DNA of 64,000 nucleotides from assembly GCA_011033025.1 (NCBI GenBank), contig WFMF01000427.1, positions 8,954-72,953 on the forward strand. The letters run 5' to 3'. Source of the DNA: Beroe forskalii (Eukaryota; Ctenophora; Nuda; Beroida; Beroidae). A program made the position numbers and the translations under genes. The notes below the pieces were generated by a model. That model did not search any database, was not told where the DNA came from, and saw only the letters and a program-made list of their open reading frames with translations. Every line of letters begins with the position of its first letter. The stretch's first letter is position 1. Below, in pieces: positions 1 to 64,000 of this stretch.

Positions 1-189
1 GAGTTAGATAAGGGTTTTTAACGTTTTCCCAGTAAAAAAACATGAGATTAGAGTATAATCATGCCTTATTTGTCATTTTGTAATTTTTTTAATTTTCACC
101 TTAAAAAAATTTTGGTTTCAAAAGGGGACCGTTTTTGGGATTTGGGTTTTGGCCCCTTTGGGACCAAATGAACGAAAACACCCTCTTTC

Positions 190-870
190 CAGATTCTCCC
201 GATCATATTTTCGACCGACCAATCATGGAACACAGGATTTGATCAAATCGGAAACGGGTAAGTCGCTTAGATCGAGAACACGGAACATCGGATCATTAGA
301 TCAGGAACACAGGTACGTCAGATCAGGACGAGAACACTAACAAAAAAATTTTGGGACATTAGACGAGAAATAACATCGATCATTGATTGAAAAAGGATTT
401 TGACTGACGAGATCACGGGAACAGGGATCATTGATCATGGAAAAATACCCCGACATTGATCGAGAACATGGAACACGGACTTAGATCATGGAACACAGGT
501 ACGCCGGATCATTAGATCAAACACGGGAACGGGGAAAGGAAATCGGACAAAGTTTTTAGATCGAGAACACTGGAACAGGCCGGGGTTTCGGGATTTAGAT
601 AAACACTGGAACATGGGATTATTAGATCGAAAAAGGGTACGCCGGGATCATTGACGAGATCACTGAACATCGGATCATTAGATCATAAACAGGACGCGGA
701 CATAAGATCAGGAAAAGGGTACGCCGGATCATTGACGAGAACAGGGAACAGGGGAAAAGGACATCGGATAAAGATCGAGAACACTGAATATGGGAACAAA
801 TCGGACTTGACGAGAACAGGGGAACATCGGATCAAACAGGAACACAGGTGCGGCCCGGGAAATCGGACGG
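190..870. repeat. Degenerate minisatellite (GATC-rich)
   Basis: Loosely repeated phrases such as GATCGAGAACAC, GGAACATCGGATCATTAGATC and GGTACGCCGGATCATT recur with variable spacing. Both strands are open for short stretches only because of the repeat. No gene is seen. Confidence 0.7.
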
Positions 871-880
871 AAAAAGATAT

Positions 881-1650
881 GTCGAACTTTGATGGACCCA
901 GCCATTCCAGTCCACCCATTTTTACCCATGATTTTTGTTCCATTGATTCCCCACTGCACCAGTTTTCCAATGATCTTTTTCCCTGATTCAGTGCCAACCA
1001 CTGCCCCAGGTTCCACTGCACCACTGATCCACAGCACCAATGCGGACATAGGGGGAGGGGGGTGTTTGGCCAAATGCGGACCACCGCAAATTATGGAAAT
1101 TTTGGCCGATTTGACGGTCATTTAACCAGAAAATCGTGAAATTTCTGGCCCAGAAATGATGGACCAAAAGATTTTCATGAAAAGGAGGAAGGGGTTTCTG
1201 AAATGCGGACAAGGGGGGAGGGAGGGGTCTAAAATGTCCGGACTTTGCACTCGAAGTTCATCCGCCGAAAAAAAAAACCGGAAGCGCGTATAACATACAA
1301 TACAAATTACAGAACGCACAAATTACAGAACGCGCAAATTTGTCAATCACGATGTCACATTTTCCATGGACAAATGTTGATGCGCATTCCACGAAAGTGA
1401 ACTTTTGTGTGACCATGTGACATTGAATTCCGTGAAGGAAGAAAAATGAAACTATAGACCAGGAATTAATCCAGTTCACATGCATTATACCCTGCATTAT
1501 CCATACCTACCATATTCTTGGAAGTCGCGACTCAGACAACACACATCTCACAAGCTCCATTTTCTCCATAAAACCATGTAAGGATATTAAGGCAGTAAGC
1601 TTTTGGATTTTTTGTAGAAAACGAACAAAAAAGTCATTTACAAATATTTA
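881..1650. other. Non-coding stretch, no gene recognised
   Basis: Unique-looking sequence with a purine-rich patch near 1045-1065 and 1205-1230. The short open frames have no recognisable protein similarity. Nothing functional can be supported. Confidence 0.5.
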
Positions 1651-2660
1651 TAGTCCAAGACGTAAGGTCCATCCGTTAGCAACCCGTGTTAAAAGCGATT
1701 TTTCGACGGTTACTAGGCCTTTAGACCATGTAGAATCGATCTAGCTCGGTCAGGACATCTGATCTCGATGGCGCCAAGTCGATATTGACCACACCCTTTT
1801 TTAAGGTTACGCGCAGGCTTGATATTCCATAACTTGGCTCAGGAAGGTCGTAGAGGCTTCGTTTTGGGCGCAAACGAAGCGTACGGCCATGTTTGGTATA
1901 CAATTGTTGAAGAAATTATGCACTAAAATGATCAGAGAAAGAGTTATGACCGAAAAACAGTTTTTAAGCCTTATGCGGCTGTGAATTTTCGGTGATTTTC
2001 GAAAATCCGTTAGCAACCCGTGTTTAAAGCGATTTCTCTCGACGGTTACTAGGCCTTTAGACCATGTAGAATCGAATTAGCTTGGTCACGACATCTGATC
2101 TCGATGGCGCCAAGTCGATATTGACCACGCCCTTTTTTAAGGTTACGCGCAGGCTTGATATTTCATAACTTGGCTCAGGAAGGTCGTAGAGACTTCATTT
2201 TGGGCGCAAACGAAGCGCAATGGTCATGTTTCTAGACAATTGTTCATAAAAATATGCCCTAAAAATGCTCAGGAAGATAGTTGTGGGCGAAAACTGATTT
2301 TTGGCACCCGCGGACATAGCGGAGGCGTTTTTTGTATCTTGGCCCAGGAAAGTCGTAGAGAGTTCGTTTTGGGCGCTAATGAATCGCAATATTCATGTTT
2401 ATATACGACTTGTTATTTGTTAATAAACATTTGCCCTTAAATGGCCAGGAAGAGAGTTATGGGCAAAAGCCGAAAAACTGACTTTTCTTGGTACCCGCAA
2501 GGCATAGCAGAGGCAATTTTTTTATCTTGGCCCAGGAAGATCGTAGAGGCTTCGTTGTGGGTGCAAACGAATCGCAATGACCTTGTTTATACACGACTTG
2601 TTAATAAAAATATACTTATGAACAGAGGTATGAGCGAAAAACTGATTTTTTTGGGCACCT
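1651..2660 (+). repeat. Left arm of foldback element
   Basis: Contains two 334-bp units (1671, 2005) and further shorter subunits around 2200, 2366 and 2550, all sharing the phrase TTTTGGGCGC-AA-GAA-CGCAAT with divergence. It is the inverted partner of 4020-5024. Confidence 0.8.
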
Positions 2661-3199
2661 GTCATGCGTAGCACCTACCTCTTGTACCTCATTTCCGTTT
2701 CCAAAATTCCAATGGGGACCCCATTAGACCACCTGTTGCAGACTGCCCGTGGTCCAATCCAGTAATAAGTTTTAGTCCGGCTTAGTGTTACCTGGTACTG
2801 GAGGGAGATTGGGAATTTTTTTGAAGAAGTTGGATGTCAATAGTCAATAACGCCTATGTTATTCTTGGCAGGTACCCAAAAACCGTTTTTCGCTCTTAAT
2901 TTTGTTTATGATCGTTTTAGAGCATATTATGCCCATCAATAACTATTGTTGATAAGCATAAATGCAATTGAACGATCGAGAACAGGGTGTTAGCTACAGT
3001 GGGAGCGAACACCCCATTGTGGAACCAATTTTTGATCGAAAATCAAGTTGAGTTGTGTAAAAAATAACTATCAAAAGATTCTTTATTTTGAGCCATGCAG
3101 CTCCCACGAAGCTCTCATTAGTTCCCACACAGCTCCCACGAAGATTAGATGCAACACAGCCCCCAATTATTTGCTCCCATAGATGAGATCATTCAAATT

Positions 3200-4005
3200 C
3201 TCCTTTACAGGAAACCACGATGGTACCTTGACTTAGCTAAGGCATTCGACAAAGTGGATCACGAGCTGGGTCAATGTGGGGTTTAGGGTAAACTTCTTCA
3301 TTGGATCCCCAAATACAGGAAATGATTCGTCACCATAAAAGGCTTCCATTCTTCTCGCACTTGTCCTCAGTGAAATACCTCAAGGGTCAGTCCTAGGTCC
3401 CATACTCTTCCCCGCACGCATAAACAATCTGCAATGCCATATCACAGGCTCCGTTGCTGGTAGTTTAATTTTGTTTAAGTGTGAAGATGTCTCTGTTCTC
3501 CAAGACGACCTCAATTCCGTGGTGAAATGGGCTACTCAGAGTAGCATAAAACAAATTCGATACCTCGCTTACAAGACTTCTTTCAATAAGATTCTGTTAC
3601 TGTTCGTGTTGATAATATCTTGAAGATCTTTTTTTCACTGCTGTGTGGGTCCAGTACATATTCGTAGGACATATTCGTAGGTACCTCAGCAACCCGTGTC
3701 AAATACCTTGGTTTCCACTGTCCACCTCAGTCCAGAGTCCAGAGTCCAGACATGAAGTGGTCTCTCCAGGCTACAGTTGCTGCCCAAAATGGAAGTAAAA
3801 AGCTAACTGGGTGCTCAGTGTATTCTCAGTCCGGTCCTTATGCTGTACAAAAAAAAGTATTGTTCGCAGTCAACTTGAATACTCCTATCCAGTTTGGAGC
3901 CCTAACACAGTCCAAGACAAACTGGAATCCACCCAACGTGCTTTTACACACTGCAACATTGGAAGTACTACTGGGAAAGGTTGAAGAGAATTGGTAGATA
4001 ATGTC
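3200..4005 (+). pseudogene. Decayed non-LTR (CR1/Jockey-type) reverse transcriptase fragment
   Basis: Short segments in shifting frames match the reverse transcriptase blocks of CR1/Jockey-like LINEs in the right order: LAKAFDKVDHE near 3235, PQGSVLGPILF near 3378, LQDDLNSVVKW near 3500, and QLEYSYPVWSPNT near 3872. The catalytic FADD box is not recognisable where it should lie, near 3470. Several stops and frameshifts show it is dead. It occupies the loop of the foldback element, so it was probably captured or inserted there. Confidence 0.75.
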
Positions 4006-4019
4006 CCTCCAGAGGCACA

Positions 4020-5024
4020 AATTATCAGTTTTTTGTCCAATACTCTGTTCCTGAGCAATTTAGGGCATATTTTTATCTGTAAGTTGTATATAAATATGGT
4101 CATTGTGATTCGTTTGCACACACGACGAAGTCTCTAGGAACTTCCTGGGCCAAGATAAAAAAGCGCCTCTGCTATGCCTTGCAGGTACCAAGAAAAGTCA
4201 GTTTTTCGCCCATAACTCTCTTCCTGGCCATTTCAGGGCAAATGTTCATTAACAAGTCGTATATAAACATGAATATTGCGATTCATTAGCGCCCAAAACG
4301 AACTCTCTACGACTTTCCTGGGCCAAGATACAAAAACGCCTCACTTCTATGTCAGCGGTGCCAAAAAAATCAGTTTTTCGCCCACAACTATCTTCCTGAG
4401 CATTTTAGGGCATATTTTTATGAACAATTGTCTAGAAACATGACCATTGCGCTTCGTTTGCGCCCAAAATGAAGTCTCTACGACCTTCCTGAGCCAAGTT
4501 ATGAAATATCAAGCCTGCGTGTAACCTTAAAAAAGGGCGTGGTCAATATCGACTTGGCGCCATCGAGATCAGATGTCGTGACCGAGCTAATTCGATTCTA
4601 CATGGTCTAAAGGCCTAGTAACCGTCGAGAAATCGCTTTAAACACGGGTTGCTAACGGATTTTCGAAAATCACCGAAAATTCGCTCCGCATAAGGCTTAA
4701 AAACTGTTTTTCGGTCATAACTTTTTCTCTGATCATTTTAGTGCATAATTTCTTCAACAATTGTATACAAACATGGCCATTGCGCTTCGTTTGCGCCCAA
4801 AACGAAGTCTCTACGACCTTCCTGAGCCAAGTTATGAAATATCAAGCCTGCGCGTAACCTTAAAAAAAGGGCGTGGTCAATATCGACTTGGCGCCATCGA
4901 GATCAGATGACCTGACCGAGCTAGATCGATTCTACACGGTCCAAAGGCCCAGCAACCGTCGAAAAATCGCTTCCAACACGGGTTGCTAACGGATGGCATT
5001 TTTTGGACCTTACGTCCTGGACTA
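4020..5024 (-). repeat. Right arm of foldback element
   Basis: Mirror copy of the left arm, with the same order of subrepeats from outside inward. It differs by scattered substitutions and a short insertion next to the outer 20-bp terminus. Confidence 0.8.
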
Positions 5025-5640
5025 ATAGTTTAATTCCTCATTTCAATTTAATTAATTAGATTGCCTAAGGCGCCTCGAGCACATTTGATAAACCAACAGA
5101 CTATCAAAATGTTTCAGAACAATAATACGGTTGGGTCTGCCCTTCAGACAGATTTATAAATGAATTATCTATAGATGATATTATCTATCTATAGAAATAG
5201 ACTACTCTGAACAAAAGCACTTAATTCTTCGCTAGGAAGGTGGAAGTCGGTCTGAGTTGGTATGGTAGCTGCTGTTTGCATTTGGAATGGTCATTTTCCA
5301 AGTTAATAGACAGGGAATGTCCGTCGGCCCATATGCTGCCAGTGGCTATTGTGCTGACTTAGCTGGCTTCCTGCATAGTGTACCCATTGCGGTATACCTA
5401 CCTGGTGCTTGCAATATATATTCTTAATCAGTCTGTTTTAAAATTAGCTGATTCGGGCACACCTAATCCACATGTGGCATTTTTTAACGTGAAAACTTAA
5501 TCTTGTAATACAAATTTCATACTGAAGGGTAGACTTGGTATCATTCATATTTATCAGTACCTATACTAGGAAGCCCGTTGAGCCTGCTAGATAATGCAGA
5601 ACCAATACAAATACTACCTAACAAGACAAAATAACATGGG
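5025..5640. other. Non-coding stretch, no gene recognised
   Basis: A+T-rich sequence without a convincing open frame, repeat or RNA gene. Confidence 0.5.
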
Positions 5641-5645
5641 ACAAT

Positions 5646-5750
5646 AATTCCGGGGATCGAAATTTTGGGGGTTCGAAAATAAGGGGATTTTAATCAAAAA
5701 TCCCCAAATTTCGTACCCCAAATTAAATTAGGGGATTTTCGCCTTTTTTT
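5646..5750 (+). repeat. Short hairpin repeat, GGGGATCGAAA family (copy 1)
   Basis: Contains GGGGATCGAAATTTTGGGGG followed by GGGGATTTTAATCAAAAATC and CCCC, a self-complementary piece. A direct copy lies at 6489-6560, and a shorter relative at 45010-45060. Confidence 0.6.
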
Positions 5751-5924
5751 CAAATTCGAAAAAATAGGGTTACTTTTGGGAATAAATCAGAACTTTATAA
5801 AGGCCAATATAACTGATGTGATCGATGCAGTAGAATTTCCAGTTCAAGATTCCTTCACGAGTCGAGTGTAGAAGGTTTTATTTGGAATTACTGCATCTTT
5901 TTAATTATAATTTGGTAAGAGTGT

Positions 5925-6130
5925 ATGGATTTTTTGTCGGCGTGTGTGTGGATTATTGTGTCGGCATCATAGATTAGAATGGGACAACCGTGTGTATGGG
6001 CACTGTGTCGATGTGTGTATGGGTTTGTGTCGGCGTGTGTATGGGTAATTGTGTCGGCATCATAGATTAGAATGGGACAACCGTGTGTATGGGCACTGTG
6101 TCGATGTGTGTATGGGTTTGTGTCGGCATG
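5925..6130 (+). repeat. Minisatellite, ~93-bp period with GTGTGTATGGG cores
   Basis: The phrase TCGGCATCATAGATTAGAAT starts at 5961 and again near 6054. Between the two are shorter GTGTCGGCGTGTGTATGGGT-like units. The open frame on the minus strand is a by-product of the repeat. Confidence 0.75.
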
Positions 6131-6488
6131 CACGTGCAGAATATAGTGGGAAATGCTTGCGTTGCTATGGTAATATAAGAAGTGTGTGAATTTCATTTCT
6201 TGCTTTGTTGGTTTTGTTACGCTATTTCCCTGAATAAATTTGGTTCTGATTCGAATAATCGAATTTTTCGATGCGGTAAAAAGATTTTCATTTATTTGAA
6301 CTTCATAGGACCGAAATTTGCAAGTGTGATGCGGCGTAACAGCGCCGAACGGGCCTGCTTGTTTTAGATAATTTGAATTTTGAACCCTTCTGCACTGATA
6401 TTTATATTGAAATTTGTCTGGGAATTCCATATTTTATGCACTGTTTCAGTCAAAAGACAAACCCGCAATTAACCCATTTGGGGGAAAT

Positions 6489-6562
6489 AATTTTGGGGAT
6501 CGAAACTTTGGGGGCACGAAAATATGGGGATTTTTTTGAAAAGTCCCCAATTTTCGTACCTT
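6489..6562 (+). repeat. Short hairpin repeat, GGGGATCGAAA family (copy 2)
   Basis: Same order as copy 1: GGGGATCGAAACTTTGGGGG, then GGGGATTTTTTTGAAAAGTC and CCC, then AATTTTCGTACC. Confidence 0.6.
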
Positions 6563-6829
6563 TTAAATATGTCTCGTAAGGTAAGCTCACAAAAAAGTTT
6601 ATGAAGGAGCAAAATTAACAATAATTCGTTGGTTACTTTTAGTTGGTTACTTTTAGTAATGCTGGACCGGGCAAGTTTTGATTATATTTTGCGCTTGTAT
6701 GATGGAGTTAAATCTGAAAATTGAAACCGAGTATCGTACTCAAACTGAATGTTGAATTAAGCATTGATTCACACCAAGAGCAGTCTTCTAAATTCGCAAT
6801 GTGTTATGACCAAATTCGATTCAATTGGA

Positions 6830-7906
6830 TTTTGCTTTTGCTTTTGTTCAACATCTTCTTCAACATGTATAGTGAAGAAAACGAGCTAGTTGATAACTTT
6901 ATTACGAGACTCAGAACGCAGGCAGCCAGATGCGATTTTCGAACGGTTTGTGTTGAAGCCACGGCTAATGCTGCTGCCACGTATCATGATCTCACGGACA
7001 TGTTTCTACGAGATCGACTAGTTGTTGGTTGGACTGATGTTGAAGTGCGGAGAAGACTAATGCGAGAGAGTGACCTGACACTGGAGAAAGCTGTTGCCAT
7101 GATCAAGGCCACCGAGACAGCAAACAAGCAAATCAGTTAACGCAGTTGAAGTAGACGCTGTTCAGAGGAGATCCCAACATCATAATAAGCCTTATCAGAG
7201 GAAGGACTTCAGGAATAAATCTCACAAACCACCAGCAAATAAACGAGAACCGCAAGTTTGTGACCAGAAGAAGAGTCAGCAGGGGAATTGCGGCTACTGA
7301 GGCAGGAAGCACGTGAAGGGTGAGTGTCCAGCGTATGGGCAGGTGAGCGGAAAGTGTCAACGGAAGAACCACTTCGCGAGGGTGTGCAGGTCCAAGAAAC
7401 GAGTTGACGCGATGCAAGAAGGAGGCGAGGCCAGCCACTACGAGGATGACTACGACTTCGATACTTTCTGCTTAGGAGAGGTAAATGTCATAACTTGTCA
7501 TGCTGACAAAATTGACTCTTACTCATGTGATTCTGTCAGCATGAAAGATTGGCTTGAAACTGTTACTATTGATAATAAGCCAATTTTGACTAAAATTGAC
7601 ACTGGTGCCCAAGCAAATATCATGTCTAAAAATGTTTTCAATCAGAACTTTCCTAACAAAGTAGTCAATAAGCAAAATAAAGTGAAATTGTATGCTTATG
7701 GTGGCTCCCGTTTACCTAACACCGGTAAAGTTGAATTTGCTTGCCTGTTTGAAGGCAAAATAATCAATGCTGAATTCATAATTGTTCCTATTGAAGTTAA
7801 AACTGTTCTTGGATTAGATTCGTGTATGAAACTTGGATTAGTTAGACCACCTTCTCATGATTTATGTAGCAATTATTACCCTCCCGTGGCTCAAACTCTA
7901 GTGTGA
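6830..7906 (+). pseudogene. LTR-retrotransposon gag / zinc-knuckle / protease relic
   Basis: The first open stretch (to 7140) resembles the end of a Ty3/Gypsy-type gag, with a helical basic segment containing FITRLRTQAARC and LRDRLVVGW. After a stop comes a Cys-rich zinc-knuckle region (about 7285-7395) whose first knuckle is broken by an in-frame TGA. The frame from 7313 to 7906 continues into an aspartic-protease-like segment with DTGAQANIM near 7599, the expected active-site motif. No reverse transcriptase, RNase H or integrase follows and no paired LTRs are evident. This is a broken, truncated copy. The family assignment rests on motif order only. Confidence 0.7.
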
Positions 7907-8164
7907 TAATTTTCGATATATCACTCCTTTATAGAACTACTGTACAGTGGCGGGATGATAGAGCAGAATATCGTTGAATAAATTGTTGATTTTATGAAGG
8001 AGCACTCAAAATCTATAAAAACGTTGAATTCAGACGAGGGTCGTCAGACCCGAGTGGGAGGAAGTGCTGTTTTTTCGGGTAATAATACAATTAACAAACT
8101 CATGGATCGTGTGATATCGAAAATTGTCAAACTTGGCTGACGCCTCGTGTGATAATTTTCGATA
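7901..8164 (+). repeat. 264-bp segment bounded by a direct repeat
   Basis: GTGTGATAATTTTCGATA occurs at about 7900 and again at about 8152. An inverted near-copy, TATCGAAAATTGTCAAA, lies near 8114. The second copy continues on the far side of the MITE at 9783. Confidence 0.6.
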
Positions 8165-9782
8165 CAGGTGAATGCCTCACAAAATTCCATGCCTCACAAA
8201 AGTCCTATCGCATAAAATTTTTGCACAAGAAATTATATCCTACATATGAGTAGTTTTTGATCCTGAAACTGTGTTAATGAAAGAACAAAGTAAACTTCCT
8301 CAGACCATATAAGTTTGAATGGTTTTTATTTTACAGGCAATGACTCAATAAATACAAATTTTTAGGCCATGGGATTGTTCTGGGTGCCTATTTTGATTAA
8401 TCCGTTGAAGATAAGTCATGAAAAGGGGGTATGATTGAATTGAACCAATATGAATAGAACATATGAACGAAGTTTAGAAAATTTGTGATCAAAAACAAGG
8501 AAAAAAAGTTGAAAAAATACCATTGCCTCACAAAAGTACCATACCTAAAAATAGAATTTGTTTGTAATGGCTTTTAGATGTTTGATAAAAAGCATATTGG
8601 TCTTGTAGTATGAACTTTCATGACCTATTTATAGTAAATAATCATGCTTGAAAATTCAAAATGTCCAAAATATTTTCAAAAAGGACTTTTGTGAGGCATA
8701 ACACATTTTCAAGCCAACAAAAATATCATGGACTTTCTTTATAATGCCTGGAATGGCAAAATTACGCAAGGTAATTTGATTTTCAGAATGTCAGATTAGT
8801 ATCAGCAGCATCAATGCTTCATTGCATCCATAAAAAAGAAAAAAAAATTATTGGAATTTTGTGAGGCAATGAGAGACATCCCCATTTATGCCTCACAAAA
8901 GTCCAAACTTTCGAAAAAAAAGTTTTGAACGAAAAATAATTTTGCATTTGCCAATTCCTTTCTATTAGGCATATCTTTGGGACAAAAAGGAAGCTAACAT
9001 AATGGCTGGTGACTCAAATAGCTACCATTTATCCAAATTTGACTGAAAAAACAATATTTTGTGGGTAGAAATTTTTGTTGAGGCTTCAACCGTCAATTTT
9101 CTTTGGAAAAGGTTGAAAATACTAAATCTTATCATAGGTCAATAAAAACATCTTCAAAAATACAATGCAAAATTTGAGGATAAGAAAATTACGAAATTTG
9201 TTTGAATAATATAGCTAAATACAATATTGCCTCACAAAAGTACCAATTGATTGCATGAAATTTTTTTACCCATTTAGCCATTCAGGTGTTCAAGGAAACC
9301 ATCTATCACGTAAATTTAACTTATTTAGCATCCTTAAAAACAGTCATATCGAGAGATTTATTTTTTGCTTAAAACAAAAATGTAGCTTTATTTCATATCA
9401 TGGGACTTTTTTTGTGAGGCATAATTTATTTCAAATCTCCAAATATGACATAAATTTCGTTTGTAAACACCAACAATGCTTTCAGGATGAAGGCAATTGA
9501 ATCAAATAATGCACCTGCATAGTTTCAATTATGTAGTATTTTCATAACAGAAGAAAAAGAAAAATTTGTCAATGGGACTTTTGTGAGGCAAGGTGTAGAC
9601 CTATACGTTTTTTAGGACAAAATTTCAAAATGAAAACTCCAATTTTCTCCATTTCAATCATCCAGGAAGAAAAATTCAGCTTCTCCTCCAACCTTACAGA
9701 TGAATAAAAAACAAAATAATAATGAATTAGATGATTTATGGCATGATGAAAAATAGTGGGACTTTTGTGAGGCAAACACCTG
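8165..9782. mobile_element. MITE with CAGGTG-WW-TGCCTCACAAAA termini and TA target duplication
   Basis: The ends are inverted: CAGGTGAATGCCTCACAAAA on the left and the reverse complement of CAGGTGTTTGCCTCACAAAA on the right, each flanked by TA (8163-8164, 9783-9784). This fits Tc1/mariner-type insertion. There is no transposase gene. Ten copies of GCCTCACAAAA in both orientations lie inside at about 8174, 8191, 8525, 8687(-), 8857(-), 8890, 9229, 9410(-), 9579(-) and 9763(-). Confidence 0.85.
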
Positions 9783-9795
9783 TATAACACTCCCA

Positions 9796-9882
9796 TTCTC
9801 ACCTTCCCAAACCACGATCTCTGCCAACCCTCTCATTTGCCTTTTTGTATTCACAAAAAGGCCAATGGGGAGGGAAAAAATT
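9796..9882 (-). repeat. ~86-bp repeat, inverted partner of 12265-12350
   Basis: Reads, in reverse complement, CCCTCCCCATTGGCCTTTTT, then a short hairpin loop, then AAAAAGGCAAATGAGAGGG and GGCAGAGATCGTGGTTT. It lies 14 bp beyond the MITE end. The first part is itself an imperfect hairpin. Confidence 0.75.
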
Positions 9883-9944
9883 TAGAATTTTATCTATTTT
9901 TTAAAATTTCTTCTTATCTGCTTTGGGTGTATCTCAACACCCAT

Positions 9945-10017
9945 ACAGCATTAAACAGAAATGATTGCGCGCGCTGTCTGACAGACAGCGCGCGCGTTCA
10001 TTTCTGTTTAATGCTGT
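9945..10017. repeat. 73-bp near-perfect palindrome
   Basis: Two 36-bp arms meet with no real spacer. The outer part is ACAGCATTAAACAGAAATGA and the centre is GCGCGCGCTGTCTG facing its complement. Only about two positions mismatch. Confidence 0.9.
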
Positions 10018-10755
10018 TTTGACTTTTGAGTGCGTTGCTCCGTAACTTTTGAACGGATTGGAATTTTTCGATGCGGCAAAAAGCATATAATAGTATTCCT
10101 TTCTCCGCTGTTTCCTTATTTATAGTTTAAACCCCTCTTTAAAATTGAGAAAGGATCACAAGAATTACTCATTTTTACCAAAATTGAGCCATTTTTGTTT
10201 GAAATTTTGATCATTTTGGAAATGGTACCTGGAAAATTAAACCCCCATAAGCCCCCAAGTGGATATCAAAAAAGGCAAATGCGGGTTAAATATTTGGGGG
10301 TTTATGGGGGTTGCCCCCCGCCCCCCCCCCCAATATTAATATTTCTCATTAAAAATATCAATATTAAGTTATGGGTCAAAATTGGCTTGCGCGACGCCCA
10401 TATATGGGCATACGTTGTTTGGCCATAACTCGGCCATTTTTTGAGATATCGACTTCAATTTTTTTATGGTAACTCAGGGGACTCAGGAGCCTGTCCAAGT
10501 CGCTTTTAAAAATTGAAAAAAATATGCCCATTTTGGGCCCGGTACCACGGCGGTGCCAGGGCCAAAGTTGCCCCTGGACGGGGTGTAACTTACCTTTTGG
10601 GTCAACCATTTAGGAAACGTGTTTTCCAAATGATTTGGCTTGAACCCCCCCCCCCCCATAAATAATGCCTTATTTTGTACTGTTAAATCTGAAATAGGTG
10701 CTGCCGCTGCACACGACCAGATTTGGCGGTATGCGTGTATGCAGATTGTTATAAT
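10018..10755. other. Non-coding stretch with C/G homopolymer runs
   Basis: Homopolymer-like C runs at about 10315-10331 and 10645-10658. No gene or recognisable repeat unit. Open frames here run into the neighbouring minisatellite. Confidence 0.5.
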
Positions 10756-11412
10756 TGAGTGTGACAACAAGCGTGAATGTGACAACAAGCGTGAGTGTGA
10801 CAACAAGCGTGAGTGTGACAACAAGCGTGAGTGTGACAACAGGCTTGAGTGTGACAACAAAGTGTGAAAACAAACGTGAGTGTGACAACAAGCGTGAATG
10901 TGACAACAAGCGTCAGTGTGACAACAGAGTGTGACAACAAGCGTGAGTGTGACAACAAGCGTGAGTGTGACAACAAGCGTGAGTGTGACAACAAGCGTGA
11001 GTGTGCCAACAGAGTGTGAGTGTGACAACAGAGTGTGACAACAAGCGTGAGTGTGACAACAAGCGTGAGTGTGACAACAAGCGTGAGTGTGACAACAAGC
11101 GTGAGTGTGACAACAAGCTTGAGTGTGACAACAAAGTGTGAAAACAAACGTGAGTGTGACAACAAGCGTGAGTGTGACAACAGAGTGTGACAACAAGCGT
11201 GAGTGTGACAACAAGCGTGAGTGTGACAACAAGCGTGAGTGTGACAACAAGCGTGAGTGTGACAACAATGTGACAACAGAGTGTGACAACAAGCGTGAGT
11301 GTGACAACAGAGTGTCAGAGTGTGACAACAAACGTCAGTGTGACAACAAGCGTGAGTGTAACAACGAGCGTGAGTGTAACAACGAGCGTGAGTGTGACAA
11401 CAAAGTGTGACA
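10756..11412 (+). repeat. 18-bp minisatellite, GTGACAACAAGCGTGAGT
   Basis: Roughly three dozen units of GTGACAACAAGCGTGAGT with some truncated units (GTGACAACAGAGT). All six-frame proteins across it are repeats of a few residues and are not genes. Confidence 0.95.
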
Positions 11413-11988
11413 ACAAACTGTGATAAAAGCTGACTCAAAAGTGCAGAACAAAGTTTGCAACCATGATTTCATGATAAGATAATTCATACTGCAAACCCTG
11501 TACTATTGCGGCTGCAACAACCTTTTCTATTGGTGTAGAAATCGATCGATTATGATTATTCATCGATTATCTATGTCAATGTCAGTAACGCTTCATAGTT
11601 TCATCAGAGGCAACTCATCACTCTTGTAGTCATGTATATCACAACCAGAGCACGTTCTCTTGTTGTTGCCAATATTTGATGCAACAAATCGTTTTATCAT
11701 GCACGGAGAACAAGTTAAATAATTATTGTACACACGCATTTTAAAGCTTGTTATGCAGCGACCTCGAGTGTTCGGAGTAATATTAGCTGGAAAATCACGT
11801 GCAATTCCGCACTCATAGAAACAATTCCGTACAAACAAGTAGCACTGCTGAAGATCTTAGGCCACTTGCACAATTCACGTTTTCATCATCAATGAAACAC
11901 TTTTGAAAATAATATTTGCTAGAAATAATGGCACCAATCTAAGCCATTATTAAGACACTTAATTAGATAGTAACATCTACCACCTAAC
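11413..11988. other. Non-coding stretch downstream of the GLDC exon
   Basis: On the minus strand this follows the GLDC exon as intron. The short minus-strand frame at 11593-11838 has no recognisable similarity, and no second GLDC exon is seen. Confidence 0.5.
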
Positions 11989-12169
11989 CTTGATCATTTC
12001 GAAGTATCCCTGTGTTTGATAACCAGGAGCGAAAGGATGGATGTTCGCAAAGTCGGGTCTGGAAACCGGAGCAAGCTCCGAAGTGGCGTTCAGCTTCATG
12101 GTGCAACTACCCAGGGGAATCATGCTAGTAACCAGGGACACGTCCTTCCTCTCCAAATGCCTGATGTAT
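11989..12169 (-). CDS. GLDC: Single exon of glycine dehydrogenase (decarboxylating), P-protein
   Basis: The exon encodes 60 residues that I recognise as the start of the second half of the glycine cleavage system P-protein: [22 protein letters not shown] and QTQGY are hallmarks of GLDC/GcvP. The enzyme is a PLP-dependent mitochondrial glycine decarboxylase that works with the H, T and L proteins. Boundaries fit splicing: acceptor CTCCCCCAG before 12169 and donor AAG|GTTAGG after 11989. The exon starts with one base finishing a codon and ends in phase 0. The PLP-lysine region is encoded elsewhere. No other GLDC exon was found within this window, so the gene either has introns many kilobases long packed with transposons, or this is a stranded fragment. 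Confidence 0.85.
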
Positions 12170-12183
12170 CTGGGGGAGGGTTC

Positions 12184-12266
12184 ATTAAGTGATATAGTTT
12201 CAAGTACTGTTTGCGTCATTAAGTGGTTTAGTTTCAAGTACTGCAGGCGTCATCAAGCGATATGAT
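12184..12266. repeat. 34-bp tandem repeat beside the GLDC 3' splice site
   Basis: Two full units and a partial one, starting TCATTAAGTGATATAGTTTC and ending AAGTACTGTTTGCG, within about 15 bp of the exon on its upstream side. Confidence 0.75.
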
Positions 12267-12350
12267 TTTTTCCCTCCCCATTGGCCTTTTTGTAAAACAA
12301 AAAGGCAAATGAGAGGGTTGGCAGAGATCGTGGTTTTGGAAAGGTGAAAA
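12265..12350 (+). repeat. ~86-bp repeat, inverted partner of 9796-9882
   Basis: Same sequence as the copy at 9796-9882 in opposite orientation, including the imperfect hairpin GGCCTTTTTGT / ACAAAAAGGC. Confidence 0.75.
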
Positions 12351-12385
12351 ATAGGATATAAGCATAGCAGGTCCAGATTTGCAAT

Positions 12386-15300
12386 CAAGAGCAAATTATA
12401 ATGATCAAAACATGCACGGTCCAGCATTGCAATAAATATTATATACATAACACTTCACACGTGAAATATAATTCCCAAAAGAAAAAGAATAAATAAATAA
12501 TAATCCTATAAACCTTGTGTCCGTACTAATGTATCCAACATATTTAGAAAAAAAAATAGTCATAGAATGATATGAAAATATGTCTCGCAATGAATCAAAA
12601 ATCATTGTAAACCATGATATCAGAGTCTTTATTGTCAATCATGTTTATGTCTGTGTCGCTAATTTTCCATGCACGTTTTATGAAAGCCCGGCGGATCCCC
12701 CTAGAGCCTCTCAAAGATTCTAGCACAGTCCGAAGCAGCGTGAAGCGTAATCTTTTCCTTATGAAGCTCATAACAGTGTGATATTCCTCGTTTCTCTTTT
12801 CTGCTATGAGTCGAGCCAAATGCTTATGAAATATGGTTGCCTCTTTGCCCCAACCTCCTGTGGTTGAAAATACAAGTGGGGTGAGGGTACCATGTTCCAC
12901 ATTCAGTACTCGATCATTGTACTCGTTTTTCTTCTGCACCTCATGGTGGCTGTAAATGGTATTAGGATCCCTTTCCTTATAAGTTTGACAATTGGGATCA
13001 AACACCCTTACATCCACGAACATTTTTTCTTGAGGGCGCCAAAAACCTATGGCAGAAACGTCAAGTCGAGCTTCATCAGCTTGATTTCCTCTGACGACTT
13101 CTCCCGATAACGGAAGGAGACATGGTTCTTTTGTGACTGAGATGCATACCTCATCAAGAAGCTCTGCCTCTATGTCTCTGATTTCGTTATGGCGCCTGAT
13201 GACAAATCCTCCTTTTTGGCATATCAAAGCATGGTTTACAGTGTTCCGTTCTCCACAAGCACAGATTACAGCCATTTGCTCTATCCTCCAGTTATACCGC
13301 AAACACAGAGCATCGTGAAATGCCCTTTTGTTGAGGTAAAATCCACACGAGGCTATAGGAAGAGAACTAAGCCAGCATGAAGCTCCTTTCTCACTGTTGA
13401 GTTGCGTTGCTCGCTTGAGATGATCTGGGAATAGGTTCAATAGCTCGGCTTGTTTGGCTTGCAATGCAGCTATTTTCGCCTCCTTCCTGGATTTCACTCT
13501 TGTTTCGATAGCACTCATCAGCTCTTCATTTAGCATCATGCCTTGGTTCAGTATTTCCTCTACGAGCGGTGCCGTTATGAACACTGAGTCACTAAATGCA
13601 CTGTCTGCTGTGTCAACCGGGTTTGGTATTCCCAGTCCACCCAGCCTACACGGTAGGGAGAACAGGTTTCTCTCGAGCTCTGAGCAAGTGTGCCCTGTGA
13701 GCGCAGGAATCAGCTTCTCTCTGATAGCATTTTCAAGAGACTGATACAGATGAGATGTCTCTGGAATAGTCCTTTGAAAGTAGCCCCACTTGTGTACCAA
13801 GCCAAATGTGAATGCAGCATATGCAGCTTGAGGTTCTGACTTTGCATATTCTGCAAGCGTTTCTACTTCCTTGACCCATCCATCAACCAGCTCACTGACA
13901 AATGAGTCTCTGAATGACTGGCTTCCAATCACAGCGCCCAGGTGCCTTTGCCCCTCGTTTGTGATTATCACTCCTGTTTCTCCAAACTGAAGCTTAGCTT
14001 CTTCCAGAAACTGTTCTTTGACAATGAGAACTGTTTTTCTGGCGTTGGGAAAGTAGCCATATCCTGGTCCGAAATTCTCCAATTCATTCCAGACTTTCTT
14101 GAGGGCTGACAACTTACCACCTGCAGCCGAGTCATCTGCAAACCATGCTTGATGGGTTTTACAATTTTCAATATCTCTGAGGTGTTGAATGATTGGTATC
14201 GTGCTAAGAGCATACCAACCACTGGCTGAGGGGTCGCCTTGTGTGGTACCCTCACTAGCCTTCAATACCACTACATCCTCCTTACTCCTTATAAACAAAT
14301 CAACTGGCCGGCTGTACGTATTCCTCAGGAATTGGGACATCGGAGGACACACGAAATCAATATTATGGAGCGCTACTTCTCGGTTCATGCAGTTGAACGC
14401 ATTTGTAGCGTCAATAAGAAGCACTGCCTCTGTTTCTGGATCCTCATACACTTGTCTCATGGCGTGTATAGCAGCCTCACTGCCAGAACGCTGACCAGAG
14501 CAAGCTTGGAGGGGACCAGCCCCTTTGAGCACATCCAGCTTCAAATGACGCATCACTGCTTTACCAATGACACGACGTAGTACTTCTCCAATTCCTATCG
14601 GACGTATACCATTTCCTGAATCCTTACTCAGAGGAATCAGACGGCAAGCTGTGAATGTTGATAAAGCTAAGGGATCCACAGTTTCTGAGCAGATACGTCT
14701 TGCCAGTCTAGCAACCTCATAACAAAGATTCTTTGAGTGTGCTTTGAAAGATTTGGAACAGAGCATCCTTCTTAGTCCATCTGCGTTCAAACCTGACGGT
14801 CCTCCCGAGCCAGACAGACCCAGAGCTGAGCTGTAGATCGTTTCTTCGTCCAACTCTTCGAATCTAATGAAATTGCTAGGTTCCAATGGTCCCTGTAACA
14901 TAAAATCACTTTCCTTTGGCTTTCCTGGTGGGTGTTTTTCTGCCAACTGATTTAAAGTTTCCTCGTTGATATCAACTGGTGCTCCATTACTGACTCTAGA
15001 TGTGAGCCATTTCACTGCAGATCTTACGTTACCTTGAAGCATCAAGCGAACGAAAACCTTCCGACATCGATCTTCATCATTTTTCCGTTTTGATCTCATG
15101 CGGGATTGAATTTGATCACACTCTTTAACAAGATCCCTAAGTTTACCTTGTCTCCACAAGTCTAGTCTACGTCTCAGATGAACTCTGTGCTCTGCAGACT
15201 TGGAGTTCTGGCTGGGTTTTTGTAGAATGAGCGGGATCATAATTAGAAATGAAGTGATGGAAAAACTCTCGCAAGCCGACTTCTCAGTGAAGTGTCTGAG

Positions 15301-16003
15301 TGTTGTGACTAGCTCATCTATAAAGTGTTTTCCTTCTTTCCCAGATGGCAGCATAAACAAATTAGGTACCCATCCTGCCACTCTTTTATAGACTTCATCA
15401 ACAGTTCTGCGTATGTTCTCAGCTCCCTTCAGATCTCCCCAAACCACCGAGTTCTTCAGCTCCTCGGGGATATCTGGAGGCGTATCAGGAGATGTGTCAA
15501 CTTCACTGAGTCTACATGTGTTGCAGCTCCATGGGTCCTGTTTCTTTGATAGCTCCTTATACCTCTTTGGCTTGATTCCTACGCATTCCGCATGATACCA
15601 TGAGTTGCATCTATTTTCACAGAATAATCCTCTCTGTGAAGTAGTGACAACTTTCAAACAATGGCCACAAACGTCTTGCTCTGGAACCACTTTCTCCTTG
15701 GTGACTTCAATTTGCTGGCAGCTTTTACAACACCAGTTAGTATCCGAAGTTTTGAGTTTATTAAATTCTCTCTTTGTCATTTTGATACACTTTATGTGCC
15801 ACTGAGCTTGACAGGCATAACATTCAATGAACTCCCTCCCGTTGTCAAGCAAAGCACATTCACACATTGTGCAAACTGGAATCCGTTCTGAAAGATCTTC
15901 TGCATCTTGTGGGATTTCCTGTGTGATTTCGAGTTGACTTCTGCTTATTTCAACGTGTTGAGCAATTTCGTTGAATTGTTTAGCCATGATAGCACGCTAC
16001 ACA
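12386..16003 (-). mobile_element. Candidate retroelement insertion bounded by a 13-bp direct repeat
   Basis: CCAGATTTGCAAT occurs exactly at 12373-12385 and 16004-16016, just outside the reverse-transcriptase ORF (16 bp before its ATG and about 210 bp after its stop). This fits a target-site duplication of a non-LTR retrotransposon with almost no 5' leader. It sits just upstream of the GLDC exon on the same strand, so probably in a GLDC intron. A similar but imperfect phrase at 12421 could blur the left boundary. Confidence 0.6.
12595..15987 (-). CDS. Retroelement polyprotein: two PHD fingers, reverse transcriptase, zinc knuckle, putative restriction-like endonuclease
   Basis: Uninterrupted 1130-codon ORF. 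Residues 39-90 and 107-158 are two C4HC3 PHD-type fingers. RT blocks follow in order: RPIGIGEVLRRVIGKA (462-477), LIDATNAFNCMNR (524-536, catalytic Asp 526), GTTQGDPSAS (580-589), AWFADDSAAGG (614-624, the YxDD box with Phe-Ala), GYGYFPNARK (642-651) and RHLGAVIG (681-688). A CxC-x7-H-x3-C motif lies at 909-923. Near the C terminus RLDVSAIGFW (974-983), FVDVRVFDP (990-998) and QKKNEY (1018-1023) look like a PD-(D/E)xK nuclease, as in R2-like non-LTR elements. Product: target-primed reverse transcription machinery, nuclear. The ATG at 15987 is the first in-frame start. I do not assign a named clade. Intactness suggests recent activity. Confidence 0.85.
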   Translation of the reverse strand: MAKQFNEIAQHVEISRSQLEITQEIPQDAEDLSERIPVCTMCECALLDNGREFIECYACQAQWHIKCIKMTKREFNKLKTSDTNWCCKSCQQIEVTKEKVVPEQDVCGHCLKVVTTSQRGLFCENRCNSWYHAECVGIKPKRYKELSKKQDPWSCNTCRLSEVDTSPDTPPDIPEELKNSVVWGDLKGAENIRRTVDEVYKRVAGWVPNLFMLPSGKEGKHFIDELVTTLRHFTEKSACESFSITSFLIMIPLILQKPSQNSKSAEHRVHLRRRLDLWRQGKLRDLVKECDQIQSRMRSKRKNDEDRCRKVFVRLMLQGNVRSAVKWLTSRVSNGAPVDINEETLNQLAEKHPPGKPKESDFMLQGPLEPSNFIRFEELDEETIYSSALGLSGSGGPSGLNADGLRRMLCSKSFKAHSKNLCYEVARLARRICSETVDPLALSTFTACRLIPLSKDSGNGIRPIGIGEVLRRVIGKAVMRHLKLDVLKGAGPLQACSGQRSGSEAAIHAMRQVYEDPETEAVLLIDATNAFNCMNREVALHNIDFVCPPMSQFLRNTYSRPVDLFIRSKEDVVVLKASEGTTQGDPSASGWYALSTIPIIQHLRDIENCKTHQAWFADDSAAGGKLSALKKVWNELENFGPGYGYFPNARKTVLIVKEQFLEEAKLQFGETGVIITNEGQRHLGAVIGSQSFRDSFVSELVDGWVKEVETLAEYAKSEPQAAYAAFTFGLVHKWGYFQRTIPETSHLYQSLENAIREKLIPALTGHTCSELERNLFSLPCRLGGLGIPNPVDTADSAFSDSVFITAPLVEEILNQGMMLNEELMSAIETRVKSRKEAKIAALQAKQAELLNLFPDHLKRATQLNSEKGASCWLSSLPIASCGFYLNKRAFHDALCLRYNWRIEQMAVICACGERNTVNHALICQKGGFVIRRHNEIRDIEAELLDEVCISVTKEPCLLPLSGEVVRGNQADEARLDVSAIGFWRPQEKMFVDVRVFDPNCQTYKERDPNTIYSHHEVQKKNEYNDRVLNVEHGTLTPLVFSTTGGWGKEATIFHKHLARLIAEKRNEEYHTVMSFIRKRLRFTLLRTVLESLRGSRGIRRAFIKRAWKISDTDINMIDNKDSDIMVYNDF

Positions 16004-16016
16004 CCAGATTTGCAAT

Positions 16017-16598
16017 ACAACTACTGTAATTTCTGGAAAGTGCCCGGATAACTCCTTTATAATATTTGTGGCGTCCGTCCGTCCGTGCCTTTTTACCGAA
16101 ATTCATTGAAATAATGACCAGGCTCTCAGAATGGCAGTTATTCGAGCATGGTTCACTGATTTAGGCAAGTGCCATCAGCCGCATGGAATTGAGCGATTAT
16201 CAAAACATCAGTAATTCACTCCTGCGCCTATCAGAACATAAGGCCGAGGAGTGATTTATTTACAAACTCATTTCTAACTTAATTACTGGCATTTTAAACA
16301 ACAAAAGTAAGCAACAACTATTTCAAGAATTGCTGCAACATGAAAGCAATCGAGGCAATTTGACAGAGTGATGGGACTGAATCGTCAAAGTTGTGTGACT
16401 CAAAGAAATATGTTGAACCAATAACAAAATTAAGTATAAATCATTGAATCATGTGGACTTATCAATGATCATCTCGGAGAAAAAACAGGTTTATTTACTA
16501 ATAATCAGTTTAGCAAACAAGCAGCGTAATCGTAAGTTGGCAAAAGCCTACGAGGAGTCGCCAAACTGCTAGCGTAACGAAACTTACATAAAATGAAA
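16017..16598. other. Non-coding stretch, no gene recognised
   Basis: Contains a short GTCC tetranucleotide run (about 16073-16086) and otherwise unique A+T-rich sequence. Confidence 0.5.
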
Positions 16599-16743
16599 CG
16601 TCACCAAAACCGTTGGACGGTTGGTCAAGTAACCCCCCGCTGGTTTGGATGTGATCAGCCCATTTTGTCTCTTTTCAGGTTCCGTTGTCACATCCAAACC
16701 CGCGGGGGGTTACTTGACCAACCGTCCAACGGTTTTGGTGACG
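16599..16743. repeat. 145-bp terminal palindrome
   Basis: Arms of about 55 bp (CGTCACCAAAACCGTTGGAC outermost, GGTTTGGATGTGA innermost) separated by about 34 bp. The arms match almost completely. Confidence 0.9.
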
Positions 16744-17271
16744 ATATCTTGACAGATGTATGTAGTTTGAACCCATGTTACTTGCCCAAAAGGCAGTTTG
16801 GACCCACGTAACTTGCCCTCACGTAGTCCGAACCCACGTTACTAGCCCACACGCAAGTCTAACCCACATAACTCACCCTGACGAAGTCCAAAACTACGTT
16901 ATTCTAACTTGGAATTACTAAATTGATATATTTCTTAATTTCTACAAATCGTCGTGAACTCACGTGCTGGAATATAGCAACTAGATCTAATTTCACGTGC
17001 ATTAGTCGTATTTGAACTCATTTCAACGTAACCAAGTCGAAAATCCGTGTAAATATCAATTTCTTCAAATCCCTAATTTCTACAAAACGTCTGTGTGTAA
17101 TCACGTGCATAAATATGGCAACCAGATCTGATTTCATGTGCATTAGTCGTATTTAAACTCATTTCAACATAATCAAGTCGAAAATCCTGCGTAAATATCA
17201 ATTTCTTCAAATCCCTAATTTCTACAAAACGTCCGTGAACTCACGTGCTTCACTAGTCCATCGTATATTTC

Positions 17272-17492
17272 CCCGTTATTCGGACCCCCGTTATTTGGAC
17301 CCCGTTATTCGGACCCGGTTATTTGGAACCCCGTTATTCGGACCCCCATTATTCGGACCCCTGTTATTCGGACCCCCATTATTCGGACCCCTGTTATTCG
17401 GACCCCCGTTATTCGGACCCCCGTTATTCGGACCCCCGATATTCGGACCCCCGTTATTCGGAACCCCGTTATTCGGACCCCGTTATTCGGAC
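17272..17492 (+). repeat. 15-bp minisatellite, CCCCGTTATTCGGAC
   Basis: About 14 units of CCCCGTTATTCGGAC with 1-2 base variants. The translated YSDPR repeats are a by-product. Confidence 0.95.
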
Positions 17493-17668
17493 CCACATAA
17501 TCCGATGAAAACTCTATGAGTTGGAGATGTAAAAGTAGCGCAAAATAGCGTTCTATTACAAAATACGCTATTTTAGTGGTTTTACGCGATTTTGATGACG
17601 TCATCACAGCACACAAATAGCTCAAACCAACTTCCCTTATAGCCTATAAGACAATTCCGCCTTAGTAC

Positions 17669-17951
17669 ATTTTCAACAATAAGCTTTGAATTATTTTCCA
17701 TTTCGAAAATAAAATTCATAAAAAAATCGTATTATTCTTAGAGTATCAAAGAAATAATTTTGTCGTCAAGATTTCTAAACCAATAGGTACCGAAAGGAGA
17801 TCGTGACTTTCAAACATATCAATATTCGATGAAGCTGGTATAATGTAAGCAAAACTTTCATGAATGGAATGATATAAGAGAAATCTGTAGGTACTTCATG
17901 AAAATAAACAATGAAAGAATTTTTGTTGTAACTGGCACAGAGTTGAATACG
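17669..17951. other. Non-coding stretch, no gene recognised
   Basis: A+T-rich sequence between two inverted-repeat elements. Confidence 0.5.
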
Positions 17952-18993
17952 TTTGACGTTAAGACCCACAACTAGTCAATTAAATACCATGGTACGTATC
18001 ATGGTACGTACTGAACATCCTTACTAGTCGGTACACATACCGATTGTGGCACTGCCTCTGCGCTCCACATTTATTCCCCAAATTTCTTGTGATAAAGAGG
18101 TGAAAGCTTCATGCAACAAACAAGGTCAATGATCAAGGAATTGAAGCACATCACTGGATATTTTACAACATCAAGTCAGACTTCAAAGCAGGCCAGAGTC
18201 AAACTCCGATCTTTTCAGGAGTCAAGGCAACAGGAGTCAAGGCAACCAGCAAAAGGCAACCCGAGTCGACCTCGAGGCAACCAGTGTCAAGGCAACCAGT
18301 GTCAAAGCAAACAACGGACCGCACAGCAGCATCAGGGAAACGATGTCTACAGATTAGATGGGTGTTGACCCCTGTTCAGTCCTAGTCACGTGACCCATAT
18401 GCCTAGCATGCAAAGGTGGACAGATTGAGACTGTCTGGAAGGGCTGATTGGGTGTCTGGTTCGCTCTATGCATGCCAGGCCTATAAATCACGTGACCAGG
18501 ACTAAACAGGGGTCAACAGTCAACACCCATCCAATCTGTGACATCATTTCCTGATGCTGCTATGCGATCCATTGTTTGCTTTGACACTGGTTGCCTCGAA
18601 GTCGACTCGGGTTGCCTTACACTGGTTGCCTTGACTCCTGTTGCCTTGACTCCTGTTGCCTTGACTCTGTTTGCCTTGACTCTGGAAGATCGGAGTCTGA
18701 ATCTGGTGGCTTTGAAGTCCGACTCCCGATGTTGCAAAATATCCAGTGATTTGCTTCAATTGCCTTGATCACTGACCTTTGTTTGTTGCATGAAGCTTCA
18801 CCTCCCCATCGCAAGAAATTTGGGACTAGTTAGGATATGTTCCGGGGCATGTACCGCGGAACGTGTTCTAACTAATCGGTACATACCACGGTACGTACCG
18901 CGGTATGTACCGACTAGTTAGGACATGTTCCGCGGTACGTTCCGCGATACGTATCGCGGTAGGTACCGACTAGTTGGGGTCTTAGTATCAAAC
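17952..18993. mobile_element. ~1.04-kb foldback element
   Basis: Inverted ends TTTGA-NNN-TAAGACCC and AACTAGTC; the arms continue inward almost to the centre. Shared inverted blocks include GATAAAGAGGTGAAGCTTCATG-like and GGAGTCAAGGCAACC tandem units (18211-18310 against 18580-18690), CACGTGA and GGGGTCAACA. The outer parts carry GGTACGTACC/CCGCGG palindromes. No transposase and no clear target duplication. Confidence 0.8.
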
Positions 18994-20050
18994 TTAAGTC
19001 GGTGTGGTGTGTATTGTGTAACAGTCATTACGAATACAGCTTATGGTGCAAGATCTTAGAACCCTGAAGCTCTCAGCACAATTTGTCCTTCCCAAATTGA
19101 ATGAAATAGGTTTAAAATTATTGAGCTTGATAAAAAAGTGTCTTGACCCCTCACCCCCTTCAATACGTACCATATAATATTGTCAGCAGAGCATTCACTG
19201 AACAGAAGCGATGACGAGGAAGAAAACAAAAGTAGCTGACGTAAGATTCCATCTGATTCGGACTGAGTCGCACTAGTCACCTGAGAATGGCCGATAATCT
19301 GAATGTATAATTTTTTCAATACCTCATAATATAAGCTCATTTCAAGGAAATATACCTAGCTAGAAAAAGACCTTATATAATAAATCATAGTGACACATTA
19401 ACTTGACTAATTGCACAGCTGTACCACGAAAACATTGGAATCAATAAATGCTTAGACAGTGCACCAACAGCATAAAAACTTAAAAACTGAGAAATAATTT
19501 CAACATTTTAAAGTTTTTTATTATCGCAAAGTGCTAAAGAATCATGGTATCAGTAATCAGTATTGATGATCATTATCTTATCATAGTACTATTATTATAA
19601 TATACTCTGATATTTTTTTTTAATTTTCTGGTTACAGTACGACAATTGAACGACAAATGTTTCAAAAAATTTAAAAGTGTTCATAATTTGTTTTTGTTGT
19701 CTCACAAGCTTTTTGTAATCAAACAATGGAACAGAAGTTTTATTGCTCTCAGTAGAATCAATCAACTCGATATAATTAATTATTTTCTTAATATCCAACC
19801 CATAAGCACATAGTTTTAATGAATTAAAGATAACAAACTACAACATAACACTCACGTTATAATTAATGGTTAATATCGTTAATCCAATGCTTTGATGTTT
19901 CCTGCGTGAAATCCACGACGAAATAAGTCGTCAGCAATCTATGGGCCCATGCCTGTAATGATATGTTTTAAAGTTACGGTATGCCTTATTTAGGGAAAAA
20001 ACTTTTTTGCTAAAATGGTAAATTTATATCTGCAATGTGGAAAATATATG
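18994..20050. other. A+T-rich non-coding stretch
   Basis: No exon, repeat unit or RNA gene was recognised in this kilobase. Confidence 0.5.
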
Positions 20051-20609
20051 AATAATGGGGGGATTGTAGCCCAAAAAACACCAAAAAAAACCAAAAAAAA
20101 CCAAGCCCAAGATCCTGATTTTGGGGTAGGGCTTGGTTTTTTTTGGTTTTTTTTGGTTTTTTTTGGATTTTTTTGGTTTTTTTGGGTTGGATTTTTTTGA
20201 ACTTTTTGGACATTTTACACCAATGTGTTATTTGTGTTACTTACATGGTATTATTGATACTAAATGGTTTCCAACCATTACAGATGACTAAAATCACTAT
20301 TTTAAGGACTTTATTAGTATTTTGATAGCATTCACTGCTTTTTGATGAGGTACAACGGAAAATCATGAAATAGCACGGGACCTTGGTTCAACAGTGATTA
20401 GAGAGGAAAGTAAAGTATCGAAAGGTGTCAAATCAGGCCATACTGGTCTAAACAAGAGCGCTCCAGCCACTCATTGCCTCATTACCACGTAGGAGTTACT
20501 CAAGACCCGAGGCACATGGGGCCTTCAAAGAGTCGAGTCACCAAGCGTTTCATCGGATCTCAGTGCGAGATAAGAGTCAGGATGAAGGTTTCATGAGGAG
20601 GTCACACTA

Positions 20610-20708
20610 TATGGTGCGAAAGAGAAATAGGCAGTGTGACGTCAACAACTCATTACATAATCATATTATGATAATGACGTCATCCAACCCGCCTATTTCT
20701 CGTGCGCA
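20610..20708. repeat. Inverted repeat with TGACGTCA-like sites
   Basis: AGAAATAGGC ... GACGTCA on one arm faces TGACGTCAT ... GCCTATTTCT on the other, separated by an A+T-rich loop. Confidence 0.6.
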
Positions 20709-20959
20709 GGGTTTACTGTTCAGTGCCACCAGAGGGTCTAGGAAATGTTGCAAGGAGTTAACTGGGAGTCACTAAGGGACAGAAAGGATGGAGTCCGACC
20801 AACACTGCACCAGGTGAAGGTCGGCCAGCTGAGAGTTGGCCAGTTGAGAGCCATTTAGCATTCTTGCTTCAATTATGATTGACGAAGGTCAGCCGCACTG
20901 TCAGCAGGGCTTGATTATTGATGCTCAGCATATCTTCAACGAGGCCACAAGGTCATCAA

Positions 20960-22930
20960 CATGGCTAAGGGACAGGTAAGTTCTGCCACCAGCTTCTTGT
21001 GACAGTCGACTTGCTGTGGAAACGCGTCCTGTGAAGTCAAAATTGGGTAATTAACACTGGGAGAAGTGAGTCTGAAAGGGTACCGCCCAGAATCTGGTCA
21101 GACTCTGGTTCATGTAGGAGGGTATTAGGCCAGAAGAATAGAAGATCACCAGTCAGAACCACCAGTGGTCAGAATCACCAGTGGGATACTTGATCAGCTA
21201 GGAGTCAGCAGTGGGCCAGACAAGAAGTACCAGCTGAGTCATCAGATAAGTGTTGTCACCAGTGGTATAGGTAGGATCAGGACACGCCAGTAGGTCAGGA
21301 AGGATCAGAAGACGCTTGTAGTTCATACGTAGGATTAGGAGGCTCAGGTAGGATCAAGAGACGCCAGTACACAGTATGTCAAGAAGGATCAGGAGACACC
21401 AGCTGTAGGTCAGGTAGGATCAGGAGACGCCAGTAAATCAGGTAGGATCAGGAGACGCCAATAGGTCAGGTAGGATCAGGAGGCTCAGGTAGGATCAGGG
21501 GATCCCAATAAGCCAATAAGTCTGAAGTTAGGACCAGTCCAGATGCCAGTAGGTCAGGTAGCATCAGGAGACGAAAGTAAAAACTACACAGTTATAGGTC
21601 AGACATGATCAGGAGACACCAGCTGTAGGTCAGGTAGGGTCAGGAGACGCCAGTAAATCAGGTAGGATAGCAGGCACCAGAAGGTAAGGTAGGATCAGGA
21701 GATGTCAGTAGGTCAAGGGACGCCAATAGGTCAGACAGGATCAGTACAGATTCCAGTAGGTCAGGTAGGATCAGGAGACGCCAGAACACAGCAGTTCGTG
21801 AAGGATTCAAGGATCAGGAGACGCCACCAGTTAGGTCAGGCAGGATCAGGAGAAGCCATTAGGTCAGGTAGGATTAGGAGACGCCAATTGATCATGTAGG
21901 ATCAGGAGCTGCAATGCAAATAGGTCAGGCAGGATCAGAAGATGCCAGTAGGTCAGGTAGGATTAGGAGACGCCAATAGGTCAGGTAGGATCACTCCAGA
22001 TGTTAGTAGGTCAGGTATGTTGAACAGGAGACCCTAGTTGATCAGGTACGATCAGGAGGCACCAGTAGGTCAGGTAGAATCCGATGATGCCAGAAGGTTT
22101 GGTAGTATCAGGAGACGCCAGTAGTTCTAACAGTTACACATTTCGGCGTCACTAGTGGGTCAGGCAAGAAGTAGCAGCTGCGTCAACAGGTAAGTGTCTA
22201 GTCTCACCTAAGCTATGGTCACTGGCCATTGGTCAGGCAATGGTCGAAAGAAGGTTAAGTAAAAGTCGCAAGTAGGTCAGAGAAGATTCGTCAGTATGTC
22301 AGGTAAGAATCATCACTAGGCCAGATAAAAAGTCGCCAGTAGGTCAGATTAGATTCAGGAATCTAATCGAGCAATCTAACCTAGGACTAACCTAGGAGTA
22401 GGTCAGGTAGGATCGTCATTAGATTAGGTAAGAGACGCCAATAGGTCGAGTGAGAGGCGCCAGGAGATCATCAGTTAAGAGTTACCAGTGGTCCAATGGG
22501 CAGCTGGGTCATGGGGAGTCACCAGTCAGTGAGGCATTCAGGAAAGAGGTCGAATTGTGCCAGGGTCACAATTTGGTCAGGCACAAGTCGCCACCTGGAT
22601 TGGGTAAGACTAAGCGTCAAAGTAAGCAAATAGGTCAGGCAAAAGTCTCGTCATTCAGCCAGACAAGAGAGCAAGAGGCCCTACTTGGTCAGGTCAGATT
22701 TACCAGTGAATTATGCACGAGTTGCAATTAGCTGGGTCAGCACTCAGCGGGTCAGCCAGGAGTTTCAGCCAGAAGTCTTGCTCAAGCAAGAGGTGAGAGT
22801 TCCCATCGGATCAGGTTATAGTTACCAGTGAGTTAGGCAACAGTGGCAAGCTGGGTCTAGCATGGTATGGTCACCAGTCACTGAGGCAAGAGTCGCCAGT
22901 AGGTCAGCAAGAGACACCAGTTAGTCAGGC
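20960..22930 (+). repeat. Degenerate ~27-30-bp minisatellite, AGGTAGGATCAGGAGACGCC
   Basis: Dozens of diverged units built on AGGTCAGGTAGGATCAGGAG and ACGCCAGT with irregular insertions. It fills most of the element at 20057-23203. Confidence 0.85.
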
Positions 22931-23209
22931 AATATTGAGCATTTTACTGCTAGGTGATACCAAAGCCCTTCAAGCTCTGAAAGTGTGAAAATAACCGTTT
23001 TTATCCATCAAATAACCCTTAAGAGCCACTGACTGTGAAATATATGTTCAAAAACAACAGATTTTTAAGTTAAAATTCATTGGAAAAAGCCTCAGAAATA
23101 ACCAAAATGTAACCCAAAAAAAACCAAAAAAAACCAAAAAAAACCTAGCCCAAGAATCGAAAAATGGGGTAGGGCTTGGTTTTTTTTGGGCTACAATCCC
23201 CCCAATAAT

Positions 23210-23900
23210 TGGGCTTAATAAGAAATATTTACCAATACTGCTATCTACATATTATAACCCAGAAGAAAGTGGGCCATGAAATCGACACATCAATTGGCAT
23301 CAGGAAACGAGGTGATATGCATAAAAAGACTAGCAACAAATGGAAGCAAAAGTTTCAGATATTATTGGTAATATCGCTAAGCGCCATTTGTCAACAAATG
23401 AAAAAGGATCATCAATAGCGGCAATAATAACATTAATTATTGACATTCATTGGTGGCACTTGCCACTCATTGTCTACAATAGATCATGATCTCCCAGCGC
23501 CCTTGACTATCGCCAGACACCAGTCGGTAATGGTGATTGAAGTTATGATTATGACCAATTTCGACAATGATTCATTTATTTACCTATTTAGGCAAGAGGC
23601 TGACAAATCTAATATTCTTCAATCCCCAAATCTGCACACAGATTTGTACAGATCGTTCGATTGACATAGGGCTCAATAAAATCTATTTAGAAAGTTGACA
23701 CGTGAACAGGAAATCCATGCGTCTTTTTGGGCTCTCCGGTAATTGAGTGATCTGCACAACGCATATGGATTTGGCTCTTATTAGAATTTTAAATTCCTTG
23801 GTGCCTAAAAGGGTACTCCTCCGGTCCCCCTAAATAGAATGAAATCAATGGAATGGTGATAGTCTGGAGTAAAAAGTGGACAACAGTTTTTATGAAATAG
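23210..23900 (+). repeat. Diverged satellite flank (unit shared with 24975-25720)
   Basis: Carries AGAAGAAAGTGGGCCATGAA and ATCGACACATCAATTGGCAT, the phrases that define the satellite on the other side of the foldback at 23928. Confidence 0.5.
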
Positions 23901-23927
23901 ACATCGGTACAACAGTTTTATGAAATA

Positions 23928-24973
23928 GATATCAGTAAAAGAGTCACAAGAGTTGTAAATTTTGTCCAATTGATCCATTGGATCCATCATGTCCAATGGA
24001 CGTCCATACGATATCCAATGGACATCCATTGACCATGATGTCTATCGGTAAAAATGTCCAATGCTCTTCAATAGATCCAATGGATCCATCTGAGTAGATC
24101 CAATGGACACAATCACTAAACATGGTTTGGTAGATGGACAGTGGACACCAATGTGGTATTTTTGTTCAATGGATCCATTGGATCCATTGTGTTCATTGAA
24201 CACCATTGGACGTGTCCATTGGATCCATTGCACATTTTTTCCATTGGATCTAATGGATCCAGTTTGTCCATTGGACACAATGGATCTATTGGACACTTGC
24301 ACAATAGATCCATTGGACACAATGGTTGCAATGGACTCAATGTGCAATGTATCTAATGGTGTTCATCAGAAACAATGGATCCAATAGACACAATGGATCC
24401 ATTGAACAAAAACACCAGACTGATGTCCATCTACCAAAACATGGTGATTGTGTCCATTGGAGCCACTAAGATGGATCCAATGAACATCCATTGGATCCAT
24501 TAAGTAAACAAAGTTTAAGTAAACAAAGTTTTTATTGATCTCCACAATTTACAATCAAACAACACACAAAAGAAGGATGAAGATATGATGCTACCAAATT
24601 TCACCAATTATATATTAGTATCTGAAGTAGATAATTTATTTCGGATACACTAATTATTATTGTTATTAAGATTCTCGTTTCGAATTCTTTAGAAAGGTAC
24701 AGACAATCAAATAATTTAAGAATGGTTCATGATAGTATGATTTGTAGCCTATAATAATTATAAGTCATATCATTTTAATAAGTATTATTTAATTTATATC
24801 TGAACACTGCATTGGACAATTTTTAAATTTTACTGATGGACATCATGTTAACAGATGTCCATTGGATGTCAAATTGACTGTATGTCCATTGGACATGTCC
24901 ATTAAACATGATGGATCCAAAGGATCCATTGGACAAAATTCACAAGTCTTGTGACCCTTTTAACGATATATCA
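23928..24973. mobile_element. Foldback element rich in ATGGATCCAATGG repeats
   Basis: Outer arms match inverted: AAAAGAGTCACAAGAGTTGT and AATTTTGTCCAA on the left, with counterparts at 24925-24973. Inward are many TCCATTGGATCC / GGATCCAATGGA units (each nearly self-complementary), then an A+T-rich loop at about 24515-24840. Confidence 0.75.
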
Positions 24974-24974
24974 A

Positions 24975-25720
24975 TTGGAACCGAAAACTATTGGTCTGGA
25001 GTCAAAAGTTGATTAAGTTATATTTTGCCTCAAAATTCAAATAGACACATCAATTGGCACCAGAAACTAAGTGACATTGTCAAAGAAAGCTTACAATGAA
25101 ATGAATTAAATATTACATAAATCCAGGTTCATATTAATAGCCAGGAAAGTGGACCATCTTGCCTCAAATAGGCATGCCAAGTGGCACCAAAAACTAAGTA
25201 AACTTTTCAGTGAAAATTTACAGTAGACCAGATTGAATATGACATGAAATTAATGTTTATATTGGCCCAAAAAGTTGGTCAATGCTTTGGCACCTCGAAT
25301 AGACATATGAAGTGCCACCAAAAACTAGGTAAAATAGGTAAAATAGATTGACAATGACATATTATGTAATTATGTAAATACATGTTTATAATTGTGGAGT
25401 ATAAAGTGGGCAACATTTTGCCTCAAATAGACAGCAAAAAACTAGATAAAAGTTCTAGCAAAGCTTATGATAAAACAACAAAAAACTTGATAGGAAAATA
25501 CATCGAAGAAACAAGCTTATATTGTGAAGAATAAAGTGAGCTATATTTTGACTCAGACAGACAAATCAAGTGGCATCAATGATCAAAAACTAGATGAAAT
25601 TGCCAGTGAAAGTTTACAATAATGTAGTTTGAAATAGCAAAAATGTATGTCCATATTGTGGGGTATAAGTTAGGCGATTTTTTGTCCCAACAATGAACAA
25701 CTACTAGATGAAATTTGTTT
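24975..25720 (+). repeat. Diverged satellite, ~130-bp period
   Basis: Recurring phrases in order: GGAGTAAAAAGTGG-like, TTTTGCCTCAAATAGACA, CAAGTGGCACCAAAAACTAG and AGTGAAAGTTTACAATA. About five to six units. Confidence 0.7.
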
Positions 25721-26096
25721 CCTAGGATTGAAACATAGAAAGGAAAACCTGTGAATGATAACAGATTATAAGCAGCTATCTTACAGGACCAGAGCTAACC
25801 GAAAAAATGTTCTTTCAATGGTAAAATAGGCTGATGTAGACGAAACTCAAACAAGCAATAAAGTCTTTCACTAATATAATTTAAAAAGATAGAAACGATT
25901 GGTATTCCTCACCCAGATGCTTGGATAGGTACATTTAAAGGGAATAAGTGGAAGAAGACTTGGTTAGATAAACTTGGAAGCAAGAAGGAAATGTGTATGA
26001 AGTGATTTGTTGGTACTTCATATGAAGTCAGCTATCCAATGCTGACATAATTGGTCAGTTTTTGGATGAAAACTGAGAAACTACTATGAACGTACG
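25721..26096. other. Non-coding stretch, no gene recognised
   Basis: No exon or repeat identified. Confidence 0.5.
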
Positions 26097-26123
26097 GCGC
26101 GGCGCCATTTTCCTGGATGGTCG

Positions 26124-26163
26124 TTTTGACGTGTCAAATCGACACGTCAAAACGACCAACTGT
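26124..26163. repeat. Perfect 17-bp-arm hairpin
   Basis: GGTCGTTTTGACGTGTC and its exact reverse complement, separated by AAATC. Confidence 0.9.
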
Positions 26164-26177
26164 TAGTGAGAAATAGG

Positions 26178-26229
26178 GCCCTGGTTTAGCGGCTTGCCGC
26201 GCCGCGCACTCCGTGCGCGAAACCAGGGC
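26178..26229. repeat. Stem enclosing two G+C-rich hairpins
   Basis: Outer stem GCCCTGGTTT / AAACCAGGGC. Inside are GCGGC-TT-GCCGC and GCGCAC-TCC-GTGCGC. Confidence 0.85.
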
Positions 26230-26259
26230 GCTGGTTAGGGCAATTCTTGTCTCAACGCA

Positions 26260-27505
26260 CACGAGGTCACGAGAATGTGGTTAGGTTTATGTGTATCCTA
26301 AAATGCTAGAATCAAGAATGACATCATTAAAATCCACCTTCAGATCAGTGCAGGTTGCACTCTGATAATATGCACTCTCATAATATGCTGAATTGCAAAA
26401 ACCCTACAAAAATTATGCTTGGAAAACTAAAGTATGTGGTTTCCATAGTCTGCAATTATTATGGTTTGCCAAATTTATAGTCGAAATTCGAATTTTGACT
26501 AAAAAAATGGCGGACTATATTTTCGGAGGTCAAGGTAGAAGGCTTGATTGGGGTATGTTGGTGACATCATTTTTTTGGATTATAAAGTACAAGTCATTAT
26601 AGCCACTTGATTTTTTTACTGATCATGCAGCTTCTTTTGTTCTTTTTATCAATGAGATCCTGAAGATGCTTCATAACTTTTTATGATTAAAAATAAAACT
26701 TTCTTCAAGACATGATCAAAAAGTTCTTTCAAAACAGTAAATCCTATGGGTTCTAAAATGGGATACTCATGAATTTGCAATATGGCTATATGGGTTATCC
26801 CATTTGGCCATTTTAATATATTCCATTTGACCAACTATGGTTTTTTCTAATTTGCTATTCAATTGGGACATGGTTTGAACATCATGATTTCACCATGAAA
26901 ATGTAGGTATTCCTATTTCATTTGCACTTTCCAGGCATCAGAAAATTAAGTTTTAATACAAGATCTTAAATGGGATACTGGAAGTTGGTCAAATGGGATA
27001 TCCCTTTTGAGCTATTTATGTGGATCCCATTTGACATACTTTCACAGGAAAATTGAATGAGGGTCGGCCAAATGGGATGAGGCCACACCCACAAAATGGG
27101 TGGGGAATGGTGAAGTTTTGGTGTTTACACCAATCTACATGCAATAGCAACTATATATGCAAAAAATCATGTAAATCAGCTAGAATTTTAGGGTCCCATT
27201 TAGAATTTTAGGGTCCCATTTGCCCCAACACTCCCCTTTGATCCTAGTGGTCTTAACTGCAACTGATTGACTTCTAAAAGTTTTTCTTCAGAGCCAATTA
27301 TATTCTTATTGACTTTTAATTCAAATTGACTTATGATGATGACAAATACTTCTTATGATTAATATTAATATTCTGTTTTCCTATTCCTCATTCATCAGTA
27401 GTTACCCTACTCAATGAATTTGAGGTAATATATGTTGAGGATATATGTAAAGGTGATCATGACCAGCAATGTGTATTTGAGAAATGAAAGTTGAGAATAT
27501 TTCAA
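26260..27505. other. Upstream region of the HEAT-repeat gene
   Basis: Between 26750 and 27230 the phrases AAATGGGATA and TCCCATTTGRCC recur on both strands, apparently an old repeat. No promoter element is clear enough to call. The first coding exon starts at 27506. Confidence 0.45.
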
Positions 27506-27642
27506 ATGGCTATACAAAGGGACGGCATGCAGTCAGATGAGATAATTTGTTCCCAAGGCAAGTCACTAAGGCAAGGCCTTGGCCTCCCAGAGCCTCTTAC
27601 TGCTTTTAGTGCTAGCAAGAGAGCAAGTCTTCGTAAATCTAG
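27506..27642 (+). CDS. HEAT-repeat gene, exon 1 (start codon)
   Basis: ATG at 27506 opens MAIQRDGMQSDEII; ends in phase 2 at CTAG|GTAAAA. An earlier ATG-free stretch precedes it, so this is the likely start, though an upstream non-coding exon is possible. Confidence 0.65.
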
Positions 27643-30600
27643 GTAAAATATTTTTCTAATTTTATGTTAATTAACCACTTGATAACATAATGGATATCTA
27701 TAATGCTAATGGACATCAAATTAAGTCAAATACAATACTTTGCACAGTCCCATATTTGGAGGCAAGGAGGGCTTTTTATTTTACTGCAACATTTGATTAT
27801 TATGGCTCTGTTATATGTTATCTGCTGTATTATAGATAGTTGTGCTACTTGATTATATTTGATCATACATTTGTATATATTCAAGATTATAAATTAATTT
27901 TATTCCAGACCAACATCGACAAATGTCATTACTTTTGCTGCTGCCAGCAAGAAAACTCCACAACTTCTTCCTCGAAGAGCATCAGCAGATTACATCAAGG
28001 GTCTCAACATTGGGCTTAATTTCACTCATGAAGTTGTCACTGAAAGTGCCCTTCTGCTCTGAGATTTGATGAAATCAAAGGAAGGAAATATTTTCCACAC
28101 CTAGAAATCTAATTTCCCAAAGAAAAGGCCCAAGTAATAAAGGAGTTCAAGGAAGGCACAATGCAATTGGAGACCCTACTTGTCACCAACCTTGTTCATT
28201 TGCTGGTGATTATTATTATCATATGGTTTTCAAATCATTACCTTTACTAAAGAAATATTCACTGAGTTAAGATAATTTCATTACTATTTGATGCTTCCTA
28301 CATCAAACCAATAATTCATAACATTGGCAGCATGGAGATGTATATTACTAGTGCATATTAGATGTGGCAAAGCCAAGTTTTATGTGCATCAAAATTATTG
28401 TAAATTTATAATGGAGCAGAATAGAAGTTCACATGATATGCATGTGAAGATTGAGGAACTGTTAAGTAACCAACATAGCTACTACAGCTGTGGATATCGA
28501 AATATTTTTGCTTAAATTGATAATATCAAACAGGTCACAGTGACAAGGCAGACCTGAGGCGACTCAGAGCATTTCCTGTAAAGCCATACTTGAAGAAAAT
28601 TGTGAGTTTTATGCAGAAAGTTTGATCACATATTAAAAAACCTGATTATATTTTCCATAGTACTTAGTTTATTATTATCAAAATTAATGATATTTAACAT
28701 CCAATGACTATAAATCAAGGAATATTCAATAATTTAAGGCTCACTGCATAAGTGTATTATAATGTACAATTAACAGGTCCAAGAAGAGGAGAGTGTAGCT
28801 GCACAGACGAGTGTTGCTGCTTCTACCACCCAGTGGGATGAGTACATCCTCAACAAACTCAGTCATGATACCAAGGATTTCATTGTCAACAAGCACTCAT
28901 ATGGCTCCCAACGAGAGAGACTTCAGCAAAAGGTACTGTGGGTTGCTTTACATCAAATGATATATGTACACACTGCTATGCAGTATTGTATTTTTTTGTT
29001 TTACAATTTAACCGTAACCTTAGAATTTAAGCAATTCAGCACTGATAAAAATGATTTTTTCCTACTTATTGGTAATAATAAATTTATACCTATACAGTAC
29101 AGACATCAATTTAACCTAATGACCTATTATTTGCTGCCCTAGGTTATGAGTGATGCCAAGGAAGAGATTGATAGTGTCGGATTTAAGGAAACCCAGTTCA
29201 TGGACGTTGAGCCGATCCTTGTAGAGAGGTATTTGATATTCAAATAGTAGTTATTGGTCTTGTAACAGATTGGAGTGTCAAAGGCACGACACGATGTTAC
29301 AAGACCAATAACGTTCTTATTGTTCGCCAAAAAAGTTGACCAAAATGCATGTATTTTTATTCACGTGACTCTGTGCACCAATAGCAGTACGCTATGGGCC
29401 TCCCATGAGCCTGTCTCGTGGTATTTGAGCTTCTAGTAGTGACTTCAAGGCTGCTACATTATTGGCTGATATTTCTGCCACGTCAGTACCACGTGCTACT
29501 CCTAATTCTCTCTAGAACACGTGACCCGGTCACGTTAAATGGAGGCAAAATATGCCAACGGAGGAGAAAATACGAGTATAATACGACCTTAGGCTTAATA
29601 TGATGCATGCAAGTCAACGTTCAAATATCACCTCACAGATATACACATGATCACACTTAGAAATGGTCTTCTTATGATCAAGAGAACATATGGAATTATT
29701 TTAGGCCGCTGCTGAATAGCACACTTAAAGGGGGAGTGAACTCGATTTTCTATATCCATGAATATTCATTTTTATGGTCTTATCTGGTAAGGAGTCCTGA
29801 AATACTAAGATTGCCGTTGAAACGAACTCTCTAGCTAATTTGATACTTGAGATATAGCCTGTCAAAGTTAATTAGGTTGTGACGTCACTATGCGTCAACT
29901 CAACCCGTCTGCGCTGCGCTGTAGCCTAAGATACAGTATAAAAGTAAACATTCACTTGCCAGAAGCAATTTGTGAAACACAAATAATATGAAGAAATTTA
30001 AGCCCATTTCATTATTCATTTGATACTAATTCGTCATGGTACACTGTGGAAGGTTGATTAAACCAGGAATTACAATATCATAAATTGAGAAATTAGGCCT
30101 GATTTACTAATGGTTCATTGGCATTCATGCCGGAGTCACTTGAGTGTCTAGACTTTCAATGCACAGTTTTGGCACCGTAATTGTATAAGCGGTTTATTTA
30201 GGTCCATTATCTAATTATCAAATTGATTTCCCACTTTAGAAATACTTTTGAATAAGCTTTTCATGATATTTCGATTTATTTGTGCGTTCTACTGTATGCA
30301 CGTACTCACTGTAAGTACACTGCCACATCCGTAAAAAGTAGGTACAAGGTACATCTCACAACAGAATTAGGTGCAATCTTCTTGTTCGACAAGTCCATAC
30401 TTCAATGATAGTGAACATTGATCACTATCAGCGAATGAGCACCAAAATCCAGTGTGAATTTGTGATGCATCACATATTCACATTGGAATATGTACGACCA
30501 GTCGGCAATCACCAGACAGTAGACCATAGCTGCCGAACTGCCCTCTTTTTGGGAGGGCGCCCTCTCATGCCCTCTTTTTGCCCTCCTTTTTGGACCTTGC

Positions 30601-33600
30601 CCTCCGAACCCTCTTTTTTGCCCTCTTTTCGAACAATTTGCCATCCTTTTTGGGCTTTTCAAAAATATACCTATCGTGAAAATATACTTATTCTGAAAAT
30701 ATACCTAAAAAAAGGTCGAAATACTTTTTGACGGAAAATTTATCTGAAAATATACCTAAAAAAAGGTCGACATACTTTTTGACCAGCAGAAATACACAAA
30801 AATTGCCCTCTTTTTTATGGGATTTGCCCTCCTTTTTGGGCCAAAAAGTACCCTCCGAAGAAATTCTCAAGGTTCGGCAGCTATGCAGTAGACACCAGTC
30901 ATGACTGGTATCTACAGTCTGGTGAATGGTCGTACATTAAGAAGTTTGTTCTAATCTAAAGAAAAAAAAGAAGCACATGATCTTTAAGCCACACTAATTA
31001 CGTGATGCAGTTCTTAAGTGAGCTAAGGAATAATATTTGCATAATACCAAGTTCCTAATCTTGGATTCTATTAAGAGGTTCAGTGGAGCATAATGAATGT
31101 ACCTTATCTCAGTCTAGGCTAGAGTATATTAAAGGTACATAGAAATTGTAGGATTCTCTCCAGTTTTCATTCCTTGTTTAGCATGCCTCACACGGTACAG
31201 CAAGGACCCAATTAACTGACTTCACTCGGATGAGACACACAGCAAGCCATAAGTATAGTAGTTACACATAAAGGTATTTTTAAATCAGTTAACTCGCCAT
31301 GAAAGCAATTTATCAACTACGAATTTAAATGGAGGTTTCACTGGGTAGATCATAAGAAAAACAAAAAATTACGTCAGCTGTACAACTAAATTCCTCAATT
31401 AAGTAGATGCCTACGTTTCAAATTCTCTATCATACTGTGACATTTCACTCTCAATATATAGCTGATAATGTATCTCATATACGCGCGCGTATTAGACTGA
31501 CGCATAGTGACGTCACAGGTCAAATTACATAACGCCCCATATCTCGGGATAGGATTGCACTAGGAATCTCGTTTTTCCATATAATTGATCCTTGGGATGA
31601 TGTTGTTGCTTGGGGATTGTCAGAATATAGTCGAAAAAATGAGTTCACTCCCCCTTTAATAACACGATTATTACTAGTTATGATGACAATCTGATCTTGT
31701 TTTTCTATTTTTAGTTCAACCTGTTCATTGTGTTTGAAGAGTGAGCTTTTCCCAAGTAAAACAATTCAAACTGAAATATTTTACCCAGAGGTTTCAGGAA
31801 TCACGGTATCGAGCAGACGTGCAGCAAGACCTCTCTGATCAGTTACGGATTGACAGAGTCGGACAAGGAAACGATTACCAGTAAAAACGTGAAGGATGAC
31901 AAGGCCTCCGAAGTGGATGAGGAATATGTCCCCAAATACTTAGGTAAGTGGTGGAACTGCTGCAGTTTCACCTTACTTAGGTAAGTGGTGGAACTGCTGC
32001 AGTTTCACCTTACTGGTGTCACGTTTCAAGTGAAGTGGTCAAGTGAGCCAGCGCCTACACAATATATCTGCACTCTACAGCTTATAATAGCTTGCTAGAA
32101 ATTGTAATCAGTCAAGGCAGTATTCTAAGTCTAATTGCTTATACTCTAGAATTAGCTGAACCCATGTTCTAAGTCTAATACTCTAGAATTAGGTGAACCC
32201 ATGTTCTAAGTCTAATACTCTAGAATCAGATAAACCCATGTTCTAAGTCTAATACTCTAGATCAGGTTAAACCTGTGTTCTAAGTCTAATACTCTAGAAT
32301 CAGGTAAACCCATGTTCTAAGTCTAATACTCTAGAATCAGGTAAACTCATGTTCTAAGTCTAATACTCTAGAATCAGGTAAACCCATGTTCTAAGTCTAA
32401 TACTCTAGAATCAGGTAAACCCATGTTCTAAGTTTAATACTTTAGATCAGGTTAAACCCATGTTCTAAGTCTAATACTCTAGAATCAGGTTAAACCTGTG
32501 TTCTAAGTCTAATACTCTAGATCAGGTTAAACCTGTGTTCTAAGTCTAATACTCTATAATCAAATAAGCCCTTATTCTAAGTCTATTAATCTAGAATCAG
32601 GTAAACCCATGTTCTAAGTCTAATACTCTAGAATCAGGTAAACCCATGTTCTAAGTCTAATACTCTAGATCAGGTTAAACCTGTGTTCTAAGTCTAATAC
32701 TCTAGAATCAGGTAAACCCATGTTCTAAGTCTAATACTCTAGATCAGGTTAAACCTGTGTTCTAAGTCTAATACTCTAGAATCAGGTAAACCCATGTTCT
32801 AAGTCTAATACTCAAGATCAGGTTAAACCTGTGTTCTAAGTCTAATGCTCTAGAATCAGGTAAACCCATGTTCTAAGTCTAATACTCTAGATCAGGTTAA
32901 ACCTGTGTTCTAAGTCTAATACTCTAGAATCAGGTAAACCCTTGTTCTAAGTCTAATACTCTAGATCAGGTTAAACCTGTGTTCTAAGTCTAATACTCTA
33001 GAATCAGGTAAACCCATGTTCTAAGTCTAATACTCTAGAATCAGGTAAACCCATGTTCTAAGTCTAATACTCTAGATCAGGTTAAACCTGTGTTCTAAGT
33101 CTAATACTCTAGAATCAGGTAAACCCATGTTCTAAGTCTAATACTCTAGAATCAGGTAAACCCATGTTCTAAGTTTAATACTATAGATCAGGTTAAACCC
33201 ATGTTCTAAGTCTAATACTCTAGAATCAGGTTAAACCTGTGTTCTAAGTCTAATACTCTAGATCAGGTTAAACCTGTGTTCTAAGTCTAATACTCTATAA
33301 TCAAATAAGCCCTTATTCTAAGTCTATTAATCTAGAATCAGGTAAACCCATGTTCTAAGTCTAATACTCTAGAATCAGGTTAAACCTGTGTTCTAAGTTT
33401 AATACTATAGATCAGGTTAAACCCATGTTCTAAGTCTAATACTCTAGAATCAGGTTAAACCTGTGTTCTAAGTCTAATACTCTAGAATCAGGTTAAACCT
33501 GTGTTCTAAGTCTAATACTCTAGATCAGGTTAAACCCATGTTCTAAGTCTAATACTCTAGAATCAGGTAAACCCATGTTCTAAGTCTAATACTCTAGAAT

Positions 33601-36600
33601 CAGGTAAACCCATGTTCTAAGTCTAATACTCTAGAATCAGGTAAACCTGTGTTCTAAGTCTAATACTCTAGATCAGGTTAAACCTGTGTTCTAAGTCTAA
33701 TACTCTAGAATCTTGAAGCCCTGTTAAAGTCTATGCTCTCAGGTTAAACCTGTGTTCTAAGTCTAATACTCTAGAATCAGGTAAACCCATGTTCTAAGTC
33801 TAATACTCTAGAATCAGGTTAAACCTGTGTTCTAAGTCTAATACTCTAGAATCAGGTAAACCTATACAGAGGAACTACATGGAGAAGTTCATGACGAAAG
33901 CTCAGCGGAAGCGAGAGATAAACCGGGACCCTGATCAGGACAAGTACGTGTCGAGCACCTACAACAGACATGCCATTCTGCAGGACGTGCACCCCTTTAC
34001 CGAGGACATACTGCAAGGTAGGGGGTGTGTGGGGGGTTTATATACTGCAGGCTAGGGGGTGTGTATGTGGTGTTTCATATACTGCAAGGTAGGGGGTGTA
34101 TGGGGGTTTATATACTGCAAGGTAGGGTGTGTATGGGGGTTTATATACTGCAAGGTAAGGGGTGTGTATGGGGGTTTATATACTGCAAGGTAGGGGGTGT
34201 ATGGGGGTTTATATACTGCAGGGTAGGGGGTGTGTATGGGGTGTTTCATATGGGTGTGTTGCTGTGTTAGGGTTTTTTTTGTAAGGAATTAAATCCCCTA
34301 AGGAATTGCTCCTTTCTCCTAACTTCTATATTCTAGTACAAGACTTCTATATTTATAATCTGAAAGTAAGAAGGATAAGCTCTCTCAGTTTTATTCTCAC
34401 AATTCTATATCAACAAGTCAACACTTATTAGTAGCATATCATTTCTGTTTCTGCTCTAGGTAAGTTCTCGATCCATCACCCTGGGAACAGGAGCCGGATA
34501 GTTTTCGACAGACAAACACAATACAAGAGAGATCTCATCTCCTGCTACCCTCAACAACCTTCCATCTGGGGCCCTAAGCTTCCAGCTAAGCGGGCTATAC
34601 CCGTCAAGGGACACATGCCCTGGAAAAACTTCCCTCAACTTATCATTGTAAGTGCGAAGACAGTCCTGCTAGGGACTCATCAACAATTGCAATTGATTGC
34701 ACGGGGAAATCGCTCAGTTGGCAGAGCAGATATCCCGTCAAACAGACGGTTATGGGTTCAAGGCCCTTTTTATCCAAGAATTTATCCCAAATTGACTTGT
34801 GCCTCAGACCACCTGCCATGTAACACCCTCAGACCACGTACCAAAGACAAGTGCTAGCTGACGTGTCTGACGGAGAGTCCTGCACCACTCCCGGACCCCC
34901 TGCCAGTGAGAGTTTCCTGGAGCGGGACGAACTAACGCACACCCTCCTCCTGAACGCGCTCTCTCAGTGGCGGACCACCTGGTATCTGGAGAACAAGTGG
35001 CGGGACAGCACACTCGAGAGCATCACGCTGGTAACTGTCTGTCTGTCTTTTTGTCTGGTTGTCAGCTGTCTGTTTTGGTTTGTCCACTTCGTTTGTCTGT
35101 CGGTAGTTGTGAGTCTGAATTGTTACTGTTTGTGTATGTGTTTTTGTGGTCATCCCATTTACCCGTAGATGAGACTTTCCGATCTATCAGAGAATCAGTA
35201 CTTCATTCCATGTCGAGAATGATAACTAATTTTCTATCATGCAATATGAAAATATCTTAAATTTGCAATGATATAAATACATTTGCAAATTGAAATTATT
35301 TTCATATTGCATGTCAGAAAATTTACGTTGGTTACCACCATATATAATTCTACTCAGGATATGAAAGACATCAGTGAGCATGTACGTATCACAGCCGCTA
35401 TTGCCTGTGGAGCAGCCCTCGGATATAGAGATGACTGGGATCTCACTGAAATAAGTGGTGACTTACTTAATTCTATAGTTGTTAAATTTTAATTTCTTTG
35501 AAATCATATTAATAAACTATTTGAGATTAATTGTATCCAAGTCTGATTAATAAGTAATCTTTGCAGTTTATTCTAACGCAGTAGCCACAACGTAACTAGG
35601 TGTTCTGTACCTTAAAAACCCAGACTAATAGAGCGATAGAGCGATAGGCTCAAACCTCATTATACCCTTAAACCTAAATTAAGTAACTAGTAGGCGACAC
35701 AACTCCGACAGAAGCGGAGTCTCTACAAATGGAGGAGGAGGATGAGGCTGAAGACACTGAGGTCCCTATCAGTGGATATAACAGGACCTACAGTCCTTCA
35801 GAACCAGCTATTTCTTCAAACAGGTTTCTATTTGGGACATGAGGTTTTCTGGTCCCTGAACACTAATTTTACAGGTTTTCTAAACTTCCCCCATTTCCAA
35901 GCATTATTCGATATTCACGTCGATTACTTTCAACTTTGAAATAATATAGATTTTGTGACTTCTTCACTTCGCATTACAGTAATCCTCATTCCTTATCTCG
36001 CAACTAACTGAAAATCTTAGCTGATAAGCTGCTGGCTGGCTGAGTGGGTCAAAAGATTGCTATAATATGCTTTATCACTACAAATTTAACTTTTTCGTCC
36101 GGGTGACCTTTCTTCCTTTGACAACACTCATCCAAGCACTTAGACTCTTGAAGCCCACGTCTTTGCTTGCAACATTTGATTGCACATGCAATAGCTGCTG
36201 CTTGTTCTCAGCTAAATGGTGTTTCACCTTCACACTCTTTATATTTAAATGTCTAGTATCTACCTCACAAGCACACACAGCTACCATTTCACCGGTTGAC
36301 CAATACCACACGCGTAGACCAGCAGCCACTTCTACATCCATTTTCTATTGATTAATGTACGAAACTGATTACTGTCATAGACTATTTCTAGACATACCTT
36401 TTAAACCAGTGTACCACCATCATAATCATATAGGCCTCCTTTGGATCTAATCAATTAATATACGCTTAGAGCATGGCTGGGAATTGGCTAATAGAAATTA
36501 TTGCACGAGGCGTAGCCGAGTGCAATAATTTGTATTGTCGCACGAGGAGCAGGCCGAGTGCGACAATACCAAATTATTGCACGAGGCGAAGCCGAGTGCA

Positions 36601-39113
36601 ATAATTTTATTAGCGTCATGACCATTTGCCATGCTCTTAGTGTATTAGCCAATGTGAGGAGTGCAATATTACTTATTATTTAACTCACAACACGTTCGCC
36701 GAGATTGAAATCCAGTTTACGGAGCAACCGCGTACTTTTTTCGGATCGTTAAATAATAATGTTACTACACACGGATATCGGTGTGGATTTCCCATATTCC
36801 ACTCGGCTTCGCCTCGAGGAATATTCACCAATCCACACCTCTATAGTGTGTAGTAACATGATATTATTTACCGCGTGGCCGGATATAGCGGTTAAGTAAG
36901 ATGTGTTATTTTTGAGTTTTTTTTCATACTTTTGATATTATTTTCATACTTTTGATATTATTTTCACACTTTCGGTATTATTTTCATAGTTTTTGGTATT
37001 ATTTTCATAGTTTTTGGTATTATTTTCATAGTTTTTGGTATTATTTTCATAGTTTTGCTATTATTTTCATAGTATTTGATATTATTTTCATAGTTTTTCT
37101 ATTATTTTCACAGTATTCAATATTATATTCACACTTCTTGTCAAGAGTTCCTAAAGGAACTCCGAGACGGAGCCTCACATCAAAGCTTTGATAAACAAGT
37201 CGTATTGCTCACCACGTAATAAAGCCTACCGTGTAAAAACAAAAGTTATATTTATATGCTGAGAGTGAAGAAAATGTTTTCTTGCGTTTGAAAAACTTGG
37301 TAAATAATATCGTTACATAACTCCCAACAGCGAAGTAACAAATTGTTTTCAACTCGGGCTGCGCCCTCGATGAAAACAAATCATTATTCAACTCAGCCTT
37401 CGGCTTCGGTGAATAATGCAATTTATGCCACTCGCTTCGCTCGAGGCATAAATCATGTTACTTCACTGTTGCTCGTTATGTAACTACATATTATTGCACG
37501 CCTACAAGTAACCTCAAAATTGGCTAATAGTTATTAGTTGTTTATCCGATATTATTACCCTGCAGTGTAATTACTATTCGAATTTTTGAGCAATATTAAT
37601 CATGTAATATCACCGTACCCAGCAGTTGAATTACTGTTCGATGTAAGTGTGTAATTACTATGCCTCAACTGTTGAATTACTATTCAAGTGTGTAATTACT
37701 ATTCCCAACTGTTGAATTACTACTGTTGAATTACTACAAATTTTCTGAAACGGCCATTCGCACGATCCTAACCTATTTGCTATCTCTGTGCGGATGTAAA
37801 TAGAAGAATGATAAGCTCCCATGATATCTGTTATCGCACTTTTCATATAAAAACGGTTCCACGTAATTTATTCTTAAGCGTATATAAACTGTAAAACAAG
37901 ATAAAATAGCGATAAGGAGCACAATATGTTCGGTACATGTACATTCGGTAGCACAAGATAAAGTAAATAGGAGCACAATATATAAAATACGATGTATCTA
38001 AACGATATTTTGGGGCAACACAAGATTAAAGATAAAAATATAGATAAAAGGAACATTATCGTATATACCTAAATGGCGCCACCCAGACGCGCTTGATAAC
38101 TCCATCCGTGTTTCAATGTTTATTTATCTAGTGTTAGAGATATAACGCAGACTTTTGGCGCCATATATAGGGTGTATTGCTCCGTTTTATCAATTTCAAT
38201 TACATTATTTCTGTGCGCCGTCATTTCTATCTGTCAGTGTTCGTTACTTATTTTAGATCGGGATGAAGATAATGATTATGGCGCAAAACTTATTGTTCAA
38301 TTGAAATTACATACATACATTTTGATACATTCTAAAGATTTAGCTGACTACATTCTCATGTGATCGTGTTTTTCTTTAAGGGCATATTCTATACGAGATC
38401 CGCATAAGATTCTAGCTCTCAAGTCAGTTGTTAGTTATGTTTGTGATGTGAATTGTTTTGTTTTCGATTGAGTACTTAACTTTCATGATTCATGTTTTTT
38501 ATGGCAATGAAAGATCATAACAAAATTTTTGTTAAGTACATATACATACACTACTCATACTAACAGTATGTATCAATGCTGGGGGCTGGTTGTATCATTT
38601 GGACTTTTGAACTTATTCGCTGAATTGACCCCGATACGATGATGATGTCATTCTGACATATACAAATCACTGGCAAATTTGTCCGAAATTCTTGCCTGTT
38701 TCAATTATGAAATAGTGTACCCATAAAACATTGAGTTCGAATACTTTCAAACCTTCTACTTTCATGATTGATGCGTATATCGCAGGGTAATAATACAGTA
38801 AATACACACTTGGGTGTGTAAATTACCATCGTAATTGCACTCGCAAGCTCGTGCAATTACTCCAATAAATGCACTCGCAAGCTCGTGCATTTATTGCATG
38901 AATTCCACTCGCAAGCTCGTGGAATTAATTTGGTAATTACACACCCAAATGTGTATTTACCGTATATAAGTTATCGAGCTGATGACCCCAAGTTCCAGGT
39001 CAGTAAGTCATGTGGTGGTGGACAGCCTGCAGAAACTCCTGTTTGATAAGAGTGAGCGAGTTCAGGTGGCAGCCTCTGTTACTCTCATGTCTATCGGAGC
39101 TTCCGGAGAGAGG
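27506..39113 (+). CDS. Twelve-exon gene, HEAT-repeat protein (HEATR4-like?), 3' end not found
   Basis: Joining twelve segments between GT-AG sites gives 547 codons with no stop, and every intron phase matches: 27506-27642, 27909-28045, 28534-28601, 28777-28932, 29143-29228, 31798-31980, 33872-34017, 34460-34647, 34833-35030, 35358-35454, 35694-35823, 38999-39113. The N-terminal half is polar, Lys/Arg-rich and probably flexible. WGPKLPAKRAIPVKG and TTWYLENKWRDSTLESITL precede helical HEAT-like segments (EHVRITAAIACGAALG; HVVVDSLQKLLFDKSERVQVAASVTLM). I suspect the HEATR4 family from layout and motifs but cannot confirm it. Two choices are less certain: the weak donor ending exon 2 and the donor of exon 6, which lies in a duplicated splice site. 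The last donor (AGG|GTTAGT) implies further exons that I could not find. Confidence 0.75.
27909..28045 (+). CDS. HEAT-repeat gene, exon 2
   Basis: Acceptor TATTCCAG. Encodes PTSTNVITFAAASKKTPQLL and DYIKGLNIGLNFTHEVV. The donor AAA|GTGCCC is weak but is the one whose phase fits exon 3; the frame closes just downstream at 28060. Confidence 0.6.
28534..28601 (+). CDS. HEAT-repeat gene, exon 3
   Basis: Acceptor ATCAAACAG, donor ATT|GTGAGT. Encodes HSDKADLRRLRAFPVKPYLK. Ends in phase 0. Confidence 0.65.
28777..28932 (+). CDS. HEAT-repeat gene, exon 4
   Basis: 52 codons, phase 0 to phase 0, acceptor TTAACAG, donor AAAAG|GTACTG. Encodes TTQWDEYILNKLSHDTKDF and HSYGSQRERLQQK. Confidence 0.7.
29143..29228 (+). 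CDS. HEAT-repeat gene, exon 5
   Basis: Acceptor CTGCCCTAG, donor GAGAG|GTATTT. Encodes VMSDAKEEIDSVGFKETQFM. Ends in phase 2. Confidence 0.7.
29249..29314. repeat. Hairpin with 18-bp perfect arms
   Basis: GTTATTGGTCTTGTAACA and its exact reverse complement, with an inner GTGTC / GACAC pair in the loop. It lies about 20 bp after exon 5. Confidence 0.85.
29729..31655. mobile_element. 1.93-kb piggyBac-type non-autonomous element (TTAA duplications)
   Basis: Perfect 15-bp termini AGGGGGAGTGAACTC, flanked on each side by TTAA (29725-29728, 31656-31659). A second inverted pair lies inside: GTGACGTCACTATGCGTCA near 29879 and its complement near 31498. The TTAA target is characteristic of piggyBac transposition. 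No transposase remains. It sits in intron 5. Confidence 0.8.
30525..30885. mobile_element. 361-bp hAT-type MITE nested in the TTAA element
   Basis: Perfect 14-bp termini CATAGCTGCCGAAC, flanked by the 8-bp direct repeat CAGTAGAC (30517-30524, 30886-30893), as expected for the hAT superfamily. The interior is tandem CCCTCTTTTTGG-like sequence and AATATACCTAAAAAAAGGTC repeats. Confidence 0.85.
31798..31980 (+). CDS. HEAT-repeat gene, exon 6 (duplicated 5' splice site)
   Basis: Acceptor GGTTTCAG. Encodes QTCSKTSLISYGLTESDKET and ASEVDEEYVPKYL. The donor CTTAG|GTAAGTGG occurs twice, at 31943 and 31980, because of a 37-bp tandem duplication. Only the second donor puts exon 7 in frame; it adds 12 codons (GKWWNCCSFTLL). 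Confidence 0.65.
31938..32011 (+). repeat. 37-bp tandem duplication across a 5' splice site
   Basis: Two identical 37-bp units starting ACTTAGGTAAGTGGTGGAAC, at 31938 and 31975. They span the end of exon 6 and the start of intron 6. Confidence 0.95.
32100..33860 (+). repeat. ~37-bp minisatellite in intron 6
   Basis: Close to 48 units of TTCTAAGTCTAATACTCTAG followed by AATCAGGTAAACCCATG, with two main variants (AATCAGGTAAACCCATG and ATCAGGTTAAACCTGTG) and a higher-order pattern. It ends about 10 bp before the exon 7 acceptor. Confidence 0.95.
33872..34017 (+). CDS. HEAT-repeat gene, exon 7
   Basis: Acceptor TATACAGAG, donor CTGCAAG|GTAGGG. Encodes NYMEKFMTKAQRKREINRDP and YNRHAILQDVHPFTEDILQ. 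Ends in phase 1. Confidence 0.75.
34005..34250 (+). repeat. Minisatellite repeating the exon 7 splice donor
   Basis: Seven units of TATACTGCAAGGTAGGGGGT plus GTATGGGGGTTTA. The first unit is the real exon 7 end and donor. Confidence 0.9.
34460..34647 (+). CDS. HEAT-repeat gene, exon 8
   Basis: Acceptor TTTCTGCTCTAG, donor ATCATT|GTAAGTG. Encodes WGPKLPAKRAIPVKGHMPW. The exon itself begins GTAAGT, so its start looks like a combined 3'/5' splice site. Confidence 0.75.
34702..34766 (+). ncRNA. tRNA-like sequence (tRNA-derived SINE head or tRNA pseudogene)
   Basis: TCGCTCAGTTGGCAGAGC resembles a pol III A box with a D arm (GCTC/GAGC). GGGTTCAAGGCCC resembles a B box and T arm. Between them CCGTC-AAACA-GACGG forms a stem. 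The acceptor stem does not pair convincingly, so it is not a functional tRNA. It lies in intron 8. Confidence 0.5.
34833..35030 (+). CDS. HEAT-repeat gene, exon 9
   Basis: 66 codons, phase 0 to phase 0, acceptor ACACCCTCAG, donor CTG|GTAACT. Encodes ERDELTHTLLLNALSQWRTT and LENKWRDSTLESITL, amphipathic helices. Confidence 0.75.
35358..35454 (+). CDS. HEAT-repeat gene, exon 10
   Basis: Acceptor TCTACTCAG, donor ATAA|GTGGTG. Encodes DMKDISEHVRITAAIACGAA, a HEAT/ARM-like helix pair. Confidence 0.7.
35694..35823 (+). CDS. HEAT-repeat gene, exon 11
   Basis: Acceptor ACTAGTAG, donor AACAG|GTTTCT. Encodes an acidic linker, EEEDEAEDTEVPISGYNRTY. Both phases fit the neighbours. Confidence 0.65.
36078..36341 (-). 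CDS. Unassigned 87-codon open frame in intron 11
   Basis: Opens MDVEVAAGLRVWYWSTGEMV and ends RKVTRTKKLNL. It has a start and a stop but no recognised similarity, and lies antisense in an intron. It may be chance. Confidence 0.2.
   Translation of the reverse strand: MDVEVAAGLRVWYWSTGEMVAVCACEVDTRHLNIKSVKVKHHLAENKQQLLHVQSNVASKDVGFKSLSAWMSVVKGRKVTRTKKLNL
36465..36641 (+). repeat. Three-hairpin cloverleaf locus A
   Basis: Outer stem pieces AGAGCATGGC and GCTAATA pair with their counterparts at 36611-36640. Inside are three consecutive hairpins: stems AAATTATTGCAC (36495-36531), GTATTGTCGCAC (about 36532-36569) and AAATTATTGCAC again (36571-36607). Tips read GAGGCGTAGCCGA, GAGGAGCAGGCCGA and GAGGCGAAGCCGA. 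Confidence 0.9.
36674..36870 (-). repeat. Nested hairpin locus B
   Basis: Nested stems GTTACTACACAC (36761/36846), GGTGTGGATT (36780/36830) and ATATTCC (36794/36818), with a tip that reads TCGAGGCGAAGCCGAGT on the minus strand. A further TTATTATTTAAC / GTTAAATAATAA pair lies to the left. Confidence 0.85.
36915..37135 (+). repeat. ~21-bp tandem repeat, TATTATTTTCATAGTTTTTG
   Basis: About eleven units of TTATTTTCATAGTTTTTGGTA with variation, strongly strand-biased (T-rich on +). Confidence 0.85.
37312..37484 (-). repeat. Three-hairpin cloverleaf locus C
   Basis: Outer stem of about 28 bp (GTTACATAAC ... GAAGTAAC with GTTACTTC ... GTTATGTAAC). Three inner hairpins have unrelated stems: TTGTTTTCA (37343/37371), ATTATTCA (37383/37410) and TTTATGCC (37422/37445). 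On the minus strand the tips end in GNA triloops: GGGC-GCA-GCCC, AGCC-GAA-GGCT and GC-GAA-GC. Confidence 0.9.
37560..37740 (+). repeat. Short degenerate repeats, CTGTTGAATTACTA / GTGTAATTACTA
   Basis: Several irregular copies of TGTGTAATTACTATT and CTGTTGAATTACT. No coding content. Confidence 0.6.
38798..38960 (-). repeat. Three-hairpin cloverleaf locus D
   Basis: Outer stem of about 30 bp (GTAAATACACA, TGGGTGTGTAA and TTACCA facing their complements at 38931-38960). Three inner hairpins: stems GTAATTGCAC (38831/38851), ATAAATGCAC (38865/38885) and AATTCCAC (38901/38919), all with the identical tip TCGCAAGCTC. Confidence 0.9.
38999..39113 (+). CDS. HEAT-repeat gene, exon 12
   Basis: Acceptor AAGTTCCAG, donor GAGAGG|GTTAGT. 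Encodes HVVVDSLQKLLFDKSERVQV and AASVTLMSIGASGER, a typical HEAT-repeat helix pair. Its acceptor lies 38 bp after a three-hairpin locus. Confidence 0.75.
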
Positions 39114-39538
39114 GTTAGTGCTCCGAGTGGGTTTCGAATTGAGGGGGGGGGGGGGGTTAATTCGATGAATCCAGCAAATTAGGTAAACGCAAAATAATAT
39201 TCTTGAAATAGAACGTCAACATTATAACAAAAAATCAAAAACATCGGTAAATTTTTCTTGACGCTGAACATCATTAATATCAAGACGAACTGAAAAATGT
39301 TTTAAAAAAGGGTTCCCAAAAATCTTAAAACCAATTTTTAAAAATTTGGGTCTTTTCCCGTTTATTTTTAAGGGTTTTTTTTTTTCTCGGTCTTAAACGT
39401 AATTTCAGCATTTGGCAGTTACATTTTAGAAGCCTCCTGCGACAAAAATTTTCGACCGATCGCCTTAAATTGAGAACTCCTCTATTGCTAAATCTCTATC
39501 TAAAGCAATGTATCGAAGTAAAACACAATCAGGCGAAA
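39114..39538. other. Intron start after exon 12; no gene seen
   Basis: Contains a G16 run at about 39143-39159 and T-rich patches. No downstream exon was recognised. Confidence 0.5.
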
Positions 39539-39539
39539 A

Positions 39540-39665
39540 CTCTCTGAGTTACAGATGTTCAGAGTAGGAAAATAGCGTTCTATCGCAAATACTTTATTAG
39601 AGTGGTTTCACTTGATTTTGAAGACGACACCACAGCAGCAAAATGGCACAAACCAAATTCCCTTT
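39540..39665 (+). repeat. Diverged third copy of the inner part of the 1.07-kb repeat unit
   Basis: GAAAATAGCGTTCTATCGCAA, AGAGTGGTTTCACTTGATTT and CACAAACCAAATTCCCTT match 17545-17640 in the same order with scattered changes. Confidence 0.65.
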
Positions 39666-40140
39666 CATATTTTTTGTATTTTGGTTTTCATGTTTTTGGT
39701 TTTTATATTTTTTTTTTGTATTTTTTGTTTTTATTGTAGTTTTGTTTTATTGTTTTTATTGTTTTTATGTTTTTGTAACTTTTGTTTTTTTGTTTTTTTG
39801 TTTTTTGTTTTATGTTTTTTATTTTTTGTATTTTGTATTTTTTGTTTTTGTTTTTTGTTTTATTGTTTTTTGTTTTTTTTGTTTTTTGTTTTTGTTTTTC
39901 AGAAAACAACATTTACCTTAACAAAAAAAACAAAAAAAACAAAAAATAGGTCGACCCCCCCCCTACTAATCATATACAGTACTTTTGTTCTTTTCTTTTC
40001 TTTCTTTCTTTTTTCTTTCTTTTCTTTCTTTTTTCGTTCCTTTTCCTCCTTTTTTCTTTCTTCCTTTTTTTCATTTCTTTTTTTCTTGTCTTTTTCTTAT
40101 TGTCTTTTCTTTTTGTCTTTTCTTTATGTATTTTTATAGA
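39666..40140 (+). repeat. Low-complexity TTTTTG then TTTCTTTC tract
   Basis: About 240 bp of T/G-rich sequence, an A-rich gap, then about 160 bp of almost pure pyrimidine on the plus strand. The long open frames on both strands are artefacts. Confidence 0.9.
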
Positions 40141-41244
40141 CAGCAGTTTTTCATCTGAGTAATATTTACATTTCATATAATGCTTAGATGGCTATGATAT
40201 TCCTATGATACATTATTTGATGAGAAAAAAGGAACTTTATTTGGTAAAAATATATGCCATTGATTACAAAATATGATAGTAGTTGGAAACAAACAAGGGT
40301 AAACGGCTGACCTAGGAAACATTTGTGTAACATTTCCACAATAGCAGAGGTGACCTCCTTGCTTCCTTGAACGGAGGTAGGAATACATCGCTCATAGCGG
40401 GAAAAGCCCTCAAGTCCCCACCTGAAGATCGGATGTGCAATACAAGATGTATGTTATACGTACAGCACCCATCACCAAACAGATCGCCCATTGAACCAAC
40501 GATCAAAGATAGAGCAGATCTTTTTGCAGCTTCAAAGTCACTGCATTTAAGCATATATTGAAGATGTTTATTAGATTTTGATCTTTGTTAAAATGATAAT
40601 ACCACTTGGCAGCGAAAGACTCTGTTAGGATGATTCTGGAAGATTGAATATGGGGTGTTTCCTGGATTTCTTCAGCTGAAACGAGAGAAGTTATCAAAGG
40701 CAACAATGGAGGATGAGACACTCTGAAGGCTGATAAACAATGGCAGAGGAAAGAGTACCAACTGTCGCCAAACGGTCATTGACGAGAATGCTTCTTTGAA
40801 GCATGAAGGGATATCTTCCCAGGCAATAAACTCATGTATGAATATGGAGAGAGAAGGAAAGAAGTCATTAAGGGGGACCCTTGGCTAGGGTAGTGCATTT
40901 GTATATTGGAAGCTGACGATTTTGTACTTAGATAATTAACCACACCGAACCATACCGAGCTTTTGAGATGAGGGCTCAGGAAATTTCAGCGTGGATGAAA
41001 ATGAGTAAGTGAGTAATGACAGCCGCTGAATTGCTGAAATGATATATATCTTACTTAAGTTTCAGAGGTAACCGACCAAGATAGAGAGAGTTCAAGACAC
41101 TACGCATCCAAACTGCTTGCTTGGACAATAGACTTCAACTTTTTTTTACTTATAATACAATGAAAAAGAAAGCTGAATTGAATATTATACATGGTAAATA
41201 TAAATTTTAAGGTCAAATACTCGGCAACTGAAATCAATTGGAGC
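40141..41244. other. Non-coding stretch, unassigned open frames
   Basis: Minus-strand frames at 40312-40554 and 40503-40721 overlap and might be pieces of one decayed coding sequence, but I recognise no family. No HEAT-gene exon was found here. Confidence 0.4.
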
Positions 41245-42179
41245 CTGTCTTAACAACCCCGGAACGCGAGGTAGCGCTGCTGCTAGTAGTTTGTGCGCAG
41301 TTTTGCGAAACGTAGCAATTCTGCAACAATATTGCCCGATTTCATAGGCTAAACTTCAGATAGAGTAATTTTGAAGGTGGCCATTCGATAGAGCACAGCA
41401 TAGGGAGTTCAGTGGTGAAGAGATCATTTGAATACGCCTTTCATGTCAGAAGTTATGATCAATAACACCTCGCGGCAGAAAACGAGGTTTTCCAGTAGGT
41501 AGTGGCGTGTTCAACGATTCATTGTGAAGCTCGGGAACATGATATCGAGGATCTATGATCAACTAACAATGTAGAATTTTATCCTCTATCGATTCTCGAA
41601 GGTCCCGGGTCTCTGTCTTCAAAAATGTGGATTTCTGTAAAAGAAACCACGAGATGGTGTAAAAAGTGCATTGCTGTCTGCGATTGAGGTGCCGCTGCTC
41701 TGTGGGTGCCGCTGCTCCTTTGCGCGCGTGATTCGACAGCGCAAATCGGGTTCATAGTTTATTTCTGTGTACTTGCTCGTGCGTGTGTTTGGGCCGTTGC
41801 CTATTTTGTATGGCTTTAGCCTTCCTTTCAACTTTTACACGTGACATTTTTGATTAAATCATGCTGTGTACTAGTTCAGTAATCCCTGTGTAGTATAGAC
41901 ATTTAACTGATGTATTATTTTGGTACAGCTGCAAAATAACATTTTGACTAAACTTTAGTGACTAACTATAGTAAATGAAGAAGGCTGAAGCTTGAGTATT
42001 CATTCAATATTTTGATTACAATCTAGAAATGCTTTAAATGTGTTTATGGGCGCTGTGTCATTGTGTGTATAGGATTCGCATCTTTTTGTGTGTTTTGTAA
42101 TTGGGCACGAGTGTAGGGGTACAACTACATGATTATGGATATCGAGAATACCAAGGCTAAGATAATACAGTTCTGACTA

Positions 42180-43440
42180 CAGGGTGCGCCAAAAGTCTTG
42201 TCCCCTTTTACTTTTTTGATTATTTGAAAAATACAGCAGATATTTCGATTCTGTAAAAGTTTCTTTAAATATAACCAAAGAATGGCGGATTCTGAGATTT
42301 TCAGGTTGCTGTGACGTCCATAGCAACCACACGAGTTCCCATAGCAACCGACCTAAAGATCGAAGATTTTTGGCATTTTTGACATATAGATCAAGACCAA
42401 ATTTAATGTTTTGATTGGTCATGATAAAAAATAGATATTTCGATTCTGTGAAAGCTAAAAGTTTCAGTCAACGCTGAATTCAGCGATTTTCAGGTTGCTA
42501 CGACTTTCACAGCAACCACACGAGTTTCCATAGCAACCGGGCTTACATTAACCCCAAATTCCACCCAAGGAGACTACTTTTAACATGCATTGAACCCCTA
42601 TTGAGCTACCTTATCGGACATAATTATCACGGACTTAAGTTTCACGGACCTAAAATTTCACGGACATTAATATTCACGCTCGATCCTGCCACTTTAAATT
42701 TCTGGAAAATCTCGAAATTTTCGGTTCGATTTTTTCCATTTTTTCCACGATTTGAATTTCAAGATTTTTCTAATAATATTTCTTTGATTAATATGATAAA
42801 TTTCCATATTGCAGGTTTTGAGCTTAAAAAAGAAGCATAATTTCCTTAAAAATTTATCGTTGCGTTTAAAGAGATACAGTCAGAAATTTCGCGTCTCTAC
42901 CCTAGAAATTTTAAGAGGAAATACCGGACTTAATTTTAACGGACCTGAAAATCACGGACATAAGTATCACGGACAAATTTTTCATGGACATAAATATTCA
43001 CGCTGATGTGCTCAGCGTGAATTTAATGTCCGTGATAATTATGTCCGAGGTAGATTCACTGTAATTGAACATTTTGTACTTGTAGTGTTTATTACCCTTT
43101 CTACCAGCAATAAATTTTTTTAAAGAAGCCCAGATACTTCCATTTTGAGTCTGGTTGCTATGGAAACTCGTGTGGTTGCTATGAAAGTCATAGCAACCTG
43201 AAAATCGCAGGATTCGGTATTGACTGGTTATGATCACTGAAACTTTTCTGTTTTGATAAGTCCAGATTTATATGTCAAAACGCCAAAAATCTTCAATTTT
43301 TAGTTCGGTTGCTATGGGAAATCTCAGAATCCGCCATTCTTTGGTTATATTTAAAGAAACTCTTTACAGAATCGAAACATCCGCTGCACTCTTCGAACGA
43401 TCAAAAAAGTGAAAGGGGTCAAGACTTTTGGCGCACCCTG
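42180..43440. mobile_element. 1.26-kb Tc1/mariner-type MITE, CAGGGTGCGCCAAAAGTCTT termini
   Basis: Inverted ends flanked by TA (42178-42179, 43441-43442). The inverted similarity extends about 400 bp inward on each side, including GGCGGATTCTGAGAT and repeated TTGCTATG / CATAGCAACC pieces. A second MITE sits in the loop. Confidence 0.85.
42601..43061. mobile_element. 461-bp MITE nested in the loop of the previous one
   Basis: Flanked by TA (42599-42600, 43062-43063). Inverted ends share CTACC then CGGACATAATTATCACGGAC. Subterminal ATTCACGC / GCGTGAAT and TTCACGGAC-type repeats are present. Confidence 0.8.
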
Positions 43441-43689
43441 TACAATACGGGATTTACCGGCATTCAAATTCAATGCGGTTAGCGAGTATGGAAGGCTGGG
43501 AATAGGGGGAGACATTATGACCCAAGTATAACATCGACTAATAACACGTATATGATCTTAACAGCGACACCCATATCATACCCATTACCCAAGCTTCCCT
43601 TACACATGGGATTACCTCTTACCAAAGCTTCCCAAAACAGCGCTTCCCTGAATCTTGGTATTGCCTGATTTTCTGGGGCTCACGTCTAT

Positions 43690-44945
43690 TATACACTATA
43701 CACGGTACTAGCCCAAACTAGACTCACCTCATTGCCGGGCTTCACAGTTCACCATACGCGGCTCCAGCTATATATAATCCATGTATTTGGCTCCCCCGTA
43801 TTAACTCGTACTCCCCCATATTAACATGGGCTCCCCCAATCTCCCATATAAATTCGGGTTCGCCCATACTAATTTGGGTTCCCTATGTACAAACTCGGGC
43901 TCCCCATACAAACTCGGGCTCCCAGTCCTCAATACTATCTTTCACTGCCCAAACCCCCATTACGACTTGAGCTTAGCCGTATTAATTTAGGCTCACCCAT
44001 ACTAATTTGGGCTCCCCCATACTAATTTGGGCTCCCCATACAAACTTCGGACCCCCAATACTATAAATTGGGCTCCCCAATCCCCCATATTGGGCTCCCC
44101 AATCCCCCATATTAATAATTCCTCCATATTGATTCCCCTATACGCAATGAAAGGCTTTAGTTTATTGAATCAGACATTGGCTTCCACGCCTTGAGACGGG
44201 CATCGCATTGTAGCAATGAACAATAACAACGGTGGGCTTAAAGTACTTCTACACCGGCAACACTCACCCGAGCCAATACTTCATACACTGGAAATAATTT
44301 AATGCTAAATTGGGCAAATTGGAAGAACACCGATTTTCAAAAAGTGGTAACAGAAGTGGAAGCGCTATTTCTGTCTTACATCCCAACTGTAACCCTAACA
44401 TTCGTGGCTAAACCTTATCCTAATCATAAACAGTTAGGTTTTGGTCGATGGTAAGGGTTATGATTTGGAATAGTGTTTCCACTTATGCTTCCTTGTTTTG
44501 AATGTGGTGGAGCGCGAGTCTGTATAGGGCCCCGAGTTTGTATGGGGCCGAGTTTGTAATTGTATGGAGATCTCAAATAGTGTGGGGACTGGGGAGCCTA
44601 AATTAATACGGGGAGCCCACGTTAGTACTACGGGAGTACGGGGAGCTAATGTTAGTGTGAGGGAAGCCCAAGCTATGGTGAAGCCCAGGATAAAGTGGAG
44701 CCAGGTACAGTGAAGCCCAAGGTAAGGGGGAGCCTGCAGTGGCTGGTATGGGTGATGCCATGTTTGAGGGTAAGCCCACAACATCAGTGAAGCCCGAGGT
44801 TCGGTGGAGCGTGGTATGGTGAAGCCCGAGGTGAAGGTAAGGGTGAGTCTGGTACGGGTAAGCCCCTGTATCGGGGTTATCCCGGGGCATTGGTGAAGCC
44901 CAACGTTAGGTGGAGCCGGGTACGGTGAAGCCCGGCAATGAGGTG
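43690..44945. repeat. Inverted minisatellite pair (GGGCTCCCC / GGGGAGCCC)
   Basis: 43690-44130 holds about twenty CCCATACTAATTTGGGCTCC units; 44510-44945 holds GGGGAGCCC and GTGAAGCCCGAGGT units in mirror orientation. They are separated by about 350 bp of unique sequence. Confidence 0.8.
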
Positions 44946-45004
44946 AGTCTTTGGGAATATTACGCATGTTAACGTATGATGATGACGTCATTTTAAAGCT
45001 TCGT

Positions 45005-45065
45005 GCGGAATGAAAATATGGGGATATTTGTAAAAAATCCCCAAATTTCGTACCCAAATTTTTCT
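45005..45065 (+). repeat. GGGGAT...ATCCCC hairpin, relative of 5646 and 6489 repeats
   Basis: GAAAATATGGGGATATTTGT followed by AAAAAATCCCCAAATTTCGT. It matches the repeats near 5.7 and 6.5 kb. Confidence 0.6.
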
Positions 45066-45699
45066 CATTTAAACTGGCTAACAGGCCTCCTTAAACCGGA
45101 GAGGAATAGCGAGAAACCATGCAAAATCGGTAACGGGCCAAACACATGCACGATCAAGTATACAGAAATAAACTGGGAACTTGATAATTTGCGCTGTCGA
45201 ATCACGCGCGCATAGGAGCAGCGGTACCTACAGAGCAGCGGTACCTCATTCGTAGACAGTAATGTACTTTTTTACACCATCTCGTGGTTTCTTTTTATAG
45301 AAATCCACATTTTTGAAGATAGAGACTTGGGACCTTCGAGAATCGATAGAGGATGGAATTCTGCATTGTTGGTTGATCATGGATTTTCGATGTCATGTTC
45401 CTGAGCTTCGCAATGAATCGTTGAACACGCCACTGCTGGGGGGCCTCGTTTTCTGCCGCGAGGTGTTGTTGATCATAACTTCTGACATGAAAGGCGTATT
45501 CCGGTGATCTCTTCACCACTGAACTCCCTATGCTGTGCTCTATCGAATGGCCACCTTCAAAATTACTCTATCTGAAGTTTAGCCTATGAAATCGGGCAAT
45601 ATTGTTGCAGAATTGCTACGTTTCGCAAAACTGCGCACAAACTACTAGCAGCAGCGCTACCTCGCGTTTCGGGGTTGCTTAAAGTCAGTCCACCTACAC

Positions 45700-46330
45700 C
45701 CGGAGCCTGGTGGTCAGATGACAGCTGGAGCTCCTGAACACAGTCCACGAGATGATGAGGTCCTCTCGTGACCGTATAATGAAGTTAAGGTGAGAGATTA
45801 AATACTTAGCCCATCGAACTAGAAAGTTTCTGGAACGAGATGGTGGAATACACCGTGGCGGTTGTGTAGGAGGGATCCAGAGCAATTGAGAGAAACCTGC
45901 TGAGGGAACAGGCCAACGCTATGCAGTTCCTGGACAGTTTGGACATTCCTCGTCGCCAGACGTGGGAGTGAGATGATGGCCGACCTGCACATGGCCTTCA
46001 GGGACCTGAGGAACCTGGCACCAGCCTGACACGTCTTGGTTTAAGGTGCAATTACGACGTTAAATATGTCAATATAATATGCATATGATATCATTGCATG
46101 TAAGAGACAGTGGGTCTCACTAGACTAGTTTAAATGTGGGGTATCATATTATGAATGCTTTCGCATTTTGAGAGCAAGAAAGAGGTTGAGGTCCTCTCGA
46201 GAGTCGAGAGGTACGGCGAGAGATTGGATACCGAGCTGATCGAACTAGAAAGTTCCTGAATTTCCAAAGGAACAAGATCATAGAATATACCGCAGCGATT
46301 GTGGAAGACGGATCCAGCGAATTTTTAACA
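45700..46330 (+). pseudogene. Decayed coding fragments, duplicated
   Basis: Two diverged copies of the same segment: ACTAGAAAGTTTCTGGAA at about 45817 and ACTAGAAAGTTCCTGAAT at about 46241. Read in shifting frames they give MVEYTVAVV (then a stop) and IIEYTAAIVEDGS. The first copy continues as IERNLLREQANAMQFLDSLD, a coiled-coil-like stretch. Stops and frameshifts mark it as dead. The family is unknown. Confidence 0.45.
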
Positions 46331-46350
46331 AATCCACAGAGTTTTAGTTT

Positions 46351-47150
46351 TATCAACAAGATTTGGTAGATATCGCGATACGTCCTTGATTTACTTCTCC
46401 CTCTCTTTTCTCTAAAATAATGGCTGAATGTAAAGCTTTTATTGGTTGCTTCACTAGAGAATCGACGATAAGAATAGATAAGCCTTAATAATATGAGTAT
46501 AATTAATGCACACGAGCATAAATTGTATTGATAACTGTACAAATATAGGTTTCTCAACTATGTTAAAATCAAAGACATCACATGGCAAAGCACACAGGTG
46601 GCAGACAATGTGTATCGTCTGCTGTGTACGTACTACGTGCCTTTATAAGTTTATATCCGACACGGACAGTCCCTATTATTCCGGAAACAAGAAGTCGAGA
46701 AGTAGAAACATTTACAATTTCCTCAAACACCCCAGTCCGATGACTTCGATATAAATTTTTAATTACCCATCCCCTAATTACCTAATCGCTTGCTCCATCA
46801 CTGCCCCAGCACAGGGCTGCAGATCATAAGCTTCTCACACATTCCGGGTCTGAGAACTGGAAAACTGCGACAGCTCCTAATACATTTCTTTCAATACTCA
46901 ACCATCATGTTGATGTTTCTCACAGTTATCTTTATACTGTAAGTACAAGAATTCTATACTGTTAGGAAATTGGCATTCGAATTAGCCCAGCTAAATGAAA
47001 TTACTAAAAACTTCAATATATCTAATAAGATGGCTGGTTATTTTTGGCTGTATGGATTTTAAGACGACACCCTGAAATTACACAGTTAGGGGAACCTGAA
47101 AAAAATTAATAGCAAGATCAAGGTCTTTCAATGAAACTAACATTTTAGAA
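46351..47150. other. Non-coding stretch, no gene recognised
   Basis: No exon, RNA gene or clear repeat. Confidence 0.45.
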
Positions 47151-47169
47151 CTATATCAAAAATACCTCG

Positions 47170-47670
47170 ATGAACATAACTTTTAGCCCAAAAAGAATGT
47201 TCAACTGTGACGAAAAGGGGTTTAAACTGTTCCATACAATCCTCCAAGAATTTTAGCTCAAAGAGGGATTAAGAAAGTCGGGACGGTTGGAAGTGCAGAG
47301 AAAAGGAATCTGCAAAGAAAAAACAATTTTTATGTTCTGTGATTGTGCAGAAGGCAATCTTATACCCCAAATGGCTATTTTTCCGAAAGTGAAAGATAAC
47401 CGAGATCTTCTCCACTAGGTAGTATCCAAGCAAGTGAAAAAGTGAATAACAAAAGAAGTTGGATGGTAAAAGATTCGTTCATTCAGTGGCTAAACTTATT
47501 GCTTTTTCGAAATACCACCCATGTTTCGTTATATACTTGATGGCCATAAAACCCACGTCAAGTCAGTTGAAGCCATCAACATTGCACGTGAAATAGGAAT
47601 AGAAGCCACTGGATGTCACCTGTACTTGAGGTTCATCTTTGGCACAGAAAAAATCTGACCAACATCCTCA
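47170..47670 (+). pseudogene. pogo/Tigger-type DDE transposase relic
   Basis: In shifting frames the sequence gives MFNCDEKGFKLFH (first catalytic Asp block), RGIKKVG-like and SAEKRNLQR-like text, FMFCDCAEGNLIPQMAIFPK, and YILDGHKTHVKSVEAINIAR (second Asp block, DGHxxH). This order is characteristic of DDE_1 (pogo/Tigger/Jerky) transposases. At least four frameshifts or stops. No flanking terminal repeats were found. Confidence 0.7.
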
Positions 47671-47822
47671 AAATAGAATCAATCACGTTACTGAGCTTTT
47701 TCGCGACCGGAAGTCAAAAATAAAGCTCCTTTGCATCAGCTTATAAAGAAAATAGATAACCTCATTGTTATTACGTGTGGGACACTTAGTCGCAGATCTC
47801 CGGCTAGGAAACGGAGTGAGGT

Positions 47823-48008
47823 GTGCCTGAAACCGACATATCGACACTCGTCTCCTCCTCCAGCGTAAAGTCCATCTCGGATTCCTCCAGTGAAGAGGAG
47901 GAGTATTCTTCACGCTACATGGAGGCTGGAAGTGAAGTTGACGAGAGTCCACTTCAGCTAGAAAGAAACCGTGGGTGGCTGATCCACCTTCTCCCAGCAC
48001 CAGGTTAG
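47823..48008 (+). CDS. Unassigned acidic/serine-rich open frame
   Basis: 61 codons with VSSSSVKSISDSSSEEEEYS. No family recognised. May be an exon or chance. Confidence 0.25.
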   Translation: MPETDISTLVSSSSVKSISDSSSEEEEYSSRYMEAGSEVDESPLQLERNRGWLIHLLPAPG

Positions 48009-48502
48009 TGTACACAACCTGCAGGTGTGCAGACCGAGTCGAATCACACAGGTTATCTATAACTACGTTTGTTAGGCAAGGAGAGACAAACCAGAGTACA
48101 AAGCGTGAGGAGAGCCAACTGGGCATCTGGTCCTTGGAACAGGGTGGCAACCAACACACTGGTTGAGAGAATATAAGTGACATTCTAACCTTCCTCAGGA
48201 ACTCCCGAACTTGTATAGGAAGTTAAGTAAGTACAGTGGTGCTGGCACAACACCGAGAGTAGCAAATGGCGTATATTAGTCAATTTTGTATGAATATGAA
48301 CAAAAACCGTGCCCTTTTTTCCTTGGTTTCATATACATAGTTTGATAGTTTATTGCTATGACAGTGCTATACTGAAACCGCCTAGTGAGCTTTGTATTAG
48401 CTAATCAGCTAACCCACCAGCTAGTTGATTTATATTCTACCAGAGTTTCATCATGCTTTCTTTTATCATCACGGAAAAGAAGTGCACTCATGACTTGTCC
48501 GA

Positions 48503-48571
48503 ATGTCTGCACTGTCATATGAAGAGATCTTGAGAAAGTTCGCAAGACCCCCTGAATCAGAAGAGCACAAA
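48503..48571 (+). CDS. Possible first coding exon of an unassigned small gene
   Basis: ATG opens MSALSYEEILRKFARPPESE, 23 codons, then an excellent donor CACAAA|GTAAGT. About 300 bp downstream a frame reads AQKDARANLTDGEQEILRRE and stops at 48958, followed by AATAAA at 48971, which could be the last exon. I could not find a splice acceptor that joins the two in phase, so the gene model is incomplete. Confidence 0.35.
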
Positions 48572-48849
48572 GTAAGTAAAATTTTAGACGTTTATATTTC
48601 GAAGGGGGTTATGCTGACACCGAAATGTTAAAACTTTAATGACGGTAAAACGTAGGGCTGTCAGAGTAGTTGCATAAGTAATGTGACCTCACATTAATCT
48701 TGTCCCACGATGGAAGCATTTCAGTACTCAGAACTTTAAACCAGAACTATTTTGAAGAAGAAACAACGACACCAGGACCATAACATGCAAGTGATTTAAT
48801 GCTTTGCGTAATTTTTCTTCTCCTGGTATATTATTCGTGTTTTTGTAAG

Positions 48850-48960
48850 GGACAGCGTTGCTCAAAAGGATGCGAGGGCAAATCTGACCGATGGTGAGCA
48901 AGAAATACTGAGGCGTGAGATGAATGATTTAGATCTGTTGATGGTTCGAAATGCCAGATG
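48850..48960 (+). CDS. Possible terminal exon (helical, acidic)
   Basis: Encodes ANLTDGEQEILRREMNDLDL then a stop, with a poly(A)-type AATAAA 12 bp later. The same downstream flank (AATCAATCCATGT) recurs near 52220, after a related fragment. Confidence 0.3.
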
Positions 48961-49293
48961 AAAAAGTATAATAAATCAATCCATGTCATCAATATGTTTG
49001 TCTAAGTATGGTTTGGTGCTTCATAATCGACATTTCAACTGTGCCTCACTAGATCACTCAGCATTTAGTTTAAATAAATATATAAAGTTCATATATAAAG
49101 TTTGATAACACTGAACACCTAATAGAAGAAGTAAGCGATAAGAAGTAAACTTGTAAGGACCGCGACCTAGATTTATTGTTTTCACTAGAAATGGCGGCAG
49201 GGTAGTAAGGATGTGATATCGAGAGAAAATGAAAAGAAAGGGCAATGATGGACTGATAAATTTGATTATTTATTTTATTTATTATTATTTGTC

Positions 49294-49565
49294 AGTTCCC
49301 AGAAGATGAAAAGGTGAAGATATCTATATCAAGCATGACGAGAAAGCACATGTTGACCCAGGTTGCATTTCACCATCAGAGTTACGGTGTTTCAAAACAA
49401 CATTCTCTGACAGGACAAGTACTTCAGTACTTTCTTTATGAGCAGGAAGAAACGGATCCTCTTCCTGACGAACTCAGTGCTCCAATCCACTCCGGAGCAC
49501 CTCTTCTCTCAGCTATACAACCATCTCTGCGTGACAACCATCTCTGCGTGAAGAAAAAGAACTAA
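49294..49565 (+). pseudogene. Unassigned coding fragment, duplicated at 51456-51620
   Basis: CAGTTCCCAGAAGATGAAAA and CTCTGACAGG-AAGTA recur in the same order at about 51460-51600 with many substitutions. The frame here gives YFLYEQEETDPLPDELSAPI. No family recognised. Confidence 0.35.
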
Positions 49566-49599
49566 TACTTGACTGGCATCAAACCAGGTAATGAGAAGG

Positions 49600-50060
49600 A
49601 GGAAACAAATCAAGCGTAAGGCCGGTGAGCTGACCCTCATCGAAAGGGAATCGAAGAAAGTGAGCCGTGAAGTGTTACTCGCAGATCCTAAGACGTTCAC
49701 TGTGCTGATCTTCACAAAATGTGCGAGAAAAAGAACTAATCTTGACTGATCTTCTAAAGTTTGATGCAGAATCTAAGCGCTGCAGCGTTCTTATCATCTC
49801 TATGGGCATCAACGACCTGAGCACGCGCAAGAATGGCAGGGCTCCTTTCACTGGTCACGCCTGTGAGGATTTAATTGAGAGGAGAATGGGGCGGAAGAAT
49901 CCTGAGACCACTTTCGTGTTCACCTCTCTGTTCGACACCGCACATCAGTGGCTCACCAAGGAGGTAGATTCATTCAACAGGACAATGTTTGAGTTGTCGC
50001 TGTATTGTAGGAATCTGGAGTTCTTGGACACGAATAGGATACCAGATCATAAAATAAATG
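49600..50060 (+). pseudogene. SGNH/GDSL-hydrolase-like fragment
   Basis: The frame 49721-50158 gives CSVLIISMGINDLSTR, TTFVFTSLF and VDSFNRTMFELS...LEFLDTNRI. This resembles the GxND block and the following helix of SGNH hydrolase-like domains, which occur in some retroelement ORFs. The N-terminal Ser block and C-terminal His block were not seen. An upstream 52-codon frame (49591 on, RRKQIKRKAGELTLIERES) is offset, suggesting a frameshift. Confidence 0.4.
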
Positions 50061-50524
50061 ACTTTATTCTTGTGATTTTGGTCTATTGTATATATGCTAT
50101 AAATATAATTTTTAAGGCGTTAGTGCCACTCTGGTTAGGAGTTCCAAAAAAAAAATAAATTACCACTTCCATACATCATATTCTGCCAGCTAAGATAAAA
50201 AGGTCATCGTTTAACTTTGATTATACAAGGGAAGGTTATCAAACGCAGACAATGTTGACGTATTGAAAGGTTCAATGAGCAGTCAAGTTTCTGAGCAGCA
50301 GAGCAACGTCATGAGTAGATGCAAGGATTTCTTAAAGAAGATGTCATTAGACAGCAACAACATCACCAGTTAATACTTTTATAGATCATCTTCAGTGTGC
50401 TTTCAAGCAATTAAGTGTTACATATTATTCTCTTGTAAATAAATAATTCAAATTCAGGTTGAAAATGACATGAAGAACTGGTCGAAATATCCCTAATATG
50501 ACGGCGTTTTATTTTGTTTCAAAA

Positions 50525-50640
50525 GTTTGAAGACATAACCGTTTTGCACATAACACAAAGATAACTCCATTGTCACACTGACAGTATAGAGTGACCAAAG
50601 AAAGACGGTGTGAGTGAGAACAGAAAGATTTCCCTATAAA
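50525..50640 (+). repeat. Direct repeat, copy 1 (copy 2 at 51023-51150)
   Basis: TTTGAAGACAT-ACCGTTTTGCA and AAGATAACTCCATTGTCACA occur in both copies about 500 bp apart. Copy 2 leads into an open frame (SIVTVESDKRVTVVNENRTW) ending at about 51269. Confidence 0.65.
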
Positions 50641-50650
50641 GATGTCATCA

Positions 50651-50711
50651 GTCTATGTCATAGTCAATTGCTATGAGATCCAAAATCATAGCAATTGACT
50701 ATGACATAGAC
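50651..50711. repeat. Perfect inverted duplication, 26-bp arms, 9-bp loop
   Basis: GTCTATGTCATAGTCAATTG plus CTATGA faces its exact complement. The right arm is part of the open frame at 50673-51026. Confidence 0.95.
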
Positions 50712-51026
50712 CAGCTGGGAGTATGTCAAGGGGAAGTCGGTGGTATTAACCTCCTGGTACACACCGAATGGAAGCTATCTAGTCTTCCTGCTCTCCCTGA
50801 TGTGCCTGTTGGGATGGGCAATACTCACACGTGGGGAGTGGAAAACTCCACATTTTATCCCGCTAGAATCCCAAACCAAATCACAGATGCTGTGAGAAGA
50901 GACGTAAATCAACTTGTCCGATCCACCCTCGACATCAACGTTGCTAATAATATAACCTATGTGAAAATCATTCGCAAGCTGGGGCTTTTAATAGAGAGTC
51001 ACTCAGTAAACGAAAGTTATCTTTGA
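50673..51026 (+). CDS. Unassigned 117-codon open frame
   Basis: Reads IIAIDYDIDQLGVCQGEVGG, LVHTEWKLSSLPALPDVPVG and ITDAVRRDVNQLVRSTLDIN. No similarity recognised. The composition looks protein-like rather than random and it sits among related duplicated fragments, so it may be part of a decayed gene family or a large mobile element. Confidence 0.35.
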   Translation: MRSKIIAIDYDIDQLGVCQGEVGGINLLVHTEWKLSSLPALPDVPVGMGNTHTWGVENSTFYPARIPNQITDAVRRDVNQLVRSTLDINVANNITYVKIIRKLGLLIESHSVNESYL

Positions 51027-52093
51027 AGACATCACCGTTTTGCAAATTGCACATCATTTCATTTAGGAACATGAAGAAGGAACCCTCAAGATAACTCCAT
51101 TGTCACAGTAGAGAGCGACAAAAGAGTGACAGTAGTCAATGAGAATAGAACCTGGACAAACTTAACAAGAGATCTAGGAATGTTGATGAGTAAAACCATC
51201 GGACTGATTGATGACATCACAACTATTAATCCAGATGGTGTTTTCAGTCAGCATGATGCTCACTCTTAACAAGAAGAATAGAGTTACTGATGGTGCTATT
51301 GTAATAGACTCAAATGTGATCATACTTGAGGGTAGAATTATATTTATGATAAAAAAAGATGATTTTTTCGAAAAATAACATAGCCAGGACCCCGGTATCT
51401 ACTATCTACATGAAAAGAAGAAATGAGTAACGATACGATATGGAGAGAGAATGAGTTTAACAGTTCCCAGAATATGAAAAGGTGATGGAATCTATATCCA
51501 GCCTGGCAAGAAAATACACGTCGGCATCACGCCGACCCATGGTGCCTTTGATTCTCAGAGTCACTGTGATTCAGAAGAACATCCTCTGACAGGTGAAGTA
51601 ATGCAATCAACTTCAAGTAGTCGAACAACAGAACAACATGATTCGAGCAGATGCAAAAACTTTTTGAATTCAAAATGTCATCAAACAGCAAATATTAACT
51701 GTTTTGCACCTCATGCTTATAATAAGGGTCCTTAATAACAAATCACTCGAATACTTTAACATCGACGAAATGGAAGAGATACATCCGGAATAAAAGAATA
51801 CACATAATTAAAGACAATGTAAATGCGTTCATGAGAATCTGCTGGATCAAACTATCATATAAATTGAAGGGATGGTTCAGGACAACAATGCAAATATTCG
51901 ATATTGGAACATATATATCGAAGCTATGAGAAGAAATTTCAGCAAATCAGATTTAGCAGTACGTTGAATAAAAGCTACTAACTAATCAACTAAGGAAAGA
52001 GCAGAACTTTTCGTGTAAAAGTTTAGCGGATCCACTATTTGGTTGGCCCGTTCGACCCGTGAATCTACTACCTGGTGGGACCATGCAGCGGGA

Positions 52094-52196
52094 ACATGTC
52101 ACAAGAGGATGAAGAAATCTTCAACGACTGCCTAAGATTCAGAAGTCCAGCAGCACATCAGGGGACTAACAGTAGTCCGCCACCACAGCCGGGGGT
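52094..52196 (+). CDS. Possible small coding exon, paralogue-like of the 48.5-kb fragment
   Basis: ATG opens MSQEDEEIFNDCLRFRSPAA and ends near a donor GGG|GTAAAG. Its downstream flank matches the flank after 48960. No family known. Confidence 0.25.
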
Positions 52197-52316
52197 AAAG
52201 TGTAAACATGTGATATAGATCAATCCATGTTATAAATATGTCTAGTAACGTCTGTGACGTCACAGTGAATAGGGGTTCATTTCTAATGTACCTCCCTAAA
52301 TTAATGTGTTTATAGT

Positions 52317-52589
52317 TTGACTGTAACATCAAGTCATAAACCTATTATCAAGTTTTATAACACTGAAAGCAGTATCAAGCAATCAAAAGTGCACTCGTTA
52401 CTGTCGGGACCTCGCCCCTCGGTATCTTCAAGAAAGCCACCCGTACCAGTCTTCATATCACCGTCGGGTAAAAATGGCGGCAAAAGTGGCGCGGCTGAAA
52501 TAAATCTGTACGCGCACGAGAGAATTACAAATAAGTATTCGCGCGTTACAGACAAGACAAGATACGATAAGAAAATTGAGACATTCTGA
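52317..52589 (+). CDS. Unassigned 90-codon open frame, degenerate relative at 49085-49215
   Basis: Contains SSRKPPVPVFISPSGKNGGK and EINLYAHERITNKYSRVTDK. Phrases such as TTTTATAACACTGAA and AAATGGCGGCA recur at 49085-49215 in broken form. Basic and proline-rich; function unknown. Confidence 0.35.
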   Translation: MTVTSSHKPIIKFYNTESSIKQSKVHSLLSGPRPSVSSRKPPVPVFISPSGKNGGKSGAAEINLYAHERITNKYSRVTDKTRYDKKIETF

Positions 52590-53262
52590 TTATCCTACTA
52601 TTCACGATCATCTTTCATCAATGATCAGTCGATCAGACGAGACTTTCAGAGGAAAGGTCTCGTTGATGCTTGTTAATTAGAAATGGGGTATGTACGATTG
52701 ATCATAGTTTGCAAGTCCTACTGAACCACTCAGTATAAAGAGTAAAAAATGAAATTGAAGGGTTGCATTGTAGCACAGGCCGTCCAATAACAAGAGAGGA
52801 TTTGAACGCTGCTGAGATGAATTCTGGCTACAGTACTTCAGAAGCATCATATATAGGATTGAGAAGCTAATAATTGAAAAGCATCGAGCCTTATAGGACA
52901 CACTGGCCCTCATCAGAGGAATTGTTCAAAAGCAGTTTTCAAATAACAAATTCAAAACAGTTTACAACTTTACAACTGAGGATAAGCATGAAAATGGTTA
53001 TTGAATAGAGTCCAGCCCTCAACACCGATCAAATTCGAAAATGCCAAATCACAATTTTCAGATATTGTTCATTACAGATTATCATGCTTCTATGATTACT
53101 CATCTTCATGGTTAGGAATTCTAGAATCTAAAGATGAATAAAACTTCGAAGATATCAGATTCCTGACTAAGTGACTATAACTTGTTGTGTCATCGATTTC
53201 CTCTCAAACCAAAACTAAAATAATTCACAAGAGAGGCTTGCGAACATTCAGGTGGTTCAGCA

Positions 53263-53372
53263 TTGCGAGGGTTCACTTTGCGAGGGTTCACTTTGCGAGG
53301 GTTCACTTTGCGAGGGTTCACTTTGCCAGGGTTCACTTTGCCAGGGTTCACTTTGCCAGGGTTCACTTTGAG
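53263..53372 (+). repeat. 15-bp tandem repeat, GCGAGGGTTCACTTT
   Basis: Seven units, with a switch from GCGAGG to GCCAGG in the last three. It falls inside an open frame, giving an ARVHF repeat. Confidence 0.9.
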
Positions 53373-54105
53373 AGTCACTTGAAAGATTGGCAATGCCTCG
53401 TGGAAGCACGGGATGATGGGCTTCCTGAACACCTTACAGCCAGCACCTTGAGGTCTGAAGTACAGAAACTGCAAAGCTGGGTACAATATTATTTTATTAG
53501 AGGTTGCTTGCGTGTAACCGGGATATTGAGTTGTACCCTTTCCAGACTTCTATGAACCTGGATCAAAATCTGTCTAAATCAGGTTAATAAACTGTAGTAA
53601 CCTAGAAGTAAGATATTTCGAACGTGTGTTGCTAGCGGGCTACTTTCTAGGAATCGTAGCTCTTTTGGAGAATACCTTTGACGTGGGACCGCCGTGACCC
53701 AGACGTCAATTTATCGTCGTTGAGATTCCGGAAGATACTTCTCAATCCAATTAAGTGATGAGATATTATCCCCCCATTAATTTATTACTTTATTGGATCT
53801 GACCTGCGCGTGTATCTGAGGTCCACGTTAGCAACACGTGTGTATGAAAGCTGGATGGATTGGGAATTATGGACGTGTACCCTGAAAGCAGATCATTAAC
53901 AATGCAATGGTGAAAAAGATATAATAAACTGATTGCAGAATTCAGGCCTCAACATCACTCGGATGCAGCCTCTCCGGACTACACGAGAGATATATAAAGA
54001 AGAAAGTGGGTATTTGCCAGTAATGAACATTGCAACGTCAATGTTAAGAACGCATCATACTCTACTCCAAAGTCACGACAGTGTGTAAAAATGGCTTTTG
54101 GACAG

Positions 54106-54221
54106 ATAGCTAATTAATATCAAATTATGGTGATTCGGTAATCTGCCGATGTGCCCGAGGTGTACCCAGGTTGAGCCCCAGGTGTGCATCGGCAGATTGC
54201 CGAGTTACCTAAATTAGCTAT
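54106..54221. repeat. Long hairpin with two-part stem
   Basis: Outer pair ATAGCTAATT / AATTAGCTAT and inner pair CGGTAATCTGCCGATG / CATCGGCAGATTGCCG (one mismatch), around a loop with repeated CCCAGG. Confidence 0.85.
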
Positions 54222-57180
54222 AAATTAGCCAAGTATTAAAATAAGTGTTGTGTATTACTAAAAGCTGGTTATCTATGGTTTACCGTTATTACATACATAG
54301 GTACACATTTGATAGGTGTGATAAGTATTCCAAATAAAACGCAATTAAAAAGTATTGCTAATAAACACATAATGTTCAGTTGGTGCCATAAACTGTTGAG
54401 TTGCTCTGAAACAGAGAGTTCAGCTGGGAAAAGACGTCAGTGTGTCAGTGGGTTCGCGATTCCCGGAATCCGTTCATCATGCTAGAGATGATAACAGGTC
54501 CAGGCGAATAATATGTTGCAGCCGCTGTTTGGCAGTCATACCATTGCTAAAAATTGGAATAACTCATAAAAGTAAAGTCGACTAGCGTCGAGAATCTGAA
54601 CAGACGCAAGAAAAGTTGGATAAAGGAGGAATATAAAGGGGATAGAAAAATTGTAATTGTCCAGTTCCACAATACGAACCAAAACGAGCTGACTTTTTGA
54701 TGACTTCAATATGAAGGAGAAGAGGTGATAGGTGCTAATTTGATTTAAACTCATTTAAGAGTAACCAGAAAACTCGTTAAGATGATGGAGAGAATGCCCT
54801 AAAGCCAGTTTTGTGGAGGTTTCATAATATGTCAAAATCAGGCCCATATTACAGCCCTCAAGACCTTGTGTATGAAAAAAGAGTTGACAGATCCAAGGTT
54901 CTCGTGAAATAGTCGGAGCCACTCCCAAAAGGCACAAGAACCATCAGGTCAATGAGTCAGTATTTATCCAAGATGTATTAGAAAAAAGCCAAAGAGAATT
55001 TTCATCAAATCAAGAAAGTTATCTTGAACAATCAGTTTATTTGTTTATTTGTATGCTTTATAACTTCTATTTGAACTTGCTATTACAATTGTAAAGTAGT
55101 TATTCATCATTTATTACTTATTACTGTTTATTTATTAATTCTAAAATATGTCATCTCATACTTATCGATTCATTATCATTATTGAGTGATTGCAGTATAA
55201 TTGGTATAAGTTGATATGATACCTTGAAAATGAGAAAAATACATTCAAAGATTTGATACTTAGAGTAATTATAGGCAAGCGAAGAGCAAATACAAGGGCA
55301 ATAAGACAAAGAAATCGTCTTTTTGTGCCATTTTTCGCAATGAAACTGCTTCCTAGATATTATTAAGGGGTAAGGAAACCATTCATGATTATTCGGGTCA
55401 AGATTGAGCCACAAAATCACTTGATTTAGTTATTAAAGTATAGGTCACAGTACACCCCAAAATCTATTTTCGGACTCCTCGGGACCCCGGTCCCCTTAAT
55501 GGGTAAACGATTAAGGTAAATAGGTTAACGAGGATACATTAGAGGCCTGTTCTAAATCAGTGGGTTCAGATAGCTGGTATCCGTAATTCCGCAACTTGAG
55601 AAGATAGCAGAATAGGGTCAATGGGGCAGCTGAGCAACAAGAAAATGTCCCCGTCAGCATATGCAGAGTACCAAAAGGTGATGAATCACTTACATTATAG
55701 ATACTCTTTTGGGCTGCGGTGCAATAAGCGTCAGCCCAGGCAGAGTACTATAAGGTGATACACTTAACATTTAGGTTTATGAGTTATTTTTCATTATGCC
55801 AGTTCATGGCAAATTAACTTGTATCCCTTAACAGTGGATTAACAGTCTAATAAAACGAGAGAAGTACCAATTTATGAGTAAGGTAGGCAATGAGTTCATA
55901 AATACAAATAAATTAGGTTGCTTGGTATACATAGAAGTCTAGCCAACGGCAACCACTTAGTCTCACGGGCACACCTATTGTTGAGTTATTATTATCATTG
56001 ATTAAATCAATATTATTAAAGCATTGTTTTGTATAGTCCATGAACAAGGGACATAGACTTATCATAATAATTTGGAAGCCATGAAGGAGAACGAATGCTC
56101 AAGTACAGCCAAAACTGTCAAAACTTAGAAAAAACGTACTAGGTAACAGTCATGAAAACAAAATAATTATTATCATTTTAGTAGCCAATTCACAAAAAAT
56201 AGAAGTAAATAAACATGAATTCTACATATTTTATTGAGACCGGAAAAGAAGAAAAAGTTAAAGCCAGAGAGAACTCAATCAACATTCCCAACACTGAAGC
56301 AGTGTCGATGTTAAGGACTGAGTTCCACCCGTGGTTCACAGAACCCTGGGCCCTCCTTTGTGTCGCGCGTTATTGCACGTTTCTGCGCGGCTTTTACAGC
56401 TGGACCAGGGATAAGATCCTTCTGAGTTTTAAAACTTGGATGTTATCCTGATTGCAGTATCATTATGTACGCCACCAGAATACTGATTGGAACGTGTGCA
56501 ATTCAAAGGTATAATAGCTACCTCATCAGCCACTACAAAGATAGTAGATACTCTATAGAAGTATAAATTTATATGCTAATATTTGGCAAAGTAACGCTAA
56601 TAGTTGGCGAGGAGAATGGAGTCTGAAGAAGATTGAGAGCTTGTCGAAACCATTTGAACACATGCAATAATCGAGAATTGCATTTAGTAACTATCACGAT
56701 TCGACAACGTGGAAATGAAGTTGTAGAAATCAAATGTCCATACAATTTGAGACAATTTCACTTTTGGCAGCAGCAGAAAGAAGTGAGAAAAGTCACAATC
56801 TCATAATATTATGTAAAATACTACCTACAATATAATCGATAAATAACCAGTGACCTTATCACTGAGAAACAGTTTTAAGATTTAACGAACGTGAGAGTAA
56901 CAGCAGATTATTATATGTAGTAGAAAGTCGAGGAATACGTCCCAATTGACGAGAATGGGTTCAGATAGCTAGTATCCGTAACTATCAGACAAATATGTAT
57001 ATGAACCAAGCGACAGTTCATAGTTTGTGACATTAAAAAACCATTTTTTTTCTGTCTGTATCGGCCTCGACGTGGTTTGGGGTGGGCGGTGTTTAATGTT
57101 TAGGATGTGACTGATGCGTAAGGATATTGCAGATACTGACACGATCACTAACATAATACGATATATTATTTTGTTCTGAC
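54222..57180. other. Non-coding stretch, no gene recognised
   Basis: A+T-rich. The frames at 54536-54754, 55151-55420 and 56215-56451 have no recognised similarity. Small repeats of GGTTCAGATAGCTGGTATCC occur at about 55563 and 56950. Confidence 0.45.
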
Positions 57181-57230
57181 TGAAGCGAAAAATAGTGAAC
57201 GCTGGCCGGAGGCCACGGGTTTTGCTAGTA

Positions 57231-57683
57231 TTAGTAATTCTTCATTTTCTGTTATGAGAAATTACAGAAGCAGAGATTTACACAAGAGACTTATCACACC
57301 ATACCTCTATTCAAGAAAACTGACAGGATTACCAAGGACCACCTTACTAAAGATGCATCTGTCTGTGTCAGACGATCTCTTCCTGAGACACTTCATTGGA
57401 CAGCTGCCTCAAGTAGAAGAGACGGGCTAAACCTGCCAAGAGGTGTGCAGACTGTATCAGAGAGGTAAATTCCAGTTCACACCCGAACAGACGAGCTAAA
57501 AGGAACAATCTTGTAAAGTCCACAACATAAAGGTGTGAAAGATGTGGACTTGTTTAGTGAAACATGAAGCATCTTCGAAAGATTTGCTCCTCCTAATAAC
57601 TGAGGCAATAGAGCACTAGAAGATCACATAAATATTAGTAATTCTTCATTTTTATAAGAACTTACAGAAGCTCAGATTACCTT
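57231..57683 (+). repeat. Direct repeat pair ATTAGTAATTCTTCATTTT
   Basis: ATTAGTAATTCTTCATTTT ... TTACAGAAGC occurs at 57231 and about 57635. Between them, broken frames give FLRHFIGQLPQVEETG and CRLYQR, faintly like the C-terminal end of a piggyBac-type transposase; this is weak. Confidence 0.4.
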
Positions 57684-57892
57684 ACCAAGATAGCAAGAAG
57701 AGATTGACAAAACCTTTTACCAACTAATGGCTATTGAAAGAAAAGCCGCAAAGAATGATCGATCATGGCCAAAAGCTAAATGAATTTTAAGGACAAACAA
57801 GGTAAGATAATTATTCAGCTAAACTTCTTTCAATTACATAAACTTTGGTACTGAATAATATAATAAGAATTATTACCTACGAGGATTAAAAG

Positions 57893-58096
57893 GTGCAATA
57901 CAAGGAGAAATTTCGACCACAGCTTAATAAACCATTTCTCATATGGTCTATCCGGAGAACCTACAATGCACTCCGAAGTACGAGCCTCAGGAACATGATT
58001 TCCGAGGGTAACAGCAGATGTCGCGGCGCCAACAAGATTTCCGGAACCAATCTTCTGGTCAGTCAGATCATCGAAAATCAGCGTTTAAAGCTTTAG
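57893..58096 (+). CDS. Unassigned 67-codon open frame
   Basis: Basic sequence (KFRPQLNKPFLIWSIRRTYN). A further broken frame at 58298-58380 reads MAENVSQPAIRHQFSYASVV, reminiscent of retroelement ORF1 starts. No firm assignment. Confidence 0.2.
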   Translation: MQYKEKFRPQLNKPFLIWSIRRTYNALRSTSLRNMISEGNSRCRGANKISGTNLLVSQIIENQRLKL

Positions 58097-58529
58097 TCAA
58101 AGTACCCCGAAGAAAATTTTCCTTTTTCAGTTTTACCGATTGGTCCTCATAAAATAAATAGTCAACCTTAATCAAGAGCAAATTTGTGTTTTCACTAAAT
58201 AAGTTTCCATTAAGGATTTTACAAATCAATGGGAAATAAGATGTAAAAATTCGTTAATAAAAAGCCACCCTTTATATTTATTCATAGAATTCAAAAAATG
58301 GCAGAAAATGTCTCACAGCCTGCGATAAGACATCAGTTCAGCTATGCTTCAGTGGTGGCAAGGAAGCAGGTCACCTAGAAACACACTCAAGAAGGAAAGA
58401 AGTTACGAGGTGGCATTTGACGAGGAGTCAGACCCACCCCCGGGTAATTATATCACGCTAGTCACTTTGGGACATGCAGTGAAAGGGAAACGGATGTAGA
58501 CCGGTCGATAAACAACTTTATCCCCTATT

Positions 58530-60373
58530 AATGATAGCTGTCTGTGTAATTTGTACCCTACAGGCCCCTTTTTACCAAACATCATTGAATGAGTATTATC
58601 TCCTTCAACTGAGGAGCTAAGATTACGCAGTTTCAATTTTCTGACAGACAAGGCCCATTTCAAATAAGAAATGTTGACTTTTTCCTGGTCAACATTGATT
58701 ACTCAGATATGCTTTGACCTCAAAAATCGTATTTTTTGAAAAAATGAAAAAAATATTTACTTTTCATTTATATTTGGAGTTTTAGGACATAGGTGAATCG
58801 AGAGCCCCAAAAAATTTGCTCTGCTTGACTCATTACCCTTTTTCTATCATTACAAATGATTTTCTTGGCGCTCAGATCACTGAAATGTGGATTATAGCAA
58901 AATGAAAAGGGTGTCCAAAATGTCCCTTCAAGAGCATTTTATGCTTCAAAGCATATGACCCTTTTAAAGTGGTAAATTACGCTCGGTTTTTATGAAAAAG
59001 TTTCAAATATATTTTTGAGTATTATACGCCAAAACATGACACAATTTGAAAGGTAATTCTGAAAATTTCATTCTGTACAGGCCTTTTTGTAACATAAATT
59101 TTTCAAATATTGTATTTCAATGCTTCCATGGACTCCAATTCGTACATTTGGAAATGGTTTCATGGTTTTGATGAGCAAGACACTAACAATCTATCATCAA
59201 CCACTTTTTTGACTCAAGGAACTAACTTTAATAAAAAATCAACAATGAAAGCAAATTTTTGCCATTTCAAAATGGGTCCTAGAAGGGACATTTTATTATT
59301 TTCCATAGTGAAAAGTCAGAAGCAGTGGAAAACTAACATGTATCTTTTACAGTGATCTTCAGTTAACCATGTTCAATGAAAATTGAAGGCTTAATAATAT
59401 TTTATTTGCCATTTTAGAGCAATTTAGATAGCAGTGCTGAATATTCAACATCAATTTTCAAAATTGTGATCCATTTCTTCCAGTGAAAGGTATCAGTACA
59501 TGTTATTTGTCATCACTAGGCATCTTACACGATCCTGTAACACAGAAACAACTTCAGAATCAAGGCAGGGACGGAATATCAGGCATTTTCTATCATCATC
59601 GAAATGTACCTTCTAGGGGACATTTTCAAATTCTTCAACCTAAAATTTCTCGTTTCCTTTTAAAAAGGGCCAGATGCACCGATGTTTCTTAAGAATAATA
59701 AGCTTTATATGTAACATAAAGTAATTATGCTTAACCAGTGAGCTGATTTAAACATGTTAAAGTGTGAAGCAAAACTACTATAAAAAATGTCCCTTAGGAG
59801 GAACATTTCTCTTGAACATGTCCTCTTGTGCCCAGAATTTCAAGATATATGATATAGAAAAAACAGTTGTTTTTGAAATCATTCTTTTACTGTCATATTT
59901 CATAAAAACTTTAGGCTGCCCATATCTGTAAGAGGGTGCAGTAAGTAACAGCAAATACGAAATTTAAGTCATTTTTTGGGGCAGTACTCAAAATGGGCAA
60001 GATATAACATGAAGTGATGAATTTTGCATAGAATTTTTTCATCAAATACTGTGCTATTAGTGTCTCCCTTGAAATAAAATAAGCCCAGACATCACAGGAT
60101 TTTAGCAGAAGGTTAAAATAATGAAGGAATTATGAAGCCGGTTTTTATGGTTTTGAAAATGACCATTTCAACATCAATTGCAGAAAAATTGGGGCCAGTG
60201 CAAGAGGAATTGTTCCAGGTTTTGCCTACACCATTGACAGAGAGTGTGAGGCAAATTGAAACCATAAAAACTTGTTCCAAACATAGATAACTCGTGTTTT
60301 GTAAAAAGTACCATGGAAGGTACATTTTCTTGAAAATGTACCCTAGAAGGGACATTTAGACAGTTATCATTAA
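58530..60373. mobile_element. Decayed element with AATGATARCTGTCT inverted ends and ATGTCCCTTCTAGG motifs
   Basis: Inverted ends at 58530-58543 and about 60359-60373. Inside, TCCCTTCTAGG-like motifs occur at about 58920, 59278(-), 59610(-), 59786 and 60338(-), with the rest unique. No transposase. Confidence 0.55.
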
Positions 60374-60378
60374 AGGAC

Positions 60379-60530
60379 GAACACAGACCTCTTAATAAAT
60401 AAACAACTTCATCCCATATCAACGGATGTGTACACTGTACAGACCTCTTAAATAAACAACTTTATCCCCAATTAACGGACGTGTACACTGAACATAGATC
60501 TCTTAGATAAACAAATTTAATAATATACAG
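60379..60530 (+). repeat. Three ~55-bp direct repeats, AGACCTCTTAAATAAACAAC
   Basis: Units at about 60386, 60440 and 60487. A related phrase, GATAAACAACTTTATCCCC, sits just outside the left end of the element at 58507. Confidence 0.75.
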
Positions 60531-60722
60531 CCAAATTACTCAATTTAACAATAAATACTTCATGACTAGCCTGGAATTTGTAGGAACTATAGTATTAGTT
60601 TATCCTACTACCTATAAACATTCGTGTCTCTTCTTTTCTCCCTAAACTTCAAAAGTGTATACACTTGAACTGGTGGCCTCGGTGGGATTACATGAGAAAT
60701 GAACTGTACAAATAATATCAAA

Positions 60723-61256
60723 TCAAACATCTTGGCCGAGGTACAGGATGAAGAATAGCTCCTTCATAATATGCCTTGCCCTCATCAAGGCATTCACCGT
60801 CGGGTCTCGGCCCGGTGCTTCCAAGGTCTCGGGGTAGGTCAAGCTTTTCGCACGATGCTTCCACTTCAACAAGGTCGCTTTCCTCATCGGCCTGGTAACT
60901 CCTTCAACTCTCATGACAGCTCTTTCAAGCGACTCCAACCAGATTCCCAGGCAGTAGATCAGTTGCCCAAAGATAGCCCTGAAACATTCATGTGGTCCAT
61001 CCCGACCGTAGGACGATCGTCCATAACTCAAAGAACGCAACGTTAAGTTGCTGCCGAGCAAGACAGTGGACAACAAGGGCTCAACAACGTCTCCCAGCTC
61101 CTCCTGGCCTGGATCCTTCTCCACAGCTTGTTCCCTTTCTGCTTCACCATCCTCCACCAGCAACCTCTCTTCTTCCTCAATGTTCAGCTCCAATACAAGA
61201 TTCTCCATGTCAGTCGTGTGTGGCAATAGAGCAAAACTAGTGGGTGTTTCAAGCAA
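60723..61256 (-). CDS. Unassigned 177-codon open frame
   Basis: Intact frame, clearly richer in G+C than its surroundings. The N-terminal third is acidic (LNIEEEERLLVEDGEAEREQ); the C-terminal part is helical and basic (IYCLGIWLESLERAVMRVEG; ATLLKWKHRAKSLTYPETLE). A second in-frame Met at residue 17 is a plausible alternative start. I recognise no family. It could be a single-exon gene, a retrocopy or one exon of a longer gene. No poly(A) signal was found just downstream. Confidence 0.4.
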   Translation of the reverse strand: MLETPTSFALLPHTTDMENLVLELNIEEEERLLVEDGEAEREQAVEKDPGQEELGDVVEPLLSTVLLGSNLTLRSLSYGRSSYGRDGPHECFRAIFGQLIYCLGIWLESLERAVMRVEGVTRPMRKATLLKWKHRAKSLTYPETLEAPGRDPTVNALMRARHIMKELFFILYLGQDV

Positions 61257-61338
61257 TGACAGTTTTGTACTATTATACGATTAATTAGAAGGTGAAATGA
61301 TACTGTACCGGTGTAACCAAATTATTGAGTATACCTTA

Positions 61339-61991
61339 TTGTAGGAAATTAAGCACTCAGAAAATTAAGCACCAATGCCTCGAAAAGGGCTTAATTTCAT
61401 GGTGCTTAATGACATGCTGGCTTAATTTTTGTAGGCCTTGATTTTCATATAATTTTGGGATTTTTAAATGTCAAAAAATGTTCAATATTTTGCTATATTA
61501 TGTACAGTGGTAATTTAGAACAATGGAAGTAAAGAATCTTAATAATAATTTAATGATGAATTGAAAATAATGGAATTACCAAATATCCTCGTCACAAGCC
61601 TCCCTCTCCTCGTCTTCAGCTTCCACAAAGTCTTGGTTCTACATCCTTTTGAATCATCCTTGTCAGATCTTTAAATGCTGTAGCTCTCCTTGATGTACGC
61701 AGAGATCATCAAAAAGTCTGACCTGACTCTTGATCTACAGACCTCCTTGTGTGATTGGTGACCGGAACTGTTCTTCAGTCAGAACTTAAATCTGTTTTAC
61801 ATAACAGACACACATTAAAATTTGCATGTCATCTGAATAAATTGTGAAAAATTTAATCAAGCCTACAAGTAATTAGGCCTACCTGAAATCAAGCCTTCAT
61901 GTAATTAAGCACCATATGTGTTAAAAGGGCCTAATTTCATGGTGCTTAATGACGTGTAGGCGTAATTTTTTGAGTGCTTAATTTCCTACAA
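61339..61991. mobile_element. 653-bp MITE, TTGTAGGAAATTAAGCACTC termini, TA target duplication
   Basis: Perfect 22-bp inverted ends flanked by TA (61337-61338, 61992-61993). The subterminal phrase GGCTTAATTTCATGGTGCTTAATG is present on both sides in direct orientation. Confidence 0.85.
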
Positions 61992-62122
61992 TAATGTAAT
62001 TGCTGGAATGTGAACATAGCATACGTATTGGATAAGGGTAGCCGTATACCCGTATCTGTATCAAGGGATATACAACGTTCAGGTTTGTGAGTGGATCTCA
62101 TATAATATCGTTTTTATAATTC

Positions 62123-62140
62123 CCGCCCTGGCCAGGGCGG
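62123..62140. repeat. Perfect 18-bp palindrome CCGCCCTGGCCAGGGCGG
   Basis: Self-complementary without spacer, in A+T-rich surroundings; followed by TAACCCCCCGCGG. Confidence 0.9.
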
Positions 62141-62842
62141 TAACCCCCCGCGGTAAAAAGAAAACTGGCCAGGGGTATAAGTTAGAGATTTGAGTGTCAC
62201 AGGGTGATATAATATATAGCATGATAATTGGGAGCAAATTTGGAAAGCCGAGATGTCAAGAACGGGAAATGGTAGAGCCATGATCGAGGTCAGGTTTTGT
62301 TGATCTAAGATGGGAAAATGTTATAGGCTATAAGAGAAGTTCTGGTGACGTCATTTTCACGTCATTATGACGTCATCAACTTAGCGAAATTTTATTGCTT
62401 TTTTAGCGAAAATAGGCCATTTTTGAGCGCATTTTTCACCAAGAAGGAAAAGCGATAGCTCAAAAATTTTGAAAAATCGTTAGTTGGAAATTTAAAGAGC
62501 TTTCAGAAAATCATATGGATCATTGGGCTATCTCGTTTTTTTATCGAGATATACGCGATTTTCTAAGGTACGGTGAAAAATCAATTTCAAAATTTTAGGA
62601 GAAAAACTTAAAGAGTGATATGTCAAGAACTGCAGCTTATCTTGAGATGAGACCGGTCAAAGTATGTTGTACTAAGGCGGAACTGTCTTATAGGCTATAT
62701 GGGAAGTTGGTTTGAGCTTATTTGGGTGCTGTGATGACGTCATCAAAAACGCGTAAAACCACTTAAATAGCGTATTTTGTGATAGAACGCTTTTTTGCGC
62801 TACTTTTACATCTCCAACTCATAGAGTTTTCATCGGATTATG

Positions 62843-63056
62843 TGGGTCCGAATAACGGGGGTCAGAATAAGGGGGGTCCGAATATCGGGGGTCCGAATAA
62901 CGGGGGTCCGAATAACGGGGGTCCGAGTAACGGGGGTCCGAATAACGGGGGTCCGAATAACGGGGGTCCGAGTAACGGGGGTCCGAATAACGGGGGTCCG
63001 AATAACGGGGGTCCGAATATCGGGGGTCCGAATAACGGGGGTCCGAATAACGGGGA
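62843..63056 (+). repeat. 15-bp minisatellite, GTCCGAATAACGGGG
   Basis: About 14 units; the same unit as 17272-17492 in opposite orientation. Confidence 0.95.
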
Positions 63057-63586
63057 AATATACGATGGACTAGTGAAGCACGTGAGTTCACGCGGACGTT
63101 TTGTAGAAATTAGGGGATTTGAAGAAATTGATATTTACGCAGGATTTTCGACTTGATTATGTTGAAATGAGTTTAAATACGACTAATGCACATGAAATTA
63201 GATCTGGTTGCCATATTTTAGCACGTGAGTACACACGGACGTTTTGTAGAAATTAGGGGATTCGAAGAAATTGATATTTACACGGGATTTTCGACTTGGT
63301 TACGTTGAAATGAGTTCAAATACGACTAATGCACGTGAAATTAGATCTGGTTGCTATTCTTCAGCACGTGAGTACACACGGACGTTTTGTAGAAATTAAG
63401 AAATATATCAATTCTAGTAATTCCAAGTAAGAATAACTTAGTTTTGGACTTCCTCAGGGTGATTTATGTAGACTTGCGTGTGGGCTAGTAACGAGGGTTC
63501 GGACTACGTGAGGGCAAGTTACGTGGGTCCAAACTGCCTTTGGGCAAGTAACATGGGTTCAAACTACATACATCTGTCAGTATCAT

Positions 63587-63722
63587 AAAACCGTTGGACG
63601 GTTGGTCTAGTAACCCCCCGCGAGTTTGGATGTGACAACGGAACCTGAAAGGAGACAAAATGGGCTGATCACATCCAAACCAGCGGGGGGTTACTAGACC
63701 AACCGTCCAACGGTTTTGGTGG
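63587..63722. repeat. Terminal palindrome, right copy
   Basis: AAAACCGTTGGACGGTTGGT ... facing its complement, with the same inner loop phrase (GAAAGGAGACAAAATGGGC) as the left copy in opposite orientation. Confidence 0.9.
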
Positions 63723-64000
63723 TATTAAGTAGATATTATTTGCATGAGAAATATTTCGATTTTAGCACTGTCAGTGACAGTGGTGATAAAAATATTAGAT
63801 AATTAATATTTTCATTTCTATTTTGGGGAGAGTTTTAGTAGTATCCTTATCTCTTTTAAAGTGTATACACTTGAAGTATACTGCCAACAACTACAATGGT
63901 GAAACCAGGAAATAAAAGACACCGATCTACCGTCTCTTGGCAGTGTAAACTCAATATAAAATATTGAACTTATTCTGAATATTGCAGTGTTTATATTTTG
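63723..64000. other. Non-coding end of window
   Basis: No gene or repeat recognised. Confidence 0.5.

Follow-up and report, generated by a model that had tools for sequence, protein, structure and literature searches.

The three hairpin loci A, C and D in the window (here, the whole 64,000-nucleotide stretch of Beroe forskalii DNA that was analysed) are probably the 3' ends of non-autonomous rolling-circle (single-stranded DNA) transposons that belong to several families and have the architecture of HINEs, which are the non-autonomous partners of Helentrons. The original prediction had treated the cloverleaf, an outer stem enclosing three hairpins, as a free-standing unit; it proved instead to form the 3' end of a larger element, whose 5' end is also defined.

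Element copies in the window and their common plan

Loci A, C and D were contained in four stacked element copies, A1 (minus strand), B, C and D. These copies and their parts, together with a partial copy of a further family, S1, were located as follows.

7872..8164, plus strand: partial copy of S1, a one-hairpin family with the same plan, hairpin at 8115-8164 (alignment, inverted repeat)
36461..36673, minus strand: 3' part of an A1 copy, comprising the cloverleaf and the inner half of the 5' hairpin (alignment, fold, ends)
36637..36659, minus strand: stretch in which the A1 5' terminus recurs inverted, 11 bp exact, directly before the cloverleaf
36674..36861, plus strand: B element, 188 bp, TATTATTTAAC...AACATGA, with a single nested hairpin (matches, arrays, fold)
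36862..37488, plus strand: C element, 627 bp, TATTATTTACC...ACTACA, directly adjoining B (matches to the 3' 201 bp, ends)
36909..37136, plus strand: central tandem repeats of C, unit 20-21 bp, about 11 copies
37310..37488, plus strand: C cloverleaf, with an outer stem and hairpins at 37343-37379, 37382-37418 and 37421-37453 (fold)
37489..37529, minus strand: 5' part of the window A1 copy, severed by the B+C insertion (flanks match intact A1)
37550..38964, plus strand: D element, 1415 bp, TATTATTACCCTGC...TTTACCGTA (long matches, shared body, ends)
37645..37722, plus strand: 19-bp tandem repeats in D, close to its 5' end
38796..38964, plus strand: D cloverleaf, with an outer stem and hairpins at 38831-38860, 38863-38896 and 38898-38929, all with the tip CACTCGCAAGCTCGTG (fold)

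The window A1 copy ended with CGTA at 36461, and its three-hairpin model comprised 36571-36607, 36532-36569 and 36495-36531. In alignments of 222-229 bp it was 94-99% identical to many A1 copies and 81-89% identical to A2 or decayed copies. The insertion of B and C into this copy was precise: both flanks rejoined as the intact A1 loop, GCAATATTACT^TATTATTGCACG, with zero bases gained or lost. The body of D was common to loci L021 and L086, and no open frame of at least 180 aa was found in the window D element (37550..38964). The window S1 copy (7872..8164) was 88-95% identical to copies at three other loci (L040, L043 and L068). B+C in the window (36674/37489) and D in L086 (near 139/1412) lay in the same A1 5' hairpin loop with an identical right-hand junction. 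It is possible that this loop is an insertion hot spot.

The inverted repeats that the original prediction had placed in loci A, C and D were present there, and all three loci folded as single-stranded DNA far more stably than shuffled sequence (z of -11.46, -10.83 and -11.55, respectively; 0 of 200 shuffles equal in each case). Element B (36674-36861), which had been overlooked, formed one nested hairpin (z of -8.34). The claim of exactly three hairpins applied to the minimum-energy folds of C and D, which consisted of an outer stem and three separate hairpins. It did not apply to the optimum for A, in which hairpin 1 paired with hairpin 3 because both stems are the same sequence, so that the three-hairpin layout of A is apparent only in the sequence. 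Nor was three a constant number across families: B and S1 have one hairpin, and a further family, E, has two.

What the six families tested have in common is a 5' terminus beginning TAT, followed toward the 3' end by an exact inverted copy of that terminus, one to three hairpins and a precise 3' end. The first 11 to 14 bases of the 5' terminus recurred in exact inverted form directly before the cloverleaf or hairpin in all six families tested (11 bp in A1, A3, B, C and S1; 14 bp in D); A2 and E were left out because their 5' ends are undefined. The distance from the inverted copy to the 3' end was 103 bp in B, 179 bp in C, 169 bp in D and 182 bp in A1. Elements started with TATT... or TATA... 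and ended with ...CGTA, ACTACA or ACATGA.

The hairpin tips were also alike. By eye, the tips of the family representatives were CTCG-like on both the 5' and 3' sides, with CACTCG...CTCGTG in A and D, and the most degenerate was that of the second hairpin of C (CTCA...TTCG). A CTCG/CTCG tip places a T.C/C.T double mismatch within an otherwise paired stem. The mismatched pattern ACTCGN{2,12}CTCGTG occurred 3715 times in the genome compared to 1222 times for the control, with at least 17 of the 3715 matches belonging to one unrelated 47-bp tandem array. The fully paired equivalent, ACGAGN{2,12}CTCGTG, was not enriched (457 occurrences versus 880 for the control). Enrichment of the mismatched tip but not of the paired one indicates that the mismatch is a conserved feature rather than wear, and we infer that it is a site of protein contact. 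The 47-bp array, at G000:C1:1700718-1701532, has a unit that fits the degenerate tip pattern and accounted for 17 of the 100 places listed.

Other structured sequences were observed in the window. Long hairpins with stems of 42, 35 and 26 at 18851-18938, 9945-10017 and 50651-50711, respectively, lacked the CTCG tip, and palindromic repeats of the CAATGGATCCATTG type were clustered at 23985-24500.

Copies, joins and insertion sites in the genome

Searches of the 216-Mb genome, with the reversed pattern as the control, revealed many matches beyond the window in families whose plan is constant while their stems change, as the original prediction had anticipated. The tip CACGAGGCGAAGCCGAGTG occurred 403 times, the D tip CACTCGCAAGCTCGTG 608 times and the exact 20 bases of the A1 3' end 327 times, compared to 0 occurrences of each control. 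With 40 of 300 candidates scored, the 3' 201 bases of C had at least 40 matches (itself among them), of which 36 were 97-100% identical and 4 were 89-90% identical. There were at least 39 other long matches to D, at 88-96% identity (40 of 403 candidates scored), and at least 67 full-type matches to B including itself, among 124 rows of matches (40 of 293 candidates scored); the copy counts for B, C and D are thus lower bounds. Among the first 40 CACGAGGCGAAGCCGAGTG loci, which were taken in contig order rather than at random, the A-type copies split into the subfamilies A1, A2 and A3. Further families were S1, with one hairpin, and E, with two (L009, L011, L017 and L026). Family E had tips around GGCCTTCGGCC and an outer stem of AACTCGTAAAAAGTGC...TTTTTACTCGTTA. 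The view that the loci are not simple diverged duplicates applied between A, C and D, which are different families, and not within a family, in which the stems are alignable diverged duplicates; the latter finding is half of what the original prediction had named as its refutation.

The A1 5' terminus was present at the expected distance from 18 of 31 distinct A1 3' ends. Two short A1 derivatives of 68 and 107 bp (L091 and L092) kept both ends with no cloverleaf between them, which raises the question of whether the cloverleaf is needed or was deleted afterwards.

Rfam gave no match within the window at gathering thresholds. The four tip strings were not found in print in the one open-access library searched, and no described family with such ends was among the matches listed from that library. 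In IMG/VR the A tip was present on one contig (L152, of which the end was examined) and the D double tip was present nowhere.

Copies were also joined head to tail. B formed head-to-tail arrays in 14 of the 41 match groups, with two to five units that were 178-191 bp apart, had 0-6 bases between matches and were not 3'-truncated. On seven contigs, that of the window among them, a same-strand C copy came after B no more than 1.5 kb from where it was expected. Seven junctions linked the 3' end of an A-type copy to the 5' end of an A1 copy, and although 0-12 bases were allowed between anchors, each read CGTA followed directly by TATTAGCC; at least one of them, on contig C156, linked an A2 copy to an A1 copy. 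At another locus (L077), an A1 copy was followed directly by the start of B. Head-to-tail copies are expected from rolling-circle run-through of a terminator. Such joins could alternatively stem from unequal exchange, or from one copy inserting at another's end.

A1 insertions followed the rule TAWNNNN^TAWT. In 25 of 45 distinct A1 5' flanks, TAW preceded TATTAGCC by exactly 7 bases (1-4 of 45 at each neighbouring position counted), and the 3' flank began with TAWT in 49 of 56 distinct cases and with TA in 55 of 56; these counts take in nested copies. The 3' flank of D was TA in all 11 copies with both ends read. Among the 10 D copies with enough 5' flank (that of L174 was too short), TAW was 7 bases before the element in six and 6 bases before it in four; the locus L161/L162 was dropped when its 5' end was not found. 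The junction rule TAWNNNN^TA is thus shown to be common to A1 and D, the sequences of which are unrelated. The 3' ends TAAGCGTA, TTACCGTA, TAACTACA and TAACATGA are similar to the target's left half.

Short direct repeats flanked a subset of copies. Repeats of at least 5 bp were present in 17 of 32 A1 flank pairs versus 5.7 expected by permutation, and repeats of at least 6 bp in 7 of 32 versus 1.4 expected, with six of these seven beginning exactly at the 3' junction. Among the 32 pairs, L006 is represented by two readings, and L125/L127 and L139/L141 are likely duplicates; 8 of 20 extra pairs were left out in which there was no recognisable 5' end at the expected place. The signal for D was weaker (repeats of at least 5 bp in 6 of 11 pairs versus 2.8). 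No duplication beyond the element's own TATT was detected at the B+C empty site or around three nested A1 copies (L059, L061 and L077).

The mobility suggested by the original prediction is borne out by the many copies, the one precise insertion with a known empty site and the head-to-tail arrays. Copying as folded single strands, which had also been proposed, is a putative route.

Evidence for selection on the fold

The stems covaried between A subfamilies, in agreement with the proposal that folding is under selection. The alignment comprised 16 hand-chosen cloverleafs (five A1, four A2 and seven A3 rows), consisting of 15 of the 25 listed copies plus the window copy. Paired cells made up 88.5% of this alignment, compared to 78.7% after shuffling and no more than 42.6% with the partner slid. 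The covariation score was.237 versus.088 when shuffled (0 of 500 shuffles as high) and at most.090 when slid, and several stem pairs occurred in three Watson-Crick types. There was a mild excess of pairs changed on both sides (18 versus 15.0 shuffled; reached by 12 of 500 shuffles). Counter to covariation, further pair types were fewer than in shuffled alignments (27 versus 32.6). The second outer stem was 67.2% paired, with failures mainly in A3. Independent covariation events are few because three subfamilies were compared.

Pairing was also scored between the arms of individual hairpins. In 18 of 23 candidate hairpins, a simple pairing score was 8.9 for a hairpin's own arms, 4.5 for arms across families and 1.8 for shuffled arms, a comparison that is weak on its own because relatives partly share stems. 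The five hairpins dropped, with scores below 6, included hairpin 2 of C and both E hairpins, and most had been miscut by the tip pattern.

When eight family representatives were folded with RNA energies, G.U being allowed, only 2 of 486 pairs were G.T, compared to 1271 of 10127 (12.6%) in 240 controls; the controls were resampled from four window segments and are expected to fold more weakly than the real sequences, so that the comparison is a rough one. Selection at the RNA level would tolerate G.T pairs, and their near absence therefore argues for folding as DNA. Thus, selection on these folds seems to have acted on DNA and not on RNA.

The original prediction had offered correction of one hairpin arm from the other as an alternative source of the pairing. 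Among 18 distinct A1 cloverleafs, with identical ones counted once, there were 20 one-sided stem changes, four of them to G.T, and no matched double changes. Since the changes within A1 were only one-sided, no templating was seen in resident copies, though templating would also avoid G.T pairs. Pairing maintained by such in-place correction in static hairpin repeats would account for stems that differ between loci yet pair, and for the rarity of G.T. It is hardly credible as an explanation of these loci, given the one-sided changes, the precise insertion and the multicopy spread.

Candidate partners, alternative explanations and known systems

The genome contains Helitron-type open reading frames (20 Helitron_like_N and 13 Pif1_2B profile matches), the best Helentron candidates being very long Rep-containing frames of 2871 aa on contig C1099 (from 13833 onward) and 2814 aa on contig C432 (from 166932 downward). 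Contigs C847 and C297 carry further Rep-containing frames. The cloverleaf was absent from the 1.4 kb downstream of each of two Helitron-type frames (on C802 and C256), for which the true element ends are not fixed, and the sole CTCG-CTCG-like string 3' of these two frames was an unpaired chance match in L151. With no cloverleaf after the two frames read, membership of the Helentron group is only putative. Nor was an autonomous partner found among the open frames read: inspection by eye of 77 open frames (110 aa or longer) from the loci retrieved revealed no enzyme beside a cloverleaf. Those 77 frames did include a Helitron end (L151) and a piece resembling a non-LTR retrotransposon (L006). Among five proteins compared with Pfam (three from the window and two from other loci), the only mobile-element match was to the reverse transcriptase of the window frame at 12598-15996.

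Several of these sequences have features of their own. About 0.85 kb after its Helitron-type frame, L151 (C256) has a plain hairpin, CTAGAAGGCCCG-A-CGGGCCTTCTAG, which ends in CTAG like a canonical Helitron 3' end. The window frame at 12598-15996 (minus strand) is 1133 aa long and has a PHD finger (E value of 5e-7); its reverse transcriptase match scored 27.7 bits, just below the curated cut-off of 29.6, and it is probably a non-LTR retrotransposon. L149 (C1134) is a 13.3-kb contig with a divergent COX1 fragment, reminiscent of ctenophores, that reads TGA as tryptophan.

A mechanism can be proposed for elements of this plan. A transposase acting in trans would bind the CTCG/CTCG tips. The inverted copy (...AATA) would pair with the element's own TATT... 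start or with the target TATT, and such pairing would bring the 5' nick site beside the 3' structure. On the displaced strand, the multi-hairpin fold would halt replication and set the 3' cut after TAANNNNA^, a sequence similar to the left half of the target TAWNNNN^TAWT. If termination failed, the enzyme would continue into the next round and generate head-to-tail copies.

A tentative alternative is that the elements represent a separate and so far unnamed group of eukaryotic single-strand transposons, with an HUH or other nuclease and not related to Helentrons. It would have the cloverleaf and mismatched tips for recognition or termination, would follow a target rule of its own (TAWNNNN^TAWT) and would make target duplications that are short and variable. 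This is suggested by the target sequence, which is neither TT nor AT, by the lack of such a fold within 1.4 kb downstream of two Helitron-type frames, and by the 5-8 bp repeats that flank some of the copies, which can be set beside the target site duplications (TSDs) of 2-8 bp that Replitrons make according to the available part of PMC10741241. However, the 5' inverted copy, 3' palindrome, internal tandem repeats and tandem copies all fit HINEs, no enzyme was seen, and the Replitrons described in that part of the review (PMC10741241) have terminal direct repeats and come from green algae and seedless land plants.

Two further explanations invoke other routes of copying. SINE-like elements, for which a retrotransposon would recognise the 3' fold and copy the RNA, would have variable flanking repeats, 5'-side filler and a strict 3' junction, as were found here. 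That origin is nevertheless improbable in view of the scarcity of G.T pairs (2 of 486 versus 12.6% in controls), the same 5' terminus in 18 of 31 A1 copies, the head-to-tail arrays of B, the lack of a simple-repeat tail in the flanks listed, and the lack of an Rfam match in the window at gathering thresholds. The outer stem, which closes at the 3' end of the element, resembles a pair of terminal inverted repeats (TIRs), and its arms could be read as the two TIRs of cut-and-paste MITEs. This seems very unlikely: the 5' arm of the outer stem is internal, with the conserved 5' end lying beyond it by a distance that ranges from tens of bases in A1 to about 1.2 kb in D, and neither A1 nor D has a constant TSD.

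To our knowledge, it is an open question how rolling-circle transposons locate their 3' terminus and stop there, and we know of few examples of comparative evidence for a selected single-stranded DNA structure. The elements described here provide such evidence in a eukaryotic transposon: in several families of one genome, an elaborate fold has stems that change in concert while an internal mismatch is fixed. They also name parts for testing (the tip mismatch, the 5'-terminal pairing and the target rule), and their many near-identical copies are raw material for assays and dating.

Some resemblance to known systems is general. Members of the IS200/IS605 family are bacterial and have simple terminal hairpins; they share with the elements here hairpins that form on single strands and contain unpaired features, together with short guide pairing close to the ends, and differ in host, in the simplicity of their hairpins and in their enzyme, of which no homologue was shown here. 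The repetitive hairpin elements of sponge mitochondria, set beside ours by the description in the accessible part of PMC2800124, likewise form hairpins but are mitochondrial.

As far as the excerpted text of a plant-centred review goes (PMC10741241), Replitrons, listed there for green algae and seedless land plants, have TSDs of 2-8 bp and short terminal direct repeats of 5-11 bp. Compared by that description (PMC10741241), they resemble the elements here in their variable short flanking repeats and in the lack of TIRs at the two ends, and differ in having an enzyme, which was not found here.

Canonical Helitrons start with TC, end with CTRR and insert between A and T, as summarised in the portions consulted of PMC4067079/PMC7492417, in which inner copies of Helitron tandems are also described as often 3'-truncated (PMC4067079/PMC7492417). 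Judged by those portions, they are similar to our elements in the 3'-side hairpin, the precise ends and the known occurrence of tandem copies; unlike them, the elements here have no 5' TC, 3' CTRR or A^T insertion, and their tandem units are not 3'-truncated.

The closest likeness is to HINEs. In the passages available from PMC4067079 and PMC7492417, a HINE has an inverted repeat of 11-15 bp near its 5' end that recurs before a 3' palindrome, optional central tandem repeats and no coding capacity, and sits inside other repeats (PMC4067079, PMC7492417). Insertion is described there as being into TT or T-rich sequence, with the target unmodified, and the subTIR of mite HINEs as lying 38-60 bp from the 3' end (PMC4067079/PMC7492417). 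On those descriptions, the elements here differ from HINEs in having an outer stem that encloses one to three hairpins where HINEs have a single short palindrome, a conserved T.C/C.T tip, an inverted copy 103-182 bp from the 3' end rather than the 38-60 bp of mites, and the target TAWNNNN^TAWT rather than TT, with flanking repeats in a subset of copies; a partner with Rep, helicase and endonuclease that shares their ends was not found among the frames read here. Within the same descriptions, they agree with HINE/DINE-1 elements, including Cg_HINE of the Pacific oyster, in the 5' inverted repeat that recurs before the 3' palindrome (11-14 bp here), in the tandem repeats inside C and D, in being non-coding and in being nested in other repeats. 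Compared with HINEs, the 3' structure is most likely an enlarged, multi-hairpin version of the same end.
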